Below are positions 1 to 64,000 of a DNA stretch of 64,000 bases, piece by piece. Below the pieces are notes generated by a model. The model saw only the letters and a program-made list of their open reading frames with translations. It was not told where the DNA came from and made no database searches. Origin of the DNA: Pannonibacter carbonis. Its GTDB lineage: Bacteria > Pseudomonadota > Alphaproteobacteria > Rhizobiales > Stappiaceae. Position 1 is the first letter of the stretch. Every line of letters begins with the position of its first letter. A program made the position numbers and the translations under genes. The stretch spans positions 1 through 64,000 of the forward strand of contig NZ_PUDR01000019.1 in assembly GCF_003012935.1 (NCBI RefSeq), read 5' to 3'.

Positions 1-100
1 TCCCTGAAGAGCCGTGGAAGACCACCACGTCGATAGGAGGCATGTGGAAGCACGGCAACGTGTGAAGCTGAGCCTTACTAATAGCTCGTTCGGCTTGATC
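1..100 (+). rRNA. 23S ribosomal RNA, 3' end (partial)
   Basis: The first ~100 bases lack a credible gene and carry a motif typical of a 23S 3' end (gccttactaatagctcgtt near 72-90, followed by the terminal ggcttgatca). The gene starts upstream of the window. It lies in the expected place ahead of 5S rRNA and tRNA-fMet. The exact 3' end is approximate. Confidence 0.8.
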
Positions 101-299
101 ACTCTCATTAATCAATGTCCATTCCATTCTAAAGCGCTCACGGGCGCTGCCCTCCGCGAGGGCGGCCAAACGTGGCCGGCGCGCGTCGCGCTTGCGAACC
201 TTCGGTCCGTCAAGTCCCTCGATAGTCAGGGATACGCGACAAAATCATCGATGCCTCAAAAGGCAAAAAAGACCAGTTCCTCATTTGTCTGCACTTCGC

Positions 300-419
300 C
301 GGCCTGGTGGCCCCAGCGGGGGGCCCCCACCCGATCCCTTCCCGAACTCGGCCGTGAAACCCCCCAGCGCCAATGGTACTTCGTCTCAAGACGCGGGAGA
401 GTAGGTCGCCGCCAGGCCT
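300..419 (+). rRNA. 5S ribosomal RNA
   Basis: Conserved 5S core is visible (cccgatcccttcccgaactc at about 328-347, then gtgaaacc and the ggagagtaggtcgccgcc block near 396-413). The ends pair as ggcctgg with ccaggcc (301-307 with 412-418), forming helix I. Length of about 120 nt fits. It is the second-to-last gene of the rrn operon. Ends are good to a few bases. Confidence 0.9.
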
Positions 420-484
420 GCAAAGTCCAGACAAAAACTCTTCAACTCAATCAGCTCCGCGGACAAAACCGCAATACACCTCAA

Positions 485-2323
<1,839 letters not shown>

Positions 2324-2344
2324 GGCGCACTCTCCTTCCGGGGC

Positions 2345-2530
2345 TCAGGAGCGCGTCGTGCTGCGTTCCTTCGTCTGCTCCTCGAACACCTCCCGCGCGG
2401 CACGACGGGCGAGCAGGCGAGCCAACTCGACCAAGCGCAGGTCTGGACCATCGCCGGGGCGCTTGAGCGTCAATTCCGGCTCGACGAGCCGGAGCGCACT
2501 CCTTTGCTGTGGGCGTTTGCCGTTGTCCAT
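2345..2530 (-). CDS. small conserved protein upstream of the recombinase
   Basis: 61 aa, ATG at 2528-2530, ending 21 bp before the recombinase start, so probably in one transcript with it. Basic and helical, with the C-terminal pattern LARLLARRAAREVFEEQ. Small proteins with this helix are, from memory, often found just before serine recombinases of this type, and a recombination directionality or accessory role is possible but unproven. No known domain recognised. A longer reading frame exists upstream but is AT-rich and unlikely to be coding. Confidence 0.6.
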   Translation of the reverse strand: MDNGKRPQQRSALRLVEPELTLKRPGDGPDLRLVELARLLARRAAREVFEEQTKERSTTRS

Positions 2531-2689
2531 CGTTACACCGTTTGAAGCCGATTGCAAGTTGATCGACTTCAAAATTGTCGTGAACGGAAGTATAAGCAAC
2601 TGTAAAATAAGGCGTATATTCGACGGTGTTGGGCGCATTGTTATCGCTGATTGCGAAGTGTAGCGTATCATAGTGTGGCACAGCGAATG

Positions 2690-3244
2690 GAAAATACCGA
2701 GGTTAGCAGAGGCACAAAGAAAGAACGAGCTATGACGCCAGATCAATGGAGGACGATCTGTGATCGGGTCGCCAATGAGATGCTCGCGTACACTCGGTCC
2801 TTCCTCACGCCGCTTGGAATGGAAGTCGAATGTTACGTGTTTCCTGGCAAGCGTATTGGCGCCGCGTTTGGGAGCTTCCCGAAACATTGGAAGCAGATAT
2901 TTAGGAAGTCACTGCTTTCTGACGTGACGCCCCACGTCCTGCGACACAGTTTCGCGAGCATCGCCAACGATCTCGGATTCACCGAAATCACCATTGCCGC
3001 ACTCGTGGGCCATTCGAAAGGGACGATGACGAGCAAATATATTCACACGCTCGACACAGCGTTGATCATGGCAGCCGACACGATTTCCGGATACATTCAA
3101 GGACTACTCGACGGCGTCGAATTCAAGCAAACGGCATACGCGCTTGACCGAGATTCAAGGAGAGTTGCGCTCAGTCGGTTCCTAGCCAAAGCCACCGGGG
3201 AGTCGCCCAGCCACTCTGACGGAGATTCGCAGCTGGCTGCATAA
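2690..3244 (+). pseudogene. tyrosine recombinase, C-terminal catalytic remnant
   Basis: The segment from about 2835 on matches the end of a phage-type integrase: HVLRHSFASIANDLGF, then GHSKG, then the tyrosine nucleophile in TSKYIHT. The SAM-like N-terminal domain and the first catalytic arginine are missing. The ~50 residues ahead of the homology do not look like an integrase. It is probably the remains of an older element at the same tRNA. Start position is uncertain. Confidence 0.6.
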
Positions 3245-3289
3245 CTTTGGACGAGTAACGCCCGTTGGCAGAGCACTGGATCGGGAAAA

Positions 3290-3802
3290 ATGGCCTTTAA
3301 GACCGTTGCAGACATTTTGGAGCCCGATCCGCGCTTCGCTGATCTCTGCGTCATTGAAAACGGCCAGGCCCGCCGAATGACTCTTGTGGACCATCATAAC
3401 GCGCTCGCCGGCATCGGTCTCGCGGGCACCGCACCGTCTGATGTTCTGGCTGCTTACGATCGCGCCCGAAACACGATCATTTATGCCTTCTTCGACTACG
3501 ATCTCTTCGTGGTCGGAGAAGTCCAAGCATTTGGCGCCTTCGAGTTAGCGCTGAAACACAGGCTCAACGGCCACGGAGGCGCCGCGCGAGGTACACTGAG
3601 AAATCTTGTCGACAGAGCGAGAAAGGCTGGAATCCTACCCGCGCTCATGTCGGATCGAACAGCGGCCTTCGACCCAATCGAAGCCCTCATCGCGCTGCGG
3701 AACGGGCTATCCCACGGCACTTCCGACATTCATTCACCGGCGATGGCGCTTGAGATACTGGAAGCGTGCGCGTCATGGATCGATCATGTATTTCCGGCGT
3801 AG
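3290..3802 (+). CDS. HEPN-like protein (putative RNase effector)
   Basis: 170 aa, mostly helical. The C-terminal part carries RNGLSH (residues 137-142), which fits the R-x4-H active site of HEPN ribonucleases; Asn after Arg is the most common variant. The family includes many toxin and anti-phage RNases. It lies upstream of, and on the same strand as, an AbiJ-like gene and a PD-(D/E)XK gene, so a defence role is likely. The start is ATG at 3290 behind a weak gggaaa. The family was not identified more precisely. Confidence 0.6.
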   Translation: MAFKTVADILEPDPRFADLCVIENGQARRMTLVDHHNALAGIGLAGTAPSDVLAAYDRARNTIIYAFFDYDLFVVGEVQAFGAFELALKHRLNGHGGAARGTLRNLVDRARKAGILPALMSDRTAAFDPIEALIALRNGLSHGTSDIHSPAMALEILEACASWIDHVFPA

Positions 3803-3859
3803 TCCGACCGGCTAGTCGCCGCCTATCACCGATCTTTCAAGCCATGCTAGATATCGGGA

Positions 3860-4663
3860 ATGGATAAATTGTCGCCATTTTCAGATCGATTCGGATTTCG
3901 CCCCCCCGACGCCGAGATCACTATCCGGGAAGACGCGCCTGACGTTGTGCGCGATGGCGTATTAATGCTTGGCTATGCCTGTGGCCTCGGGCCAGACCGA
4001 ATGCGAGACGCCGTCTGCGAGGTTCTGCTGAGGCGACCGGACCCGAACAACTGGTCGCCTGGGAACGTCGAAAACGAGGTTTCTCAACTGATCGATGGCG
4101 CGCCCTGGTATAGGGTCTATGACATCGCCGAACGCCTCTACCACGCCGTCGGGGAGGGCGACTACACCGACTCCCGGAGGCCAGAATTTGAGCGTCGCCT
4201 GAACCTGCTGTTTCACGAACATGGCGTTGGCTGGCAGATGAAAGCGGGCGTTATCGTCGCCCGCGGATCTGAGCCGTTCGAACTGGCCACCGGCGACGCG
4301 GCTCAAATCATGCGGGACGCTGGGACGCCAACCGCCGCCAACGAATTGCATGAGGCCCTCAAGGACATCTCGCGCCGACCGGCGGCTGACGTTACGGGCG
4401 CCATCCAGCATGCCATGGCCGCCTTGGAATGCGTGGCGCGCGAAATCGACGGAAGCACCGACACCCTCGGAAAGATCATCGGTCGGCTGAGCTTTCCTCC
4501 CCCGCTTGACACCGCTCTGCATAAGCTATGGGGGTTTGCCTCCGAACAGGGCCGTCACATTCAAGAAGGTCGCGAGCCCCGGTTCGAAGAAGCCGAACTC
4601 GTGGTCACCGTGGCGTCTGCGGTAAGCGTTTATCTCCTGCGGGCCTCGGGTCGAGCGAGGTAG
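3860..4663 (+). CDS. AbiJ-like abortive infection protein (AbiJ N-terminal domain type plus HEPN-like C-terminus)
   Basis: 267 aa. The N-terminal region (about residues 6-100; RFGFRPPDAEITIREDAP, then RPDPNNWS and YDIAERLY) resembles the AbiJ N-terminal domain 4 family. The C-terminal ~60 residues (LDTALHKLWGFASEQGRHIQEGREPRFEEA) resemble the divergent HEPN-like tail of these proteins, although the canonical R-x4-H is not obvious. AbiJ-type proteins act in phage abortive infection. The next gene begins two bases after its stop codon, so translation is probably coupled. Confidence 0.65.
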   Translation: MDKLSPFSDRFGFRPPDAEITIREDAPDVVRDGVLMLGYACGLGPDRMRDAVCEVLLRRPDPNNWSPGNVENEVSQLIDGAPWYRVYDIAERLYHAVGEGDYTDSRRPEFERRLNLLFHEHGVGWQMKAGVIVARGSEPFELATGDAAQIMRDAGTPTAANELHEALKDISRRPAADVTGAIQHAMAALECVAREIDGSTDTLGKIIGRLSFPPPLDTALHKLWGFASEQGRHIQEGREPRFEEAELVVTVASAVSVYLLRASGRAR

Positions 4664-4665
4664 CG

Positions 4666-5964
4666 TTGGCCCAAGCTGATGAACCCGATGGAGATGGCCC
4701 CAACGGCGCACCCAAATGGGTCTTGCCAACGGAGATCCCGTTCAGGGAGCTCAAAGGCAGGGCGTTGGAAGAATGCTTGTTCTGGCTGCTCGATGGGATC
4801 GGCGCGCGTGATCTCGAGTGGCGCCTCGGCGGTATTGGCGGCGGCGCTGCCGATGGTGGCCGCGACCTTGAAGGCCGGTTCTATATGCCAGGCGCGGACG
4901 GTCAGATCGAGGCGAAGCGGTGGTGGATTGAATGTAAGGGGCGGGCTGGGACGGTCGAGAAGGATGCGGTGACGTCGGCCTGCAACAACGTCCTGGCCGA
5001 CGGAACTGTCGATTGCCTGGTAATCGCGACGAACACGACGTTTTCAAACCCGACCCGCGACTGGGTGAAGACCTGGCAGGCGCGCTTTCCCAAGCCGCAG
5101 ATTCTACTGTGGGACCAACCCGTCCTGGAGCGCATGCTGAGCGACCAGCCCTCGACCGTGTTGCGGCTGTTCGAGGGCGGCCTCAGCTCCGCCGGATATC
5201 TACAAGCCATCACAGAACGCTTCTGGAACCTATTGGAATATAGCTCGATCGAGCGAGCCCGGCGGATCTGGGCGGAGCGCGGAACGCTTGAGATCGGTCC
5301 GATGGAGCGAATCGCCCTCATAGCCAACGAGTTTGCCCACGGCAGCATCGATGAGCGGCCTTGGGGCGGATATTGCACGGACGAGGAAGCCCTCGCGGCC
5401 TGTTCGATGGCGATTTTCAATCTATTGTTCCTTTACACCCGACTGATGAAGGCTGGCGGACAACAGGGTCCGATCATCGAAGCGATAGCCTACCTTATTC
5501 TGGCGACCCTCCGTCACGGCCAGTCCGAACGACTGCAGGAGGTTATGGAGATCGCCCTCCGAACCGAGGGCGGTGAGCCCTTCCCGGAGAAAGTTGTGGA
5601 TCTGCTCCTGGGCCCAGCCCTCGACAGTCTTCGTGGTGATCTACAGTTGGTGTGTAGCTGTGATTGCGATCGCTTCTCCAGAGACGACAGTCTGAAACAC
5701 TGGGAACGCAGCCATCCGATCGAGACATATTGGTCTCGCTTTGGCCGAAACGGCGCGCCGTCGAATGCGGGCGATCAGTCCTATGCCCGCCTTGAGCGGA
5801 CGGCGGAGCCTTGCAGGGTTGGCTTCCAGGTCGACGAGGAGCGATCCTGCCCCCTCTATCAGATCGACATTTCGATCGAGAACCTCACCGACTTTTTCGC
5901 GATCGCTGCGCGCGTCCTCAAGTACCGGGCGCCGACGCCGTCGCGGCGCCAAACCGTCATTTAG
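4666..5964 (+). CDS. restriction endonuclease-like protein (Mrr-type PD-(D/E)XK fold)
   Basis: 432 aa from the chosen TTG at 4666. The N-terminal third carries a nuclease core: GGAADGGRD (Asp67), then WWIECKGR (Glu89 and Lys91), then VDCLVIATN and a helix ending QPVLERML. This is the arrangement of Mrr-like endonucleases. The remaining ~270 residues are helical and unrecognised, perhaps a sensor. The TTG start fits a gagcgagg ribosome site and coupling to the AbiJ-like gene; an in-frame ATG at 4528 would overlap that gene by 136 bp. Role inferred as DNA degradation in a small defence cluster. Confidence 0.6.
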   Translation: MAQADEPDGDGPNGAPKWVLPTEIPFRELKGRALEECLFWLLDGIGARDLEWRLGGIGGGAADGGRDLEGRFYMPGADGQIEAKRWWIECKGRAGTVEKDAVTSACNNVLADGTVDCLVIATNTTFSNPTRDWVKTWQARFPKPQILLWDQPVLERMLSDQPSTVLRLFEGGLSSAGYLQAITERFWNLLEYSSIERARRIWAERGTLEIGPMERIALIANEFAHGSIDERPWGGYCTDEEALAACSMAIFNLLFLYTRLMKAGGQQGPIIEAIAYLILATLRHGQSERLQEVMEIALRTEGGEPFPEKVVDLLLGPALDSLRGDLQLVCSCDCDRFSRDDSLKHWERSHPIETYWSRFGRNGAPSNAGDQSYARLERTAEPCRVGFQVDEERSCPLYQIDISIENLTDFFAIAARVLKYRAPTPSRRQTVI

Positions 5965-6089
5965 GACTGATCAGCCCCATCGTCCCCTGGACATGGATTC
6001 AGGTATCTTCGATCACAGGTCGGAGATTTTCGGCAAATGGCGGCGCACGGTTTTCGTCGACGGTGACGTTGCCCCCTATTTGCCCTCGT

Positions 6090-7201
6090 TCATGACTGGA
6101 CTCTGTTCTCGATGTGGTCCGTCTTGGACCGGGTTGCAAACTCGTTGGGGGTGAGGCCGCCAAGGCTCGTGTGCGGCCGGTGGGCATTGTAGTCCACTCT
6201 CCATTCTTCGATCAGCCGGCGAGCGGTCGGCAGGTTGCGGAACATGTGCTCGTTGAGACACTCGTCCCGGAAGCGACCATTCAGGCTCTCGACGAACCCG
6301 TTCTGCATCGGCTTGCCCGGCGCAATGTAGTGCCACTCGACCTGGCTATCCTCCTGCCATTGCAGGATTGCCCGCGATGTCAGCTCGGTGCCGTTGTCGC
6401 TGACGACCATGAGCGGCCGGCCGCGAAGGGCGATGAGCGCATCGAGCTCGCGGGCGACCCGCTGGCCGGAGAGCGAGGTGTCGACGACGAGTGCCAGGCA
6501 TTCGCGGGTGAAGTCGTCGACCACGACCAGCACACGAAAGCGCCGTCCGTCGACCAACTGGTCGGCGACGAAGTCCAGGCTCCAGCGCTGGTTCGGGCCC
6601 TGTGGCATGGCCATCGGCGCCCGTGTCCCGAGCGCGCGCTTGCGCCCGCCACGCCGGCGCACCGTCAGCCGCTCTTCACGATAGAGCCGGAACAGCTTCT
6701 TATGGTTCAGCACGATGCCGTCCCGCCGCAGCAGGATGTGCAGCCGCCGATAGCCGAACCGTCGCCGCTGACCCGCCAGGGTCTTCAGGCGCTCCCGGAT
6801 CGTCACGTCGTCGGAGCGACGCGAGGCATAGCGATAGGTCTTCGGATCAAGCCCGATCAGGCTGCAGGCCCGACGCTGCGAGTAGCTCTTCTCTTCGATG
6901 GCCCAGGTCACGAACGCTCTCCGCGATCCGGGCTTCAGAAGTTTTTTCCAAGCGCCTCGCGCAACGTCGCGACGTCGAGCATCGACTCCGCCAGCAGCTT
7001 CTTGAGCTTCCGGTTCTCGTCGTCGAGCGCCTTCAGGCGGCGCGCGTCGGAGACCTCCATCCCGCCATAGCGATTGCGCCAATTGTAGAGGGTCGCATCG
7101 CTGATCCCGTGCTTGCGGCAGAGATCCGCCACCGCAATCCCGGCCTGGTGCTCCTTCGGCACCGCAATGATCTGCTCTTCGCTAAACCGGCTCTTCTTCA
7201 T
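6090..7201 (-). CDS. IS3-family transposase OrfAB (via programmed -1 frameshift)
   Basis: OrfB continues from the slippery site in the -1 frame ([10 protein letters not shown]...) to the stop at 6090. The rve integrase core shows all three acidic residues: Asp in WSLDFVAD, Asp in VVSDNGTE and Glu in [10 protein letters not shown], with the expected spacing. The OrfB frame is open back to 7082 but its true N-terminus comes from fusion with OrfA. Function: cut-and-paste (copy-out type) transposition of the IS. Confidence 0.88.
6935..7201 (-). CDS. IS3-family transposase OrfA
   Basis: 88 aa with a helix-turn-helix ([20 protein letters not shown]) followed by a leucine-zipper-like helix ([18 protein letters not shown]). 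It binds the IS ends and multimerises. Its last codons (LGKNF then TGA) overlap the slippery heptamer A AAA AAC at 6941-6947, used for -1 frameshifting into orfB. Start ATG at 7199-7201 behind a purine-rich site. Confidence 0.9.
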
Positions 7202-7298
7202 CTCCGTCTCCTTCCGACGGAGTCCAATTCAAACCGAGGGCGCTTCAGGGGGCAACGTCAACGGTCTCCGCGGCGTGCAAAGGCTTAGAGCGTCGCGC

Positions 7299-9062
7299 CT
7301 AGACTGCGACTTGAGGGTCGGCAGGCAGAGCAATAATGTTCGCAGCGCCAAACCAAGCGGTAAGTTGCGCCATAGCATTCTGGGAGAGCGCCTGTGTGAA
7401 TAATAGGGCCAGCCGGATCTTTGGCCGCGAGCACGCCACGTAGAACAGATTGCGATTGTTCTCGAAGAACTCGGTCTTGTCTGCAGGCGGACCCGGTTCG
7501 ATCCATTCGAGCATCTGGCCGAAGTTATATTTGTTCCACCCACGACCGACGATCACAAGCACGTTCTCGAACTCGGCACCCTTGACTCCGTGCTTGGTGG
7601 CGAAGGGCGTGTGCCCGTCGATGAATCGGTCGAGGGCGATCAACTCCGTATAGCGGACCGCACGCAGCTTCCGAAGTTGGGTGACGCGCCGGGATTCCCC
7701 TTCGACCGGCTCGGGGCCGGAGTCGGCTAGTCGCCGCTCGGCTTCTTCCACAGGTTCGGGAAGTCGCATGTGCGGCTGCGCGGCGATGAAGTCGACAACC
7801 TCGCCAATCGTCCCCGACGTTCGCAGTGCGGTCAGTGCAGCCATGGCGTCCGACCACGCCACCTTATCCGCGTGCTTGTGTATTTTAGGCGCACCGGCTC
7901 CAAAGCATCCGAACATTTCGCCGTAGCGCTTCGCCTCAAAGGCGGCGCAAGCCGGCTCCAACTGGTCGGACAGAAATTTGATGTGGGGATCGTCCTTTTT
8001 CAGCCAAGGATCGTTAAACTGGCCATAGATTGGCGGGATACTTGAATAGCCCTGCTCACGAGCAAGGACGCTGTGGCTGAGCATGAGAATCTTGGTTTTC
8101 CCAACCCCGAGATCCCAGCCCTCGGCCGCGAGCCTATGCTTGATGTGTGTGAAATATGCCTTTGCGGCCTCAGGGCTTGTATCGCCTGTCCAGTGCCCGC
8201 CGCCTTGTCCGGTCCGCCTGGAGCCGGGCCAAAGATTGGTGTGAAACACGCGCGCTTCGCCCGGCAGGGCTGGATCACGCACCATCTGGGGCAGCGCCGG
8301 CCGCATTCGATTGAGGACTTGAACGATCGGGTCGGTGGATCGGAAGTTCGCATTCTTGTCGATCACTTCCAACGCCGCGTGCTCGACCAGGCCGCAGCCT
8401 TCACCGTAAATCTTCTGCCAGTGATCGCCGAATAGCCCGATCTGTGGACCTTGGCCCGTGTCCAGGAACCACGCCTTGAGCGCATCGACGAAGCCAGCGT
8501 CGGTGTCTTGGTATTCGTCGATCAGAAGGATGGGATAGCGCGCAGTCAAGACCGATCGGAACTTGGGATAGGCGAGCGCCTTCATCATAAGCGCAAGGAC
8601 ATCGTCATGCCTCAAAGTCACCTGATGGTCGCTGACGCTGGGATATCCCAACTCGTAATGGACGCGGCGGGCTCCGATGCCGTCGACAGGTTCGAGACGC
8701 TCCGCCCAGCCATCAAGTTCGGGAACGAGCGCGCGAAGATTAGATTGGAAGTCCTGCAGAATGGACCAGCAAAAGCCGTGGATCGTATCGGGACGCACGG
8801 CAGGATGGGCCTGGATGCGCGAAATGATCTCGTCCTTGGCGACGTTGGTGTAGGTGATGCAGCCGACCTGCTGCCCGCGGCGAAGAAGCTCGGCGCCTCG
8901 TCCCTCAATCAAGCGGCGGAGCGCCTTGTCCAGCGAGTAAGTCTTGCCTGCGCCTGCGCCGGCTTCCAGACGGAAGCTGCGCCCATCGTCCAGACAGGCG
9001 AACATCCGTTCGAGGGCCACGCGCCCGGCGGCGTCTGCCGGATTTTCCGCTTCCTCAGCCAT
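7299..9062 (-). CDS. gajB: UvrD/Rep-family helicase, Gabija GajB-like
   Basis: 587 aa. Walker A GAGAGKT (residues 35-41), Walker B LLIDEYQDTD (near 182), GLFGDHWQKIY after it, and the C-terminal helicase motifs VKGAEFENVLV and FYVACSRP. Superfamily 1A helicase fold. In Gabija, GajB acts with the GajA endonuclease in anti-phage defence. It overlaps gajA by 8 bp (ATGGCTGA), so translation is coupled. It is somewhat longer than the usual ~500 residues. Could alternatively be the helicase of a related OLD-UvrD system. Confidence 0.8.
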   Translation of the reverse strand: MAEEAENPADAAGRVALERMFACLDDGRSFRLEAGAGAGKTYSLDKALRRLIEGRGAELLRRGQQVGCITYTNVAKDEIISRIQAHPAVRPDTIHGFCWSILQDFQSNLRALVPELDGWAERLEPVDGIGARRVHYELGYPSVSDHQVTLRHDDVLALMMKALAYPKFRSVLTARYPILLIDEYQDTDAGFVDALKAWFLDTGQGPQIGLFGDHWQKIYGEGCGLVEHAALEVIDKNANFRSTDPIVQVLNRMRPALPQMVRDPALPGEARVFHTNLWPGSRRTGQGGGHWTGDTSPEAAKAYFTHIKHRLAAEGWDLGVGKTKILMLSHSVLAREQGYSSIPPIYGQFNDPWLKKDDPHIKFLSDQLEPACAAFEAKRYGEMFGCFGAGAPKIHKHADKVAWSDAMAALTALRTSGTIGEVVDFIAAQPHMRLPEPVEEAERRLADSGPEPVEGESRRVTQLRKLRAVRYTELIALDRFIDGHTPFATKHGVKGAEFENVLVIVGRGWNKYNFGQMLEWIEPGPPADKTEFFENNRNLFYVACSRPKIRLALLFTQALSQNAMAQLTAWFGAANIIALPADPQVAV

Positions 9063-11124
9063 TCTCGCCGACCTTGCCCACGTTCACCGCGTCGCCGACG
9101 GCGTCTGCCACGATCTCAACCCCGACCTGCGGAGCCAGCTCTACGGGTGCAGGATTGCCCTCCGCCAGCCAGCGCAGCCCCTCGGCAATATATTGGGGGA
9201 CATACCAGTCGGTGTGCTCGATCGCGTGCTCCAGCGCGAAGGTGGACTTCTTCTGATCGCCAGCCAGGACGTAAGCCGCAAGCGCGGGGTCGCCGTCCAG
9301 AGGGAAACGCGCTGGATTGGCCAGGATGAAGGCGTCCTCGAAGCTCCGGCCACACGGTCCACCGGCCGCTTCCGGTATCTGGAAAGCGATGCGCCGAATG
9401 CCGGCGGTCTTTTCGGGAGCGGCTTTTCCGAGCAGCGCCTGTGGCGAAACATCGTCCCCGAACCAGGCTTTAAGGCATCCGTTGCTGGTGAACACACCCT
9501 CTGCGACCGGCACGGCCACCCGCTTTCCAGCATCATTGGGCCTAACTGCGTCGATGTCGGTGATGATGAGGGTGCGCAATTCAAGGAAGGAGAGGAGATC
9601 GAAGAATCGGTGGGCATAAGCACCGCCGACCTCCATCACCGTGAGATATTGGCTGCCGAGCTGCGGTTGTCCGGCGGCGGTGCTGTCGGTCTTGCGGATC
9701 ATCGCCGGGAGCAGGATGCGCTCCGCTGTGCCCTCGATCAGGACCGCCTTGTCAGCGAAAAACAGATCGCACCGCGTCAGGGTCAAATATTGATGCAAGA
9801 ATTCGCGGTCGGGCACGGCCGCGCCGCCCATGCCTTTGCGCAAATCCTTCACCACCGAGCGGCGCATGCCCACGCCGTCCGGAACCGAGAGAAAATAACG
9901 CATGGCCTCGAAGCGCGCTTCGTTTGCCATATGCGGTGAGTGCGTGGTGACGACGAACTGGACCGGCCAAGGCCTGTTCTCGTTGAGCTGGGCGACGAAG
10001 GCGCTCGTGATCTGGTCGAGCTGCCGGATGAAGACTTCCTGCATCTGCGGATGCAGGTGCGCTTCCGGTTCTTCGATAAAGATCAAATGCACACCAGCGG
10101 CGGTCGGGGTGGCCTGATACTCGCGGAAGAACCGCAGTAACTGAAGCAGCATGTAGACGAGGTTACGCACACCGAGCCCGTTGTATGTTTCGGGCAGGGT
10201 CATGCCATTGACGCCGACGTAGCGAACCTTGGTGTGATCGTTCAGCAGCTTGTCGACATCGAAACTCGTCTCGGTGACGAGGCCGGGATCGGAGAGACCG
10301 GGATAGCCGAACAAGTCGAACGTCGGCAAAAGCGAAGTGAGCTTCGCGTTGAAGCCTGCGTGTAAGTCGCCTTGAATTTGCTCAACTGCCGCCTTGAGTT
10401 GCTCTGCCGTCGTCCGCTTCTCGGGGTCGACAGGATCGGTGAGAGCCGATTGAAATAGCACCTCAACGACTTTGCCGAGAACGTCCCGCTCGCGGTGGGT
10501 GTCGTCGTCAAGGCCGCGCTGCGCATTGATGAAACCGCCGCGGACGAGCGCTGTGAGTGTTTTTGGTTCCAGCACCTTTCGATTGGTCTGGTCATTGGGA
10601 TCGACCGCTTCCAGCGACGCCACGTAGGCGCTTGTCACTCGGCTACCCAAAGCCCGAAACAAGGTCGAACGGTTGACCGCCACATCCTCGCCGACCGTGA
10701 GGTCAGCGAAGAGCGTTGTCGGCGCCGTAGGTCGAGGTCCGTATGTCAGGATGAGCCGTGCCTCGCTACAATTCGGATCGAGATCGACGATGCATTCGCT
10801 CAGCGGGCCGAGATCTGGAGCGTTGACGTCATAGGTGATGTCGATCGTGACCTTGATCGATGGAAGGAGTGCGATGACGTCTGGCGCAGTGCCCCCCGCG
10901 CGGAAGGCCTCGAACGCCGCCCAGAAGCGCTCGTGGCAACCCAGGGAAAAATCCTCCAACCTAAATGACGGGGCTTTTTCGCCGAGGAGTCGGCGGAATA
11001 GCTCTGCTATCGAGGTCTTGCCGCTATTGTTGCGCCCTACGATCAGCGTAGTGCGATCTTCCAACCCCACTGCGACACCTCGCAGAAGTCGGAAGTTCTC
11101 GATTTCGACCCCTTTGATTCGCAT
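9055..11124 (-). CDS. gajA: OLD-family ATP-dependent endonuclease, Gabija GajA-like
   Basis: 689 aa from ATG at 11122-11124 (preceded by aagagg). N-terminal ABC-type ATPase with Walker A GRNNSGKTS (residues 30-38) and the EEPEAHLHP region near 353. C-terminal Toprim domain with LIEGTAERILLPAM (near 461) and the acidic pair in IITDIDAV (near 521). This ATPase-Toprim order defines OLD/GajA nucleases, which nick DNA when nucleotide levels fall during infection. Larger than the usual ~580 residues, with an extra stretch between Walker A and the signature. Transcribed divergently from qatA, sharing an operator. Confidence 0.82.
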   Translation of the reverse strand: MRIKGVEIENFRLLRGVAVGLEDRTTLIVGRNNSGKTSIAELFRRLLGEKAPSFRLEDFSLGCHERFWAAFEAFRAGGTAPDVIALLPSIKVTIDITYDVNAPDLGPLSECIVDLDPNCSEARLILTYGPRPTAPTTLFADLTVGEDVAVNRSTLFRALGSRVTSAYVASLEAVDPNDQTNRKVLEPKTLTALVRGGFINAQRGLDDDTHRERDVLGKVVEVLFQSALTDPVDPEKRTTAEQLKAAVEQIQGDLHAGFNAKLTSLLPTFDLFGYPGLSDPGLVTETSFDVDKLLNDHTKVRYVGVNGMTLPETYNGLGVRNLVYMLLQLLRFFREYQATPTAAGVHLIFIEEPEAHLHPQMQEVFIRQLDQITSAFVAQLNENRPWPVQFVVTTHSPHMANEARFEAMRYFLSVPDGVGMRRSVVKDLRKGMGGAAVPDREFLHQYLTLTRCDLFFADKAVLIEGTAERILLPAMIRKTDSTAAGQPQLGSQYLTVMEVGGAYAHRFFDLLSFLELRTLIITDIDAVRPNDAGKRVAVPVAEGVFTSNGCLKAWFGDDVSPQALLGKAAPEKTAGIRRIAFQIPEAAGGPCGRSFEDAFILANPARFPLDGDPALAAYVLAGDQKKSTFALEHAIEHTDWYVPQYIAEGLRWLAEGNPAPVELAPQVGVEIVADAVGDAVNVGKVGENG

Positions 11125-11218
11125 AAATTTCAGGCCTCTTTTCTTGGTGGCCCCATGGGCTTTTGCTGTGCTCTCGGCGCAATGCACCCGTAGAATCTCA
11201 CTCTAGAAAAAATGTGAT

Positions 11219-11255
11219 CTTCGTGCTACACAATATGAGAATCCGTAGCGCGAAG
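11219..11255. promoter_or_regulatory. operator-like inverted repeat between gajA and qatA (same as upstream of hipB)
   Basis: Left arm cttcgtgctaca (11219-11230), 13-bp spacer, right arm cgtagcgcgaag (11244-11255); 10 of 12 positions pair. The left arm is identical to that of the site at 16368-16379 and the spacing is the same. It lies in the 207-bp divergent intergenic region, so one bound protein could control both the Gabija and Qat operons. The hipB product is the most likely binder. Confidence 0.75.
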
Positions 11256-11331
11256 AAGGCAGAATTGCTGCCGCGGTCGATTTTGACCGCCCAGGCCGCC
11301 ACTTCTCGGCGCCAAGTTGCTTGGAGGCCTG

Positions 11332-13326
11332 ATGATCCTGACCGACAATGAAACCAAGGTCGACCTCCTCAACAACGAGGCGATCGCGGCAACGATCATC
11401 AAGCTTTTACGCACGCGACCCGACCAGCCCGTTACAGTCGGCGTTCACGGCGACTGGGGCGCCGGGAAATCTAGCGTCCTCGAAATGATTGAGGCTGGCT
11501 TCGATGACGAGGCGAAGGTCCTCTGTCTCAAATTCAATGGCTGGCGCTTCCAAGGATTCGAAGACGCCAAAATTGCGCTGATCGAGGGCATCGTCACCGG
11601 CCTCATCGAAAAGCGTCCCGCCCTCACCAAGGCCGGCGAAGCCGTCAAGGATGTCTTCCGCCGGATAGACTGGCTCAAGGTTGCCAAGAAAGCCGGCGGG
11701 CTTGCCTTCACCGCCTTCACCGGCATCCCGACGCCCGATCAGATTCAGACCATCGTCGGCACGTTGGAAGGTTTCCTCGCCGACCCCGCAAAGCTCGCCA
11801 CCAAGGACAATCTCGAAGCCGCGGTTGAAGGCGTGAAAGGGCTGCTGAAGCCCAAGGGGGAAGGCGATTCAACCAATGTTCCTGATGAGATCAACGCGTT
11901 TCGGAAGGCTTTCGACGAATTGCTCGACAAAGCCGGCATCGAGCAGCTCGTCGTCCTGATCGACGACCTCGATCGCTGCCTGCCCGATACCGCGATTGAG
12001 ACGCTGGAGGCCGTGCGTCTCTTCGTGTTCACGTCGCGGACCGCGTTCGTCGTCGCCGCCGACGAGGCGATGATCGAATATGCGGTACGCAAGCATTTTC
12101 CCGACCTTCCCGACACCACCGGTCCACAGACCTACGCCCGCAACTATCTTGAGAAACTCATCCAGGTGCCATTCCGCATCCCGACGCTCGGTGACACGGA
12201 AACGCGCATTTATGTGACGCTGCTCCTTGTCGGCGCCGAACTCGGCGAGAATGACGCTGCATTCAACGCCCTCATTAAAGTCGCTCGTGAGCGACTGAGG
12301 CGCCCTTGGACCTCCGGTGCGCTCGACGCGGCCACGGTCAGAGCCGCTCTCGGGGACAAGGCGTCTCGTGCCAACAACGCGTTGGCGCTCAGCGATCAGA
12401 TCGGACCCATCCTGGCGAGTGGCACCAAGGGTAACCCGCGCCAGATCAAGCGTTTCCTCAACACACTTGTTCTTCGGCAACGCACCGCCGAAGCCCGCGG
12501 GTTTGGGGACGATGTCAAGCTGCCGGTGCTCGCGAAACTCATGCTTGCTGAGCGTTTCCTGCCCCGGCTCTTCGATCAGATCGCCGCAGCGGCAGCGGCT
12601 GCGGCCGATGGGAAATGTGCAGACCTATTGGCGCTTGAAGCCGCCGCGACTGCAAAGGACGATGAAAAGCGCCCGACCAAGCCGGAGAAGATCGCGTCGA
12701 AAAGCGATGACTCCGCTAAGGCCGCGCCCAAACTTGAGACCGTGAAATCGACGGAGAGCGCTCTCTTGGGTGAATGGCTGTCGTCGCCCGCTATCAAAGC
12801 CTGGGCAGCGGTGCCGACGGCGATCGGCGGAGTGGACCTCCGCCCCTATCTCTTCGTCGCCAAGGACCGGAAGGATTATTTCGGCGCCGCCTCTGTGCTC
12901 GGGCACTTGGCCGCCGTGGTAGAACAGCTCTTTGGCGGCAAATTCGCGGTACAGGGTCTCGAAGCCGATCTCAAGCGCTTGGCCCCGCCCGAAGCCGCCC
13001 AAATTTTCGAAGCCGTGCGTGGCCGTATCGTCGGGAGCGACAGTTTTGATACCGAGCCGCCCGGCGCAGCGGGATTGGCGGTTCTCGTCAAGGCTCACAC
13101 GACTTTGCAAAGCAATCTCGTCGACTTCCTCGAAGCGCTCCCGAGAGACCGCCTGGGCCCTTGGGTCTGTAGCGGCTGGGAAGGCGTTCTCAAGGACGGC
13201 GATGCAGCCCAACGCTTTGATCGACTCCTTCAGACTTGGGGCAAAGACGGTGGTGCGATGCTGAAAGCAGCCGCCAGTGGTGTACTCCGCACCCGACAGG
13301 GACCGAGCATCCGGGGGCTTAACTGA
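11332..13326 (+). CDS. qatA: QatA, KAP-family P-loop ATPase
   Basis: 664 aa from ATG at 11332, behind ggagg at 11323-11327. KAP NTPase: Walker A GDWGAGKSS (about residues 40-48) and Walker B LVVLIDDLDRC (about 205-215). The middle is typical of KAP domains, and there is a low-complexity Ala/Lys-rich stretch around 415-465. QatA is the ATPase of the four-gene Qat anti-phage system. First gene of the operon qatABCD; its stop overlaps the qatB start (TGATG). A 6-bp hairpin (gcggtc/gaccgc, 11273-11290) lies in its leader. Confidence 0.9.
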   Translation: MILTDNETKVDLLNNEAIAATIIKLLRTRPDQPVTVGVHGDWGAGKSSVLEMIEAGFDDEAKVLCLKFNGWRFQGFEDAKIALIEGIVTGLIEKRPALTKAGEAVKDVFRRIDWLKVAKKAGGLAFTAFTGIPTPDQIQTIVGTLEGFLADPAKLATKDNLEAAVEGVKGLLKPKGEGDSTNVPDEINAFRKAFDELLDKAGIEQLVVLIDDLDRCLPDTAIETLEAVRLFVFTSRTAFVVAADEAMIEYAVRKHFPDLPDTTGPQTYARNYLEKLIQVPFRIPTLGDTETRIYVTLLLVGAELGENDAAFNALIKVARERLRRPWTSGALDAATVRAALGDKASRANNALALSDQIGPILASGTKGNPRQIKRFLNTLVLRQRTAEARGFGDDVKLPVLAKLMLAERFLPRLFDQIAAAAAAAADGKCADLLALEAAATAKDDEKRPTKPEKIASKSDDSAKAAPKLETVKSTESALLGEWLSSPAIKAWAAVPTAIGGVDLRPYLFVAKDRKDYFGAASVLGHLAAVVEQLFGGKFAVQGLEADLKRLAPPEAAQIFEAVRGRIVGSDSFDTEPPGAAGLAVLVKAHTTLQSNLVDFLEALPRDRLGPWVCSGWEGVLKDGDAAQRFDRLLQTWGKDGGAMLKAAASGVLRTRQGPSIRGLN

Positions 13327-14222
13327 TGGGGACGTCGAGCGCTTTTGGAGGCCAAGGCGGCGGAACTCCCCTCGTGCCGAGTTGGCTTGGCGATGATGGC
13401 GCACCGCCCGCAGCCCCGGACGGAACTCCGCCTGGTGGCGCATCGCCAGACGGCGTGCCATCGGATGGTGCTCCTCCCGCCACACCTTCCGCGCCACCGG
13501 CAAGGCCGCCAATACCACCAGTAGCCGATCCCACGCGGTTCTCGGCGGCGCGCAACAATTTCTCGCGTTTTGCAGGATCAGGCGGCAGCGACCGCAAGAG
13601 CCTCGGCCGAGCCGTATCACACTATGTGGGCTCTTCCTCAGGCGGCGCCCGAACAGCAGCCGCAAGGATGGGATCGGCCCGCGGTGCTGGTAGCCGCCTG
13701 GTTAGCTTCCTGTCGGACGCTGTCGCCCGCGGCGCGACGGAAGCCCTTCGCTCGCTCAACCTCGGCGCTCTCGCAGGGAGGCCGATCGAAGAAATCTTTC
13801 TCGGTCTGGCCGACTATGTGTGTCCTGATGGGGGTTCGATCGACGAAGGCATCGCACGCGAAGCATTTATCGAGACCATCACGGACCTCGCCGGCGCGGG
13901 CATAACCGATCTTGACGGGCTCACCGCCGACCAGATGCAAACCGTCTTCGAACTCTACGCAACCAACGCGATCGAAGCGCGGCTGTGCAACGACATCGGG
14001 GCGAAGACGATCACGCTACCGTCGGACAGCCGGGAAGCGGCGCGTGTGCAAGCGCAACTGAACGACTTCATCCGACGTGGAGTGGCGGACGCGCTCACGG
14101 CCGCCCGCGCCGCGATGAGTGCTCTGACGCCCGACCGCGTACTCCAGTTTGTGGGGCGCATTTACGAGCAGGCGTTCGGGATTTTGCAGATCATGGGCGA
14201 TGCCGAGGCGGAGGGCGTATGA
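13326..14222 (+). CDS. qatB: QatB, Qat defence system protein of unknown function
   Basis: 298 aa. Begins MGTSSAFGGQGGGTPLVPSW, which resembles the start of known QatB proteins, followed by a Pro/Gly/Ala-rich linker of about 50 residues with repeated DG.PP units, then a helical C-terminal domain. No catalytic motif seen. It is required together with QatA, C and D in described systems. It overlaps qatA by 1 bp and qatC by 4 bp, so the four genes are translated as a unit. Confidence 0.82.
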   Translation: MGTSSAFGGQGGGTPLVPSWLGDDGAPPAAPDGTPPGGASPDGVPSDGAPPATPSAPPARPPIPPVADPTRFSAARNNFSRFAGSGGSDRKSLGRAVSHYVGSSSGGARTAAARMGSARGAGSRLVSFLSDAVARGATEALRSLNLGALAGRPIEEIFLGLADYVCPDGGSIDEGIAREAFIETITDLAGAGITDLDGLTADQMQTVFELYATNAIEARLCNDIGAKTITLPSDSREAARVQAQLNDFIRRGVADALTAARAAMSALTPDRVLQFVGRIYEQAFGILQIMGDAEAEGV

Positions 14223-15589
14223 GAAGACACGTCATCATCGGCCGGTACGGTCCTGGCGATCGCAATCGCTTTCCACTTGGCGACGGAGAGGTCGAGACAC
14301 GCCTTGATCTGGTCGCAGGCGAACGCACACTCGATCACGGGATCGGTCGTGCGATTGCCGATCTATCGCGGCTCGGCGTTCATCCTTCCGAAATCGGAGT
14401 GGATGTCCTCGTTCTGGCAGCTCACGTCCACGCCGCCGACACCCGTATCTCACGGACCAGCGAATCGCAGGATGGCTGGACCCGCGAAATCAGATTGATC
14501 GTGCCGGTTTCCGACCCTGATCGCTGGACCGCCGTCGCACCGACCTTCGTCCGGATGCTGAACTTTCTGACCGGCGATCGATGGTCGCTGGCATTTCGTG
14601 CTCGACCACGCCGGTTCACCAGAGTTGCATCGGTCGCTCCTGCGCGACTCATAGGGCCTCCGTTCAACGACCTCGCTCTCTTTTCTGGTGGCCTCGACAG
14701 CCTCATTGGCGCGATCGACGCGCTTGAAGATGGCCGCACCCCTCTACTCGTTAGCCACGCCGGCGAGGGCGCCACGAGCGATGCACAATCCACGATCTTC
14801 GAGGCGTTAAAAAGCCAATATCATGGCCGCGCTTTTGAGCGTTTGCGGCTCTGGATGGCGTTCCCGGACGGCTTCGTAAGCGGTTCTGCCGGAGAAAATA
14901 CAACACGGGGACGATCGTTTCTCTTCTTCGCACTCGGTGTATTCGCGGGCAGCGGGCTTGAAGCGCCGTTCACGCTCAAAGTGCCGGAAAACGGGTTGAT
15001 CGCCGTCAACGTGCCGCTCGATCCCTTGCGCCTCGGCGCACTCAGCACACGCACAACACATCCTTTCTATATCGCCCGCTGGAACGACGCTCTCCAAGGT
15101 CTCGGTGTCAATGGCACGATCGAGAATCCCTATTGGGACAAGACCAAGGGCGAGATGGTCACTGCCTGTGCCAACGGCGCACTGCTGCGCCGCCTTGTCC
15201 CTTCATCGCTTTCGTGCGCGTCCCCAACTAAGGGACGTTGGCAGGGGCTCGGCACACAGCATTGCGGTTACTGTCTGCCTTGTCTCATCAGGCGAGCGGC
15301 GCTTGTCGCCGGGCTGCATCCCGATCCAGATCCGACGACCTACACAGTCGATGATCTGACGACTCACGCGCTCGACACGCGGCAATCGGAAGGTGTCCAG
15401 GTTCGGTCCTTCCAGCTCGCGATCGAACGGCTGCGCGCTCGCCCGGCGCTGGCGCCGATTCTCATCCACAAGCCAGGTCCGCTGTTCGATGAGTCGCCGG
15501 CGCGACAAGCAGCGCTCGCGAGTGTCTATCGGCGCGGGCTCGAAGAAGTCGGCGCGCTCCTGGTAGGCGTCAGGACGCGGCCGGGATGA
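14219..15589 (+). CDS. qatC: QatC, QueC-like PP-loop enzyme
   Basis: 456 aa from ATG at 14219 (ATGA overlap with qatB). The PP-loop motif LALFSGGLDS is near residues 152-161, and the QueC-type cysteine cluster appears as SCASPTKGRW followed by HCGYCLPC. QueC makes 7-cyano-7-deazaguanine; QatC is its defence-associated relative, and the substrate in Qat is not established here. The N-terminal ~140 residues are an extra domain absent from housekeeping QueC. Confidence 0.9.
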   Translation: MRRHVIIGRYGPGDRNRFPLGDGEVETRLDLVAGERTLDHGIGRAIADLSRLGVHPSEIGVDVLVLAAHVHAADTRISRTSESQDGWTREIRLIVPVSDPDRWTAVAPTFVRMLNFLTGDRWSLAFRARPRRFTRVASVAPARLIGPPFNDLALFSGGLDSLIGAIDALEDGRTPLLVSHAGEGATSDAQSTIFEALKSQYHGRAFERLRLWMAFPDGFVSGSAGENTTRGRSFLFFALGVFAGSGLEAPFTLKVPENGLIAVNVPLDPLRLGALSTRTTHPFYIARWNDALQGLGVNGTIENPYWDKTKGEMVTACANGALLRRLVPSSLSCASPTKGRWQGLGTQHCGYCLPCLIRRAALVAGLHPDPDPTTYTVDDLTTHALDTRQSEGVQVRSFQLAIERLRARPALAPILIHKPGPLFDESPARQAALASVYRRGLEEVGALLVGVRTRPG

Positions 15590-16341
15590 CCGACACTACT
15601 CAAGCTGTCGGCGTCGATTTCCACTGCCATCTCGACCTCTATCCCGACTTCGAGGCCGCGATCGCAAAAGCGGAAGCCGCTCGGATCTACACGTTGACCG
15701 TCACCACGACGCCGAAGGCCTGGCCGCGCAACCACGAGCTCACGCGGCAAACCCGCTTTGTGCGAGCGGCTCTCGGCTTGCATCCGCAGCTGATCGCGGA
15801 GCGCGCGGGTGAACTGCCACTATGGGAGCGCCACCTGTCCGAAACACGCTACGTCGGCGAGGTCGGACTCGACGCTGGGCCGCGCTTTTACAAGTCGTTG
15901 GACACCCAAAAGCAGGTGTTCCGGCGTGTCCTTCAGTGCTGTGCCGACGCGGGTGGTAAGATTCTAACCGTCCACAGCGTAAGAAGCGCGGCGCAGGTCC
16001 TCGATATGATCGAAGAACATTTGCCTCGCGATCGAGGAACGGCCATTTTGCACTGGTTCACGGGCAGCCGCAGCGAGGCCAAACGCGCCGTTGCGCTCGG
16101 CTGCTATTTCTCGGTCAATGCGGAAATGGTTCGGACGGACCGAGGCCGTGCACTCGTCGCCGAATTGCCGACCGACCGGATCCTGACCGAAACCGATGGC
16201 CCGTTCACGCAGGTACACGGTCGCCCCAGTGAGCCCTCCGATGTCGAGGCGACGGCCACCTCACTTGCCAGGGTTCTGGGGCTTTCGCCGGAAGCCGTCG
16301 GGAAAAAGGTCCAGTCCAACCTTCGCACGCTGCTGGATTGA
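15586..16341 (+). CDS. qatD: QatD, TatD-family metal-dependent hydrolase
   Basis: 251 aa. Metal ligands of the TatD family are in order: VDFHCHLD near the N-terminus, VGEVGLD, LTVHS, LHWFTGS and TETDGPF. TatD enzymes are 3'-5' DNases; QatD is the last component of Qat. ATGA overlap with qatC. Length is normal for the family. Its stop is followed by the hipB promoter region. Confidence 0.9.
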   Translation: MTDTTQAVGVDFHCHLDLYPDFEAAIAKAEAARIYTLTVTTTPKAWPRNHELTRQTRFVRAALGLHPQLIAERAGELPLWERHLSETRYVGEVGLDAGPRFYKSLDTQKQVFRRVLQCCADAGGKILTVHSVRSAAQVLDMIEEHLPRDRGTAILHWFTGSRSEAKRAVALGCYFSVNAEMVRTDRGRALVAELPTDRILTETDGPFTQVHGRPSEPSDVEATATSLARVLGLSPEAVGKKVQSNLRTLLD

Positions 16342-16367
16342 GACGTTCCTTATGGAAATATTGTCAT

Positions 16368-16404
16368 CTTCGTGCTACATATTCCGCCAATCTGTAGCGC
16401 GAAG
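16368..16404. promoter_or_regulatory. operator-like inverted repeat upstream of hipB
   Basis: Left arm cttcgtgctaca (16368-16379), 13-bp spacer, right arm tgtagcgcgaag (16393-16404); 11 of 12 positions pair. It ends 7 bp before the hipB start codon, the usual place for an autoregulatory operator of a hipBA-type module. It shares its left arm exactly, its right arm at 11 of 12 positions, and the spacing with the gajA/qatA site. Confidence 0.78.
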
Positions 16405-16411
16405 GTAGCAA

Positions 16412-16747
16412 ATGCCCACTCCCCATAACCCTCCTGCCGCCGTGCGGCGGGCGCTGCGCAAGCTAGGGGCGGACATCCACGATGCCCGTCGACGCCGACG
16501 GCTGCCGATGGCGGTCGTGGCTGAGCGCGCTTTCACCTCCCGCTCAACCTTGCAGAAGATCGAGGCTGGTGACACCAACGTCAGCATCGGCATCTATGCC
16601 GGCGTTCTTCAGGCACTTGGGCTCCTCGACGGACTGAGCCAGGTCGCCGACATCAGCAATGATAGTGTCGGACAAGCGCTGGCCAGCGCCGAGTTGCCCA
16701 AACGTGTCCATCTCAAGCGGCCGACGGGATCTTCCCGCGATGGCTGA
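16412..16747 (+). CDS. hipB: HipB-like XRE-family transcriptional regulator (antitoxin)
   Basis: 111 aa. An XRE helix-turn-helix spans about residues 18-70 (LGADIHDARRRRRLPMAVVAERAFTSRSTLQKIEAG). It overlaps the hipA start by 8 bp (ATGGCTGA), standard for a toxin-antitoxin pair in which HipB binds HipA and represses the operon. The same operator also precedes gajA and qatA, so HipB may control the whole defence block. The C-terminal ~40 residues are short and probably contact HipA. Confidence 0.82.
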   Translation: MPTPHNPPAAVRRALRKLGADIHDARRRRRLPMAVVAERAFTSRSTLQKIEAGDTNVSIGIYAGVLQALGLLDGLSQVADISNDSVGQALASAELPKRVHLKRPTGSSRDG

Positions 16748-17987
16748 CTTCGAGGTCCATATCGATCTAAACGGTCGCACGCGCCCGATCGGATTGGCCA
16801 GGAGCAATCGCGTTCGAGGCGCAGAAACCATACTCTTCGAATACGACGGTGCATGGCTTGATGATCCGGAGCGATTCTCCCTGGAGCCCGCTCTTGCTCT
16901 GACGAGGGGAGCCTTCGCGCCTCCTGCGGGTCTCGCTACCTTCGGTTCGATCGGCGACTCAGCGCCGGACACTTGGGGCCGACGGCTGATGCAGCGGGCG
17001 GAACGTAGGTTTGCGGAACGCGAAAGCCGCGCCGTTCGCACGCTCGCGGAAAGCGATTACCTTCTCGGCGTCGCCGATGAGACGCGGCTCGGCGCGCTCC
17101 GGTTTCGCTGGGTCGGCGACGAAACCTTCCAGGCGCCAATCAGGGCCGGTGTTCCGGCCCTGATCGAGCTTGGCCGCCTGCTTCAGATCACCGAGCGTAT
17201 TCTCCGGGACGAGGAAACTGACGAAGACCTTCAGCTCATCTTCGCGCCCGGCTCCTCCCTCGGAGGTGCGCGGCCGAAGGCGTCGGTGATCGACCAACAT
17301 GGCCACCTCTCTATCGCCAAGTTTCCGAAGGAGACCGACGAATACAGCATGGAAACCTGGGAGGCGATCGCGCTGCGGCTGGCCGGCCAGGCCGGTATCG
17401 CGACCCCGCAACACGAACTTGTTGAAGTCGCTGGCAAGGCGGTGATGCTGTCGCGACGTTTCGATCGCGATGGCGCGATCCGCATCCCCTTCCTGTCCGC
17501 CATGGCGATGGTGGGCGCCAGAGACGGCGAGCGTGGCAGCTACCCCGAGATCGTGGACGCTCTGGCCCAGCATGGCGCGCAGGGAAAAACCGATGCCCAT
17601 GCGCTCTATCGGCGCGTCGTCTTCAACGTGCTGATCTCCAATGTCGACGATCACCTGCGCAATCACGGTTTCCTCTGGCTCGGAAGAGCCGGATGGTCGC
17701 TTTCGCCCGCCTACGATCTCAATCCGGTGCCCACCGATCTCAAGGCGCGCGTGCTGACGACGAACATCGACCTCGACGAGGGCACCTGCTCGCTCGAACT
17801 GCTCGAACAGGCATCGGAATATTTCGCGCTCACGCTGGCGCAAGCCAGAGAGATCATCAAAGAGGTCGCGACCGTGACCTCGGCATGGCGCGAGACCGCG
17901 AAAGCTGTCGGCGCCAGGTCGGCCGAGATCACCCGTATGGCCAGCGCCTTCGAGCATGACGATCTCACGCGGGCTCTGGCGCTATGA
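16740..17987 (+). CDS. hipA: HipA-family serine/threonine kinase (toxin)
   Basis: 415 aa from ATG at 16740. HipA N-terminal couple domain, then the kinase core: glycine loop GSSLGGARPKA (about 183-193), catalytic NVLISNVDDHLRNHG (about 304-318) and the metal-binding SPAYDLNP. HipA kinases phosphorylate glutamyl-tRNA synthetase or related targets and stop growth; the target here is unknown. Translation is coupled to hipB, and its stop overlaps the next gene by 4 bp, making a three-gene operon. Confidence 0.88.
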   Translation: MADFEVHIDLNGRTRPIGLARSNRVRGAETILFEYDGAWLDDPERFSLEPALALTRGAFAPPAGLATFGSIGDSAPDTWGRRLMQRAERRFAERESRAVRTLAESDYLLGVADETRLGALRFRWVGDETFQAPIRAGVPALIELGRLLQITERILRDEETDEDLQLIFAPGSSLGGARPKASVIDQHGHLSIAKFPKETDEYSMETWEAIALRLAGQAGIATPQHELVEVAGKAVMLSRRFDRDGAIRIPFLSAMAMVGARDGERGSYPEIVDALAQHGAQGKTDAHALYRRVVFNVLISNVDDHLRNHGFLWLGRAGWSLSPAYDLNPVPTDLKARVLTTNIDLDEGTCSLELLEQASEYFALTLAQAREIIKEVATVTSAWRETAKAVGARSAEITRMASAFEHDDLTRALAL

Positions 17988-19111
17988 CGAGGACTTTCTT
18001 TCATAGCTTCGATCCACCAGCCGCGAGCCCGGTCTCCGGGCCGACCGTCGATCTGGACGTCTCCGAGATCGAGGATGCCGGTATCCGGGAGGTGCTTCAG
18101 ACACCGGGCGCGGCCTATGGCGCTTGGTCCATTCTCGATGCGCTGCTGACGCCGACCGGCACAGGCACGCCATTCGTGTTCAAGGAGCCGCTGGGTCAAG
18201 CACGGGAAGTCAAGGTCGCGCTGTCCGGCCTGTTCGGGCGCTTCGTCGCGCGTGCCTACCTCGAGCGCTATTTCAACCTCTCGATCTTCGCCCATCTCGG
18301 CAGCCGCACGATCGACCTCGATCGCCGCCGTCAGGTCAAAATCACGCGCCTGTCCCGTGGCGATCTGCCCGACTGGATCGCCTGCGCATCCGACCTGTCC
18401 TCGCTGACAGTCGCCGAAGCCAAGGGTTGCCACGATGTCGGCGGTCCCGCCAAAGCACTGGACCGGGCATGGGCGCAGGCTCGGCGGGTCGACGTCACCG
18501 CCCGTGGCCGAAAGGTCACGGTGAAGCGTATCGCGATCGCCACGCGCTGGGGAATGGCGACGGCCGGTCCAGCCGATGCCCGCCTTTCGGTTCGGGACCC
18601 GGTCGAAGAAGGCGAGCCGCATACCCAGGAGGAGAAGGACGCGCTCTTCATCGGCATGCTTCGGCTCCATATCGCAAATCTCATCAAACCGCTCGGGCAT
18701 GCCGAACTAGCGGACGCGCTTCGCGGCCTCACACTGCAATCATTCCCACGAAGGCTCCAAGGGGAGACCCAGCGCGCGCGTTCGCTGCTGGACGCGTCCC
18801 CGGTGCGGGACGTGGATAAGGCGAGCGCCGCTATGGACGCCTTGGTCGGCGGTATCGTTACCCGCGCAGGACCGCTCACCGACACCGGTGTTGAACCCGC
18901 CGATCAGGAGGCGCTCTCCCGCCTCAATCTGCGGCCCATCTTCGTCGGGGTCGAACGCAATCTCATTCGCGCCGCTATCGACGCCGAGCCGCAAGCCATT
19001 CGCAGCCGTCTCGCCGACAAGGAACGTCCAGACGAGTTTGCACGGTCCGACCGTGCCGGCGGCTGGATCATCCCGCTCGGCCAAGAGCGACGCATCATTG
19101 GAGGCGCCTGA
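17984..19111 (+). CDS. putative PD-(D/E)XK nuclease encoded in the hipBA operon
   Basis: 375 aa, ATGA overlap with hipA. No named family recognised. The central part has a plausible nuclease core: GDLPDW (Asp130) followed by SLTVAEAKG (Glu145, Lys147), flanked by AHLGSRTIDLDRRR and a helix ALDRAWAQAR, as in type II-like endonuclease folds. The C-terminal half is unassigned. The location suggests a third component of a HipBA-linked defence module. Confidence 0.5.
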   Translation: MTRTFFHSFDPPAASPVSGPTVDLDVSEIEDAGIREVLQTPGAAYGAWSILDALLTPTGTGTPFVFKEPLGQAREVKVALSGLFGRFVARAYLERYFNLSIFAHLGSRTIDLDRRRQVKITRLSRGDLPDWIACASDLSSLTVAEAKGCHDVGGPAKALDRAWAQARRVDVTARGRKVTVKRIAIATRWGMATAGPADARLSVRDPVEEGEPHTQEEKDALFIGMLRLHIANLIKPLGHAELADALRGLTLQSFPRRLQGETQRARSLLDASPVRDVDKASAAMDALVGGIVTRAGPLTDTGVEPADQEALSRLNLRPIFVGVERNLIRAAIDAEPQAIRSRLADKERPDEFARSDRAGGWIIPLGQERRIIGGA

Positions 19112-19197
19112 ACCAGCGCCGAGGAAGAAGGCGCGCCAAAACGGTTTCGAATAGCGATTTCGGCCGCGAGGCGGCGCAGTACACGAACGGAGGATAT

Positions 19198-19539
19198 ATG
19201 GCGATTACGGCAAAAGACGTTGAAGAACTCCACGCCTACGCGATGGGCGTGATGGGCCGGGCAGATCACCATGCGGGTAAGGTGAAGGGCATCGCCTTGG
19301 CGCTCCTCGGCGGAATCATCTGGCGTGGCGAGCCAGATTCCATCCGCATCCGCCGCATGGCGGGCAGCCCGGCCAACATGTTGTGGGTGACCATCTCGGG
19401 CAAGATTTATGTCTTCGCCTACAACCACGAGACCGAGAAGATCGAGATCCGAGATCGTACGCAGACTGGCGCGGTCTTGCATTCCTTCGACGACACCAAC
19501 ACCGCCGCCGACATCGAGGCGGTCTTTCGGGTGCTGTGA
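19198..19539 (+). CDS. hypothetical protein
   Basis: 113 aa, ATG at 19198 behind cggaggatat. Globular, mixed alpha/beta, no signal peptide or membrane segment. Features: MGRADHHAGKVKGIALALLGGIIW, then a beta-rich half (MLWVTISGKIYVFAYNHETEKIEIRD) and HSFDDTNTAADIEAVFRVL at the end. Small proteins of this look occur in integron cassettes and defence islands, as I recall, but I cannot name a function. Spaced 3 bp from the following gene, so probably co-transcribed. Confidence 0.6.
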   Translation: MAITAKDVEELHAYAMGVMGRADHHAGKVKGIALALLGGIIWRGEPDSIRIRRMAGSPANMLWVTISGKIYVFAYNHETEKIEIRDRTQTGAVLHSFDDTNTAADIEAVFRVL

Positions 19540-19542
19540 CCG

Positions 19543-20037
19543 ATGCTCGTTGCCCGCGCACAACTCGACTTCATTCGCGACCTGGTCGCCCGCTTCGCGC
19601 AGGACGACAGCATGATGCGACCGGTCGCGGATTATCAATCCCAATATGTCGCGATCATCGCTCTCTTGCGCTCGGTCGGGCATGTTTTCGATAAGGTCGA
19701 TTGTGCCGATGCCGAGCGACGAGATTGGTGCAAAACGCGGTGGTCTACCTGGAAGCAGGATCCCATATTCGGGACCTTCATCGAGCCAACGCGCAACGCG
19801 TTGCTCAAGGAATTTCAGGGCGGACTGCAACTGCGCAGCGCAGCCTTCGGGCCTACCGCCGTTGTGGCGGATCCGTCGATGCCTGACGGCTTCTCGCACG
19901 TCGCGGCGTTCGATGCCCGAGAAGCTCGCGATCGCAACGGCAAGCCTGTGCTGCCCCAACTGCACGCAGCCATAGCCTTCTGGGACCGCTGCCTGAAGGA
20001 GGCGGAATCCGCCTTCGGCGAGTCCTCCACACGATAG
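19543..20037 (+). CDS. hypothetical protein
   Basis: 164 aa, largely helical (RAQLDFIRDLVARFAQDDSMM, YQSQYVAIIALLRSVGHVFDKV) with several Trp and Cys (DAERRDWCKTRWSTW). No known domain recognised. Sits directly after the 113-residue gene and 56 bp before the Fic gene. The helical N-terminus recalls HEPN-like or C2 helical bundles, but no R-x4-H is present. Confidence 0.55.
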   Translation: MLVARAQLDFIRDLVARFAQDDSMMRPVADYQSQYVAIIALLRSVGHVFDKVDCADAERRDWCKTRWSTWKQDPIFGTFIEPTRNALLKEFQGGLQLRSAAFGPTAVVADPSMPDGFSHVAAFDAREARDRNGKPVLPQLHAAIAFWDRCLKEAESAFGESSTR

Positions 20038-20092
20038 GCGGCAGCATCAATCCCGAACTCGCCGGTCGCAAACCATACTGGAAGCACTGAGC

Positions 20093-20782
20093 ATGACCAC
20101 GACACCGCCGCCCTGGCAAGCCCACGACATAGCCGGTTACGATTCAGCAATGACGGCGGGGTGCTCGACGCTTCTGGCAGAGATCATCGCCGACCCTGCG
20201 CGCCGAAAGGCCATCCTTACCGATCCGCGCGATCTGCATCGCACGCTGTTCGCGTCCTTCACGCCTTCTGGCCACAACGAATATGCGGGCACCTATCGCG
20301 GCACGCGAGGCACCACTCTGGCTGGCCGGAGGATGTCCTCTGAGAGCCAACTCGAAGTTGGGGGACAATTTGAGTTCTGTCCTCCCGAAGAAGTGCCCGC
20401 CCGTATGAACTTGCTGCTGGATCATATGCAGCAATGGCTCCGCGACGCCTCCGCAGACAACTACGGTAAGCTCCTGGGCCTCAGCTATACCTTCTGCTGG
20501 TTCGGCAAGATTCACCCCTTCCTTGACGGAAACGGTCATGTGCAGCGTGCGATATTCGCCGCCATGGCGACCGAGTTCGGCTTTCCGCTTTCAGCGCGTT
20601 TTGCGATCCATCCGCGTCCCTATGATCGACTGTTGGCGACCGCCTTGGAGATATTCACACGAGCGCCCGCCAACGAGGAAAATGGGGAACTGGCGTTGGT
20701 CGCGGAATATCTCGCCTTTTTCCTCGACGGGCCGTTCAATGCAGTGCGCAAACACATCAGCTCGGCGTCGCCTTACGACTGA
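20093..20782 (+). CDS. Fic-domain protein
   Basis: 229 aa. The Fic core reads KIHPFLDGNGHVQR (about residues 138-151). The canonical motif is HPFx(D/E)GNGRxxR, so the first arginine of the loop is replaced by His while the second is kept. Fic enzymes transfer AMP or related groups to proteins. No inhibitory (S/T)xxxE(G/N) helix was seen in the protein or its neighbours. The changed loop could alter or lower activity. Cargo-region gene, last before the ICE backbone. Confidence 0.75.
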   Translation: MTTTPPPWQAHDIAGYDSAMTAGCSTLLAEIIADPARRKAILTDPRDLHRTLFASFTPSGHNEYAGTYRGTRGTTLAGRRMSSESQLEVGGQFEFCPPEEVPARMNLLLDHMQQWLRDASADNYGKLLGLSYTFCWFGKIHPFLDGNGHVQRAIFAAMATEFGFPLSARFAIHPRPYDRLLATALEIFTRAPANEENGELALVAEYLAFFLDGPFNAVRKHISSASPYD

Positions 20783-20957
20783 TTTTGGTTGTCAGCTCAG
20801 CGCGCCATGGGCTTCGGCTGATTGGGAGTGAGTGCCTCGCGAATTGGGACTCAAAGGGTTGCGATTTGGGAGAAATACGGGGGAAAGCATTCCCCTGCGA
20901 CCGAGCCAAGGTCTCGCTCGACCCCTTCTGCGGGGTGTCCCCCGCAACGCCCCCGCT

Positions 20958-21041
20958 AAGAGTGAGAGAAGGGATCGGAGATCCGCGACGGGATGAATGT
21001 CGAGAGAGAGGCTCTCGGCGCCCGTCATGGAGTTTGATCCC
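20958..21041 (+). promoter_or_regulatory. structured leader upstream of the DUF932 gene
   Basis: aagagtgagag at 20958, then gacggg (20987-20992) pairing with cccgtc (21021-21026) and, inside it, cgagag (21001-21006) pairing with ctctcg (21012-21017). The start codon is exactly 55 bp after the first stem base. The same elements with the same spacing occur upstream of parB (22338-22421). It could be an RNA element or a protein-binding site. Confidence 0.6.
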
Positions 21042-22247
21042 ATGAACATGCAAGTTCTCGACGCCCGCCACGACACGAGTGGCGGTTACAAGGTCGATGT
21101 CAGCCGCGGCGAGCGCGTCGGGCGGGTGTCGTCCGAATGGTTCTCGCGGCCGGATGACGAGCGATTCCTGTCGCTCGGCGAGCTGGCCCGCTCAGTGCGC
21201 GACCGGGCCGATCGTAGCCGAACTCGCGTCGTCGAAAGCGCGTTGATCCACGTCGAGGCGAATCGCTCCGATCCCGAACGCTTGTCGCTGATCCTTCCGG
21301 GTGCGGAAGCTCCCGTAGCCCCGACCCACTGGAGCTTCGGCCAGCTCGCCGCGCAGGTGGGTGCGCCCGCCGCCTATCTACGCAATCTCCCCGCCGCGCT
21401 GGCCGGCATCAATCTGCAATATGGCCTGACCTCGAACCGGGCCGAGCAGATCAAGACGCTGGAAACCGACGATGGCCTTTCGAGGGGCCGCATCGAACTT
21501 CGCGCTGTCACCGGCCCCGATTACGGTCGTATCTATGACCACGAGCTGGTCGAAGCCGTGCAGCGCATCGCCGGCAACGGCACGGGTGACACGCGCTGGA
21601 AAGTGCCCGGCGTGCTCGACTGGTCGACGGGGATCTACAATCCGCGCGTCGACATCACCAAGGACACCACCACGCTCTATGCCTCCGACCGTGACGTGTT
21701 CCTGTTTCTCGTTGACGATCTGAACCCCATTGAGGCCGGCAAGCTGCCCGATGGCTCGCCCGATCTGTTCTTCCGCGGCTTCTATTGCTGGAACAGCGAG
21801 GTTGGCGCGAAGACGCTCGGCATGGCGAGCTTCTATCTCCGCGCTGTGTGCCAGAACCGCAATCTCTGGGGCGTCGAGGATTTCGAGGAAATCAGCATCC
21901 GCCACAGCAAATACGCCGCGTTGCGCTTCGCCCATGAGGCAGCGCCTGCATTGATGAACTTCGCCAATTCCTCGCCCATGCCCTTCATCAACGGCATCAA
22001 GGCGGCGCGCGAACGGATCGTTGCCCGTACCGACGAGGATCGCACCGATTTCCTGCGCAAGCGCGGCTTCTCCAAGGCCGAGACTGGCAAAATCATAGAG
22101 ACGGTGCTGGCCGAGGAAGGGCGGCCGCCGCAGTCGATCTTCGATTTCGTGCAGGGCATCACCGCGGTTGCCCGCGACAAGCCGCATCAGGACGCCCGCC
22201 TCGACATGGAGGCCAAAGCAAAGAAGCTGCTCGATCGCGCGGCCTGA
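21042..22247 (+). CDS. DUF932 phage/plasmid-like protein
   Basis: 401 aa from ATG at 21042 (ggag 9 bp upstream); an earlier in-frame ATG at 20997 lies inside the conserved leader and is less likely. Matches the DUF932 / phage-plasmid-like family seen on ICEs and large plasmids (WSFGQLAAQVGAPAAYLRNLP, GVLDWSTGIYNPRVD, VFLFLVDDLNPIE). Function not established. First gene of the conserved maintenance block, with parB downstream under a near-identical leader. Confidence 0.8.
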   Translation: MNMQVLDARHDTSGGYKVDVSRGERVGRVSSEWFSRPDDERFLSLGELARSVRDRADRSRTRVVESALIHVEANRSDPERLSLILPGAEAPVAPTHWSFGQLAAQVGAPAAYLRNLPAALAGINLQYGLTSNRAEQIKTLETDDGLSRGRIELRAVTGPDYGRIYDHELVEAVQRIAGNGTGDTRWKVPGVLDWSTGIYNPRVDITKDTTTLYASDRDVFLFLVDDLNPIEAGKLPDGSPDLFFRGFYCWNSEVGAKTLGMASFYLRAVCQNRNLWGVEDFEEISIRHSKYAALRFAHEAAPALMNFANSSPMPFINGIKAARERIVARTDEDRTDFLRKRGFSKAETGKIIETVLAEEGRPPQSIFDFVQGITAVARDKPHQDARLDMEAKAKKLLDRAA

Positions 22248-22259
22248 TCTCATCAAAGT

Positions 22260-22291
22260 CGGAGATGCGGTTTTCCGTGTCTCCGGCTTTT
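22260..22291 (+). terminator. rho-independent terminator after the DUF932 gene
   Basis: 11-bp stem cggagatgcgg (22260-22270) / ccgtgtctccg (22275-22285), with two G-T pairs, a tttt loop and then gctttt. It separates DUF932 from the parB leader, so parB has its own promoter. Confidence 0.8.
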
Positions 22292-22337
22292 GACTTCCAC
22301 GCTTCTCCGTCTTTCCGTTTGCGTTGCGCTGCCCTCC

Positions 22338-22421
22338 AAGAGTGAGAGGGCGGCGCTTCGCTTCGTGACGGGTTGGAGGTCGAGAGAGAGTCTCTCGGCC
22401 GCCCGTCGCGGAGTAACGACC
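22338..22421 (+). promoter_or_regulatory. structured leader upstream of parB (paralogue of the DUF932 leader)
   Basis: aagagtgagag at 22338, gacggg (22367-22372) / cccgtc (22402-22407), inner cgagag (22381-22386) / ctctcg (22392-22397), ATG exactly 55 bp after the first stem base. All distances equal those of the DUF932 leader although the sequence between differs, which argues for selection on the structure or binding site. Confidence 0.6.
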
Positions 22422-24557
22422 ATGGCAACCGCCATTCAGAAGATCACCCTGTCGTCGTCGCGCGACATCCCTTTCAACAAGCTGGTGCTGAGCCAGTCGA
22501 ATGTCCGGCGGATCAAGGCCGGCGTCTCGATCGGGGATCTGGCCGAGTCCATCGCCCGGCGCGGCCTTATCCAGTCACTGCATGTGCGGGCCGTCCTCAA
22601 TGCCGACGGCGTCGAAACCGGCATGTTCGAGGTGCCGGCCGGCGGCCGACGCTATCGCGCGCTGGAACTGCTGGCGAAGCAGAAGCGCCTCAACAAGACC
22701 GCGCCCGTGCCGTGCGTCGTCAGCGACGCGGCGAGCGGCGTCCTGATGGAGGAAATCTCCCTCGCCGAGAATGACGAGCGCGTGTCCCCGCATCCGCTCG
22801 ATCAGTATCGCGCCTTCCAAGCCATGCGCGACAAGGGCATGAGCGAAGAGGCCATCGCGGCCGCCTTCCTGATCGACGTCAATGTCGTGAAGCAGCGCCT
22901 GCGCCTGGCCTCTGTTTCGCCCGCGCTGCTGGCGGTGTTCGCTGAAGACGGCATGGAGCTGAAGCAGCTCATGGCCTTCACGGTGTCGCAGGATCACGCC
23001 CGCCAGGAACAGGTGTGGGAGACGATCCGCAATAGCTGGCAGAAGGAGCCGTGGCAGATCAAGCGCATGCTGACCGAAACTGCGGTGCGCGCCTCCGACA
23101 AGCGCGTCGTGTTCATCGGCATCGACGCGTACGAAGCCGCAGGCGGCATCGTGCTGCGTGATCTGTTCGAGTCCGACGATGGCGGCTGGCTCCAGGATGT
23201 CGGCCTGCTCGATCGGCTGGTCTCCGAGAAGCTGTCCGCGGTCGCCGACGAGATCGCCGCTACCGGTTGGAAGTGGGTCGATGCGGCGGTCAGCATCCCC
23301 TATGGCGTCACCCAGCGCTTGCGCCGGCTTTCGGGCACGTCGCTCGACATCACCCCGGAGGAACAAGCGACGCGCGACGCCTTGCAGACGGAACTTGACG
23401 GCCTGGTCGCCGACTACGAGGACGCCGACGAATTGCCGGATGCGGTGGACCAACGCCTCGGCGAGATCGAGGCGGCAATCGAAGAACTCGACAATCGACC
23501 CGTCAGCTACGATCCGGCCGAGATCGCCATCGGCGGCGTGTTCGTCAGCATCGACACGCATGGCTCGCTCGTCGTCGATCGCGGCTATGTCCGCCCCGAG
23601 GACGAATTGCCATTCGAGGGCTCCGGCGACGAAGCGGCGGTGGAGGATGTCGATCCCCAAACCGGGAAAATCCGCGAGCCTGCCATCCAGCGCGCCGTCG
23701 TCACCATCGGCGGTCGGGTCGCGCCGGTCGAGGAGGAGGAAGAAGACGGCATCAAGCTGCTGCCCGAGCGCCTCGTCATCGAACTGACCGCGCATCGCAC
23801 GCTGGCGCTCCGCGATGCGGTCGCCAGCAATCCGCACGTCGCCATGACGGCGCTGCTGCACAAGCTGGTGTCCGACACCTTCCTGCATCGCCCGGCGACG
23901 GGCGTGCTGGAAGCCAATGTTCGGCAGATTCATTTCGCGGCGCAGGCTGATGATCTGAAGGATAGCGCCTCGGCCCAATCCGTCACGGAGCGGCACGAAC
24001 GCTGGGGCGATCATGTGCCTGCCGATGACGAGGCGCTGTGGGACTGGCTGATCGCGCTCGACGACGACAGTCGCCTGGAACTGCTCGCTCATTGCGTCAG
24101 CTACGGGATCAACGCGCTTTACGAGCGGCCCAATCCCTATGGAGGTTCGGGCGTCAGCGAGCATGGGCTGAAGGTCCGAATGGGCCAAGCCGAACGGCTG
24201 GCGCGTGCGACTGGCCTCGACATGGTGAGCGCGGGCTGGCGGCCGACGGTCGGCAACTATTTCGGCCGCGTCACCAAGACGCGCATCGTCGAAGCGGTGC
24301 GCGAGGGCGCGGGCGATCGGGCGGCGCAGCTCATCGACCATATGAAGAAGGGCGACATGGCCAAGGAAGCGGAACGTTTGCTGGCTGAGACCGGCTGGCT
24401 GCCCGAGCCGCTGCGCCCGGCCGATGCCGACACCACTGGCGAGCAAGCCAATCAGGAAGGTGGCGAAGTCGCGCTTCCGGCTTTCCTGTCTGGTGACGGT
24501 GAAGAGGACGAGGTGGCCGACGCCGACGACGACGAAGCCATGATCGCCGCCGAATAG
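22422..24557 (+). CDS. parB: ParB/RepB/Spo0J-type partition protein (large ICE/plasmid form)
   Basis: 711 aa, ATG at 22422 with ggag upstream. The N-terminal ParB/sulfiredoxin-like domain shows the CTP-binding motifs (VPAGGRRYRALELLAKQ, MEEISLAENDERVSPHP) followed by a helix-turn-helix (EEAIAAAFLIDVNVVKQRLRLASV). The C-terminal ~450 residues are the long extension of ICE-borne ParB proteins, with an acidic tail. It may bind DNA for stability or regulate the ICE; it is not next to parA, which lies at 38.8 kb. Confidence 0.85.
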   Translation: MATAIQKITLSSSRDIPFNKLVLSQSNVRRIKAGVSIGDLAESIARRGLIQSLHVRAVLNADGVETGMFEVPAGGRRYRALELLAKQKRLNKTAPVPCVVSDAASGVLMEEISLAENDERVSPHPLDQYRAFQAMRDKGMSEEAIAAAFLIDVNVVKQRLRLASVSPALLAVFAEDGMELKQLMAFTVSQDHARQEQVWETIRNSWQKEPWQIKRMLTETAVRASDKRVVFIGIDAYEAAGGIVLRDLFESDDGGWLQDVGLLDRLVSEKLSAVADEIAATGWKWVDAAVSIPYGVTQRLRRLSGTSLDITPEEQATRDALQTELDGLVADYEDADELPDAVDQRLGEIEAAIEELDNRPVSYDPAEIAIGGVFVSIDTHGSLVVDRGYVRPEDELPFEGSGDEAAVEDVDPQTGKIREPAIQRAVVTIGGRVAPVEEEEEDGIKLLPERLVIELTAHRTLALRDAVASNPHVAMTALLHKLVSDTFLHRPATGVLEANVRQIHFAAQADDLKDSASAQSVTERHERWGDHVPADDEALWDWLIALDDDSRLELLAHCVSYGINALYERPNPYGGSGVSEHGLKVRMGQAERLARATGLDMVSAGWRPTVGNYFGRVTKTRIVEAVREGAGDRAAQLIDHMKKGDMAKEAERLLAETGWLPEPLRPADADTTGEQANQEGGEVALPAFLSGDGEEDEVADADDDEAMIAAE

Positions 24558-24623
24558 CCGAACGCTGGCGGGGAGCGGCACGATCCGTTCCCCGCAGACC
24601 TCTCTCCGATCCTTCAACCGTCA

Positions 24624-24678
24624 GCCCGGCCCATAAACCAACATCTGCGCGGCTAAGCCGCGCGGCTCGGGCCTTTTT
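24624..24678 (+). terminator. rho-independent terminator after parB
   Basis: Inner stem gcgcggc (24647-24653) / gccgcgc (24657-24663) within an outer gcccgg (24624-24629) / tcgggc pairing, then ttttt (24674-24678). Ends 16 bp before the next start codon. Confidence 0.7.
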
Positions 24679-24694
24679 ATTTCTGGAGCCTGTC

Positions 24695-25111
24695 ATGGCC
24701 GACTACTTCACTCATTTCTCGTGCCTGCTCGATGTCGGCACGCCGGAAAACGCCGCCCGCGCGCTCGATCTCTACAACGCCTTGTCAGAGCACGGCGCGT
24801 CGGAGGAACCGCCCTCCGAAGGGTTCCTGCTGTCGATCCAGCCCGAGCATGGCGGCACGAACCTCTGGATGCGCGACGATGAAACCGGCGATCCCGAGCG
24901 CGTCATCCAGTTCGTGAAGCGCTGCGCCGCCGAGTTCAGCCTCACGGGCCGCTGGGGATTTCAATACGCCAACACCTGCTCTAAGCCCCGGCTCGATGGA
25001 TTTGGTGGCGGCGCCCATGTCCTCGACCTCGCCACCGGCGAAACGGTGGACTGGATCTATACAGATGGCTGGCTCGCCGAGACCATCTCCGGCGAGGGAG
25101 GACCGCTATGA
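24695..25111 (+). CDS. conserved ICE hypothetical protein
   Basis: 138 aa, ATG at 24695 with tggag upstream. Mixed alpha/beta (MADYFTHFSCLLDVGTPENAARALDLYNAL; RWGFQYANTCSKPRLDGFGGGAHVLDLATGE). No characterised domain recognised. Overlaps the next gene by 4 bp. From memory, such genes recur between parB and the strawberry-notch-like gene in related elements; the role is unknown. Confidence 0.7.
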   Translation: MADYFTHFSCLLDVGTPENAARALDLYNALSEHGASEEPPSEGFLLSIQPEHGGTNLWMRDDETGDPERVIQFVKRCAAEFSLTGRWGFQYANTCSKPRLDGFGGGAHVLDLATGETVDWIYTDGWLAETISGEGGPL

Positions 25112-25362
25112 GCATCCCCTCTCATGCCCGGAGCAATTTCCAGACCTTGCTGCGCGCGGCGGGCGACGGCAACCTCGCCCTCATGGAGTGTCTGGACGCC
25201 GTGACGGGCATCCCTCGCTACGTCATCTGCGCCGTTGGGCGCGACAACGACGACTACGTCTTTACGCCCTTCGGCCATCTCGTGGACGGCAATCCCTACG
25301 ACGCCTACCTGCCACCCGACCCCGAAGATCCGGACGACTTCGTGCGGCCCGACAGGCAGTAG
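25108..25362 (+). CDS. small conserved ICE protein (DUF6117-like)
   Basis: 84 aa, ATGA overlap with the previous gene. Sequence core NFQTLLRAAGDGNLALMEC and YVFTPFGHLV resembles a small family I recall as DUF6117, common on alphaproteobacterial ICEs and plasmids. Function unknown. Followed by a strong terminator. Confidence 0.7.
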   Translation: MSIPSHARSNFQTLLRAAGDGNLALMECLDAVTGIPRYVICAVGRDNDDYVFTPFGHLVDGNPYDAYLPPDPEDPDDFVRPDRQ

Positions 25363-25382
25363 AAGACGCCATTGATGGATGG

Positions 25383-25415
25383 AAAAGCGCCCACCTTGCG
25401 GTCGGGCGCTTTTTT
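25383..25415 (+). terminator. rho-independent terminator
   Basis: aaaagcgccc (25383-25392) pairs with gggcgctttt (25404-25413), followed by further T. Closes the two-gene unit 24695-25362. Confidence 0.88.
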
Positions 25416-25464
25416 CATGTCGGGGTGAGCGAGAGTCAGAGGGCCGCCGGGAGGGATTGAGTCC

Positions 25465-25526
25465 GGACAGGCGAAAGAGAGCGCCGCGCGGGCTTGTCCT
25501 TCTCCGCTCTCCTTGAGGCTCAACCC
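25465..25526 (+). promoter_or_regulatory. leader hairpin upstream of the methyltransferase-helicase gene
   Basis: ggacaggc (25463-25470) can pair with gcttgtcc (25492-25499), with one G-T pair. The overall plan (gagagtcagag motif, hairpin, then ATG at 25527) recalls the DUF932 and parB leaders, but the sequence match is weak. Reported as a possible third member. Confidence 0.35.
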
Positions 25527-28500
25527 ATGAACATCCTGTCTCCCCAGGCCGCTGCGGCCGCGCCGCTGCCGCTCGTCCCGTCGTCGGGCATCCTCGCTGC
25601 CGCCAATCACCTGCTCCCCCATCTCGAACGCGGCGAGCGCGTCGACGCCGCCATCCTGCGCAGTGCAATGGAAACGGCCTTCGGCGCTTCCGATGCGTCG
25701 GGCGCCTGGGACTGGAAGGGATCTTACGAGGCCTGCGAAGTCGCCGCAGTCTTGTTCCTTCGCAAATACGGAAAGGCGCTCTTCCGCAAATCCGCCTCCT
25801 CGGCTGCACGCCTTTCCGTGCTGACGAAGATCGCCGGATTATTACCGACGCATACGCGGCGATCGGAGGAATCGCAGGCGCTTCAGCAGTTTTCGACGCC
25901 GTTGCCGCTTGGCCTTGCTGCGCTGACGGCCGCAGCAATCACGCCATCCGACCGCGTGCTGGAGCCTTCGGCAGGCACCGGGTTGCTGGCGATCCTCGCG
26001 CTGACGGCGGGCGGATCGCTCATCCTCAATGAGCTGGCCGACACCCGCGCCGAGCTGCTGTCCTCCCTCTTTCCGGTCCTTCCCGTCAGCCGGTTCGATG
26101 CCGCGCAGATTGACGATCATCTGTATGCCTCGGCTGTTCCCTCCGTCGTGCTGATGAATCCGCCGTTCTCGGCGATGGCGCATGTTTCCGGCCGGGTGCA
26201 GGATGCCGGTTTCCGCCACATCGCCTCAGCACTGAACCGGCTTGCGCCTGGCGGCCGTCTGGTCGCGATCACCGGCGCCAATGTCGGGCCGGACCTGTCC
26301 GAATGGCGCGATGCCTTTGTCGGCTTGCAGGCGCGTGGCCGCGTTGTGTTCAGCGCCGCCATCGCTGGCTCGGTCTATCAGAAGCACGGCACCAGCTTTC
26401 CGACGCGGCTGACCGTCATCGACAAGTCGCCCGCCGACGATCTGGGCATGTTCCCGTCGTCTCCCGGCATGGCGCCCGATGCCGCCACGCTGCTCGGGTG
26501 GATCGACGCCCACGTGCCGCCGCGTCTCCCCGTCACGCTGCCTGCCGAAATTCGTCCAGTCGCCGCCGCGCCGAAATCCGTGAGCGGTTTTCTCGTCCGT
26601 TCGGTGGCATCGCGTCCCACCGCTACCGTTGCCGATCCCGAAGGCATCGAACTCGACTATGAGATCGTGGACGCGACGCTGACCGATGGCGCCAATCTCA
26701 CCGAGTCGATCTATGAAGAATACGGATTGCAGTCGATCCATATTCCCGGCTCCGAGCTGCATCCGACCAGGCTCGTGCAGTCGGCCGCGATGGCGAGCGT
26801 CGCGCCACCCAGGCCCAGCTATCGCCCGATGCTGCCCGCGAACATCCGCGCATTACTGTCCGAGGCCCAGTTGGAGACCGTCATCTACGCCGGCGAGGCC
26901 CATAACGACTATCTCGCCGGATCGTGGACGGTCGATGCCACCTTCGATCTCGTCCAGGCAGCGCCCACCGACGCCCCGAACACCGTCCGCTTCCGCCGCG
27001 GTTTCATGCTCGGCGACGGCACCGGCGCTGGCAAGGGCCGCCAATCGGCCGGGATCATTCTCGACAACTGGCTCCAGGGACGCCGCAAGGCAGTCTGGAT
27101 ATCGAAGTCTGACAAGCTGATCGAGGACGCTCAGCGCGACTGGTCGGCGCTCGGCATGGAGCGCCTGTTGGTGACGCCACTGTCGCGCTTTCCGCAGGGC
27201 AAGCCGATCACGCTCAGCGAAGGCGTCCTATTTGCAACCTATGCCACGCTACGCTCCGACGAGCGTGGGGAGAAGGTTTCGCGCGTCCGCCAGATCGTCG
27301 AATGGTTGGGGACTGATTTCGATGGAGTCCTCATTTTCGACGAAAGCCATGCCATGCAAAACGCCGGCGGCGGCAAGGGAGACCGTGGCGATGTCGCCCC
27401 CTCGCAGCAGGGGCGTGCTGGCCTGCGTTTGCAACATGCGCTGCCCAGTGCCCGCGTCGTCTATGTCTCCGCCACCGGCGCCACAACGGTCCACAATCTC
27501 GCCTATGCCCAGCGGCTCGGCCTGTGGGGCGGCGAGGATTTCCCCTTCGTGACCCGCGCCGAGTTCGTCGAGGCGATCGAGGATGGCGGCGTCGCAGCGA
27601 TGGAGGTGCTGGCACGCGATCTGCGTTCGCTCGGCCTCTATACCGCCCGGTCGCTTTCCTATGACGGTGTGGAATATGAACTCGTCGAGCACCAGCTCAC
27701 CGACGAACAGCGCCGCGTCTACGATGCCTATGCTGGGGCCTTCTCGATTATCCATAACCATCTCGACGCCGCGATGCGGGCGGCAAATATCACCGGCAGC
27801 GACGGGACGCTGAACCGGCAGGCCAAATCCGCCGCCCGCTCGGCGTTCGAGAGCGCCAAGCAGCGATTCTTCGGTCATCTTCTCACCAGCATGAAGACAC
27901 CGACTCTGATCCGCTCGATCGAGAGTGATCTTGAGCAAGGCCATGCCGCCGTGGTGCAGATTGTCTCGACCGGCGAGGCGTTGATGGAACGCCGTCTGGC
28001 CGAGATCCCGACCGAGGAATGGAACGACATCCGCGTCGACATCACGCCGCGCGAGTATGTCCTCGACTATCTCGCCCATAGTTTTCCCGTGCAGCTCTAT
28101 GAGCCGTTCACCGACAGCGAGGGCAATCTGTCGTCGCGTCCCGTCATGCGCGATGGCCAGCCGGTCGAAAGCCGGGAAGCCGTCGCCCGGCGTGACGAGC
28201 TGATCGAGCACCTCGCCTCGCTTCCGCCCGTGCCCGGTGCGCTGGACCAGATCGTGCAGCGCTTCGGCACAGACACGGTGGCCGAGGTGACAGGCCGCTC
28301 GCGCCGTATCGTCCGCAAGGGCGACCGCTTCGCCGTCGAGAACCGCGCGCCCTCCGCCAATCTCGCCGAGACGGCGGCCTTCATGGACGATGTGAAGCGC
28401 GTGCTGGTGTTCAGCGATGCTGGCGGCACAGGCCGCAGCTACCACGCCGATCTCACCGCGAAGAACCAACGCCTGCGCGTCCATTATCTCCTCGAACCAG

Positions 28501-29825
28501 GATGGAAGGCCGACGCGGCCATTCAGGGTCTCGGCCGCACCAACCGGACGAACCAAGCTCAGCCGCCGCTGTTCCGCCCGATCGCAACCGACGTGAAGGC
28601 GGAGAAGCGCTTCCTAAGCACCATCGCTCGGCGGCTCGACACCCTCGGCGCCATCACACGAGGCCAGCGCCAGACCGGGGGCCAAGGGCTGTTTCGACCC
28701 GAGGACAATCTGGAATCGTCTTACGCTCGCGATGCACTGCGCCAGCTCTACCTGCTGATCGTGCGCGGCAAGATCGACGGTTGCTCGCTCGCCCGTTTCG
28801 AGAGCGCCACCGGCCTGAAGCTGATGGACGATAATGGCATCAAGGACGAGCTGCCGCCGATCACCACCTTCCTCAACCGTCTGCTGGCGCTGACCATCGA
28901 ACTTCAGGGCATCCTGTTCACCGCCTTCGAGCAATTGCTCGACGCCAAGGTCCAGGGCGCCATCGCCAGCGGCGTCTATGATGTCGGCTTGGAGACTCTG
29001 ACGGCGGAGAGTTTTGTCGTCACCGGCCGCAAGACCATCTACACCCATCCGGCGACCGGGGCCGAAACCCGGCTGCTCACCATCACCGAGAAACGGCGTA
29101 ACCGGCCAATGACGCTGGCGGACGCGCTAGCCTATGTCGATGCCGACAACGGCAAGCTGCTGGTGAACGCCAAGTCCGGTCGCGCCGCCGTGCAGGTCCC
29201 CGCGCCCTCGCTCATGCTCGATGATGGCGAGATCGAACGCCGCGTTCGGTTGGTCCGGCCAATGGAACACCACCATGCTTCGTTGAAGTCGATGACGGAA
29301 AGCCACTGGCAGGAGGCCGACCAGAACATCTTCGCTGCTGCCTGGTCCCGCGAACTCAGCGATGTGCCCCCGCTCAGTGAAAGCACGATCCACATCGTCG
29401 CTGGTCTGCTCTTGCCGGTGTGGAAGCGTCTGCCGAACGAGTCGACGCGGGTTTACCGCCTTCAGACCGACGAGGGTGAACGCATCATCGGCCGCCGCGT
29501 CTCCCCAGCCTGGGCCGCGAACGCCGCCTCGACCGACACGGTCGACCTGTCGCCTGACGCTGCATATACGGCACTCCTCGACGGACGGACGATCCTTGAC
29601 CTGGCCGAGGGACTTCAGCTTCGCCGCGTCCGCGTCATGGGAGCGAATCGCATCGAGCTGACCGGCTTCACGGACACAATGCGCGAGCGCCTTCGCGCCT
29701 ATGGCCTCTTCACCGAGATCATCTCGTGGAAGCTGCGCTTCTTCGTGCCTGTCACCACGGGCGGCGTGGCGGTTCTCGGCAGGTTGCTCGACACCTACGC
29801 GATCATGCGCCTCTCCGAGCGCTAG
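25527..29825 (+). CDS. strawberry notch-like methyltransferase-helicase protein
   Basis: 1432 aa from ATG at 25527. The N-terminal Rossmann methyltransferase has SAM motif VLEPSAGTG (about 146-154) and catalytic NPPF (about 211). The middle SNF2-like helicase has GDGTGAGKGRQ (about 496), FDESHAMQ (about 604) and the strawberry-notch C-terminal region with GLGRTNRTNQAQPP. Large proteins of this kind are conserved on conjugative elements; an anti-restriction or DNA-modification role is often suspected, unproven. Followed 8 bp later by the Toprim gene. Confidence 0.85.
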   Translation: MNILSPQAAAAAPLPLVPSSGILAAANHLLPHLERGERVDAAILRSAMETAFGASDASGAWDWKGSYEACEVAAVLFLRKYGKALFRKSASSAARLSVLTKIAGLLPTHTRRSEESQALQQFSTPLPLGLAALTAAAITPSDRVLEPSAGTGLLAILALTAGGSLILNELADTRAELLSSLFPVLPVSRFDAAQIDDHLYASAVPSVVLMNPPFSAMAHVSGRVQDAGFRHIASALNRLAPGGRLVAITGANVGPDLSEWRDAFVGLQARGRVVFSAAIAGSVYQKHGTSFPTRLTVIDKSPADDLGMFPSSPGMAPDAATLLGWIDAHVPPRLPVTLPAEIRPVAAAPKSVSGFLVRSVASRPTATVADPEGIELDYEIVDATLTDGANLTESIYEEYGLQSIHIPGSELHPTRLVQSAAMASVAPPRPSYRPMLPANIRALLSEAQLETVIYAGEAHNDYLAGSWTVDATFDLVQAAPTDAPNTVRFRRGFMLGDGTGAGKGRQSAGIILDNWLQGRRKAVWISKSDKLIEDAQRDWSALGMERLLVTPLSRFPQGKPITLSEGVLFATYATLRSDERGEKVSRVRQIVEWLGTDFDGVLIFDESHAMQNAGGGKGDRGDVAPSQQGRAGLRLQHALPSARVVYVSATGATTVHNLAYAQRLGLWGGEDFPFVTRAEFVEAIEDGGVAAMEVLARDLRSLGLYTARSLSYDGVEYELVEHQLTDEQRRVYDAYAGAFSIIHNHLDAAMRAANITGSDGTLNRQAKSAARSAFESAKQRFFGHLLTSMKTPTLIRSIESDLEQGHAAVVQIVSTGEALMERRLAEIPTEEWNDIRVDITPREYVLDYLAHSFPVQLYEPFTDSEGNLSSRPVMRDGQPVESREAVARRDELIEHLASLPPVPGALDQIVQRFGTDTVAEVTGRSRRIVRKGDRFAVENRAPSANLAETAAFMDDVKRVLVFSDAGGTGRSYHADLTAKNQRLRVHYLLEPGWKADAAIQGLGRTNRTNQAQPPLFRPIATDVKAEKRFLSTIARRLDTLGAITRGQRQTGGQGLFRPEDNLESSYARDALRQLYLLIVRGKIDGCSLARFESATGLKLMDDNGIKDELPPITTFLNRLLALTIELQGILFTAFEQLLDAKVQGAIASGVYDVGLETLTAESFVVTGRKTIYTHPATGAETRLLTITEKRRNRPMTLADALAYVDADNGKLLVNAKSGRAAVQVPAPSLMLDDGEIERRVRLVRPMEHHHASLKSMTESHWQEADQNIFAAAWSRELSDVPPLSESTIHIVAGLLLPVWKRLPNESTRVYRLQTDEGERIIGRRVSPAWAANAASTDTVDLSPDAAYTALLDGRTILDLAEGLQLRRVRVMGANRIELTGFTDTMRERLRAYGLFTEIISWKLRFFVPVTTGGVAVLGRLLDTYAIMRLSER

Positions 29826-29833
29826 GCGGCGTG

Positions 29834-30874
29834 ATGTCCCGGCACGATGCTTCCGACCTGGCGCAGCGTCTCGGCAGGCAGGCCGAGGCGGTGTGCCGCC
29901 GCTATCTTGGGGCCGGTCGCCGACAGGGCCATTATTGGCAGGTCGGCGATGTGCGCAACACACCGGGCCGCTCGATGTATGTCCGCCTCAAAGCCAGCGC
30001 CAAAGGCCCTGCCGGCAAATGGACCGACGCCGCGACGGGCGAACATGGTGATCTGCTCGACGTGATCCGTGAATCGCTGGGCCTTATTGACTTCGCCGAC
30101 GTCGCTGAAGAGGCCCGTCACTTCCTCAGCCTGCCGCATCCCGATCCCGAACCCCAACCGAAACAGCACGCTCGCACGTCGGCACCATCGGGGTCGGCCG
30201 AGGCTGCACGCCGACTGGTTGCCATGTGTCAGCCGATCGGCGGCACGCTCGTAGAAGCGTATTTGCGCGGACGCGGGATTACGGCTTTGCACGGATGCGG
30301 AAACCTGCGTTTCCATCCCCGTTGCTATTATCGGCCCGATGAGCACGGCCCCACCGAGACCTGGCCGGCAATGGTCGGCGTCGTCACCGATCTCTCCGGC
30401 AGGATCACCGGCGCGCATCGGACCTGGCTCGCCCCGGACGGCTCCGACAAGGCGCCGATCGACACGCAGCGCAAAGCGATGGGCGACCTTCTCGGACACG
30501 CGGTCCGCTTCGGACTCCCCGGCGAGGTACTGGCGGCAGGTGAAGGCATCGAAAGCGTGCTCTCTGCGCGCGAGGTCATGCCCGGCATGTCGGCGGCCGC
30601 AGCACTCTCCGCGGCTCACCTCGCTGCCATCCAGTTCCACGACGCGCTGCGTCGGCTCTATGTCGTGCGCGACAACGATCACGCCGGGAACGGAGCGCGG
30701 AACTCTCTAATCGAACGGGCGAACGCGATCGGGATCGAGGCGATTACCCTGTCCCCCTTACTCGGGGACTTCAACGAGGATCTCCGTACATTCGGCCGTG
30801 ACGCGCTGATAGCGCAAATCCGGGTGCAACTCGCACCGCAGGACGTGGCCCGTTTCATGCTGCTGGCGGCCTAG
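29834..30874 (+). CDS. Toprim domain-containing protein (DNA primase-like)
   Basis: 346 aa from ATG at 29834. The N-terminal half resembles the primase-associated region of plasmid/phage proteins (GHYWQVGDVRNTPGRSMYVR, GKWTDAATGEHGDLLDV); a Toprim core follows with Glu in AAGEGIESVLSA (about 235-246) and the acidic pair in YVVRDNDHAG (about 275). Likely acts in replication or establishment of transferred DNA. No zinc finger seen. Confidence 0.82.
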   Translation: MSRHDASDLAQRLGRQAEAVCRRYLGAGRRQGHYWQVGDVRNTPGRSMYVRLKASAKGPAGKWTDAATGEHGDLLDVIRESLGLIDFADVAEEARHFLSLPHPDPEPQPKQHARTSAPSGSAEAARRLVAMCQPIGGTLVEAYLRGRGITALHGCGNLRFHPRCYYRPDEHGPTETWPAMVGVVTDLSGRITGAHRTWLAPDGSDKAPIDTQRKAMGDLLGHAVRFGLPGEVLAAGEGIESVLSAREVMPGMSAAAALSAAHLAAIQFHDALRRLYVVRDNDHAGNGARNSLIERANAIGIEAITLSPLLGDFNEDLRTFGRDALIAQIRVQLAPQDVARFMLLAA

Positions 30875-31011
30875 ATCGCGGACTGAGCGGTGCCGGCGCT
30901 CGGGCCGCCACCATGCTCGCATGGATGCACGATCCTTTGGGGAGGACCGCGCCTCGGCCTTCGAGAGGGCGATCGACCCACATGCGGTTCGGACAGGCAA
31001 TGCCTGCGGCC

Positions 31012-31066
31012 GACTATTTTCCGGCGGCGCGTGCCGCGCCTTTCCATCGCGAAACAAAATAGTCGC
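31012..31066 (+). promoter_or_regulatory. structured leader upstream of the DUF2493 gene
   Basis: A perfect 10-bp stem cgactatttt (31012-31021) / aaaatagtcg (31057-31066) encloses a GC-rich inner part and a cgcgaaaca segment (31049-31057). The leader of DUF736 at 35012-35059 has a different outer stem but the same cgcgaaaca in the same place, so the pairing appears to covary. The rest of the 315-bp gap 30875-31188 has no convincing gene. Confidence 0.55.
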
Positions 31067-31188
31067 CCTCCGGCATCCTCCGCTCATGCTCCGGCCCGGC
31101 GCTTGGCGCCGGGTGCAGGTCCGCTCCGCCCGTGGGCACCGTCGCCATGAAGGCCGCGACGGTCGCGGTCCAGCCAAAGGAGCAGACC

Positions 31189-32112
31189 ATGCGCGAGCAT
31201 GACGACTATGAGCCCCACCACGAATCGTCCCCTACGGATCACGTCCTCAACGAATTGCAGCTCTATGGCTACCGCCCCTTCGCTGACGAGCCCGACCAGC
31301 GCCTCTTGCCCGACGGCAATCAGGTCGCAGGCGCTGTCGCCGACATCTTCGACGCCCTGATCTCGACCCTGGCGGATACGCGCCTCGAACCCGACCTCGA
31401 CGACCTCCTTTGGTCGACCGTCAACGTGTTCCACCGCGCCGCCGATCGGATCGCCCGCGAACTCGACGACAATGAGCAGGCGCAGAAACGCTCGCAGCGG
31501 CAGCAGGACGGCAGCGAGGTGAAATCGGTCGAACTCGAGCGCCAGATCGCCGAGGGCAAGACGCTCATCGAACGGCAGAACGCCTTCGAACTGATGCGCG
31601 ACCAGGCCGCCGAACACTACGAACGCCAGATCGGCAAACCGTGGCTCCCGCGCACCGGCTCAAAGATCAACCATCGCAATCTGACCTCGGCGATGATCGA
31701 CAGCCGCGACTTCCTGATGGCGAAGAAGCGAGCCGAGCAGGAAATCCTTCTCCCTCCCGGTCCCAAGATCGTCGTCACCGGCGGGCTCGACTTCAATGAC
31801 CACAGGCTGATCTGGGCCAAGCTCGATCAGGTTCGCGAAAAGCACCCCGACATGGTGCTGATCCACGGCAAGTCTCCGAAGGGTGCCGAGAAGATCGCCT
31901 CGCTCTGGGCGACCAACCGCAACGTCCCTCAGATCGGCTTCGCCCCAGACTGGACGAAGCACAGCCGCGCAGCGCCGTTCAAGCGCAACGACGAGATCCT
32001 GCAGATCGTGCCCAAGGGCGTGATGCACTTCCCGGGCACCGGCATTCACGACAACCTCGCCGACAAGGCCAAGAAGCTCGGCATTCCGGTGTGGAAGTTT
32101 GGCGGCGCGTAA
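31189..32112 (+). CDS. DUF2493 / SLOG-family protein
   Basis: 307 aa from ATG at 31189 behind aaaggag; an earlier ATG at 31132 lies in the leader. The C-terminal half is a SLOG (YspA/DUF2493) nucleotide-binding Rossmann domain: KIVVTGGLDFNDHRLIW (about 190-206), IHGKSPKGAEKIASLWA and VPQIGFAPDW. SLOG domains bind nucleotide-derived ligands. The last ~22 codons are repeated 669 bp downstream after a GFA gene. Confidence 0.82.
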   Translation: MREHDDYEPHHESSPTDHVLNELQLYGYRPFADEPDQRLLPDGNQVAGAVADIFDALISTLADTRLEPDLDDLLWSTVNVFHRAADRIARELDDNEQAQKRSQRQQDGSEVKSVELERQIAEGKTLIERQNAFELMRDQAAEHYERQIGKPWLPRTGSKINHRNLTSAMIDSRDFLMAKKRAEQEILLPPGPKIVVTGGLDFNDHRLIWAKLDQVREKHPDMVLIHGKSPKGAEKIASLWATNRNVPQIGFAPDWTKHSRAAPFKRNDEILQIVPKGVMHFPGTGIHDNLADKAKKLGIPVWKFGGA

Positions 32113-32120
32113 GCGCCGCC
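32051..32120 (+). repeat. 70-bp direct repeat, copy 1 (3' end of the DUF2493 gene)
   Basis: Matches 32720-32789 with 3 mismatches in 70 bp, covering the last ~20 codons, the stop codon and a few bases after it. The two copies flank a 599-bp segment with the GFA gene. Confidence 0.9.
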
Positions 32121-32237
32121 AGCATTTTTCGCATTTTATACCGATGGCGAGGCACATCGGTGTACAAGGAACAAAGCTTGGTCAATGTGCTCGGCGGGCT
32201 ACGCCGGATTGCTCATCGCAAGTACAAGGTCTGACTT

Positions 32238-32663
32238 ATGACACGAACATATAGTGGAAAATGCCTATGTGGCGGAGCCCGTTTTACTGCTGTTGGTCCG
32301 CCAGTCGTGGTTGCACAATGCCATTGTGAAGAGTGTCGGCGATTGAGTGGCACGTGCCATTCCATTGGCGCCATGTTTCGGCGGGACGCCGTTGTCATAA
32401 ACGGGACGACCAGCGAGTTCACCTATCAGTCCGGAAAAGGCTCAACCGTGACGAAAGGATTTTGCGCAACCTGCGGCAGCCCGGTCTATGGCCGGAACAC
32501 ACGGAGCGCCGACCATATTACGCTTCCGCTCGGCGCGATGGATAACGCCGACGGGCTGCAGGTTGAAGTGGTCATTTTCGATCGCGACAAACCCCACTGG
32601 GATCGGCTCGAGGAAAACGTCGCTTTCTTCGCAACCCAACCAGATTGGAGACCTCCCGAATGA
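32238..32663 (+). CDS. GFA-family (glutathione-dependent formaldehyde-activating / CENP-V) protein
   Basis: 141 aa. Zinc-binding cysteines are in the family order: Cys9 and Cys11 (CLCGG), Cys28, Cys30 and Cys33 (CHCEEC), Cys76 and Cys79 (CATC). The family binds glutathione adducts; actual activity is rarely tested. It lies in a 599-bp insert between two copies of the DUF2493 3' end, so it is cargo, and its codon use is less GC-rich than its neighbours. Confidence 0.85.
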   Translation: MTRTYSGKCLCGGARFTAVGPPVVVAQCHCEECRRLSGTCHSIGAMFRRDAVVINGTTSEFTYQSGKGSTVTKGFCATCGSPVYGRNTRSADHITLPLGAMDNADGLQVEVVIFDRDKPHWDRLEENVAFFATQPDWRPPE

Positions 32664-32719
32664 TCCGCGCAGGGCGGGGACGACCCGCGAACAGACTTTC
32701 TTTAAGGCTGGAAAAATGA

Positions 32720-32789
32720 ACGACCTCGCCGACAAGGCCAAGAAGCTCGGCATCCCGGTGTGGAAGTTTGGCGGCGCGTAAGCGCTGCC
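32720..32789 (+). repeat. 70-bp direct repeat, copy 2 (truncated DUF2493 3' end)
   Basis: Second copy of 32051-32120, 669 bp downstream. It encodes DLADKAKKLGIPVWKFGGA and a stop, with no upstream body of the gene. Suggests insertion that rebuilt the 3' end, or deletion between two DUF2493 paralogues. Confidence 0.9.
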
Positions 32790-33011
32790 TCCGCCTCAAC
32801 ATACCTTGATCGTGCGAGGATAGGTCTATCCAAAACCCGATGTCGGCTGTGGACTGGGAACAGGAAGATCGGTATTGTTGCAGGATGAGGATCTTGGTTC
32901 ACATCGCGGTCGCGACTAGCGGACGAATTCACCTCCCGGCCTGATACATCGGGTCGGGTCTCTCCGCTTGTGAACGTCATGACGCCGTTGGCGTCTTCCA
33001 AGGTCTAAGTC

Positions 33012-33503
33012 ATGTCATCGAACGAACCGACGCTGCATCTCGTATGTGGCAAGATCGCCGCAGGAAAATCAACTCTCACCACTGAATTGAGCAAGCAGCC
33101 GCACACGGTCGCCGTGCGGGAAGATCATTGGCTTGCCCGCCTCTATCCCGGCGAACAAAACAGCTTGGCCGACTATGTTCGCAACGCGAGACGGCTGCGC
33201 GAAGCCATGACCCCGCACCTGATCGATCTGCTGCGCGGCGGGGTATCGGTCGTGCTCGACTTCCCGGCGAACACCCCAGCCACTCGGGGATGGATGCGCA
33301 GCCTGTTCGAGAGCGCGGGGTGCAGGCATCAGCTCCACTATCTAGATGTATCGGACGAGGTGTGCAAAGCCCGCCTCCAGTGCAGAAATACGAGTGGCGA
33401 GCACGAATTCAACGTCAGCGAAGAGGACTTCGATCTCTTTACCAGTCACTTCGTTCCTCCCTCGGTCGACGAAGGTTTCGAGGTGATATTGCATCGCGAA
33501 TAA
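33012..33503 (+). CDS. P-loop kinase-like AAA_33 protein
   Basis: 163 aa. Walker A GKIAAGKST (about residues 13-21), then an EDHWLARLYPGEQ segment, and VSVVLDFPANT as the Walker B-like strand. Resembles small ATP-dependent kinases related to chloramphenicol phosphotransferase and zeta toxin, here without a partner antitoxin. The substrate is unknown. Probably cargo inserted between the DUF2493 repeat and the backbone; weak ribosome site. Confidence 0.72.
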   Translation: MSSNEPTLHLVCGKIAAGKSTLTTELSKQPHTVAVREDHWLARLYPGEQNSLADYVRNARRLREAMTPHLIDLLRGGVSVVLDFPANTPATRGWMRSLFESAGCRHQLHYLDVSDEVCKARLQCRNTSGEHEFNVSEEDFDLFTSHFVPPSVDEGFEVILHRE

Positions 33504-33852
33504 TGTCCGATCAGCGTAGGTCTGGCGGAGCATCGGCGAGTCCAGGCGCCGCCATGCCTCCATCGTCATAGCGCCTAACGAGCGGTTTCTCATGACGAGA
33601 GGCGAGGTTCCCACCATCATCGACGGCGTGGGACTTGGCGGCTCCTCCACTCGGCAGGCACCACCCCGCGTCCATTGGCGCTGATCCTTTGGTCCAGCCG
33701 ATGGCCTGACGCCATCAACCCGTAAAGGGTCGGACTACGCTGCGCGTGCCGCCGCTCACGGTTTCACCTTCGCGGTGATTGCGGCCATCGGCCGAACTCA
33801 TCGGGCGCCTGTCAGCGGGGGATGGTCCTCCGCTCGAACAGGAGCCGGATCG
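33504..33852. other. 349-bp gap without a convincing gene
   Basis: No reading frame here looks coding. The last ~100 bases are GC-rich with possible small hairpins and form the leader of the 55-residue gene at 33853. No insertion-sequence ends seen. Confidence 0.5.
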
Positions 33853-34020
33853 ATGTCCCTCAACGACGCCCACGCCTTCGCCTTCAGCCTCGCCACCACG
33901 CTGATGGCCGCCATCGTCATCTTCCAGGCCGGCGACGGCACGCTGTCGGTCACGCCCGCCAGCGAATATGATGGCGACATCGCCGCCATCGTCCATGAGA
34001 TCGATCCCTTCGCCCCTTAA
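33853..34020 (+). CDS. small hypothetical ICE protein
   Basis: 55 aa, ATG at 33853 with caggag upstream. A hydrophobic first half (HAFAFSLATTLMAAIVIF) may be a single membrane helix or signal; the rest is acidic (ASEYDGDIAAIVHEIDPFAP). Unknown role; small genes like this recur in this block of related ICEs. Confidence 0.5.
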   Translation: MSLNDAHAFAFSLATTLMAAIVIFQAGDGTLSVTPASEYDGDIAAIVHEIDPFAP

Positions 34021-34162
34021 CCGAGGCGCCCCCGGTCGCCCGCGCGGAAATCACCGACGATTTCCGCTCCCGGCATCGTTGCTCCTGCGCTGTACTTCGG
34101 ATGCGCCGTGGTGGTGGTGGAAGGCGCGACCGTCAGATCTTGCCCCTACGGAGGCCACCACC

Positions 34163-34605
34163 ATGATCATCCTCGCAATGCTTGCATCCCTCGCAGCGAT
34201 CGGCTTGCTCTGCTGGCTGCTGTTCACGCTGGTCGTCTTCGCGCTGCCAGCGTTCGTCGCCGTAACCGCAGGCGTCTGGAGCACGGCACCGGAGCCGACA
34301 TCCCCGGCGCCCTTCTGGTCGGGGCCGTGGCGGCGGTGATCACGCTCGCCGCCGGCCATCTGCTCATCAGCTTCGTCCGGCCCATGTGGTTGAAGCTGAT
34401 CGTGGCCTCAGCCTTCGTCGCGCCGGCGGCCATCGCCGGCTTCCATGCGACCCATGGCATCGTGAAGCACCTCATGCCCTCCGACGCATGGCAGATCACG
34501 TTCTCCGTCATCGGCGCGGTTGCGGTCGGCATCTCCGCCTTCGTGCGGGTCGCGGGAATGGCGACGGCCCCGAGCCCGTCCGGCCGGGGTCTTGCGCAGG
34601 CCTGA
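34163..34605 (+). pseudogene. small integral membrane protein gene, frameshifted
   Basis: Starts at ATG 34163 behind ggaggccacc and encodes a membrane helix (ILAMLASLAAIGLLCWLLFT). Near 34280 the coding signal moves to another frame that continues ADIPGALLVGAVAAVITL and two more membrane segments to a stop at 34605. Adding one C in the acggcacc stretch would restore a single ~148-residue protein with about four helices. Either a real one-base deletion or a sequencing error. Confidence 0.6.
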
Positions 34606-35171
34606 TCTTCGTCATCGCCGTAAGGAGGATCAGAATAGCGAGTGGCTGTCGCCTTCCCCGTCGTCTCATACCGTTGCGATGGGCGGATGCGGCGCGGATC
34701 GACGCTCGGCCCCGGAAAGACGATCGTCGTTGGAGCGCAGCCCAGGCAGAATCATGTCTCTGCGGCGCACCGGACGCTGGCGCGGCGATTTCCCGGAGGG
34801 CGGTGGAAGGTCGGAATGCGGCAACGTAGGCCTACCGGGAGGAGACGAAGCCGGTGAGCGTGCCGTGACGCCGGTTTGCCAATGCGGGACGGCCGCCATC
34901 TTCTCCGTTCTCTGACCGTATCTCGACCGCTCCAAACGGCCTCTTCAATGGCCTGATCTGGCCGAAGGTCGGCTGCGCCTCGATCGCCTATGACGCAACA
35001 GCGGCGTCAAACTTTCTTCCCCTGCCGGCTGCGCCGTCATTCCTCGCGAAACAAGAAAGCCCTCCTTAGCTGTCAGGCCCCTTCGGGGTGCGCCGTCGAT
35101 CGCCTCCGGCCTGCCGATCGCCATCGAGGCCGCAATGGTGCGGGCTCGGGAACGGAAAACGGAGACTTACA
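34606..35171. other. 566-bp gap without a convincing gene
   Basis: Several short frames exist but are Arg/Pro-rich and look like GC artefacts. The first bases can pair (ctgatc 34603-34608 / gatcag 34627-34632). The final part contains the DUF736 leader structure at 35012-35059. Possibly a decayed gene. Confidence 0.45.
35012..35059 (+). promoter_or_regulatory. structured leader upstream of the first DUF736 gene
   Basis: Stem ctttctt (35012-35018) / aagaaag (35053-35059) around a GC-rich centre and tcctcgcgaaaca (35041-35053). It is homologous in layout to the DUF2493 leader at 31012-31066 with a different outer stem. Confidence 0.5.
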
Positions 35172-35498
35172 ATGGCGACCATCGGCACCTTCAAGAAGAC
35201 CGGCTCGAACGAGTTCACCGGCGACATCGTCACCCTCAGCGTCCAGGCCAAGAACGTGCGCATCGTCCCCGACCAGCGCGCCACCGGCGAGAACGCCCCC
35301 AGCCACCGGGTCCTAGTCGGCCGCGCCGAAATTGGCGCCGCCTGGTCCAAGCGCTCCAACGAAGGTCGCAACTATCTGGGCCTCAAGCTCGACGATCCGA
35401 GCTTCAATGCCCCGATCTACGCCAACCTCTTCGACGACGAGGGCGAAGACACCTTCTCGCTGATCTGGTCCCGTCCCAACGGGCGGCGCGGCGACTGA
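35172..35498 (+). CDS. DUF736 family protein
   Basis: 108 aa from ATG at 35172. Typical DUF736: MATIGTFKKTGSNEFTGDI at the start, then NVRIVPD, APSHRVLVGRAEIGAAW, and YLGLKLDDPSFNAPIYANL. Small beta-rich protein common on alphaproteobacterial conjugative elements, function unknown. A second DUF736 gene lies at 40802. Confidence 0.88.
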   Translation: MATIGTFKKTGSNEFTGDIVTLSVQAKNVRIVPDQRATGENAPSHRVLVGRAEIGAAWSKRSNEGRNYLGLKLDDPSFNAPIYANLFDDEGEDTFSLIWSRPNGRRGD

Positions 35499-35636
35499 GG
35501 CACCGCGCAAGGCCCCTGCCGGAAGGTCGGGGCCTTCGGCGTGCAAAGCGACCGAATCAGCCAAGCGCGGACGCCTATCCAAGTGCCGATTTCCGAACGC
35601 GCTCAACGTAGATTTCTGTGGCGCTTTGCACTAGGG

Positions 35637-35651
35637 CGACTATTTTAGTCG
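35637..35651. promoter_or_regulatory. palindrome upstream of an XRE regulator
   Basis: cgacta (35637-35642), ttt, tagtcg (35646-35651): a perfect 15-bp inverted repeat 44 bp before the start of the helix-turn-helix gene at 35695. Candidate operator. The string cgactatttt also forms the stem of the DUF2493 leader (31012-31021). Confidence 0.5.
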
Positions 35652-35694
35652 TAGTTCTGGAATGCGCGTCAGCCGTGGTGGGAGGTGATCATGC

Positions 35695-35949
35695 ATGATC
35701 ACCGCCCGACAATCGCGGGCCGCGCGCGCGTTGCTGGGTTGGACGCAGGAGACGCTCGCTGACAAGGCCCGGACATCGCTGACCGCGCTCAAGCGCCTCG
35801 AATCCGAAAACGGACTCGAGGTGTACGAGACGACGCGCGATCAGGTCCGACGGGCGCTCGAAGCAGCCGGCATCGTCCTTCTGGCGACCGATAAAGGTGA
35901 AGGCGTGCTGCTGCTCCATGAGCGAAACGAGCCAAAATCGCCGGTCTAG
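35695..35949 (+). CDS. XRE-family helix-turn-helix regulator
   Basis: 84 aa. Single XRE domain (ARQSRAARALLGWTQETLADKARTSLTALKRLES), then GLEVYETTRDQVRRALEAAGI, as in short regulators of ICEs and phages. Likely controls nearby transfer or maintenance genes. Start ATG at 35695. Confidence 0.8.
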   Translation: MITARQSRAARALLGWTQETLADKARTSLTALKRLESENGLEVYETTRDQVRRALEAAGIVLLATDKGEGVLLLHERNEPKSPV

Positions 35950-36071
35950 TCGCTCGACTTGGGTGCGCGCACCCGGTTTCCTTTTTGCGACAGGTGTCAT
36001 GGATCAATGACAAAATGGAATTTGGTTAACAGGACGTTGCTCAGCGCATATGCTGTCTCGGGGGAATATCG

Positions 36072-36341
36072 ATGGCGCAGATTCTGAGCGAGCCACCGGC
36101 GGGCAAAACTCTGACGACATATGACCGAGAGCATATGGTTCTCTACCTGCGCTTGCTCGATTCCGCCCGTGATGGCGCGGATTGGCGCGAGGTGGTCCAG
36201 ATTCTCTTCGGTCTCGATCCCGATCTCGACCCGGTAGGCTGTCGCCAAATGCACGACACCCATCTCGCGCGCGCCCGCTGGATGACCGAGCACGGCTATC
36301 GTGAACTGGCCCGAGAAGGTCTGCGCGCCGGCTCGAGGTGA
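36072..36341 (+). CDS. DUF2285 domain protein
   Basis: 89 aa. Short DUF2285 protein (YDREHMVLYLRLLDSARDGADW, EVVQILFGLDP, HLARARWMTEHGYRELA). The family looks like a helix-turn-helix and is common next to repA in these elements; from memory it may activate ICE excision or transfer genes in related mesorhizobial ICEs. A longer relative lies just downstream. Confidence 0.8.
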   Translation: MAQILSEPPAGKTLTTYDREHMVLYLRLLDSARDGADWREVVQILFGLDPDLDPVGCRQMHDTHLARARWMTEHGYRELAREGLRAGSR

Positions 36342-36407
36342 TGCCGCCGTGGCATCACGCGCTGCCCAGACTCAGGCTTCCGCCAGACAACTCATCCGGG
36401 AATCTTT

Positions 36408-36442
36408 GTCCTCCCCGTCAAACGCTTGAATCTGGGGAGGAC
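36408..36442 (+). promoter_or_regulatory. hairpin that can hide the ribosome site of the following gene
   Basis: gtcctcccc (36408-36416) pairs perfectly with ggggaggac (36434-36442), which contains the Shine-Dalgarno of ATG 36447. Nine GC-rich pairs with a 17-nt loop would block initiation unless opened. Confidence 0.55.
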
Positions 36443-36446
36443 TGTG

Positions 36447-37221
36447 ATGACGCCCGACGCATCGCGTTGGCGATCCTCGACCTATTACGATCACGTCGAG
36501 GGTTCGTCCGCATCCGATATCGCCTGGGAGTGGCTTCGACGTAACGAAGCCTACGATCTGGACTTCGAGAATTGGTTCAGAAACTCCGCCGCCGCTGACA
36601 CGCTGTCGGATCAAATCCGCCAGCGATGGGGGTTGCGATTTCCCGGTCGATCCGATCCTCGATGTTCCCGCGGCAAACGTTTTCTGGGATGCGGATCTCG
36701 ACACCAGCATCGTCCTCCTCGCACCGGCTCCCGTCGAAAACCTCTCACTTGAAGGCCAGTCTCGAACCGGTTTTGAGGACATCCTCAGAACAGACGACCG
36801 TGGCAACGGCTTCTTGCGGGGCGATGATCCCGCGCAACGCATTCAATTTCTTCTCGCCGCCGAGACGCGGGCTGAGCGTCCAGTCGCCGCCGTCATACCT
36901 CTGGGCCTGGAAGGTTTTGACCGGGTAGAGGCGGTGCTCCGACTGCTCGCCATGCTTCACGGGCGCACCATCCCCCCGGATATGCGGCTGACCAGGCAAC
37001 AACGTGCGCGTCAGCGCAAAATGCTTCGCGCTTTTGATGCTCATCGCGACGGCGCAACCCAACAAGAGATCGCAAAAGTCATCTTTGGCGTCGAGCGTCT
37101 CAGTCGCGACGATTGGCAGATGTCGTCGAGCCGACATGCCGTGATGTCGCTCCTCAGGGATGCGCATGACCTCATTGCGGGCGGTTATCGCAAATTGCTC
37201 CGTCATCGGCGCCGATCCTGA
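36447..37221 (+). pseudogene. DUF6499/DUF2285 protein gene, frameshifted
   Basis: Begins MTPDASRWRSSTYYDHVEG, SSASDIAWEWLRRNEAYDLDF in one frame. At about 36645 (tttcccggtcgat) the coding signal moves +1 and continues VDPILDVPAANVFWDADLD to the DUF2285 end (QRKMLRAFDAHRDGATQQEIAKVIFGVE, SSRHAVMSLLRDAHDLIAGGYRKLL). One extra G would explain it. Intact proteins of this type have about 258 residues, matching the sum. Either an inactivated regulator, a sequence error or a +1 recoding site. Confidence 0.7.
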
Positions 37222-37362
37222 TCAAGCCGATCGGTCTGCACGGTGTGGGATTTTGGGTCCCCCCAACTTCGCCCTGCAACTCGTCTCCCGTCCTTCGCCA
37301 TCGTGACCTTCGTCCGCCGCCGACCATCGGCAGCTTCATTGAAGCCCACGAAAGGCCGATTT

Positions 37363-37641
37363 ATGCGACCCGATCTCGCCGTCCTACCTCCGCGCTTCCT
37401 TCGCACCAAGGAAGCTGCCGAATTCCTCAGCCTCTCCGCCCGCACGCTCGAAAAGCACCGCACCTACGGAACCGGGCCGGCTTACAAAAAGCTCGGCGGG
37501 CGAGTCGTCTATGCCGTCGACGATCTCCAGGCATGGGCAGAGCGCGGCGCCGTCACGTCCACCTCGGACCCGCGCGGGAGCGTGCTGCCGGCGAAGCGCC
37601 ATACATCGCCCGCCGCGCCGCAAGTTCGATACGCGCGCTGA
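37363..37641 (+). CDS. AlpA/MerR-like DNA-binding protein
   Basis: 92 aa from ATG at 37363. Winged helix-turn-helix (FLRTKEAAEFLSLSARTLEKHRTYGTGPAYKKLGGRVVYAVDDLQAWAE), the excisionase/AlpA pattern. In related elements this gene precedes repA and may act as excision factor or regulator. Ends 18 bp before repA. Confidence 0.82.
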   Translation: MRPDLAVLPPRFLRTKEAAEFLSLSARTLEKHRTYGTGPAYKKLGGRVVYAVDDLQAWAERGAVTSTSDPRGSVLPAKRHTSPAAPQVRYAR

Positions 37642-37659
37642 TCGCGAGCGGCTTCCCCA

Positions 37660-38775
37660 ATGGCGGCGCGACATCGGCCCTCTTCAGAGCGTGGACAGCT
37701 CGATCTGTTCCGAGCGCTCCCCGGCGAGTTCGCGCCCCGAGATGCGCAGGATCTCATGGCCTATCCGTTCTTTTCCCTGTCCAAAACGCATCGCGTGGCG
37801 CCGATCGATTTCGTCGCCGGCGGCGTTTCCATCCGGGTCGAGGCCGTACCCGATCACGGGATGGCGACCATATGGGACGCCGACATCCTGATCTGGGCGG
37901 CGAGCCAGATCGTCGAGGCGCGTGATACAGGATTGCGCACCTCGCGCCTCATGGTCGCCACTCCCTATGAAATCCTGAGGTTCATCGGTCGCGGCACGTC
38001 CCTGCGCGACTATCAGCGCCTGAAGGCGGCGCTCGACCGCCTTCAATCGACGACCGTTTGCACCTCGATACGCCAGCCCGCCGAGGGCCGTCGGCATCGC
38101 TTCTCGTGGATCAACGAATGGAAGGAACGCACCGATCGCGGCGGCCGGCCCGACGGCGTCGAACTGATCGTGCCCGACTGGTTCTATCAGGCCGTGCTCG
38201 ACAACGCGCTCGTGCTCACCATCGACCGCGCCTACTTCGATTTGACGGGCGGACTGGATCGTTGGCTTTACCGGCTCGTCCGCAAACATGGCGGCCGCCA
38301 GCGTAATGGCTGGCGCTTCGATTTTCACCATCTGCACCTGAAATCCGGCGCGCTCTCGCCCTTCAAACGTTTCGCCTTCGAGCTGCGCGACATCATCCGT
38401 AGGCAGCCGCTGCCCGGCTACACGCTCTCCCTCGAAATCGAAGTCGGCGGACGGATGCTGCTCGCCTTCGAGCCCGCACCGGCCTGTGGATATCCTGTGA
38501 ATAGCGTCGTGCCATCGGGAACCCGAGGGCACGTGCCATCAGGAACCGGCCCCTCGTGCCATCGGGAACCGAAACAGGCCTTAACCCACGGCGTCAAAAC
38601 CGAAATTCGCGCTCCTAACTTAGACTCTAACTCAGAATCTAACTTTTTAGAGCGCGCGCGCGATGTGCAGAACTCCCATCAGGGAACCATCGGCGCCCTC
38701 GGACCAGCCGGTAAGGGGGACGAGAACGCCGCACCTCCTGAAGCTCTCGATCCCGGTTCGGGAGGCGCGCGATGA
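37660..38775 (+). CDS. repA: plasmid-type replication initiator RepA
   Basis: 371 aa. Replication initiator protein A family: DLMAYPFFSLSKTHRVAPIDF, RLMVATPYEILRFIGRGTS, RLKAALDRLQSTTVCTSI and ELIVPDWFYQAVL. Basic winged-helix initiators of this type allow extrachromosomal replication of some ICEs. The last ~85 residues are poorly ordered and encoded by repeats that look like an origin (38508-38644). ATGA overlap with parA. Confidence 0.85.
   Translation: MAARHRPSSERGQLDLFRALPGEFAPRDAQDLMAYPFFSLSKTHRVAPIDFVAGGVSIRVEAVPDHGMATIWDADILIWAASQIVEARDTGLRTSRLMVATPYEILRFIGRGTSLRDYQRLKAALDRLQSTTVCTSIRQPAEGRRHRFSWINEWKERTDRGGRPDGVELIVPDWFYQAVLDNALVLTIDRAYFDLTGGLDRWLYRLVRKHGGRQRNGWRFDFHHLHLKSGALSPFKRFAFELRDIIRRQPLPGYTLSLEIEVGGRMLLAFEPAPACGYPVNSVVPSGTRGHVPSGTGPSCHREPKQALTHGVKTEIRAPNLDSNSESNFLERARDVQNSHQGTIGALGPAGKGDENAAPPEALDPGSGGAR
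38508..38644 (+). other. candidate replication origin: iteron-like repeats and AT-rich 12-bp repeats inside repA
   Basis: Three 16-bp repeats cgtgccatcgggaacc at 38508-38523, 38532-38547 (one base different) and 38555-38570, spaced 24 and 23 bp. Then a locally AT-rich tract with cctaact / tctaact / tctaact at 38614, 38626 and 38638 (12-bp period). A fourth degenerate ccatcagggaacc is near 38677. This is the iteron plus unwinding-element layout of plasmid origins. Confidence 0.5.
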
Positions 38776-39425
38776 TCCTGGCGCTCCTCAATCAGAAAGG
38801 CGGCGTCGGCAAAACCACGTTGGCGCTTAACCTCGCCGGTGAATGGGCTCGGCAAGGACATCGCGTCACGCTGATCGACGCCGACCCGCAGGGCTCGGCG
38901 CTCGACTGGTCGCAGCAGCGCAGCCGCGAAGGCCTGCCGCGCCTGTTCGGGGTGATCGGCCTGGCGCGCGACACGCTGCACCGCGAAGCCCCCGAGCTAG
39001 CGCGAGATGCGGACTACGTCGTGATCGACGGGCCGCCTCGTGTCGCCAGCCTGATGCGTTCGGCGCTCCTTACCGCCGACCTGGTGTTGATCCCGGTGCA
39101 GCCATCACCTCTCGATGGCTGGGCCTCCGCCGAGATGCTGTCGCTCTTCACCGAGGCGCGCATCTATCGGCCGGAGTTGGTCGCCCGTTTCGTGCTCAAC
39201 CGCTGCGCCTCGCGCACGGTGATGGCGCGCGAGACAGCCGAAATGCTTGCCGACCACGATCCGCAAGCGCTCGCAAGCGCTATCGGGCAACGCATCGGCT
39301 TTGCAGCGGCCGCGCAGTCCGGGCGGCTTGTCGCTGAACTCGACGACGACACGCTCGCAGCGCGCGAGATCACCGCGCTGGCCGGCGAGATCGACCGGCT
39401 TCGCATCGGGAGGACTGCGCGATGA
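38772..39425 (+). CDS. parA: ParA-family partition ATPase
   Basis: 217 aa. Deviant Walker A KGGVGKTT (residues 9-16), TLIDADPQGSALDW, and YVVIDGPPRVASLM as Walker B. Small ParA (type Ib-like) that segregates replicons with a small partner. The next gene, a short ribbon-helix-helix-like protein, overlaps it by 4 bp and is the likely partner, not the distant large ParB. Confidence 0.9.
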   Translation: MILALLNQKGGVGKTTLALNLAGEWARQGHRVTLIDADPQGSALDWSQQRSREGLPRLFGVIGLARDTLHREAPELARDADYVVIDGPPRVASLMRSALLTADLVLIPVQPSPLDGWASAEMLSLFTEARIYRPELVARFVLNRCASRTVMARETAEMLADHDPQALASAIGQRIGFAAAAQSGRLVAELDDDTLAAREITALAGEIDRLRIGRTAR

Positions 39426-39673
39426 GCGAGCGTCCCACCCGTCGTGGATTCGCCGCCCGGCCAGCAGATCCCGAACATTGGATCAAGGCCGCCGATGCCG
39501 CGCCGCGATCCAACGAGGCTGGCGCGTTCAGCGCGCGTCTCACTATCGATGTGACGCCCGACCTTCGCGCCCGGATCAAGGTCGCCGCGTTTCGGCGCGG
39601 CGTCACGGTCGCCGAAGCCTTGCGCGAATTGCTCACGCGCGAATTCCCACCGAACCCAGGAGACCCCTCATGA
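39422..39673 (+). CDS. small ribbon-helix-helix-like partner of ParA
   Basis: 83 aa, ATGA overlaps at both ends. C-terminal RHH-like segment (SARLTIDVTPDLRARIKVAAFRRGVTVAEALRELL) after a disordered N-terminus. Fits a ParG/ParB-like centromere-binding protein encoded after a small ParA; inferred from position and fold pattern. Confidence 0.75.
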   Translation: MSERPTRRGFAARPADPEHWIKAADAAPRSNEAGAFSARLTIDVTPDLRARIKVAAFRRGVTVAEALRELLTREFPPNPGDPS

Positions 39674-40191
39674 ACCGCGCCACGGATGCCGCCGTGCGCC
39701 GCGTCGCCGCTCCACGTGGCCGCGCAGCAGACGATCTCACCCATGTCGAACTGACCTGGATCGAGAAAAGGATCGAGAATTGGATCAGGTTCGGCCGCGA
39801 GGCGCACGAAGAGATTCTCGACCGCCGCAGGCGTGTTCTCTCGTTCCGGCCGCAAAGCATCTTCGCCTTCGTCCGTTGGGCGGGCAACGACTTCGGCACG
39901 ATCATTTCCCGCATCGACATCGTGCGCGCCGTCGAGCCGGGTGAAGCCTATCAGACGCTGCCTTTCGTGCGCCCCGGCGGCGACATCCTCCTGAAGATCG
40001 AAGGCTGGCCGAAGGTCGAACAAGTGCTCCGCCACATCGACGCGGTGGAAGCGGCCGACATCGACGCCTGCGATGTCGCTCCTGATCACTGGCGGCACGT
40101 AGCCAACCGGATGAGCGCAGGCCACGAGCCGCGCGCTTATACGATGGAACGCCATCAAGCGTGGCTCAAGCGGCGGGAGATCGAGCAATGA
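39670..40191 (+). CDS. DUF2840 family protein
   Basis: 173 aa from ATG at 39670. Matches DUF2840 in character: LTHVELTWIEKRIENWIRFGR, ILDRRRRVLSFRPQSIFAFVRWAGNDFGTI, and GEAYQTLPFVRPGGDILLKI. Found between parA and traF in this type of ICE; function unknown. Overlaps neighbours by 4 bp on both sides. Confidence 0.85.
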   Translation: MNRATDAAVRRVAAPRGRAADDLTHVELTWIEKRIENWIRFGREAHEEILDRRRRVLSFRPQSIFAFVRWAGNDFGTIISRIDIVRAVEPGEAYQTLPFVRPGGDILLKIEGWPKVEQVLRHIDAVEAADIDACDVAPDHWRHVANRMSAGHEPRAYTMERHQAWLKRREIEQ

Positions 40192-40733
40192 CCCGCTTCG
40201 GCTATGTCATGGCGACGTGTTTCTCGATCATGGGCGTCGCCTTCGCGTCGTTCGTTCCAACACCGCTGCGCCTCGTGTGGAACGCCTCGGCCAGCGTGCC
40301 AATCGGCCTCTACGACCTCGATCCGTCCCGCCAGCTGGCGGTCGGCGATCTGGTCACTGTCATGCCGGACAAGCCACTCGCCGATTTCATGGTCGAGCGC
40401 GGGTATATCGGTCGCGGCGTGCCGTTGATGAAGCGTGTCGCCGCGCTTCCCGGTCAACAAGTCTGCCGCACCGGCGATGCCGTGACGGTCGATACCGTGC
40501 CGATCGGCGACGCGCTCGACCGTGACAGACGTGGCCGTCCGCTGCCGGTCTGGCAGGGCTGCCGCCGCATCGCGGACAGCGACATCTTCCTGATGAATCC
40601 GTCCGTGCCCGACAGCCTCGACGGCCGCTATTTCGGCCCGATCCCGGCGCGCACCGTCATCGGCAAGGCGACACCGATCTACACCGACGAAGCCGGCGAT
40701 GGCCGCTTCGTCTGGCGCGCCGCCGCGCACTGA
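40188..40733 (+). CDS. traF: S26-family signal peptidase, TraF-like
   Basis: 181 aa. N-terminal membrane helix, catalytic serine region NASASVPIGLYDLDP, and catalytic lysine in PLMKRVAALPGQQV, as in RP4 TraF, the peptidase that processes and cyclises the TrbC pilin. Consistent with trbC at 47491. Final domain has CRRIADSDIFLMNPS and FGPIPARTVIG as usual. Confidence 0.88.
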   Translation: MTRFGYVMATCFSIMGVAFASFVPTPLRLVWNASASVPIGLYDLDPSRQLAVGDLVTVMPDKPLADFMVERGYIGRGVPLMKRVAALPGQQVCRTGDAVTVDTVPIGDALDRDRRGRPLPVWQGCRRIADSDIFLMNPSVPDSLDGRYFGPIPARTVIGKATPIYTDEAGDGRFVWRAAAH

Positions 40734-40801
40734 CCGCTTTCCCATCGGCGGGAGCGGTGCTCGCCGATGGATTTCTCAACGCCACCGCCAAGGAAACCAC
40801 C

Positions 40802-41155
40802 ATGCCACAGATCGGCACATTCACGCACGACGACGACGGCACTGGCTTCGTCGGACATCTGACGACGCTGATGCTGGCTCAGGACATTCTCATCGTCTCG
40901 GCAGAGCCATCAGACGCCGAGAACGCACCCCAGTTTCGCGTCCACCTCGTCGATGGCGAGACCGGCGAGGCAGGCGCGGAAGTCGGCGCCGGCTGGAACC
41001 GCACCGGCGAGAAGGCCGGCGACTATGTCGCGATCCAGCTCGACGATCCGACCTTCCTGCAACCGATCCGCGCCAACCTGTTCCGCGACGACGATGCCGG
41101 AACGCACTGGTCGCTGCACTGGAGCCGCCTGCCAAAATGCGACGGGAAGGACTGA
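40802..41155 (+). CDS. DUF736 family protein (second copy)
   Basis: 117 aa. DUF736 fold (MPQIGTFTHDDDGTGFVGHL; APQFRVHLVDGETGEAGAEVGAGW; YVAIQLDDPTFLQPIRANL). Diverged from the copy at 35172 and lacks its leader. Function unknown. Four bases before the transglycosylase start. Confidence 0.88.
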   Translation: MPQIGTFTHDDDGTGFVGHLTTLMLAQDILIVSAEPSDAENAPQFRVHLVDGETGEAGAEVGAGWNRTGEKAGDYVAIQLDDPTFLQPIRANLFRDDDAGTHWSLHWSRLPKCDGKD

Positions 41156-41159
41156 CGCC

Positions 41160-41876
41160 ATGCGCAGCACCGCCCTCCTTCTCCTTTCCGGCTTCGCGCT
41201 CGCTTGCGTTCAATCCGCGCCGTCGCTCGCCGATCCCGTCACGACCGCTCGGCCAACGCCGCGCGATCCTTACGCCGATCACATCGCGGAAGCGGCACAG
41301 CGCTTCGAGCTTCCGGCTGCATGGATCAGGGCGGTGCTGCGCGCGGAAAGCAATGGCGATCCGCGCGCCCTCTCGCCCAAGGGCGCGATCGGCCTGATGC
41401 AGATCATGCCACAGACCTGGGCGGGCCTGCGCGTCCGCCACCGTCTCGGCGCAGACCCATACGACCCGCATGACAACATCATCGCGGGCGCGGCCTACAT
41501 TCGTGAGCTGTTCGACTGCTACGGCTCGCCCGGCTGGATCGCTGCCTATAATGCCGGTCCCGGTCGCTATGAGGCGTCGCTGAGCGGCCGTCCGCTACCG
41601 TCCGAAACCCGCGCCTATCTCGCCAATGTCGCGCCAGCGCTGGACAGCAACGGCGCGACCAAACCTACCGTCTTGGCAGTAGTCGATCCGCTGGCGTGGA
41701 CCCGCGCGCCGCTGTTCATCGGACAGCCGGATCGCCGCCCCGCTGCCGATCCTGTGCAGGCCGAGCGCTCTTCGACCGATGCAGGACCGACGCCAGAGGT
41801 GCGTGACGTTTCCGCCATCGTGCCGCAATCCGGCGGGCTGTTCGTCGCCCGCGCTGATACCGGGCCGATGCGATGA
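41160..41876 (+). CDS. lytic transglycosylase (VirB1-like)
   Basis: 238 aa from ATG at 41160. Signal peptide (STALLLLSGFALACVQSAPSLA), then an SLT domain: catalytic Glu in VLRAESNGDPRAL, GAIGLMQIMPQTW, and YIRELFDCYGSPGWIAAYNAGPGRY. Periplasmic; opens peptidoglycan for the mating channel. The C-terminal ~90 residues are Pro/Ala-rich. Confidence 0.88.
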   Translation: MRSTALLLLSGFALACVQSAPSLADPVTTARPTPRDPYADHIAEAAQRFELPAAWIRAVLRAESNGDPRALSPKGAIGLMQIMPQTWAGLRVRHRLGADPYDPHDNIIAGAAYIRELFDCYGSPGWIAAYNAGPGRYEASLSGRPLPSETRAYLANVAPALDSNGATKPTVLAVVDPLAWTRAPLFIGQPDRRPAADPVQAERSSTDAGPTPEVRDVSAIVPQSGGLFVARADTGPMR

Positions 41877-41960
41877 GCGCGGTAGTTCCCAATCGCACGA
41901 TAGCGGGCGCTGGCGTATTCCAGAGAGCGCAGAGGTGGAGCACAGGCAACACGACCGAAG

Positions 41961-42062
41961 GATGGCAGGATAAAAGGCCGCGAGGTGCGGCTTGTTGCGG
42001 TCGTGTTGTTTCAAGGAGTTATGGCGCATTTTCGCGAGGCGCGCGGGTTTCCCGCACCTCGC
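41961..42062 (-). other. candidate origin of transfer (oriT) with IncP-type nic
   Basis: On the minus strand, 41972-41965 reads TATCCTGC, the IncP/P-type nic core (cut after G). Next to it is an 11-bp inverted repeat gcgaggtgcgg (41980-41990) / ccgcacctcgc (42052-42062), with another imperfect hairpin gcgagg...cctcgc ending at the same place. It lies in the 244-bp gap just upstream of the relaxase gene, the usual place for oriT. No gene seen in the gap. Confidence 0.55.
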
Positions 42063-42120
42063 AACCATACCCATTTCCTTATGATTTCCTGCACTTGGCG
42101 CGATGTGCGGGGTCTCGGCT

Positions 42121-43860
42121 ATGACCGACGACACCGAGTTTCGCATCCGGCCTGGCCGCATTCGCTCCTCCGGCGCACAGCGCGCGCGACCCTTCATCGC
42201 GCAGGCGCTCGCCGCCGCGAAGAAGGCCGGCGCCGGCGTTTCACGCTCGGGCCGGATCGTTGCCGGCAACCGCTCACGCTTCGGGCGCGGCCAGCGTGCC
42301 AGCATCCAGGCCAATCGTTTCATCACCGCGCGCTCGCGCGGCGCCGTGATCAAGGCGCGCGTGGTGCGCCACAGCCCCCGTTCCGCGCCACTCGTCACCC
42401 ATCTCAATTACCTGCGCCGCGAGGGCGTCACCCGAGACGGAGAAAAGGCAAGGCTGTTCGGTCCTGGCGTGGACGACGCCGATCCAAAAGCCTTCGCGGA
42501 GCGAAGTGAGGGAGATCGTCATCACTTCCGCTTCATCCTCTCGCCCGACGACGCGGCGGAGATGGCGGACCTCAAGTCTTTCACCCGCGATCTGGTCAGC
42601 CAGATGGAAAGGGATCTGGACACAAGCCTGGACTGGGTGGCCGTCGATCACTGGAACACCGAGCACCCGCATGTCCACCTGATCGTTCGGGGGGTCCGTG
42701 ACGACGGGCAGGATCTCGTCATCTCCCGCGACTACATCAAAGACGGAATGCGCGACCGCGCGCGCGACCTCATCACCCAGGAACTCGGCCCCCGCACCGA
42801 TCTCGACATCCGCCGCACACTGGACCGCCAGGTCGATGCCGAACGCTGGACCCAGCTCGATCGCCAGCTTGTCCGCGATGCGCGCGATACCGGCGTCATC
42901 GACCTCGCGCCACGGCCGAGCGAACAACCGGAAGTCTATCACGCCCAAAAGGTCGGCCGCCTGCGCAAACTCGAAGCCCTCGGGCTTGCCGACCAAGTCG
43001 GCCCCGGCCAGTGGGTAATCGACGAGAAGGCCGAGGCGACCTTGCGCGAGCTGGGGACGCGCGGCGACGTCATCAAGCGAATGCACCGGGCGCTCACCGA
43101 ACACGGCATCGAGCGGGGTTCGGCGAGCTACGTTCTCGCCGCCGAGAGCCTCGACACCCCGATCATCGGCCGGCTGGTGACACGTGGTCTTGATGACGAA
43201 CTGAACGGCACGGCCTATGCCGTCGTCGATGGCGTCGATGGGCGTGCTCATCACATCAGGTTTCCGGATCTCGATGCGGCTGGCGACAGCGCGCCGGGCT
43301 CGATCGTCGAGCTGCGCAAGTTCGACGACGCGCAAGGTCAGCGTCGGATGGCGCTCGCAGTTCGTTCCGATCTCGCCATCGCCGACCAGATCACCGCGTC
43401 GGGCGCGACCTGGCTCGATCGCCAAAACATCGCGCGTGAACCCGTCGCGCTCTCCGACAGCGGCTTCGGCGCCGAGGTGCGGCAGGCGATGGAACAGCGC
43501 GCCGAGCACCTGATCGAACAGGGCTTCGCAGAGAAGCACGGCCAGCGCGTCACCTTCGCGCGCAACTTGATCGACACGCTGCGCGCCCGCGAACTGGAGG
43601 CGCTGGGCGAGAAGCTCGCCGCCGAGACCGGCCAGCCCTTCAATCGCGCAGGCCCTGGCGAATATGTCGCCGGTTCCTATCGCCAGCGCTTCACGCTCGC
43701 CTCCGGTCGCTTCGCCATGATCGATGACGGCCTCGGCTTCCAGCTCGTGCCCTGGACACCCTCCCTCGAAAAGCAACTCGGCCGCCATGTCTCCGGCGTC
43801 GCTCGCGACGACGGCGGCATCGGCTGGAGCTTTGGCCGCAAGCGCGGCCTCGGCCTCTGA
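42121..43860 (+). CDS. relaxase / mobilization nuclease with DUF3363 domain
   Basis: 579 aa from ATG at 42121. The relaxase part contains HHFRFILSPDDA and the metal-binding histidine motif HWNTEHPHVHL (about 177-187), related to VirD2-like P-type relaxases; the DUF3363 region follows (YVLAAESLDTPIIGRLVTRGLDDELNGTAYAVVDG). Nicks oriT and leads the strand into the recipient. The N-terminus is very basic. Next gene is the coupling protein. Confidence 0.88.
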   Translation: MTDDTEFRIRPGRIRSSGAQRARPFIAQALAAAKKAGAGVSRSGRIVAGNRSRFGRGQRASIQANRFITARSRGAVIKARVVRHSPRSAPLVTHLNYLRREGVTRDGEKARLFGPGVDDADPKAFAERSEGDRHHFRFILSPDDAAEMADLKSFTRDLVSQMERDLDTSLDWVAVDHWNTEHPHVHLIVRGVRDDGQDLVISRDYIKDGMRDRARDLITQELGPRTDLDIRRTLDRQVDAERWTQLDRQLVRDARDTGVIDLAPRPSEQPEVYHAQKVGRLRKLEALGLADQVGPGQWVIDEKAEATLRELGTRGDVIKRMHRALTEHGIERGSASYVLAAESLDTPIIGRLVTRGLDDELNGTAYAVVDGVDGRAHHIRFPDLDAAGDSAPGSIVELRKFDDAQGQRRMALAVRSDLAIADQITASGATWLDRQNIAREPVALSDSGFGAEVRQAMEQRAEHLIEQGFAEKHGQRVTFARNLIDTLRARELEALGEKLAAETGQPFNRAGPGEYVAGSYRQRFTLASGRFAMIDDGLGFQLVPWTPSLEKQLGRHVSGVARDDGGIGWSFGRKRGLGL

Positions 43861-43887
43861 CCCACCATTGCAGACAAGGAATTGCCC

Positions 43888-45876
43888 ATGCCCGCCACCA
43901 AGATTCTCTGGGGCCAGATCATCTCCGTTCTCTCCATCGTCCTCATCTGCGTCTGGGGGGCGACCGAATGGGTGGCCTGGCGGCTCGGGTTTCAGCCTGA
44001 ATTGGGCGCGCCATGGTTCCGGCTGTTCGGCTTCCCGATCTACCTGCCGCCATCCTTCTTCTGGTGGTGGTATGGCTATGACGCCTATGCGCCACAGGTC
44101 TTCGTCGAAGGCGCCTATATCGCAGCGTCCGGAGGCTTCATCGCCGTGGCCGTCGCTATCGGCATGTCGGTCTGGCGCGCGCGGGAGGCGAAGAAGGTCG
44201 AGACCTACGGTTCAGCCCGCTGGGCCGAGGCGGAGGAAGTGAAGTCGGCCGGTTTGCTTGGCCCGGATGGCGTCGTGCTCGGCCGCTACGACAGCCACTA
44301 TCTTCGTCACGACGGCCCGGAGCATGTTTTGTGTTTCGCGCCGACGCGCTCCGGCAAGGGCGTCGGCCTGGTCGTGCCGTCGCTGCTGACATGGCCGGGA
44401 TCGGCGATCGTCCATGACATCAAAGGCGAGAACTGGCAGCTCACCGCTGGCTTTCGTGCCCAGCATGGGCGCGTGCTGCTGTTTGATCCGACCAACGCCA
44501 AATCCTCAGCCTATAATCCGTTGCTCGAGGTGCGCCGCGGCGAATGGGAGGTTCGAGACGTCCAGAACATCGCCGACATCCTGGTCGATCCCGAAGGCAG
44601 CCTCGAGAAGCGGAACCATTGGGAGAAAACCAGCCATGCGCTGCTGGTCGGCGCGATCCTCCACGTCCTCTATGCCGAAGCGGACAAGACGCTCGCCGGC
44701 GTCGCGGCCTTCCTCTCAGATCCGAAGCGACCGATCGAATCCACACTCGCGGCGATGATGACGACGGCGCATCTCGGCGAAGCCGGGCCGCATCCGGTGA
44801 TCGCATCGGCGGCGCGCGAACTGCTCAACAAGTCGGACAACGAACGGTCGGGCGTGCTGTCGACCGCCATGTCCTTCCTCGGCCTCTACCGCGATCCCGT
44901 TGTCGCCGAGGTGACGCGCCGCTGCGATTGGCGGATTGGCGACGTCGTGGGTGGAAAGCACCCGACGACGCTCTATCTTGTCGTGCCGCCGTCCGACATC
45001 AACCGCACGAAGCCGCTGATCCGCCTGATCCTCAACCAGGTCGGCCGCCGCCTGACCGAGGATCTCCAGGCGAAAGCCGGCCGTCATCGGCTTCTCCTGA
45101 TGCTCGACGAGTTTCCCGCGCTGGGGCGGCTCGATTTCTTCGAGAGCGCGCTCGCCTTCATGGCGGGCTATGGCCTCAAGAGCTTCCTGATCGCGCAGTC
45201 GCTGAACCAGATCGAGAAGGCGTATGGCGCCAACAACTCGATCCTCGACAATTGCCATGTCCGCGTCAGTTTCGCGACCAATGACGAGCGAACGGCCAAG
45301 CGCGTGTCGGATGCGCTCGGCACCGCCACCGAGATGAAGGCGATGAAAAACTATGCCGGACACCGTCTGTCGCCCTGGCTCGGGCACCTGATGGTGTCGC
45401 GCTCTGAGACCGCTCGTCCGCTCCTCACCCCCGGGGAGGTCATGCAGCTTGCGCCCTCCGACGAAATCGTCATGGCTGCCGGCACCCCGCCGATCCGCGC
45501 GAGGAAGGCACGCTATTACGAGGATGCACGCTTCGTTGAACGCATCCTGCCGCCGCCTTCGCTTGCCGCGCCGAAGCAGGTCCGGCCCGATGACTGGACC
45601 ACGCTGCCGTTGCCGCCACGCCCACAGATCGTCGGCGCCAACCAAGCGGCAAAAGCCGCCGATGACGATCCGACCGAATCCGAGCGCCGCCAACAGCCCG
45701 AACTCAACCGGGTGAAGCCGGTCGAGAAGCCGATGCCGATCGACAACCCGTTCGAGATCGACGCAGACCGGGACGAGGCCGAGGATGAAGCCGCGCGCAA
45801 CAGCCGGATGAACCGCATCATGCAGGGCGTGGCGCGTCAGGTGTCACTCGATCCAGGCGACGGCATGGACCTGTGA
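43888..45876 (+). CDS. traG: conjugal transfer coupling protein TraG/VirD4
   Basis: 662 aa from ATG at 43888 (aagga upstream). Two N-terminal membrane segments (ISVLSIVLICVWGATEWVAW and AASGGFIAVAVAIGMSVW), Walker A FAPTRSGKGVG (near 152) and Walker B LLMLDEFPALGRLDF (near 404), SLNQIEKAYG. Hexameric inner-membrane ATPase that delivers the relaxase-DNA complex to the trb channel. Confidence 0.93.
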   Translation: MPATKILWGQIISVLSIVLICVWGATEWVAWRLGFQPELGAPWFRLFGFPIYLPPSFFWWWYGYDAYAPQVFVEGAYIAASGGFIAVAVAIGMSVWRAREAKKVETYGSARWAEAEEVKSAGLLGPDGVVLGRYDSHYLRHDGPEHVLCFAPTRSGKGVGLVVPSLLTWPGSAIVHDIKGENWQLTAGFRAQHGRVLLFDPTNAKSSAYNPLLEVRRGEWEVRDVQNIADILVDPEGSLEKRNHWEKTSHALLVGAILHVLYAEADKTLAGVAAFLSDPKRPIESTLAAMMTTAHLGEAGPHPVIASAARELLNKSDNERSGVLSTAMSFLGLYRDPVVAEVTRRCDWRIGDVVGGKHPTTLYLVVPPSDINRTKPLIRLILNQVGRRLTEDLQAKAGRHRLLLMLDEFPALGRLDFFESALAFMAGYGLKSFLIAQSLNQIEKAYGANNSILDNCHVRVSFATNDERTAKRVSDALGTATEMKAMKNYAGHRLSPWLGHLMVSRSETARPLLTPGEVMQLAPSDEIVMAAGTPPIRARKARYYEDARFVERILPPPSLAAPKQVRPDDWTTLPLPPRPQIVGANQAAKAADDDPTESERRQQPELNRVKPVEKPMPIDNPFEIDADRDEAEDEAARNSRMNRIMQGVARQVSLDPGDGMDL

Positions 45877-45883
45877 GACACCC

Positions 45884-46336
45884 ATGACAAAATCATCCCG
45901 CAAGCAGCGCCTGTCCGTCTACCTCGATCCAGCGGTCATGAACCGACTGGCCGAACACGCCGCACGGCGCGATCATTCCCGCTCTCTTGTCGCGGAAGCG
46001 GCAATCGAATCCTTTCTCTCGCCCGATGCCGCCGAAAAACAGGAAGCAGCGATCACCAAGCGGCTCGACCAGCTCGATCGTCGCATGACGAGGCTGGAGC
46101 GCGATGTTGGTATCGCCGTGGAAAGCCTCGCGGTGTTCATCAAATACTGGGTCTCGACCATGCCGACACTGCCGGAGCCGGCTGCGCAGGCTGCCCGCGC
46201 GAAGGCGGGCGAACGCTATGATCAGTTCGTCACCGCGCTCGGACGACGCCTGGCCAAGGGGCCTAAGCTGCGGCAGGAAATTTCCGAGGATATGAACGAC
46301 TCGGAGCATCAGGATAGTCGCACGCGCGGCGAATAG
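45884..46336 (+). CDS. CopG/ribbon-helix-helix regulator
   Basis: 150 aa. N-terminal RHH (RKQRLSVYLDPAVMNRLAEHAARRDHSRSLVAEAAIESFL), then a coiled coil (KRLDQLDRRMTRLERDVGIAVESLAVFIK). In Tn4371-like elements the gene between traG and trbB is of this type and may regulate trb; inferred. 7 bp after traG. Confidence 0.82.
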   Translation: MTKSSRKQRLSVYLDPAVMNRLAEHAARRDHSRSLVAEAAIESFLSPDAAEKQEAAITKRLDQLDRRMTRLERDVGIAVESLAVFIKYWVSTMPTLPEPAAQAARAKAGERYDQFVTALGRRLAKGPKLRQEISEDMNDSEHQDSRTRGE

Positions 46337-46455
46337 TCATGGTCAGGGCGCCTGCAAGATCCGGTGGCAACCGCCGTTCTCCTGTATTTGCACGCTACAC
46401 TACTACGACGCTGAATCCTTGTTGAATCCGCCCAAAATCAGGCTCTTTTAATCAA

Positions 46456-46497
46456 CCCCGCAAGGGGAAGGTCTGTCTGTCCCCGCTGAGTTCGGGG
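46456..46497 (+). promoter_or_regulatory. two short hairpins in the trb operon leader
   Basis: cccc (46456-46459) / gggg (46464-46467) with a gcaa tetraloop, and ccccg (46481-46485) / cgggg (46493-46497) just before the trbB start. The second one includes the likely ribosome-binding stretch, so it might limit translation of trbB. The 165-bp gap also holds the probable promoter. Confidence 0.35.
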
Positions 46498-46501
46498 CGA
46501 C

Positions 46502-47494
46502 ATGAAGGCTTCACAACACAATCAAGAAGGCTTTGCGCGGGGCGCGCGAATGCTGCGCACGGCGCTGGGACCGGCGATTGCCCGGTTTCTGGAAGATGCG
46601 TCCGTCGTCGAGGTGATGCTGAACCCGGACGGGCGCATTTGGATAGATCGGCTCTCCGAAGGACTGTCCGATACGGGCGAACGTTTGTCGCCCGCCGATG
46701 GCGAACGTATCGTCCGCCTGGTCGCGCACCATGTCGGCGCGGAGGTCCATGCCGGCGCCCCGCGCGTTTCCGCCGAACTGCCCGAGACGGGGGAGCGGTT
46801 CGAAGGCCTGTTGCCGCCGGTGGTCGCGGCGCCCGCCTTCGCCATCCGCAAACCCGCCGTCGCCGTGTTCACGCTCGACGACTACATCCGCGCGCGCGTC
46901 ATGTCGGCCGCCCAGGCCGAGGCATTGCGCGAGGGCGTTGCGTCCCGGGCCAACATCCTCGTTGCCGGCGGCACCTCGACCGGCAAGACAACACTGAGCA
47001 ACGCGCTGCTCGCCGAGGTGGCGAAGACTGCCGATCGCGTCGTCATCATCGAGGACACGCGCGAACTGCAATGCGCCGCGCCCAATCTCGTGGCCATGCG
47101 GACCAAGGATGGCGTCGCCTCGCTGTCCGATCTCGTCCGGTCCTCGATGCGCCTGCGCCCCGACCGCATCCCGGTCGGTGAGGTGCGCGGCGCCGAAGCC
47201 CTCGACCTCTTGAAGGCATGGGGCACCGGCCATCCCGGCGGGATCGGCACGATCCACGCCGGTAGCGCCATCGGCGCGCTCCGGCGCATGGAACAGCTCA
47301 TCCAGGAAACCGTCGTCACGGTCCCGCGCGCGCTGATCGCCGAGACGATCGACCTTGTGGCGGTGCTGTCCGGTCGCGGGTCCGCGCGCCGGCTTTCCGA
47401 ACTCGCCCGCGTCGAGGGCCTCGGCCCGGACGGTGATTACCGAGTCGTGCCCGCCACCATTCACCCCCAGCCCGAAGAAGGAACCTCTCAATGA
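46502..47494 (+). CDS. trbB: conjugal transfer ATPase TrbB (VirB11)
   Basis: 330 aa. Walker [10 protein letters not shown] (about 157-165), then [35 protein letters not shown] and [11 protein letters not shown], standard for VirB11 secretion ATPases. Cytoplasmic hexamer that powers pilus assembly and DNA transfer. First gene of the trb operon; 4-bp overlap with trbC. Confidence 0.95.
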
Positions 47495-47832
47495 TGCCTG
47501 TTGTTCAACGCCTGCGCCTGACGCGCCGGCACCTCGCCATGATCGTATCGGTCGCCACGCTGAGCTTGGGTCTGGCCGCGCCCGCCCATGCATCCGGCTC
47601 GTCGATGCCGTGGGAACAGCCGCTGCAACAGATCTTGCAGTCGATCGAAGGTCCGGTCGCCAAGATCATCGCGGTCATCATTATCATCACGACCGGTCTG
47701 ACGCTCGCCTTCGGCGACACATCGGGCGGATTCCGCCGCCTGATCCAGATCGTGTTCGGCCTGTCGATTGCTTTCGCCGCGTCGAGCTTCTTCCTGTCCT
47801 TCTTCTCGTTCGGCGGAGGGGCGCTGGTCTGA
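47491..47832 (+). CDS. trbC: conjugal transfer pilin TrbC (VirB2)
   Basis: 113 aa. Long signal peptide (HLAMIVSVATLSLGLAAPAHA) followed by two hydrophobic segments (VAKIIAVIIIITTGLTLAFG and IVFGLSIAFAASSFFLSFFSFG). Major pilus subunit, probably processed by the TraF-like peptidase at 40188. 1-bp overlap with trbD. Confidence 0.92.
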   Translation: MMPVVQRLRLTRRHLAMIVSVATLSLGLAAPAHASGSSMPWEQPLQQILQSIEGPVAKIIAVIIIITTGLTLAFGDTSGGFRRLIQIVFGLSIAFAASSFFLSFFSFGGGALV

Positions 47833-48113
47833 TGGCAAGCGTCGTCGAACAGGGCGGAGACGTGCCCGGATACACCGTCCCGCTGCACAGGGCGCTAAGC
47901 GAACCGATCCTGCTCGGCGGCGCGCCGCGCGCTATCGCCATCATGAACGGCACGCTGGCCGGCGCAGTCGGCCTTGGCCTGCGGCTCTGGCTGGTCGGTA
48001 TCGCCATCTGGGCGATCGGACACTTCGCGGCCGTCTGGGCGGCGAAGCGCGATCCGCTTTTCGTCGAGGTCGGCCGCCGCCATCTGCGCATCCCCGCGCA
48101 CCTTTCGGTCTGA
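47832..48113 (+). CDS. trbD: conjugal transfer protein TrbD (VirB3)
   Basis: 93 aa from ATG at 47832. VPGYTVPLHRALSEPILLGGAPR, then two hydrophobic stretches and AKRDPLFVEVGRRHLRIPA, typical of TrbD. Inner-membrane component that works with TrbE. Confidence 0.92.
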   Translation: MASVVEQGGDVPGYTVPLHRALSEPILLGGAPRAIAIMNGTLAGAVGLGLRLWLVGIAIWAIGHFAAVWAAKRDPLFVEVGRRHLRIPAHLSV

Positions 48114-48124
48114 GGGAGCGGGGC

Positions 48125-50563
48125 ATGATGAATCTCGCCGAATATCGTAACAGACAAGCCCGGCTCGCCGACTTCCTGCCCTGGGTGGCGCTGGCCTGGC
48201 CCGGCATCGTGCTCAATAAGGATGGCAGCTTCCAGCGCACCGCGCGGTTTCGTGGTCCCGATCTGGATTCGGCGGTGCCGGCCGAGCTGGTCGCGGTCGC
48301 TGGCCGCCTCAACAACGCCTTCCGGCGTCTCGGCTCCGGTTGGGCGATCTTCGTCGAAGCGCAGCGCCACGCCGCCGCGACCTATCCCGCCAGCGTGTTC
48401 CCGGATGCCGCGTCCGCGCTGGTCGATGCGGAACGGAAAGCCGATTTCGAGGAAGCAGGATCGCATTTCGAGTCCAGCTATTTCCTCACCTTCACCTATC
48501 TGCCGCCGGCCGAGGACGCCGCCCGCGCCGAGACCTGGCTCTATGAGGGCCGTGAGAAGACCGGCATCGACCCCCATGAGGTGATGGCGGGCTTCGCCGA
48601 CCGCACCGACCGGCTGCTGCGCTTAGTCGAAGCCTTCATGCCCGAATGCCGCTGGCTCGATGACGGGGAGACCCTGACCTACCTGCACGGCTGCGTCTCG
48701 ACGCACCGCCACCGCGTCCGCGTGCCCGAGACGCCGGTCTATCTCGATGCGCTGCTCGCCGATCAGCCGCTGACCGGCGGGCTGGAGCCGCGCTTAGGAT
48801 CGGCGCATCTGCGCGTTCTGACGATCACCGGATTTCCGACAGCGACCACGCCGGGTTTGCTCGATGAGCTGAACCGGCTGGCCTTTCCCTATCGCTGGTC
48901 AACGCGTGCGATCCTGCTCGACAAGACCGACGCGACCAAGCTGCTGACCAAGATCAGGCGGCAGTGGTTCGCCAAGCGCAAGTCGATCGCTGCCATCCTC
49001 AAGGAAGTCATGACCAACGAGCAATCCGTGCTGGTGGACACGGATGCATCGAACAAGGCGGCGGACGCCGATCTCGCGCTTCAGGAACTCGGCGCCGACT
49101 ATGCCGGGATCGCCTATGTCACAGCCACCGTGACAGTGTGGGACGGCGATCCGCGCGTCGCCGACGAGAAGCTACGTCTCGTCGAGAAGGTCATCCAGGG
49201 CCGCGACTTCACGGCGATGGCCGAGACCATCAACGCGGTCGATGCCTGGCTCGGCAGCCTGCCGGGGCACGTTTACGCCAATGTCCGGCAACCGCCGATC
49301 AGCACTTTGAACCTCGCCCACATGATCCCCTTGTCGGCAGTGTGGGCGGGGCCCGAACGGGACGAGCATTTCGCAGCACCCCCGCTGCTCTTCGGCAAGA
49401 CCGAAGGCTCGACCCCGTTCCGGTTTGCCCTTCATGTCGGCGATGTCGGCCATACGCTGATCGTCGGGCCGACCGGCGCGGGCAAGTCCGTGCTGCTGGC
49501 GCTGATGGCCTTGCAGTTCCGCCGCTATCCGGGCTGCCAAGTCTTCGCCTTCGATTTCGGCGGTTCGATCCGCGCAGCCGCACTCGCCATGCGCGGCGAT
49601 TGGCACGATCTCGGCGGGGGCCTGACGGATGGCTCGGAAACGTCCGTCAGCCTTCAACCGCTCGCCCGTATCGAGGAGACGGCCGAACGAGCATGGGCGG
49701 CCGACTGGATCGTCGCGATCCTGACCCGCGAGAGCATCGCCATCACGCCGGAAGTGAAAGAGCATATCTGGACGGCGCTGACCTCGCTCGCCTCCGCGCC
49801 GCTCGACGAACGCACGATTACCGGTCTCTGCGTGTTGCTCCAGTCCAACGACCTCAAGCAGGCATTGCGCCCATATTGCATCGGCGGCGCCTGGGGTCGA
49901 CTGCTCGACGCCGAAAGCGAGCATCTCGGCACGGCGACGGTGCAGGCGTTCGAGACCGAAGGGCTGATCGGCACCGAGGCCACGCCCGCCGTACTCGCCT
50001 ACTTGTTCCACCGGATCGAAGACCGACTCGACGGCTCGCCGACACTCATCATAGTCGACGAAGGCTGGCTGGCGCTCGACGACGAGAGTTTCGCCGGCCA
50101 GCTTCGCGAATGGCTGAAGACGCTGCGCAAGAAGAACGCCTCCGTCATTTTCGCCACGCAGTCGCTCAGCGACATCGACGGATCGGCCATCGCGCCCGCC
50201 ATCATCGAAAGCTGCCAGACCCGGCTGCTGCTGCCGAATGAGCGCGCGATCGAGCCCCAGATCACCGCAATCTATCGCCGCTTCGGCCTCAACGACCGGC
50301 AGATCGAGATCCTCGCCCGCGCCATGCCGAAGCGCGACTATTACTGCCAGTCGCGCCGCGGCAACCGTCTGTTCGAACTCGGCCTCTCTGAGGTGGCGCT
50401 GGCCCTCTGCGCCGCATCGTCGAAGACCGATCAGGCTGCGATCGCCAGCATAGTCGCAGAGCATGGCGTGGACGGCTTCCTCGATGCCTGGCTGCGCCAT
50501 CGCGGCGTGACCTGGGCCGCCGACCTCATTCCCAACCTCGCCAACAAGGAGAAGTCCCAATGA
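48125..50563 (+). CDS. trbE: conjugal transfer ATPase TrbE (VirB4)
   Basis: 812 aa from ATG at 48125 (a second ATG follows directly). CagE/TrbE N-terminal domain, Walker A VGPTGAGKSV (near 449), Walker B LIIVDEGWLALDDE (near 640), QSLSDIDGSAIAPAIIESC. Largest ATPase of the mating channel. Length is normal. ATGA overlap with trbJ. Confidence 0.95.
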   Translation: MMNLAEYRNRQARLADFLPWVALAWPGIVLNKDGSFQRTARFRGPDLDSAVPAELVAVAGRLNNAFRRLGSGWAIFVEAQRHAAATYPASVFPDAASALVDAERKADFEEAGSHFESSYFLTFTYLPPAEDAARAETWLYEGREKTGIDPHEVMAGFADRTDRLLRLVEAFMPECRWLDDGETLTYLHGCVSTHRHRVRVPETPVYLDALLADQPLTGGLEPRLGSAHLRVLTITGFPTATTPGLLDELNRLAFPYRWSTRAILLDKTDATKLLTKIRRQWFAKRKSIAAILKEVMTNEQSVLVDTDASNKAADADLALQELGADYAGIAYVTATVTVWDGDPRVADEKLRLVEKVIQGRDFTAMAETINAVDAWLGSLPGHVYANVRQPPISTLNLAHMIPLSAVWAGPERDEHFAAPPLLFGKTEGSTPFRFALHVGDVGHTLIVGPTGAGKSVLLALMALQFRRYPGCQVFAFDFGGSIRAAALAMRGDWHDLGGGLTDGSETSVSLQPLARIEETAERAWAADWIVAILTRESIAITPEVKEHIWTALTSLASAPLDERTITGLCVLLQSNDLKQALRPYCIGGAWGRLLDAESEHLGTATVQAFETEGLIGTEATPAVLAYLFHRIEDRLDGSPTLIIVDEGWLALDDESFAGQLREWLKTLRKKNASVIFATQSLSDIDGSAIAPAIIESCQTRLLLPNERAIEPQITAIYRRFGLNDRQIEILARAMPKRDYYCQSRRGNRLFELGLSEVALALCAASSKTDQAAIASIVAEHGVDGFLDAWLRHRGVTWAADLIPNLANKEKSQ

Positions 50564-51318
50564 AACTTCGTCGCACCCGTGCGACGCGGCTCGTCGCCGC
50601 GCTGCTGATCACACCCATCGCGGTCGCCTCGATGCTGGCGACGCCGGCGTACGCCATCATCGTCTTCGATCCGTCGAACTATGCTCAGAACGTCCTCACC
50701 GCCGCGCGCTCACTTCAGCAGATCACCAACCAAATCACCTCGCTTCAGAACGAAGCGCAGATGCTGATCAACCAGGCCCGCAATCTTGCGAGCCTGCCTT
50801 ATTCCTCGCTCCAGCAGCTTCAGCAGTCGGTGCAGCGCACGCAGCAACTGCTCAGCCAGGCGCAGAACATCGCTTACAACGTGCAAGCGATCGATCAGGC
50901 GTTCCAGACCAAATACGCCAATGTCTCGATGTCAGCGTCGGACGCCCAGCTCGTCGCCGACGCTCGTTCACGCTGGCAGAACACGGTCGGCGGATTGCAG
51001 GACGCCATGCGCGTGCAGGCGACCGCCGTCGGCAATATCGACACCAATCGGACGCAGATGTCGGCCTTGGTCGGAGCGAGCCAGTCGGCGACCGGTGCTC
51101 TTCAGGCAACGCAGGCCGGCAACCAGCTTCTCGCGCTTCAGGCCCAGCAGCTCGCCGATCTGACCGCCGTTGTCGCCGCCAACGGCCGCGCGCAGGCGCT
51201 GCAATCGGCTGAGCAGGCCGCGGCAGCCGCGCAGGGGCAGGAACAGCGCCGCCGCTTCCTGACGCCCGGCGCCGGCTACCAGCCGGGTAATGCGCAGATG
51301 TTCCACGGCAACAACTGA
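50560..51318 (+). CDS. trbJ: P-type conjugative transfer protein TrbJ (VirB5)
   Basis: 252 aa. Signal peptide (LVAALLITPIAVASMLATPAYA), then IIVFDPSNYAQNVLTAARSL and a long Gln-rich coiled coil (about 45-115). Periplasmic minor pilus-tip component. Confidence 0.92.
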   Translation: MKLRRTRATRLVAALLITPIAVASMLATPAYAIIVFDPSNYAQNVLTAARSLQQITNQITSLQNEAQMLINQARNLASLPYSSLQQLQQSVQRTQQLLSQAQNIAYNVQAIDQAFQTKYANVSMSASDAQLVADARSRWQNTVGGLQDAMRVQATAVGNIDTNRTQMSALVGASQSATGALQATQAGNQLLALQAQQLADLTAVVAANGRAQALQSAEQAAAAAQGQEQRRRFLTPGAGYQPGNAQMFHGNN

Positions 51319-51328
51319 GGATCGCGCG

Positions 51329-51613
51329 ATGGACGGTAAGACCCTCGCACGCATCGGCGCCGTCGTCTTCATCGCGCTCGCCGTCGTGGCGACCGCGATC
51401 GAGGTCAATCGTCCTGTTTATCAGGCGGAGAGCCAGACGGCACAGCGACCACCGCTCGTCACGCGAGATCCGCTCGATGCGGAACTCACCCGGTGCAGCG
51501 GGATCGGAGCGGCAGGTAGCCGCGATCCGTCTTGCCTGAAGGCCTGGGCCGAAAATCGCCGTCGCTTCCTAGGTCAACCGGCCACGGCCACGCAGTCCGA
51601 AGGAGCACGCTGA
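51329..51613 (+). CDS. putative entry exclusion protein TrbK-alt
   Basis: 94 aa from ATG at 51329. One N-terminal membrane helix (LARIGAVVFIALAVVATAIEV), then a short periplasmic domain with two Cys (LTRCSGIGAAGSRDPSCLKAW). This is the TrbK-alt form found between trbJ and trbL, thought to block entry of a second copy of the element. Confidence 0.85.
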   Translation: MDGKTLARIGAVVFIALAVVATAIEVNRPVYQAESQTAQRPPLVTRDPLDAELTRCSGIGAAGSRDPSCLKAWAENRRRFLGQPATATQSEGAR

Positions 51614-51615
51614 TC

Positions 51616-52980
51616 ATGCAGGGCACCGGCGTCATTGACCATTTCCTCGACGTCTTCACCCGCTACATCGATAGCGGCTTCGGGTTGCTCAAACCCGAGG
51701 TGGCCTTCATCGCCACCACGCTGATCGTAATCGACGTGACGCTGGCCGCGCTGTTCTGGAGCTGGGGCGCCGACGAGGACATCATCGCGCGCCTCGTCAA
51801 GAAGACGCTGTTCGTCGGCGTCTTCGCCTACATCATCGGCAACTGGAACAATCTCGCGCGCATCGTCTTCGAGAGCTTCGCAGGGCTAGGCCTCAAGGCG
51901 TCCGGCACCGGCTTCTCAGTCAGCGATCTCCTGCGCCCCGGCAAGGTCGCGCAGACCGGCCTCGACGCTGGCCGGCCGCTGCTCGATTCCATCTCGAACC
52001 TCATGGGCTATTGGTCCTTCTTCGAGAACTTCATCCAGATCGCGTGCATGTTGTTCGCCTGGGTGCTGGTGCTACTCGCCTTCTTCGTTCTTGCCGTCCA
52101 GCTTTTCGTCACGCTGATCGAGTTCAAGCTGACGACGCTCGCCGGCTTCGTGCTGATCCCCTTCGGCCTGTTCGGCAAATCCGCCTTCATGGCCGAACGG
52201 GTGCTCGGCAACGTCATCTCGTCCGGCATCAAGGTGCTGGTGCTCGCCGTCATCATCGGCATCGGCTCGACCCTTTTCTCTGAGTTCACCCAGGGCTTCG
52301 GTGGCGCCACGCCCTCGATCGACGATGCGATGGCGATCGTTCTGGCGGCGCTCTCGCTGCTAGGCCTCGGCATCTTCGGCCCCGGCATCGCCAACGGCTT
52401 GGTCTCCGGCGGTCCGCAACTCGGCGCAGGCGCAGTCATCGGCACGGGTCTCGCCGCAGGCGGGGTCGTCGCTGCTGGCGCGGCCACTGTCGGCGCTGTT
52501 GCCTCCGGGGGCGCGGCGCTGGCAGGCGGCGCGGCCGCCGCTGCCCGTGGCGGAGCCGCACTCGCCGGTGGCGCATCCACTGCCTACAGCCTCGGCGCGG
52601 CCGGTGAAACCGGTGCATCCGCCGTCGCGTCAGGCCTCGGCAACGTCGCCTCGACCGGCGCACGGGCAGCGGTCTCGCCGCTGCGCCGCGCGGCTGGTCG
52701 CGCCGCCGACAGCATCCGGGAAAGCTACCAGTCGGGTGCGCGCGCCGCCTTCGAGACGACGGGCGGGTCTTCGACCGCAGGCACGGTCAGCGGCGATGGC
52801 GCTGAAGCCGCATCCGGATCAACCGCTTCGTCCGCCGCCACCGACAACCCGCCGGCCTGGGCGACGCGCATGAGACGCTCGCAGCAACTCACGCACGGCG
52901 TTCAGGCCGCCGCCCATGCGGTGCGCAGCGGCGACGCCCATGGCGGCGGCTCTTCCGTCAACCTCTCTGAAAGTGACTGA
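51616..52980 (+). CDS. trbL: P-type conjugative transfer protein TrbL (VirB6)
   Basis: 454 aa from ATG at 51616. Six or so membrane segments in the first ~290 residues (FIATTLIVIDVTLAALFWSW, ACMLFAWVLVLLAFFVLAVQ, GIKVLVLAVIIGIGSTLF), then an Ala/Gly-rich cytoplasmic or periplasmic tail of ~160 residues. Forms the inner-membrane channel. Confidence 0.93.
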   Translation: MQGTGVIDHFLDVFTRYIDSGFGLLKPEVAFIATTLIVIDVTLAALFWSWGADEDIIARLVKKTLFVGVFAYIIGNWNNLARIVFESFAGLGLKASGTGFSVSDLLRPGKVAQTGLDAGRPLLDSISNLMGYWSFFENFIQIACMLFAWVLVLLAFFVLAVQLFVTLIEFKLTTLAGFVLIPFGLFGKSAFMAERVLGNVISSGIKVLVLAVIIGIGSTLFSEFTQGFGGATPSIDDAMAIVLAALSLLGLGIFGPGIANGLVSGGPQLGAGAVIGTGLAAGGVVAAGAATVGAVASGGAALAGGAAAAARGGAALAGGASTAYSLGAAGETGASAVASGLGNVASTGARAAVSPLRRAAGRAADSIRESYQSGARAAFETTGGSSTAGTVSGDGAEAASGSTASSAATDNPPAWATRMRRSQQLTHGVQAAAHAVRSGDAHGGGSSVNLSESD

Positions 52981-52982
52981 CT

Positions 52983-53666
52983 ATGTTCAAGCGACCTTCC
53001 ACCCATTACGGCAAATCCCCCGAACCTGAGACGCCCTATCAGCGCGCCGCGCAGGTGTGGGACGATCGCATCGGCTCCGCCCGCGTGCAGGCGAGAAACT
53101 GGCGCCTGATGGCCTTCGGCTCACTCGCCGTGTCGTCGGGATTGTCTGCCGCGCTTGTCTGGCAGTCCATGAATGGTTCAGTCGTGCCGTGGGTCGTGCA
53201 GGTCGATCGCCTCGGCCAGGCGCAGGCGGTCGCGCCCGCCACCGCCGACTATCAGCCGAATGACGCGCAGATCGCCTTCTACCTCGCGCGCTTCATCGAA
53301 GAAGTCCGCTCGATTCCCGCCGATGCGATCATTGTCCGCCAGAACTGGCTGCGCGCCTATGACTACACAACGCAGGGCGGCGCACTCGCGCTCAATGACT
53401 ACGCCCGCGCCAACGATCCCTTCGCCAAGGTCGGCAAGCAACAGGTTGCGATCGAGGTGTCGTCGGTCATTCGCGCGTCGCCCTCAAGCTTCCGCGTCGC
53501 CTGGATCGAGCGCCGCTATCAGGACGGTTCGCTCAGCGCCACCGAACGCTGGTCGGCGATCCTCACGACCGCCGTGCAGCCGCCCCGCGATGCCGACACG
53601 CTGCGGAAGAACCCTCTCGGAATCTACGTCAACGCCATCAACTGGTCGAAGGAGCTTGGACAATGA
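52983..53666 (+). CDS. trbF: conjugal transfer protein TrbF (VirB8)
   Basis: 227 aa. Short cytoplasmic start (PYQRAAQVWDDRIGSARVQA), one membrane helix (MAFGSLAVSSGLSAALVWQS), then a VirB8-like periplasmic domain (VVPWVVQVDRLGQAQAV, AFYLARFIEEVRSIPAD, RVAWIERRYQDG). Assembly factor of the channel. 4-bp overlap with trbG. Confidence 0.93.
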   Translation: MFKRPSTHYGKSPEPETPYQRAAQVWDDRIGSARVQARNWRLMAFGSLAVSSGLSAALVWQSMNGSVVPWVVQVDRLGQAQAVAPATADYQPNDAQIAFYLARFIEEVRSIPADAIIVRQNWLRAYDYTTQGGALALNDYARANDPFAKVGKQQVAIEVSSVIRASPSSFRVAWIERRYQDGSLSATERWSAILTTAVQPPRDADTLRKNPLGIYVNAINWSKELGQ

Positions 53667-54706
53667 CGCCAGCATTCCGCAAAGCCGCCCCCTGGAGTGC
53701 GGTGCGTCCGGCTTTCCGTAAAGTCTCACTCGCGGCTTTGCTGCTTTCTGCATCAGCACTCGCCGGATGCGCCGGGCACATTCCGCCGCCCGATATCGAC
53801 TATGACAACGCCGCGCCCGCCGTGCAGGCGGCCGACCCGCCCAAGCCCGTGCAAGTCGTCGAACTCCCGAAGCCGCTGCCGCTGCCAAGCCAGTTGAAGG
53901 CCGTCGGCAAGGACGGCAAACCTGTCCCGGAACTCACCGATCCCGCCGCGCGCGTGAACGAGGCCAACGCCGCAGCGCGGATGCAGCCGGTCAGGAATGG
54001 CTTCATCAACGCCATCCAGATCTACCCCTTCGTCGATGGCGCGCTCTATCAAGTCTACACCTCGCCGGGGCAGATCACCGATATCGGCCTTCAACCAGGC
54101 GAGCAGCTCGTCGGCACCGGCCCGGTTGCAGCCGGCGACACTGTTCGCTGGATCATCGGCGACACGGAGAGCGGCACGGGAGCGGCGAAACAGGTCCATA
54201 TCCTCGTCAAGCCGACCCGGCCCGAATTGATGACCAACCTCGTCATCAACACCGACCGGCGCACCTATCACATGGAGCTGCGCTCTACCGAGAAGACCTA
54301 CATGGCCTCGGTGTCCTGGCAATATCCGCAGGACCAGCTCATCGCTTTGCGTCGCCAGAACATCCAAGCCGAAGCGGCGCAGCCCGTCGCGACCGGGGTT
54401 GATCTCGCCCGGGTCAATTTCCGCTACGAGGTGACGGGCGACCGCGCGCCGTGGCGGCCACTGCGCGCATTTGACGACGGCAAACAGGTCTTCATCGAGT
54501 TCCCGCGTGGCATCGGCCAGGGCGAGTTGCCACCGCTGTTCGTCGTCGGCCCGGAGGGCGATACGTCCGAGCTCGTGAATTACCGCGTGCGCGGCAACTA
54601 CATGATCGTCGACCGGCTGTTCGCCGCCGCTGAACTGCGCTTCGGCGCTGCCAAGGATCAGAAGCGCATCCGCATCTCCCGCACCGACGGGAGGCCAGCG
54701 TCGTGA
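53663..54706 (+). CDS. trbG: P-type conjugative transfer protein TrbG (VirB9)
   Basis: 347 aa. A lipobox-like end of the signal peptide (LLLSASALAGCAGHIPPP) suggests a lipoprotein. The C-terminal VirB9/CagX domain has NRRTYHMELRSTEKTYMASV-like sequence, NFRYEVTGDRAPWRPLRAFDDGKQVFIEFP and NYRVRGNYMIVDRLFAAAELR. Outer-membrane core component. No separate trbH is present. Confidence 0.92.
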   Translation: MTPAFRKAAPWSAVRPAFRKVSLAALLLSASALAGCAGHIPPPDIDYDNAAPAVQAADPPKPVQVVELPKPLPLPSQLKAVGKDGKPVPELTDPAARVNEANAAARMQPVRNGFINAIQIYPFVDGALYQVYTSPGQITDIGLQPGEQLVGTGPVAAGDTVRWIIGDTESGTGAAKQVHILVKPTRPELMTNLVINTDRRTYHMELRSTEKTYMASVSWQYPQDQLIALRRQNIQAEAAQPVATGVDLARVNFRYEVTGDRAPWRPLRAFDDGKQVFIEFPRGIGQGELPPLFVVGPEGDTSELVNYRVRGNYMIVDRLFAAAELRFGAAKDQKRIRISRTDGRPAS

Positions 54707-55938
54707 CCAGCAAGATCGATCCCGGAAAGGAGGAAGGGAAAATGCCGGAGGATGACGCTCGGCCGCTGACCGGTGAGCCGGTCGCGCCCATGCGGCTGCG
54801 TCCCGAGCCGCCGCGCGTCACGCGGCTGTCGCGCAAGGTGCTCGCCGGGCTCGGCCTCGCCGCCAGCCTCGGCGTTGGCGGAGCGCTCATCTATGCACTC
54901 CAGACACGGAACGGCGGCAATCAGGGCCAAGAACTCTATTCGACCGACAATCGCACGACGCCGGACGGCCTCGCTGGCCTGCCAAAGGATTATAGCGGCG
55001 TGCCGAAGCTCGGGCCGCCATTGCCGGGCGATCTTGGCCGCCCGATCCTCAATGCGCAGAACGGCGGCCAGCTCGTTCCGACGCCCGGGATTGCCGCGCC
55101 GGCGCCCGTCGGTCCCAGCCAAGAGGAACAGCGCCGCCTGCAGGAGCTGGAAGCCGCAAGGACCGCGCGCCTGTTCGCCTCGACGGAGACGCGGCCAGCG
55201 ACCAGCGGAACAACCGTGCAGCCCGTTACGACCCCGACCCCACAGACCGACCTCACCACCCTCGGCCTCGCGCCGCAGCCGGCGACACCTTCGGCGCAGG
55301 ACCGCCAGCTCGCTTTCCTGAACCAGACGCCCGACAAGCGCACCGTAGCTCCCGATCGCGTCACCGCGCCCGCATCAGCCAATGTGCTTCAGGCGGGCGC
55401 CGTGATTTCCGCCGCGCTCATCACCGGCATACGCTCCGATCTTCCCGGCCAGATCACCGCGCAGGTGACGGAGAACATCTACGACAGCCCGACTGGTAAG
55501 ATCCTGCTCATTCCGCAGGGTACGCGCGTCGTCGGGCAATATGACGCCGGGGTCGGCTTCGGCCAACGCCGCGTGCTGCTCGTCTGGAACCGGCTGATTT
55601 TTCCAAACGGTCGCTCGATCGTGCTGGAGCGTCAGCCCGGCGCCGACGCCGAAGGCTATGCCGGCCTCGAGGATGGCGTCGACTACCATTGGGGCGAGTT
55701 GTTCAAGGCCGCAGCACTCTCGACGCTGCTCAGCGTCGGCGCCGAGGCGGGGACCAGCCAGAACGAAAACAGTCTGGTCCAGGCGCTCCGTCAGGGCGCC
55801 TCGAACAGCGTCAGCCAGACCGGCCAGCAGATCGTGCAGCGTCAGCTCAATATCGCGCCCACGCTCACCATTCGACCCGGCTTTCCGGTTCGTGTCATCG
55901 TCACGCGCGATCTCGTGCTCGAACCCTACGGAGGCTAA
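54703..55938 (+). CDS. trbI: conjugal transfer protein TrbI (VirB10)
   Basis: 411 aa from GTG at 54703 (GTGA overlap with trbG); ATG at 54742 behind aaaggagg is an equally good or better start (398 aa). One membrane helix (VLAGLGLAASLGVGGALIYAL), Pro-rich linker, then the VirB10/TrbI domain (VLQAGAVISAALITGIRSDLPG, LLIPQGTRVVGQYDAGVGFGQ, VDYHWGELFKAAALSTLLSV). Spans both membranes. Confidence 0.93.
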   Translation: MTSKIDPGKEEGKMPEDDARPLTGEPVAPMRLRPEPPRVTRLSRKVLAGLGLAASLGVGGALIYALQTRNGGNQGQELYSTDNRTTPDGLAGLPKDYSGVPKLGPPLPGDLGRPILNAQNGGQLVPTPGIAAPAPVGPSQEEQRRLQELEAARTARLFASTETRPATSGTTVQPVTTPTPQTDLTTLGLAPQPATPSAQDRQLAFLNQTPDKRTVAPDRVTAPASANVLQAGAVISAALITGIRSDLPGQITAQVTENIYDSPTGKILLIPQGTRVVGQYDAGVGFGQRRVLLVWNRLIFPNGRSIVLERQPGADAEGYAGLEDGVDYHWGELFKAAALSTLLSVGAEAGTSQNENSLVQALRQGASNSVSQTGQQIVQRQLNIAPTLTIRPGFPVRVIVTRDLVLEPYGG

Positions 55939-55939
55939 T

Positions 55940-56155
55940 GTGCCGAAACTGAAACTCGGTCCGATAGCCAACGACAAACCGGTCAAAGTGACGGTGGAGC
56001 TGCCTGCCAGCCTGCACCGCGACCTCATCGCCTATGCTGAAATTCTCAACCGCGATGCTGGTCAAGGACAGGCTGATCCGATCCGCCTGATCGTGCCCAT
56101 GCTTGAGCGCTTCATCGCGACAGATCGCGGATTTGCGAAGTTGCGGCGGATCTGA
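55940..56155 (+). CDS. DUF2274 family protein
   Basis: 71 aa from GTG at 55940 behind ggagg. MPKLKLGPI start, then KPVKVTVELPASLHRDLIAYAEIL: ribbon-helix-helix-like, as expected of DUF2274. Regularly the last gene after trbI in this ICE type. Its end overlaps the convergent LysR gene by 44 bp. Confidence 0.87.
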   Translation: MPKLKLGPIANDKPVKVTVELPASLHRDLIAYAEILNRDAGQGQADPIRLIVPMLERFIATDRGFAKLRRI

Positions 56156-57077
56156 GCCTCGGCGCGCTACCACTTCTGATCTCGGGTGTTTCCTTTGGAT
56201 TTGCCATAGAGCGCGCGAGAGCAAGCAGATTTCGAAATGCCGGATTATCATTATCCCGCAACCAAACCGCTGAGAATGGCAGGGTTTCCCCAGCAATGGG
56301 TCGAAAAACGACACCGGGAAACTGTGCTGCCGTCGTCGCCTCACTCGTAATCGTCAGTCCGCGTCCCAACGCCACTAAGTGCATCAGATTATCTCTGCCC
56401 ACAGCTTGTTGATCAATTTCTGGGTGATGGCCCAGATCTGCGAGCCGCTTCATCAGATAGTCATGGATCTCTTGGCCTGGAGCGCTTTCGCTGACGATGA
56501 AGGACTCACCTTCTATATCTTTGAATGTGATTTGCGGGGCATTAGCAAACTGGTGGCTAGACGGCAGCACGGCATAGACCCGCTCAGACCAAAGATGCAG
56601 GCTATCACAACCCTCCCACTTGGCTGTTCCGGTGACGAAGGCGACATCGAGCCGGCGCCGACGGATTGCGGCCGCATGCTCGGCAGGATTGCCGTCTGTA
56701 AATGTCAGTTTGACGGTTCCGTAGCGCTTACCAAAGGAGAGAATCAGATCGGATAGAAATCCGGATGCCAGTGATGAGAATATCCCAATTTTAACGTGTC
56801 CGTCTTCCCCGCGACCGATCGCGCCAACCTCAGTCCTAGCCAGGCCAATCTCCACTAGAGCCTTTCGCCCACGCTGCACAAACTGCATTCCGGCGCGGGT
56901 CAATCTTACTCCGCAGGAAGAACGAACAAAGATCGTTGTACCTAGCCGTTCCTCCAACTCGCGGATTCGGCGGCTGATCGCTGATTCCTGCACGCCCAGC
57001 GCCAGCGCAGCCCGGCGAAAGCTACCATAATCCGCCGCCGCAATTACAAAGTGGATGTGACGGATCTGCACGGGCAT
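56112..57077 (-). CDS. LysR-family transcriptional regulator
   Basis: 321 aa. N-terminal winged helix (FVIAAADYGSFRRAALALGVQESAISRRIRELEERLG), then the periplasmic-binding-like effector domain (VKIGIFSSLASGFLSDLIL, VAFVTGTAKWEGCDSLHLW). Common at the end of the trb region in sphingomonad and related ICEs. Convergent with and overlapping DUF2274. Target genes unknown. Confidence 0.9.
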   Translation of the reverse strand: MPVQIRHIHFVIAAADYGSFRRAALALGVQESAISRRIRELEERLGTTIFVRSSCGVRLTRAGMQFVQRGRKALVEIGLARTEVGAIGRGEDGHVKIGIFSSLASGFLSDLILSFGKRYGTVKLTFTDGNPAEHAAAIRRRRLDVAFVTGTAKWEGCDSLHLWSERVYAVLPSSHQFANAPQITFKDIEGESFIVSESAPGQEIHDYLMKRLADLGHHPEIDQQAVGRDNLMHLVALGRGLTITSEATTAAQFPGVVFRPIAGETLPFSAVWLRDNDNPAFRNLLALARSMANPKETPEIRSGSAPRLRSAATSQIRDLSR

Positions 57078-57231
57078 GGCGGCAGTTTCAAAAATAAGAA
57101 TTGACGATAAACATCGAAGTACGAATATTCAGCCCTGTCGCGTCGATCGAACATCACAGAGATCCAAGTCCGAAATCACACGTTTAACCGAAAGGTACAT
57201 GAGTTTTCCTATATGTTGTTGCGGCGGAATC

Positions 57232-58077
57232 CTATTTCTGGAGGCTGGAATTCGAAGATTTCGCGTCCACTAAGGACATTACGAGCTCGCCCACATGGCT
57301 GGTGAAATGGGGGGTCGAGCGCATGAGTGCCGCGGAGGTGCGCTCACGCTCGATCACCTCGATGCGGCCGCGGATTTCGGCAACGCTGGGTATATCGCCC
57401 AAGCTCGCCGATAGATTCGGCTGTCCTTTCACAACCCTGCCGATCTTCAGCGCCTGACCGACCCGTCGCTCGCATCGGCATGCCGCGAGTTCCGACACCA
57501 GCCCGCAACGGCTCTGAACGAACGCGGTCACCGCACCACGCGCCCGGCGCAACCGCTGCCGATATGCCGCGGGATCGATATCCAGAACTTCGGCCGCCTC
57601 GGTATCGGTGACTTCGAAGATGTCGCCGAGGATGTAGGCGATCCTGAGCTCTCGCGACAGGCAGGTCAGCATGGCCAGCGTGCAGCCGATCCTCACCTCA
57701 TCGATGGCGAGTTTTTCCTCGACTTCGTTCAAGCCACGTTCGGCGAGCGGCGACAGTCCGGTTTCCAGATCGGTTGCGAACCCCTGAAACGTCAGCCGCA
57801 TCGCCTCGATCGCGCCGCGCTTCCTCTCATGGAGTAGATGCCGGCACGCGACGCGCAACGCCCAGCCGCCGGCCGCCTCCGCTTCGCGCACTGAACCAAG
57901 GTTAGTGACGATTTTGACCAGGATTTCCTGCGTCGCGTCCTCGGCATCGGCGCGGTTGGCAAGCATCCGCATCGCCAGATTATAGACCGGGCGTTCAGCC
58001 GCACGAACGACCGCCTCAAGGGCGGCGCGGTTTCCCTCCCGCGCCGCCACGACCTGTTGGGCGTCAAGCCTGATCAT
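57232..58077 (-). CDS. ECF-family RNA polymerase sigma factor with Cys-containing C-terminal extension
   Basis: 281 aa. Sigma region 2 (VYNLAMRMLANRADAEDATQEILVKIVTNL) and region 4 (LSRELRIAYILGDIFEVTDTEAAEVLDIDPAAYRQRLRRAR) are clear. An extra ~100 residues follow, with RCGLVSELAACRCERRV that could bind a metal. No anti-sigma gene is adjacent, so the extension may be the control. Overlaps the SRPBCC gene by 4 bp (ATGA), downstream in the same operon. Confidence 0.85.
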   Translation of the reverse strand: MIRLDAQQVVAAREGNRAALEAVVRAAERPVYNLAMRMLANRADAEDATQEILVKIVTNLGSVREAEAAGGWALRVACRHLLHERKRGAIEAMRLTFQGFATDLETGLSPLAERGLNEVEEKLAIDEVRIGCTLAMLTCLSRELRIAYILGDIFEVTDTEAAEVLDIDPAAYRQRLRRARGAVTAFVQSRCGLVSELAACRCERRVGQALKIGRVVKGQPNLSASLGDIPSVAEIRGRIEVIERERTSAALMRSTPHFTSHVGELVMSLVDAKSSNSSLQK

Positions 58078-58475
58078 GCTTCGAGAAGCCGCTTCAACGC
58101 CTTCAACTCCTTGGCCAGCGTCTCCATCTGCGCGCCCAGCGCACCTTCAAGCATTTCGAGTGGAACCGGCGGCGCCATGAGCACAAAGCTATAGACCGCC
58201 CGATCGGCTCCATCCGGGGTAACGCGCGAATAGGCCATGCCGACGGCGCCATCGGGAAAGCTCATCTTCCAGTCGATGGTGCCGTGACCGTCATGGGTGA
58301 TGGTCTGCAACGAGATCGGCACGGCGCCATTGGGGGTCACCAGTTCGGCCGAACTGGAATTGGCGCTCTTGAAGGCATTGGTCCACTTCGGGAGGTTGGA
58401 AGGCTCGGCGACGAAGGTGAATACGGCGCCGGCCGGCTTGTTGATCCCGATGCTTTGCACGTCGAAGGTCTTCAT
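58074..58475 (-). CDS. SRPBCC family protein
   Basis: 133 aa from ATG at 58473-58475, behind aaggag. START-like fold pattern: KTFDVQSIGINKPAGAVFTFVAEPSNLPKW, TIDWKMSFPDGAVGMAYSRV and a long C-terminal helix. Binds a hydrophobic ligand; substrate unknown. First gene of an operon with the ECF sigma factor. Confidence 0.8.
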   Translation of the reverse strand: MKTFDVQSIGINKPAGAVFTFVAEPSNLPKWTNAFKSANSSSAELVTPNGAVPISLQTITHDGHGTIDWKMSFPDGAVGMAYSRVTPDGADRAVYSFVLMAPPVPLEMLEGALGAQMETLAKELKALKRLLEA

Positions 58476-58647
58476 AAAGCTTAACTCCTTGCTGTTGCGG
58501 CACCGGCACATCCGGGCCGTATTGATAAGGAGTGAAACGGAGCGGTGGCTGTGACTCAGGAAAGGCAAAAAAGTTCGGACGAAAGCGGTTCGAGTGAAGT
58601 GGTGCGCTTCGCGCGCGTTTAAAAATCCTGCACGCGAAGCGCGGGTT

Positions 58648-59202
58648 TCAAACCGCCGGAGGCGCCCAGGCCATCGGCTTCATCGGCGCGTCGACTTCGG
58701 TGTGGGCAAGAGCGTTCGTGAAGTTCGAAAGCACCTTGGTCGAAAGACAGACGAGAACGTCAAGCGCCTGTGCCTTGGTATAACCGGCTGCCAGGAACGC
58801 GTTCAGCGCCTCGTCGCCCACGTGACCGCGCTCCTCGAGCAATTTGCGGGCAAAAACGCGCAACGCTTCGAGCTTTGTATCGGCGAGGGGCTTGCCCTCA
58901 CGCAGTGCGGTGATGATGTCCTGCGGCGCCTTCAGCATCGTCATGATCATCGAATGGCCTGCCATGCAGTAATGGCAGCGATTGTGATAATTCGACGTCA
59001 TCATGACGATCTGAACCTCAACGGGAGTGAGGCTCGTCTTCTCGGTCGCCAGCTTGTAAAGCGTCGAATAAGCCTCATGCGCGGCGGGTGATTCAGCCAG
59101 GATTTTGTGCAAATTCGGCACGAAACCAAACATGGCCTGCGCGCCATCGATGAAGGGAATGGACGCGGTCGGCGCCGTATTCTTGTCGTGATACGTAAAC
59201 AT
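58648..59202 (-). CDS. carboxymuconolactone decarboxylase / AhpD-like protein
   Basis: 184 aa from ATG at 59200-59202. Redox motif CHYCMAGH (Cys76, Cys79, His83) with the AhpD-type helices (VQIVMMTSNYHNRCHYC). Probably a peroxidase-linked or general stress protein. Located 29 bp after the DUF1330 gene, on the same strand, so likely in one operon controlled by the TetR gene. Confidence 0.86.
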   Translation of the reverse strand: MFTYHDKNTAPTASIPFIDGAQAMFGFVPNLHKILAESPAAHEAYSTLYKLATEKTSLTPVEVQIVMMTSNYHNRCHYCMAGHSMIMTMLKAPQDIITALREGKPLADTKLEALRVFARKLLEERGHVGDEALNAFLAAGYTKAQALDVLVCLSTKVLSNFTNALAHTEVDAPMKPMAWAPPAV

Positions 59203-59231
59203 GTGTTGCCCTTTCTTGGGGGGATTTGAAA

Positions 59232-59522
59232 TCACGCGGGAACGACGTAGCTGGTGATGGTCATGTCGGCGGCCTGGCTGCGCAAAGGAATGAGCGCCTG
59301 ATAGGCTTCAGACGCATGCCAGGCGTTGAGCGCGTCGATGTCGGGAAATTCGATGATGCCGGCCGTCTGATGCGTCAGCGTTCCGGCCAGGGCCGCAACG
59401 GCTTTGCCGCGCAACAGCGCCTTGCCGCCGAAGGGCGCCAGCGTGGGGCCGACGCTTTGAACATAGGTTTGGTAGGATTCTGGGTCCTTGACTGTGGTTG
59501 TGACGATAAAAAATGCTGCCAC
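59232..59522 (-). CDS. DUF1330 family protein
   Basis: 96 aa from GTG at 59520-59522, with aagga 8 bp upstream. AAFFIVTTTVKDPESYQTYV, FGGKALLRG, and IIEFPDIDALNAWHASEAYQ are typical of the dimeric alpha-beta barrel DUF1330. Function unknown. Divergent from the TetR gene. Confidence 0.85.
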   Translation of the reverse strand: MAAFFIVTTTVKDPESYQTYVQSVGPTLAPFGGKALLRGKAVAALAGTLTHQTAGIIEFPDIDALNAWHASEAYQALIPLRSQAADMTITSYVVPA

Positions 59523-59613
59523 TTTCGGGGTCCTTTCTGCACGAACGACATGAAGCGCCAACGATGCCGCCCCTCGACAGAGGGGGACAGATGCGTTATG
59601 TACATAGCTGTAT

Positions 59614-59631
59614 AAAACGGCCAGTCGTTTT
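59614..59631. promoter_or_regulatory. candidate TetR operator
   Basis: aaaacg (59614-59619), gccagt, cgtttt (59626-59631): perfect 6-bp arms in the 131-bp gap between the divergent DUF1330 and TetR genes. Likely bound by the TetR product. Confidence 0.55.
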
Positions 59632-59653
59632 TGTCCATAGGTGAACAAAATAA

Positions 59654-60274
59654 ATGTCGAAGTCCGGACGGCCCTCGCAATTTGACCGTGACGCCGCACT
59701 CGATGCGGCGCTTATGGCGTTTTGGCGCGAGGGCTATCAGGCGAACTCGGTCAAGGCGCTCTCGGAGCGATTGGGGATCACCCGCTCAAGCTTTTACAAT
59801 GCCTTCGAGAGCCGCGAGGCCATGTTCATGGAGGCGTTTGAACGCTATCTGGAACGTTCGCCTGACCGGGCACTGGCGGCGGTGCCGCCTGAAGGAAGCA
59901 TCTGCGCGCTGATAACCGCGACGTTCAGGACCGTCTGTGAGAGCCTCGCCATGGATGTCGATGCGAAGGGCTGTCTGGCCGTCAACAGCGTTGGCGCGCT
60001 GTGCAACGTGGATGCCGAATTGGGCCCTGAGGTGGCTGCCCATATGGTCGCGCGGCTCGGGCGGCTTGAGGCATTGCTGGGCGCGGCCGTCGCGCGCGGA
60101 GAGCTTCCCCGTGACACCGACATTGCCGCGACCGCGCTTTCGCTGAAAACCTTTCTCGTCGGTTTGAACGTCATGGCGAAAGTGGTGCCCGATCGTGGCG
60201 CCTTGTGGCCGGCGGCACGCGCGGTGCTGGCTTCTTTCGGGATATTGCGCGAGCCCGTGACACAGGAAGCTTGA
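59654..60274 (+). CDS. TetR/AcrR-family transcriptional regulator
   Basis: 206 aa. TetR DNA-binding helices (AALDAALMAFWREGYQANSVKALSERLGITRSSFYNAFESREAMF), then a TetR_C-like ligand domain with CLAVNSV. Divergent from DUF1330-AhpD, which it probably represses. Confidence 0.9.
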   Translation: MSKSGRPSQFDRDAALDAALMAFWREGYQANSVKALSERLGITRSSFYNAFESREAMFMEAFERYLERSPDRALAAVPPEGSICALITATFRTVCESLAMDVDAKGCLAVNSVGALCNVDAELGPEVAAHMVARLGRLEALLGAAVARGELPRDTDIAATALSLKTFLVGLNVMAKVVPDRGALWPAARAVLASFGILREPVTQEA

Positions 60275-60366
60275 AGATCGCGGAGATTGCCGTCAGCGTC
60301 GCGATGTCAGATCGCGGCGCCTGGTACATCGTCATTTGATTCGGCCACTCCCGATCAGTGCGGTCT

Positions 60367-61140
60367 TTAGGTCATTTTGCCGTCATGGCGGAGGAACGTC
60401 TCGACAATACCGAAGAATTCCGGCGGCGCTTCAAGCATCGGATAATGGCCGGAATGCTCGATGATCCGCAGCCGCGCGTTCGGAAGTTGCTTAAGATAGG
60501 TCCCCTTGAGGAATTCAGGGCCAAGTGCTTTGTCCGTAGCACCGCCGACGACGAGGATTGGCGCATCGATCTTGCCTACATCTGCGGAAAAATCGGTCGT
60601 CGTCCAGGTGCGGAGGTAGCCGAGAAAAGCTTCGCGCGAGATCGCTCCGCGCGCGGCGGCGGTCAATCCTTCGAGAAAGGACGATGAATAGCGCTCACCC
60701 GTCAGCGTATTGAAGATGGCCGTAAGCGCGCTGTCATCGTCTGCCGCGCTTTCGAAGAACGTCCGCGTGCCATCATCGACAGGAAAGCCGGAAGCCGGCA
60801 CCGGCGTCGCAGCAACCGCCGAAGTAATACGCCCCGGTGATTGCAACATCATTTGCTGGATGACCATGCCGCCCATGGAATGGCCGACAACCTGAAAAGC
60901 CCGCCATCCCAGTTGATCGCACAGTTCAAGGGCGTCCCTGGCGACCTCGTCGGCGCCATAGGTGCCAGTGACAGCGCGATTGAGGCCATAGCCCCGGAAA
61001 TCCATTTGTGCGATCGTGAATTCCGTCTGGGAAAAGCACGGAACAATCGTGTCGAAGACGTGGTGATCACTCAGCCATCCATGCAGAAAAAGGACTCTAC
61101 GTGGTCCATAACCGGAAACGTTCGCTTTCAGGGTCATCAT
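60367..61140 (-). CDS. alpha/beta hydrolase
   Basis: 257 aa, ATG at 61138-61140 behind gaggagg. Oxyanion HGW (20-22), nucleophile elbow GHSMGG (Ser88), acid in the PILVVGGATDKALG region, and His232 in HSGHYPMLEAP. Esterase or C-C hydrolase type; substrate unknown. Same strand and near the enolase-superfamily gene, so likely the same catabolic unit. Confidence 0.88.
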   Translation of the reverse strand: MMTLKANVSGYGPRRVLFLHGWLSDHHVFDTIVPCFSQTEFTIAQMDFRGYGLNRAVTGTYGADEVARDALELCDQLGWRAFQVVGHSMGGMVIQQMMLQSPGRITSAVAATPVPASGFPVDDGTRTFFESAADDDSALTAIFNTLTGERYSSSFLEGLTAAARGAISREAFLGYLRTWTTTDFSADVGKIDAPILVVGGATDKALGPEFLKGTYLKQLPNARLRIIEHSGHYPMLEAPPEFFGIVETFLRHDGKMT

Positions 61141-61211
61141 ATCCTCCTCGATATTTTCTTTATTGCGGTCGCCACGGCTGATGTGTCCGACCGCGGCCTG
61201 GGGGTGGAAGC

Positions 61212-62285
61212 TCAGGCAGCGAGCATGTTCCGACGCGCCGTCTGGGAGAGCGACAGGCCGTGCCCCGGTGCCGCGCCTGCTGTCAGCATTCCGTTGGAAT
61301 CGACCTCGGGGACGCCGTCGAGAAGCGGTTCGAGGAGCGGGAAATCCTCAAGCCAAGTGACGTTCGGCGCCGCAGCCGCGACATGAGCAAAGAGACCCGG
61401 CAGGAAATGCGGCATGACCTCAACCCCGAAGGCTTCCGCCAAGCGGGACAGGCGCAAGGTTTCGGTCAGCCCGCCCATCATAGCGAGGTCGGGCTGAATG
61501 ACGGCGCTTAATCCGTCCTTCAAATACGGAAATACCGCCTCGCAACCCTGCAAGTGTTCTCCAGTCGCAATCGCTCCTGGGTGCGCCTTGGCGAGAGTTC
61601 GGTACCCTTCGAGGTCGTGCGCTGGAAGCGGTTCCTCGACAAAGAGCCCGCCATTGGCAAGAACAGCGGCAATCAGTGTGCGCGCGGTGGTCAGGTTTCC
61701 CTTTTCATTCATGTCGACCATCAGCCATTGATCTGGTCCCATGTGTGATCGGGTAGCGTCGATCAATGTGATGTCCTCGGGTCGACCGGACAGTCTAAGC
61801 TTCACCGCTTTGAACCCTTGTTCGCGATGGCGCAGAACTTGATCGGCGATTGCATCTTCCCCTTGGTTCGGTCGATAGCCGCCGCTGCCGTATGCTGGCA
61901 CGGGCCTCAATGCGCCACCCATCGCGACGCCAAGTGGAACGCCCAGGCGTTTGGCGTGCAAGTCCCAAAGCGCTACATCAAGCGCCGCAAGCCCTATATA
62001 ATTGGGACCACGCCCTGTCCTGTTGCAGGCTATTTTCACGCGTCGCCAGGTCACTTCCGGATGTTCAACCGGCGAATTCAAAACAATCTCACGACCGATT
62101 TGGTCGAGCGCTTTGACAGCGGCAGCACCTCGCCCCCCGATCGCGTAGGAAAAGCCGAAGCCTTCGACACCATCGTCGGCAATGAGATCGCAGACGATGA
62201 CATCGACTTCCCCGACTCCAGAACCGCCAGTCGCGCTGGGCAATTTATATGTCATCAAACCTGACGAAAGGCGTCGAACTTTCAT
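61212..62285 (-). CDS. mandelate racemase/muconate lactonizing enzyme (enolase superfamily)
   Basis: 357 aa from ATG at 62283-62285. Barrel motifs: KAVKLRL, metal ligands in WLMVDMNEKG (Asp), LFVEEPL (Glu) and AIATGEHLQG (Glu), and the catalytic-side MPHFLPG. Acts on a carboxylate substrate, probably a sugar-acid-like dehydration; specificity cannot be read here. Divergent from an AraC regulator. Confidence 0.87.
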   Translation of the reverse strand: MKVRRLSSGLMTYKLPSATGGSGVGEVDVIVCDLIADDGVEGFGFSYAIGGRGAAAVKALDQIGREIVLNSPVEHPEVTWRRVKIACNRTGRGPNYIGLAALDVALWDLHAKRLGVPLGVAMGGALRPVPAYGSGGYRPNQGEDAIADQVLRHREQGFKAVKLRLSGRPEDITLIDATRSHMGPDQWLMVDMNEKGNLTTARTLIAAVLANGGLFVEEPLPAHDLEGYRTLAKAHPGAIATGEHLQGCEAVFPYLKDGLSAVIQPDLAMMGGLTETLRLSRLAEAFGVEVMPHFLPGLFAHVAAAAPNVTWLEDFPLLEPLLDGVPEVDSNGMLTAGAAPGHGLSLSQTARRNMLAA

Positions 62286-62482
62286 AGACAAATCCCGGAC
62301 AGAGCGCTGCTGAGCCCATGAGGGCGAGCTACGAATAATTGCGGACGGTTGCCGGGTTCGTTTCGCCCAATGGAGCCGTTTGCTCGCCCGAAACGATCAT
62401 CCGTGTTTCGATACCGGTCTGCCGCGGGGAAATCGTTATACTGGTCTCCGAAATGTGGAGTTCATCTGTTAAAGGAAGTGTC

Positions 62483-63430
62483 ATGATAGGAAGAAAGACG
62501 GCTCTCAGCATCATCCCCCGCAGCGAAAGCGTGCTGGCGCGCACTCAGATCGAGATGCGTTCCGGCAAGTCGCGGCTCATCGACAATCTGCTGCAAGGCC
62601 TGTCCAAGCGTGATCCTGATCTCGACCAGGATCTGATGCAGTGTGGGCTCGGCATTCAAAGCTGCTATAAGCCGCAAACAATCGCGAAAGTGGTCTTCAG
62701 CAAACCTGCCTTGCTGCTGGTCGTCTCGGGCTCGAAGGAGATACTGCTTTCAAACAAGCGTTATGTCGCTAAGTCGGGCGAATTCCTTATAGTGCCCGCT
62801 GACACGGAATTCTGGATCGGCAAGTATCCGGATGAAGCGACCGGAATATATCAAGGCCTTGGGTTTCGATTCGATATCGAGACGATTCAAGAGTTCCAGA
62901 AGAGTTTTGGCCAGGGGATTGAAAGCTGGAATCTCGCGCCGCACTGGCATGCGCCCGCGTCAGAATCTTCGCTCGAATGGGTGGCGCAATGGCTCGATTG
63001 GAGCCGGAAATACCCTGTTTCGATACAGATTCAGCGTCATCGCCTGGTCGAGCTGCTACTGCTTTTCGCACAAGCAGGCCTCGCCGGTAATATCCTCGTG
63101 AGCCGCAGTCCTAGCTGGCGTCAACGCGTTTCACAAATGCTTGGCGTCGATCCGGCGCGAGCTTGGCGCTGCAAGGAGGTGTGCAAGGCACTGGGCGTTA
63201 GTGAGTCAGCCATGCGGCGACGACTGCAGGTCGAAGGTACGAATTTCAGGGAACTTCTCGAAGAAGTCCGTCTGATGTCCGGCCTGACAATGGTTCAGGA
63301 AACGCATCTGACGATCTGCCAGGTAGCGGATGCAGTGGGGTATCAATCCCAGTCGCGTTTCACCGACAGGTTCAAGGAACGCTTTGGCGTCACCCCTACG
63401 GCGTTGAGGCGTTCAGGACAGGCTTACTGA
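62483..63430 (+). CDS. AraC-family transcriptional regulator
   Basis: 315 aa from ATG at 62483 behind aaaggaag; earlier in-frame ATGs lack a ribosome site. N-terminal AraC-binding-like domain, C-terminal double helix-turn-helix (CKEVCKALGVSESAMRRRLQVEGTNF and ICQVADAVGYQSQSRFTDRFKERFGVTPTALRR). Likely controls the adjacent enolase-superfamily gene and the aldehyde dehydrogenase gene. Confidence 0.9.
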   Translation: MIGRKTALSIIPRSESVLARTQIEMRSGKSRLIDNLLQGLSKRDPDLDQDLMQCGLGIQSCYKPQTIAKVVFSKPALLLVVSGSKEILLSNKRYVAKSGEFLIVPADTEFWIGKYPDEATGIYQGLGFRFDIETIQEFQKSFGQGIESWNLAPHWHAPASESSLEWVAQWLDWSRKYPVSIQIQRHRLVELLLLFAQAGLAGNILVSRSPSWRQRVSQMLGVDPARAWRCKEVCKALGVSESAMRRRLQVEGTNFRELLEEVRLMSGLTMVQETHLTICQVADAVGYQSQSRFTDRFKERFGVTPTALRRSGQAY

Positions 63431-63514
63431 GGCGAAGATTCCGCGGTTGGGGGCGAGATGCCTGTGCCCCATTGTTTCACCCTCACGCTCGAATTTCGTC
63501 AGCTTGAGGGTGCG

Positions 63515-64000
63515 ATGACAGACTTTAAGATGTTAATTGGCGGCGATGAGCGCATCGCCGCAGGCGAAGGCTGGATTGACAGCGTCAACCCGTTCACCGG
63601 CAAAGTGTGGGCCCGTATACCGCGCGGGCAGGAAAGGGATGCGATCGCGGCGGTCGAGGCTGCTGCGGCTGCGATGGAGAATCCCGCCTGGGCGAACATT
63701 ACCGCCAGTCAACGTGGTGCGCTTCTGCGCAAGGTTGGCGATCTCATCCACGACAACGCTGAGCGCCTTGCTGATCTCGAGGTCCACGACAATGGCAAGC
63801 TTAAGGCCGAAATGCTTGGCCAGCTTCGCTACCTGCCGCAGCACTATTACTATTACGGTGGTCTTGCCGACAAAATCGAAGGGGCGGTCATTCCTTCCGA
63901 CAAGGCGGGCATGTTCACCCACACGGTATATGAGCCGCTCGGCGTCGTCGTCGCCATCACCCCGTGGAATTCGCCATTGTTGCTGACGACATGGAAGCTC
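63515..64000 (+). CDS. aldehyde dehydrogenase (partial, runs off the window)
   Basis: First 162 residues from ATG at 63515, behind gaggg. MLIGGDERIAAGEGWIDSVNPFTG, ANITASQRGALLRKVGDLI, and GVVVAITPWNSPLLL (NAD-binding and substrate motif) are typical. The catalytic Cys and Glu lie beyond the window. Oxidises an aldehyde, presumably in the same pathway as the enolase-family enzyme. Confidence 0.9.
   Translation, partial: MTDFKMLIGGDERIAAGEGWIDSVNPFTGKVWARIPRGQERDAIAAVEAAAAAMENPAWANITASQRGALLRKVGDLIHDNAERLADLEVHDNGKLKAEMLGQLRYLPQHYYYYGGLADKIEGAVIPSDKAGMFTHTVYEPLGVVVAITPWNSPLLLTTWKL

Follow-up and report, generated by a model that had tools for sequence, protein, structure and literature searches.

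A predicted HipB operator recurs upstream of the Qat defence operon in qatA-hipBA loci

How Qat and similar defence systems are silenced and released is poorly known. Repressor control of a regulator's own gene and of a neighboring immune operon has been described for CapK/CapS, a kinase and a repressor acting through two palindromes; the text of PMC13373217 available to us mentions neither HipA nor HipB. HipB of Escherichia coli acts at promoters outside toxin-antitoxin (TA) operons, those of relA, eutH and fadH, a statement for which the accessible part of PMC3920263 cites Lin et al. 2013. Small repressors dedicated to defence islands include RptR (from the available text of PMC12255303), BrxR and the CapW/CapH-type regulators, among them the WYL CBASS regulator, as excerpts describe them. 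A HipA-related kinase takes part in phage defence in HipAD / DS-6, according to the portion of PMC13092281 at hand. No report of HipB control of Qat or Gabija was found in the open-licence literature, which leaves out most subscription papers.

The locus and its two inverted repeats

The window, the whole 64,000-nucleotide stretch of Pannonibacter carbonis DNA that was analysed, carries Gabija, Qat and hipBA genes side by side.

7299–9062, minus strand: gajB, Gabija helicase (PADLOC GajB, E 1.7e-265)
9055–11124, minus strand: gajA, Gabija OLD-like nuclease (PADLOC GajA, E 1.4e-281)
11194–11218, plus strand: A+T-rich conserved block just 5' to site 1, which includes CTAGAAAAAATGTGAT and looks like the one preceding hipB sites
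11219–11255, no strand assigned: site 1, predicted second operator of the HipB type, in the gap separating divergent gajA and qatA; CTTCGTGCTACA-N13-CGTAGCGCGAAG
11332–13326, plus strand: qatA, KAP NTPase (PADLOC QatA, 1042.9 bits)
13326–14222, plus strand: qatB (PADLOC QatB, E 4.8e-132)
14219–15589, plus strand: qatC, QueC-like (PADLOC QatC, E 1.3e-203)
15586–16341, plus strand: qatD, TatD-like (PADLOC QatD, E 5.7e-121)
16368–16404, no strand assigned: site 2, predicted hipB operator, before hipB; CTTCGTGCTACA-N13-TGTAGCGCGAAG
16412–16747, plus strand: hipB, HTH antitoxin/repressor (Pfam HTH_31, E 1.7e-7)
16740–17987, plus strand: hipA, Ser/Thr kinase toxin family, ATG at 16740 (Pfam HipA_C, E 5.6e-46)
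17984–19111, plus strand: orf3, third gene after hipBA, 70–90% identical in a 12-row alignment

Qat is present as a qatA-B-C-D operon in which all four PADLOC models match, and Gabija as gajA (AAA/OLD TOPRIM) with gajB (UvrD-like helicase), recognized by both PADLOC and Pfam. The gajA and qatA starts were chosen from the translations and, for qatA, also from a GGAGG sequence: the gajA frame extends to a GTG at 11187, with its likely ATG (11124) at residue 22, where the PADLOC match begins, and the qatA frame opens at a TTG at 11317, with its likely ATG at 11332. The qatC ATG at 14219 was picked inside a longer frame from 13985, in which the PADLOC match begins at residue 79.

The downstream genes have the composition of a type II HipBA module: an HTH antitoxin gene lies directly 5' of, and overlaps, a HipA_C kinase gene, the HTH_31 and HipA_C matches are above cut-off, and a palindromic repeat (site 2) precedes hipB. 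The hipB product matches a PDB chain named HipB (9u9g, E 4.2e-11) and scores 27.0 bits against NCBIfam couple_hipB, below the cut-off of 71.65; the N-terminal Couple_hipA domain reaches 18.5 bits in the hipA product, where the cut-off is 22.5. A search of the same genome for HipB relatives returned one match at E ≤ 0.001. Family and PDB searches gave no match for the orf3 product, in which the stretch LPDWIACASDLSSLTVAEAKG looks like a PD-(D/E)xK nuclease motif. Structure models of HipB (pLDDT 52, from one sequence) and of the orf3 product (AlphaFold, pLDDT 44, from 12 sequences) were unusable.

The original prediction of two matching inverted repeats was borne out: the left arms of sites 1 and 2 are identical (12/12), the right arms agree at 11 of 12 bases, and the spacers are of equal length with 7 of 13 bases alike. 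Each repeat spans 37 bp with 12-bp arms; the E. coli hipBA operator is shorter. The divergent gajA and qatA genes are separated by a single gap (207 bases between likely starts), and site 1 lies in it, 76 bases from the qatA ATG and 94 from that of gajA. Site 2 stops 7 bases short of the hipB ATG (16412), and its right arm reaches an AAGG, a possible ribosome site for hipB. Across the 4,777,015 bases of the assembly, the exact pattern with a 12–14 bp spacer occurs at these two places only, and a reversed-pattern control gave no matches. Single 12-bp half-sites with two mismatches number 13 across the window against an expectation of 9.8, which is no enrichment; it is the pairing of two arms at a set spacing that carries the signal. 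The A+T-rich block 5' of site 1 shares 13–18 of 25 bases with six relatives and 15 of 25 with the equivalent positions at site 2, and is probably part of a promoter directed at qatA. A consensus promoter scan found no sigma-70-like promoter at either site and placed none for gajA.

Distribution of the motif at hipB and qatA

A motif scan of a genome collection returned at least 116 motif stretches. Among the matches listed, a close hipB follows 7–10 bp after 95 of 116 stretches, the distance being 7 bp in 74 cases; this does not apply to the other 21, of which 16 are a different, actinobacterial palindrome. Allowing up to three mismatches, a class-level sample of 385 genomes held the pattern in three, the source genome and two others, each of the latter with its site just before a hipB. 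At the level of the order, the motif was found at hipB in 11 of 11 genomes whose HipB is 81–100% identical, and at none of 19 loci with more distant HipB matches. Because the motif co-occurs with close hipB genes, comparative evidence strongly supports the repeats as HipB operators and site 2 as the autoregulatory site, the role originally proposed for it. Further extra sites, in genomes G695, G710, G712 and G726, belong to second or third hipB copies.

Palindromes of other sequence precede some distant hipB genes and not others in a loose search run without a control; an example is CTTTTACACTATCGGCTTTAGTGTAAAAG, before a 54%-identical HipB (L014). Motif matches in five virus contigs are palindromes between genes and have no hipB; no relatives of hipB, qat or gaj below E 0.01 were found in these contigs, and the matches were set aside as unrelated.

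When 89 other bacterial genomes (49, then 40 new ones) were scanned for sites away from hipB, six had one, in every case 5' of the qatA gene of a qat-hipBA locus. Counting the window, the same site thus stands before both the regulator and the defence operon in all seven qatA-hipBA loci seen. The site is absent from 13 plasmid Qat loci that lack this hipB, the best resemblance having 6–8 mismatches. The suggestion that Qat carries the same operator is likewise strongly supported by this distribution. Within the order, the qatA-type pattern is rare, occurring in one of 397 genomes, that of P. carbonis itself. The relatives are not independent, given that qatA is identical in R. tropici and Afipia birgiae and 98% identical between M. 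ephedrae and S. trueperi, and represent about five lineages with the window included. On a tree of HipB proteins built from 77 rows and 111 columns, the qat label needs two changes and 158 of 500 shuffles are equally low, which does not distinguish one origin of the Qat-linked HipBs from several. Four loci retain hipBA with a qatD remnant alone and lack the second site, and in M. albiziae a broken qat operon still has the site in front of it; judging from these loci, the hipB-Qat link is not indispensable.

Proposed regulation and alternative readings

Since the motif tracks hipB and the site is kept before qatA, HipB most likely represses hipBA-orf3 at site 2 and qatABCD at a duplicated operator, site 1. 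We infer that HipB, alone or with HipA, would bind both sites and thereby hold both operons repressed. A drop in HipB, through proteolysis, translation shut-off, titration or entry of the DNA into a HipB-less cell, would then release Qat together with HipA. The conserved pairing of hipB and qatA operators in related loci argues that the antitoxin probably also switches Qat, which would wire the latter to the state of the TA module. In the relatives, two fixed positions of the qatA operator deviate from the hipB consensus, and HipB might bind it weakly; given these differences, its affinity may not equal that of the hipB operator, and it may be released at a different HipB level. If true, a TA repressor with a conserved second operator at an immune operon would link two layers of defence, and would explain why the TA pair travels with Qat.

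The original prediction placed Gabija in the same regulon, with site 1 repressing gajA and qatA from a bidirectional region. Its hipBA and Qat parts stand on the comparative evidence; conservation does not support the Gabija part, and we consider the threefold regulon less likely than not. Gabija lies beside qatA in none of the six relatives; in five of them the divergent gene encodes an Mrr-like restriction endonuclease. Four close plasmid relatives of the window Gabija have no site within the 16–20 kb read, and their gajA upstream regions could not be aligned with that of the window. A check on homologous islands, set beforehand, divided in the same way, the repeat being conserved at qatA and not at gajA. 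The conserved 5' block is directed at qatA, as at hipB, and the consensus scan offers no gajA promoter. Gabija therefore looks like a local, late neighbor and not a conserved member of the regulon. Control of gajA by the operator is nonetheless possible, as its start is only 94 bases from site 1. The Mrr-like gene, another defence-type gene, lies divergently about 180 bases from the site, and this recurrence suggests that the slot may regularly come under the operator. It is tempting to speculate, though we consider it doubtful, that HipBA has become the central switch for an immune cassette of modular build, with one operator serving Qat and any divergent defence gene (Gabija in the window, an Mrr-like endonuclease in five of the relatives); loss of antitoxin upon phage attack or arrival in a new cell would fire the toxin kinase and two defences simultaneously, and the kinase would penalise loss of the cassette.

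Repression of qatABCD by HipB has further to be weighed against the qatA site being a relic, without regulatory effect, of qat insertion into, or duplication with, the hipB promoter region. The likeness of the two sites extends into the 25 bases 5' of them, as expected of a duplicated promoter. However, the arms of the qatA site are 22/24 identical between the window and each of the six relatives, while neighboring non-coding bases (47–70 past its left end) drop to 9–12 of 24; qatA DNA itself is 83–85% identical. With the site also present in all six other qatA-hipBA loci, a relic appears improbable, although 24 bases over about five lineages constitute limited evidence. It is very unlikely that the repeats work as RNA hairpins or terminators. 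The 12-bp arms could pair in RNA, the virus palindromes are similar intergenic elements without hipB, and two terminator-like sites lie near site 1, neither of them at it. Yet among the matches listed, 83 hipB sites have a 13-bp spacer, and a full set of 12 Watson-Crick pairs is found in just 3 of them, two central G-T pairs in 52; the qatA sites of the six relatives carry the same two mismatches, and the position before hipB is fixed at 7–10 bp (95 sites among the matches listed). Finally, the sites bracket qatABCD exactly, as recombination or transposition ends of a movable qat cassette might, but 85 of 95 hipB-linked loci among the matches listed have the hipB site with no qat sequence seen upstream (one with 380 bases visible), and qatA-type and hipB-type sites remain distinct across relatives, making this reading barely credible.

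Comparison with described systems

Like E. coli HipB as portrayed in the consulted part of PMC3920263, the HipB-type repressor proposed here would use its own operator palindrome outside its own operon. The targets differ, being scattered housekeeping promoters in E. coli and an adjacent immune operon here. RptR, BrxR and the CapW/CapH-type proteins are, in the excerpts available, dedicated regulators, whereas HipB is the antitoxin of a TA pair. In HipAD / DS-6 the kinase partner is unrelated to HipB, and control of a second system is not described in the available portion of PMC13092281. With CapK/CapS the locus shares the same site before regulator and defence operon. It differs in its proteins: in the text of PMC13373217 at hand, CapS belongs to the STAS-wHTH proteins and CapK is likened to anti-sigma kinases, whereas here the repressor is an HTH_31 antitoxin and the kinase a HipA_C protein, both encoded downstream of Qat. 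Set beside CapK/CapS, as far as that text goes, the regulator here would be a HipBA antitoxin and its second target Qat.

Two spaced inverted repeats and their neighbors

The window contains two inverted repeats at the positions originally predicted, one between the divergent gajA and qatA genes (site 1, 11219–11255) and one before hipB (site 2, 16368–16404). As also predicted, their left arms are identical (12/12) and their right arms agree at 11 of 12 bases. The spacer, described as the same 13 bp, is 13 bases long in both sites, but the bases are alike at only 7 of 13 positions. The exact spaced pattern occurs twice in the organism's own assembly (4,777,015 bases), as sites 1 and 2, and a reversed control pattern does not occur in it.

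Neighboring gene names were supported by PADLOC (gajB, gajA, and qatA–qatD) and Pfam (an HTH protein and a HipA_C protein). The gene following the HTH/HipA_C pair, orf3 (17984–19111), comes after hipBA in many loci and could not be assigned to a known family. It contains a D-x-AEAK stretch that may be nuclease-like; its structure model is poor. Further features form the island setting. A tRNA-Asp prediction (4225–4297) falls within the AbiJ reading frame and may be false.

Features of the island setting
485–561, tRNA-Met
2651–3244, short phage-integrase-like ORF
3860–4663, AbiJ_NTD4 protein
6090–7082, transposase with integrase core
19198–19539, integron-cassette-like protein
20093–20782, Fic protein

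The repeat as a predicted HipB operator

HipB matches (E ≤ 0.001) were found in 71 of 297 genomes of the order, and 11 of the 297, own genome included, encode HipB at 81–100% identity. All 11 carry the site directly 5′ of hipB with at most two mismatches to the search pattern; in two of the 11 the spacer is 14 bases long. At 19 loci with more distant or partial HipB, no site within six mismatches was detected in the upstream sequence covered (up to 1.5 kb). Scanning the genome collection by DNA alone identified at least 116 motif stretches. Among the 116 matches listed, 95 are followed by a hipB (at least 60% identity) at a distance of 7–10 bases; among these 95, the distance is 7 bases in 74, and the spacer has 13 bases in 83 and 14 bases in 12. 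The other 21 listed matches, not before such a hipB, comprise 16 copies of a different palindrome in Actinobacteria and five scattered matches. HipB and the site reach outside the Alphaproteobacteria, for example into Anaeromyxobacter (HipB 88–89% identity). Given this co-occurrence of site and hipB in both the order sample and the collection scan, this HipB very probably uses the spaced repeat as its operator, and the motif position before hipB is consistent with the predicted role of site 2 in HipB autoregulation.

The actinobacterial palindrome is long, similar to the motif but different, and built around GTTCGTACTACGAAC (L048, L057, L062, and 13 other actinobacterial loci), with no relative of this hipB nearby. 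Five virus contigs (L161–L165) have intergenic palindromes that fit the motif, without hipB; the one in L164 is far longer than the motif. Pseudogemmobacter bohemicus has three hipBA-orf3 copies on one contig (L068, L069, L139), with identical HipB and operator.

Conserved RNA pairing was rejected as the basis of the repeat, as only 3 of the 83 hipB sites with a 13-base spacer among the matches listed form 12 Watson–Crick pairs, and the qatA sites of six relatives have the same two mismatches. Two middle G–T pairs are present in 52 of the 83 listed hipB sites.

The site before qatA and the place of Gabija

The whole-genome scans behind 50 + 49 loci (L150 left out) comprised 89 different bacterial genomes and five virus records, and covered sites with a 13-base spacer only (part one: 49 genomes, up to three mismatches; part two: 47 genomes or records, slightly looser pattern, up to two mismatches). 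A site away from hipB was found in six of the 89 bacterial genomes: Mesorhizobium ephedrae, Mesorhizobium sp. SCN18 (MAG), Rhizobium tropici PTD1, Mesorhizobium albiziae, Afipia birgiae, and Sphingomonas trueperi. Each of these six sites precedes qatA within a qat-hipBA locus and stands 5.1 kb before the hipB site (3.6 kb in M. albiziae, whose qat is broken). Remaining extra sites, in genomes G695, G712, G726, and G710, belong to further hipB copies. Upstream qat sequence accompanies 10 of the 95 hipB-linked matches listed; the second site is present in all six of these loci with qatA and absent from all four with only a qatD remnant. No qat sequence was seen upstream in the other 85 listed matches, one of which (L056) shows only 380 bases, and extension of three with little upstream sequence still revealed no qat.

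Between the window and each relative, the arms of the qatA site are 22/24 identical, bases 47–70 from its left end are alike at only 9–12 of 24 positions, and qatA DNA is 83–85% alike. R. tropici and A. birgiae share exactly the same qatA DNA, and M. ephedrae and S. trueperi agree at 98% in this gene; the loci are therefore not independent and represent about five lineages. HipB, like qatA, is identical in R. tropici PTD1 and A. birgiae (L198, L200), which points to recent transfer between families.

Among plasmid Qat loci, seven (QatA 43–70% identical) lack a hipB relative in the sequence covered, and any resemblance to the site there has at least six mismatches; in one of them (L219), 100 bases upstream of qatA were covered. 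The same holds for six further plasmid Qat loci (QatA 43–46%), where hipB absence was judged from annotation 5.5 kb either side. The site is likewise missing from a plasmid of Sinorhizobium fredii that carries a fragment of qatA. Of the 13 Qat loci (seven plus six), most lack a TA-type pair directly at qatA. By annotation, an Xre/RES pair overlaps the qatA start on a Celeribacter plasmid (L218, 6126–8968), and on a Delftia plasmid (L216, 4513–15560) Qat follows an AbiEii-type gene and one for a restriction endonuclease and is itself followed by a Gabija-like pair.

The qatA sites of the relatives carry CTTCATGCTACA and CGTAGCACGAAG, while in the hipB sites among the matches listed the fifth base is G (83/83) and the right arm begins with T (78/83). 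The two types stay distinct across species, which is evidence against exchange between the sites and suggests that affinity at the qatA site may differ from that at the hipB site.

The original prediction placed Gabija, Qat, and hipBA in a single regulon under a HipB operator. Conservation supports its Qat part (site at qatA in 6/6 relatives) but not its Gabija part, as Gabija is present at none of the six loci. In five of the six, a 301-residue protein (partly masked in A. birgiae) is encoded divergently from qatA, about 180 bases from the site, and the two tested both match Mrr_cat; M. albiziae has no such protein. Since the relatives lack Gabija and five have this Mrr-like endonuclease there, Gabija is in a slot where relatives keep another defense-type gene. 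No relative of the endonuclease was found in the window, and four close plasmid relatives of Gabija (GajA 75–86%) have no site within four mismatches across 16–20 kb. By its position, 94 bases from the likely gajA start, site 1 may also act on gajA, but the block preceding the arms on their 5′ side (TAG-A-rich-TTGTAA), which is conserved in relatives and at hipB, is oriented towards qatA. A promoter scan placed no promoter.

The Mrr-like endonuclease is a recurrent Qat companion: relatives (56–60% identical) directly precede qatA in the same direction in Sulfitobacter/Roseivivax (L229, 4474–5379; L230, 4457–5362), and a remnant is present in S. fredii (L214, 8505–9005).

Proposed control and known systems

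HipB autorepression is established for HipBA, and E. coli HipB also binds the relA, eutH, and fadH promoters (PMC3920263). Here, HipB would keep both hipBA-orf3 and qatABCD silent, and a drop in HipB would release both. Searches of the open-licence literature, where most subscription papers are absent, turned up no paper in which HipB controls Qat or Gabija. Repressors that have a second operator at a neighboring immune operon are of a known kind; what appears new is that a HipBA antitoxin would take this role. Similar wiring built from different proteins has been described for RptR (PMC12255303) and for CapK/CapS, in which the repressor gene and the immune operon are controlled through a pair of palindromes (PMC13373217).

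Follow-up and report, generated by a model that had tools for sequence, protein, structure and literature searches.

The closest described counterparts of the locus analysed here are the transfer origins (oriTs) of two integrative and conjugative elements (ICEs). In ICEKKS102Tn4677 an essential region of 58 bp, mapped by deletion, consists of a conserved 20-bp sequence containing CAAAAGG together with an inverted repeat; the authors place nic within the 20-bp sequence, find that the hairpin sequence can be changed without abolishing transfer (a 24-fold drop), and propose the LysR-type protein TraR as accessory factor, with no ribbon-helix-helix (RHH) repeats described (PMC11448139). The cloned oriT of ICEMlSymR7A, taken from between msi107 and rlxS, is mobilised (PMC11963761). 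In the literature on this second element (PMC11963761, PMC8627217) we found no assignment of nic or of an accessory factor, and msi031 is without an assigned function. Repeated oriT sites read by RHH proteins are described for the SmpO proteins of the staphylococcal pWBG749 family, where a beta-strand F7K substitution switches specificity and where oriT subtype and backbone phylogeny disagree (PMC8136818).

The window (the whole 64,000-nucleotide stretch of Pannonibacter carbonis DNA that was analysed) contains a gap that is orthologous to the mapped oriT of ICEKKS102Tn4677 and to the cloned oriT of ICEMlSymR7A. The gene-free region adjoining the DUF3363 relaxase, which the original prediction had noted, was confirmed; it extends from 41877 to 42120, with repA, parA, DUF2840, traF and DUF736 upstream and traG, a CopG-like gene and trbB downstream (Table 1). 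As in ICEKKS102Tn4677, the gap lies just upstream of a DUF3363-type relaxase in a repA-parA-DUF2840-traF backbone, with an inverted repeat on the relaxase side of the core. Gaps of the Tn4371 type carry GGCAAGACAAAAGG followed by GACGCGG..CCGCGTC, and thus have the same core-plus-hairpin plan as the window; their core reads AAGAC where the window has AGGAT, and no SLT gene is annotated in between in the loci examined. The arrangement of oriT-rlxS followed downstream by traG-msi031-trb is shared with ICEMlSymR7A (PMC11963761, PMC8627217), ICEMlSymR7A-type elements have the same gene order as the window (PMC8627217), and the Mesorhizobium relatives have its core.

The RP4/RK2 (IncP-1alpha) oriT, which we compared via pBS228 (a 100% match to the query), contains GGCAGGATA in a form identical to the window, so the nic core TATCCTG^C is common to both. 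The hairpin is on the same side of nic, and both systems use a Trb transfer apparatus. Beyond the core, however, the sequences are unrelated, and RP4 encodes TraJ and TraK beside its oriT, whereas the candidate factor of the window is encoded between traG and trbB. The window has an RP4-like nic region: its TATCCTG^C core adjoins an inverted repeat, and both lie in a gap that borders a relaxase gene. It does not have an IncP oriT, because the gap is flanked by SLT and relaxase genes, not by genes of the TraJ/TraK type. We take the Agrobacterium T-DNA border, at which VirD2 nicks, to begin with TGGCAGGATA, which is shared with the nic of the window; the border is not known to have the hairpin or RHH repeats.

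Table 1. Features of the predicted oriT region and its neighbourhood (window coordinates)
Feature	Position	Strand	Remarks
Gene-free gap, predicted oriT region	41877-42120		between SLT transglycosylase gene (end 41876) and rlxS
Outer inverted repeat, left arm	41947-41957		encloses nic and hairpin; 68% paired, weaker away from close relatives
nic core	41963-41974	-	plus strand TGGCAGGATAAA, minus strand TTTATCCTG^CCA; GGC..GATAAA invariant in 73 aligned relatives
Predicted cut in nic core	between 41966 (G) and 41965 (C)	-	variable dinucleotide is 41967-41968
Hairpin GCCGC-gaggt-GCGGC, 5-bp stem	41977-41991	-	directly 5' of nic on predicted transferred strand; contains S1
Repeat copy S1, GCGAGGTGC, R flavour	41980-41988		offset 0, inside hairpin
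Outer inverted repeat, right arm	41998-42008		pairs with 41947-41957
Repeat copy S2, GCGAGGCGC	42034-42042		offset +54; 79/80 loci
Repeat copy S3, GCACCTCGC, inverted	42054-42062		offset +74; 55/80 loci
Repeat copy S4, GCGATGTGC	42100-42108		offset +120; 78/80 loci; just upstream of probable rlxS start
rlxS, MOBP relaxase	42121-43860	+	HUH nuclease domain, then DUF3363 domain
Predicted catalytic residues of rlxS	Y103, H183/H190/H192		numbering from ATG at 42103
traG/virD4-type coupling protein	43882-45876	+	
CopG-like RHH protein	45884-46336	+	predicted reader of the oriT repeats (Arg9); lies between traG and trbB, where msi031 is placed

The relaxase matches Pfam DUF3363 (6e-92) and Relaxase (1e-5), both over the cut-off, and its nuclease domain is MobA/VirD2-like. 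The predicted structure of this domain matches TraI, MobA, TrwC and MobM with the HUH relaxase fold (Z 9-12), and H100, Y103, H183, H190 and H192 are invariant in 82 relaxase sequences (numbering shifted by 6); searching solved structures by sequence returned no relative for either the relaxase or the RHH protein. Its score against NCBIfam NF041267 (relax_RlxS) is 587 bits, below the curated cut-off of 850, and the protein is best regarded as a relative of RlxS, not RlxS itself. The gene probably starts at 42121 rather than at the ATG at 42103: three relatives have a stop codon between that ATG and the conserved MTxxD, and the RefSeq relaxase genes on pCHQ1 and pBAL398.2 begin at the codon equal to 42121.

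Several related records deserve mention. The genome of G000:C5:54970-56916 (L002, L094) has a second relaxase, 41% identical and with a longer DUF3363 protein, and the usual core sequence was not found in the stored flank of that gene. An orphan DUF3363-annotated fragment, equivalent to relaxase residues ~390-583 only at 40% identity, is present in NZ_CP141593.1 and about 2,400 other plasmid records and so occurs on very many enterobacterial plasmids; it is presumably the remnant known beside floR on ISCR2 elements. Two 17.9-kb records from one Rhodopseudomonas strain, L182 (NZ_CP133113.1) and NZ_CP133112.1, are ~75-79% identical to the window oriT. L182 is marked linear and holds almost only the conjugation module, and both records are possibly assembly pieces of ICEs rather than plasmids.

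The original prediction rested on the 8-mer TATCCTGC, which is indeed present on the minus strand at 41972-41965, as a single copy in the window, and its placing of the cut on that strand between 41966 and 41965 correctly maps the RP4 site TATCCTG^C onto the window. Taken alone the 8-mer is not significant, with a mean of 1.03 copies per window expected from dinucleotide shuffles of the whole window and 27 of 4000 shuffles of the 245-bp gap containing it; its position and the conservation of the core are significant. For the comparison, 80 relaxase relatives were fetched, the set 1 loci being picked by similarity to the window relaxase, and ~135 relatives were compared overall. GGCnnGATAAA occurs upstream of the relaxase at one place in 79 of 80 relatives, as TGGC or GGGC followed by two bases and GATAAA, lying between -131 and -155 relative to the relaxase start that was adopted. 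The exception, L080, appears to carry coding sequence where the core is expected, possibly in a truncated or misassembled gap; L160 and L080 are both close relaxase relatives without a recognisable core upstream. The proposal of an oriT with an RP4-like nic is thus upheld by the core in 79/80 relatives, by the Tn4371-type gap of the same plan and by an orientation that puts the transfer genes last. Conservation of the core itself held in part. The flanks GGC..GATAAA are invariant, but GA or GG replaces AG within the 8-mer in 21/80 relatives. In set 1, which has 80 sites when the window is counted with 79 relatives, there are 59 AGG, 20 GAG and 1 GGG alleles, all within the same invariant frame. 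Across all relatives the variants are AGG (that of the window), GAG, GGG, AAG and CAG. An 8-mer that varies between constant flanks is in part the pattern that had been named as speaking against the original prediction; the variation can be accounted for, however, since it goes with the nuclease domain of the relaxase.

The 11-bp inverted repeat first noted beside nic (GCGAGGTGCGG at 41980-41990 and CCGCACCTCGC at 42052-42062) is present, but it does not form a single nic-adjacent hairpin; its arms correspond to two of four spaced copies of a 9-mer that resembles a protein-binding site. A second perfect 11-bp inverted repeat, absent from the original prediction, encloses nic (CAACACGACCG at 41947-41957 and CGGTCGTGTTG at 41998-42008), and two perfect pairs of this length were found in 8 of 4000 gap shuffles. 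The structural elements of the gap are this outer repeat and the short hairpin beside nic (41977-41991). In the hairpin 89.6% of cells are paired, and one pair is CG instead of GC in 22 of the 73 sequences. We rejected the outer repeat as a conserved paired structure, 68% of its cells being paired and several of its positions unconserved. In the fold of the predicted cut strand (-16.4 kcal/mol as DNA; z -4.2), nic is left unpaired within the outer stem. A promoter scan of the gap found no promoter.

The 9-mer occurs in three flavours across the relatives, namely R, GCGA(G/T)GTGC, which is that of the window, H, GCACATTGC, and P, GCAC(C/G)GTGC. The offsets 0, +54, +74 and +120 are common to all three, and copies within one gap agree in flavour (378 main against 5 minority copies of 383). 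For S2 at +54, copies were counted if they differed at no more than 2 bases from the flavour of their locus. S3 is present in 16/39 R, 24/26 H and 15/15 P loci, and is hence poorly conserved in many R elements. A subgroup of loci with relaxases of ~55% identity (L168-L178) has the RHH strand type RDRMNVYFPPE and different repeats, a fourth flavour in addition to the three deciphered here.

Given that S4 abuts the rlxS start, it is a possible operator, and the oriT assignment could be correct with all the 9-mers serving solely as operators at which the RHH protein controls rlxS transcription, without taking part in DNA processing. Proteins of the CopG kind are classical repressors, and MobC of RA3 autoregulates its own operon (PMC4175270). 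We nevertheless consider this reading unlikely. The hairpin adjoining nic is formed by S1, whose distance from nic is constant across the relatives, and in ICEKKS102Tn4677 removal of REPT1 abolishes transfer and removal of REPT2, which corresponds to S2/S3 by position only, cuts it ~100-fold (PMC11448139). The hairpin copy may count more as structure in that element, because the hairpin sequence is changeable there.

The finding that is new is a double dissociation between the two kinds of DNA element. Each is conserved, held in a fixed geometry and co-inherited with one protein: the nic bases track only the nuclease domain of the relaxase, and the 9-mer flavour tracks the RHH protein. The trees behind the per-gene counts of flavour and nic changes, and those behind the contrasts, were made with FastTree. 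The split between AGG and GAG needs 1 change on the tree of relaxase residues 20-250 and 8 on that of residues 300-585, and a test of GAG as a single clade rejects it for the DUF3363 part (p 1e-4) and does not do so for the nuclease domain. At the 67 loci common to all trees, the nic allele changes once on the nuclease-domain tree, 7 times each on the DUF3363-part, TraG and RHH trees, 8 times on that of TraF and 9 times on that of SLT; further gene trees gave 6 (second RHH), 9 (DUF736) and 10 (HTH) changes. Along the relaxase, association with nic is limited to windows within residues 70-250 (AUC 0.86-0.98, elsewhere about 0.5-0.6). From this confined association and the tree change counts we conclude that the bases next to the nick have been inherited along with the nuclease domain while the rest of the relaxase gene was exchanged.

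Within the nuclease domain, position 80 (G or non-G) matches the middle nic base (G or A) at 133 of 134 loci across both sets, with GGG and AAG/CAG included and two rows gapped at this position scored as not G; the sole exception is L055, with D80 and AGG. The correspondence agrees in 8/8 independent contrasts on the DUF3363-part tree, and the nuclease-domain tree offers only two supported contrasts. Position 80 is therefore put forward as a candidate determinant of the nic base. Other residues were discarded. R199, R221 and L193 were perfect in set 1 and broken in set 2, by L148 (AGG with I193, T199 and Q221) and L146 (GAG with R221), and D149/E149 is broken by L022 (GGG with E149).

The protein that tracks the 9-mers is encoded 4 kb from the gap. 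It matches Pfam RHH_1 over the cut-off (E 3e-4), and its model, an extended N-terminus followed by two helices, matches CopG in complex with DNA (Foldseek probability 0.99, but E about 0.25; rmsd 1.1 across 38 residues). In this structure match position 9 aligns with CopG Arg4, which we take to be a base-contacting residue. On the common 67 loci flavour changes twice on the RHH tree, the minimum for three flavour states, as against 6 times on each of the DUF3363-part and TraG trees, 8 times on that of the nuclease domain, 9 on that of SLT and 11 on that of TraF; the AUC for flavour is 0.87 for the RHH protein and 0.53-0.72 for every other gene. The most flavour-informative columns, 9, 5, 10 and 8, lie within or beside the predicted DNA-reading strand. 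Position 9 is R in 33/33 R loci, Q or P in 22/22 H loci and K in 15/15 P loci. This rule was fixed in writing before a second set of 57 further non-redundant loci was examined, and it held in all 37 of those in which repeat flavour and strand could both be read (107/107 loci overall); 2 of the 37 carry P9, which is in the original list for the H class and is missing from the written prediction line. On the relaxase trees only 2-4 well-supported independent switches are seen for each flavour, all of them concordant, so that the events are few although the loci are many. Flavour is tracked by the RHH protein as a whole and not by residue 9 alone, and residue 9 is the best candidate for the determinant within it. 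Three other potential readers were rejected: the second RHH-like protein, encoded after parA at 39422-39673, with 11 flavour changes, DUF736 with 16 and the HTH protein with 12. The first of these is a small protein with a ribbon-helix-helix-like stretch, a probable ParA partner, and does not track the oriT repeats.

Could the DNA parts and the proteins share their ancestry merely through linkage? The 5' end of the relaxase gene and nic are only ~150 bp apart, and these elements recombine often. Linkage predicts a gradient with distance, however, and none is seen: a gene 4 kb away is a better tracker of flavour than the relaxase and TraG genes in between or the SLT gene ~100 bp away, and nic tracks residues 70-250 and neither the adjoining SLT gene nor the rest of the relaxase. 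Since the nearest genes are the worse trackers, linkage fails to explain the pattern, and we hold this account to be very improbable. The same low standing applies to a reading of the repeats by the DUF3363 domain of the relaxase in place of the RHH protein. This was suggested by our first full-length trees, and the domain is, together with TraG, the second-best tracker (6 flavour changes, AUC 0.72). We rejected it because the RHH protein tracks flavour better, with 2 changes, an AUC of 0.87 and a near-complete column association in its DNA-reading strand, the best DUF3363 column reaching 0.86 bits as against 1.51. A fortuitous 8-mer within a regulatory gap, such as part of a minus-strand terminator (hairpin then CTTTT), is a scarcely credible account of the core: a scan does call the minus-strand hairpin terminator-like and about one copy is expected per window, but GGC..GATAAA is invariant at a fixed position across 73 aligned relatives, no minus-strand gene is known at the site, and orthologous oriTs have been mapped experimentally.

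We conclude that the flagged stretch is very probably an oriT, the place at which a mobile element is nicked. This claim is strong but not new for the family; an oriT beside the relaxase is already known. It is highly likely, judging from the patterns of sequence variation described above, that this is the oriT of an RlxS/Trb-type ICE read by two proteins, the relaxase nuclease domain and the RHH protein, and we propose that the latter would be the missing relaxosome accessory factor. A direct precedent for such RHH reading is the SmpO system, although it belongs to Gram-positive plasmids with another relaxase, and specificity is experimental there and inferred from natural variation here.

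As to nicking, binding, strand direction and autoregulation, we infer the following scheme. The relaxase nuclease domain would cut the minus strand at TATCCTG^C (41966/41965) and stay bound to the 5' end, so that DNA would exit leftwards, to lower coordinates, and the rlxS, traG and trb genes would enter last. RHH dimers would occupy S1 in the hairpin beside nic, S2 and S3 mid-gap, and S4 at the rlxS start. Bound at S1 beside nic, the RHH protein may recruit, load or position the relaxase, and at S4 it may give feedback control of rlxS. More tentatively, and with somewhat less than even confidence, we suggest a two-protein code in which relaxase position 80 (G or non-G, at the start of the first nuclease strand) might determine which base, C or T, the cut strand has three positions 5' of the nick, RHH position 9 (R, Q/P or K) might set the flavour of the 9-mers, and the modules might recombine separately.

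The ICE family concerned is very widespread in alphaproteobacteria, where it carries symbiosis and catabolic genes; one scan gave at least 590 relaxase relatives, and the count for genomes of the window's order was 59/397. A candidate accessory protein, its predicted sites and possible specificity residues for both proteins can now be named, and the question of which element of the family can mobilise which oriT becomes testable by single substitutions. If the proposed code is true, two residues could be enough to predict whether the oriTs of Trb-type ICEs are compatible.
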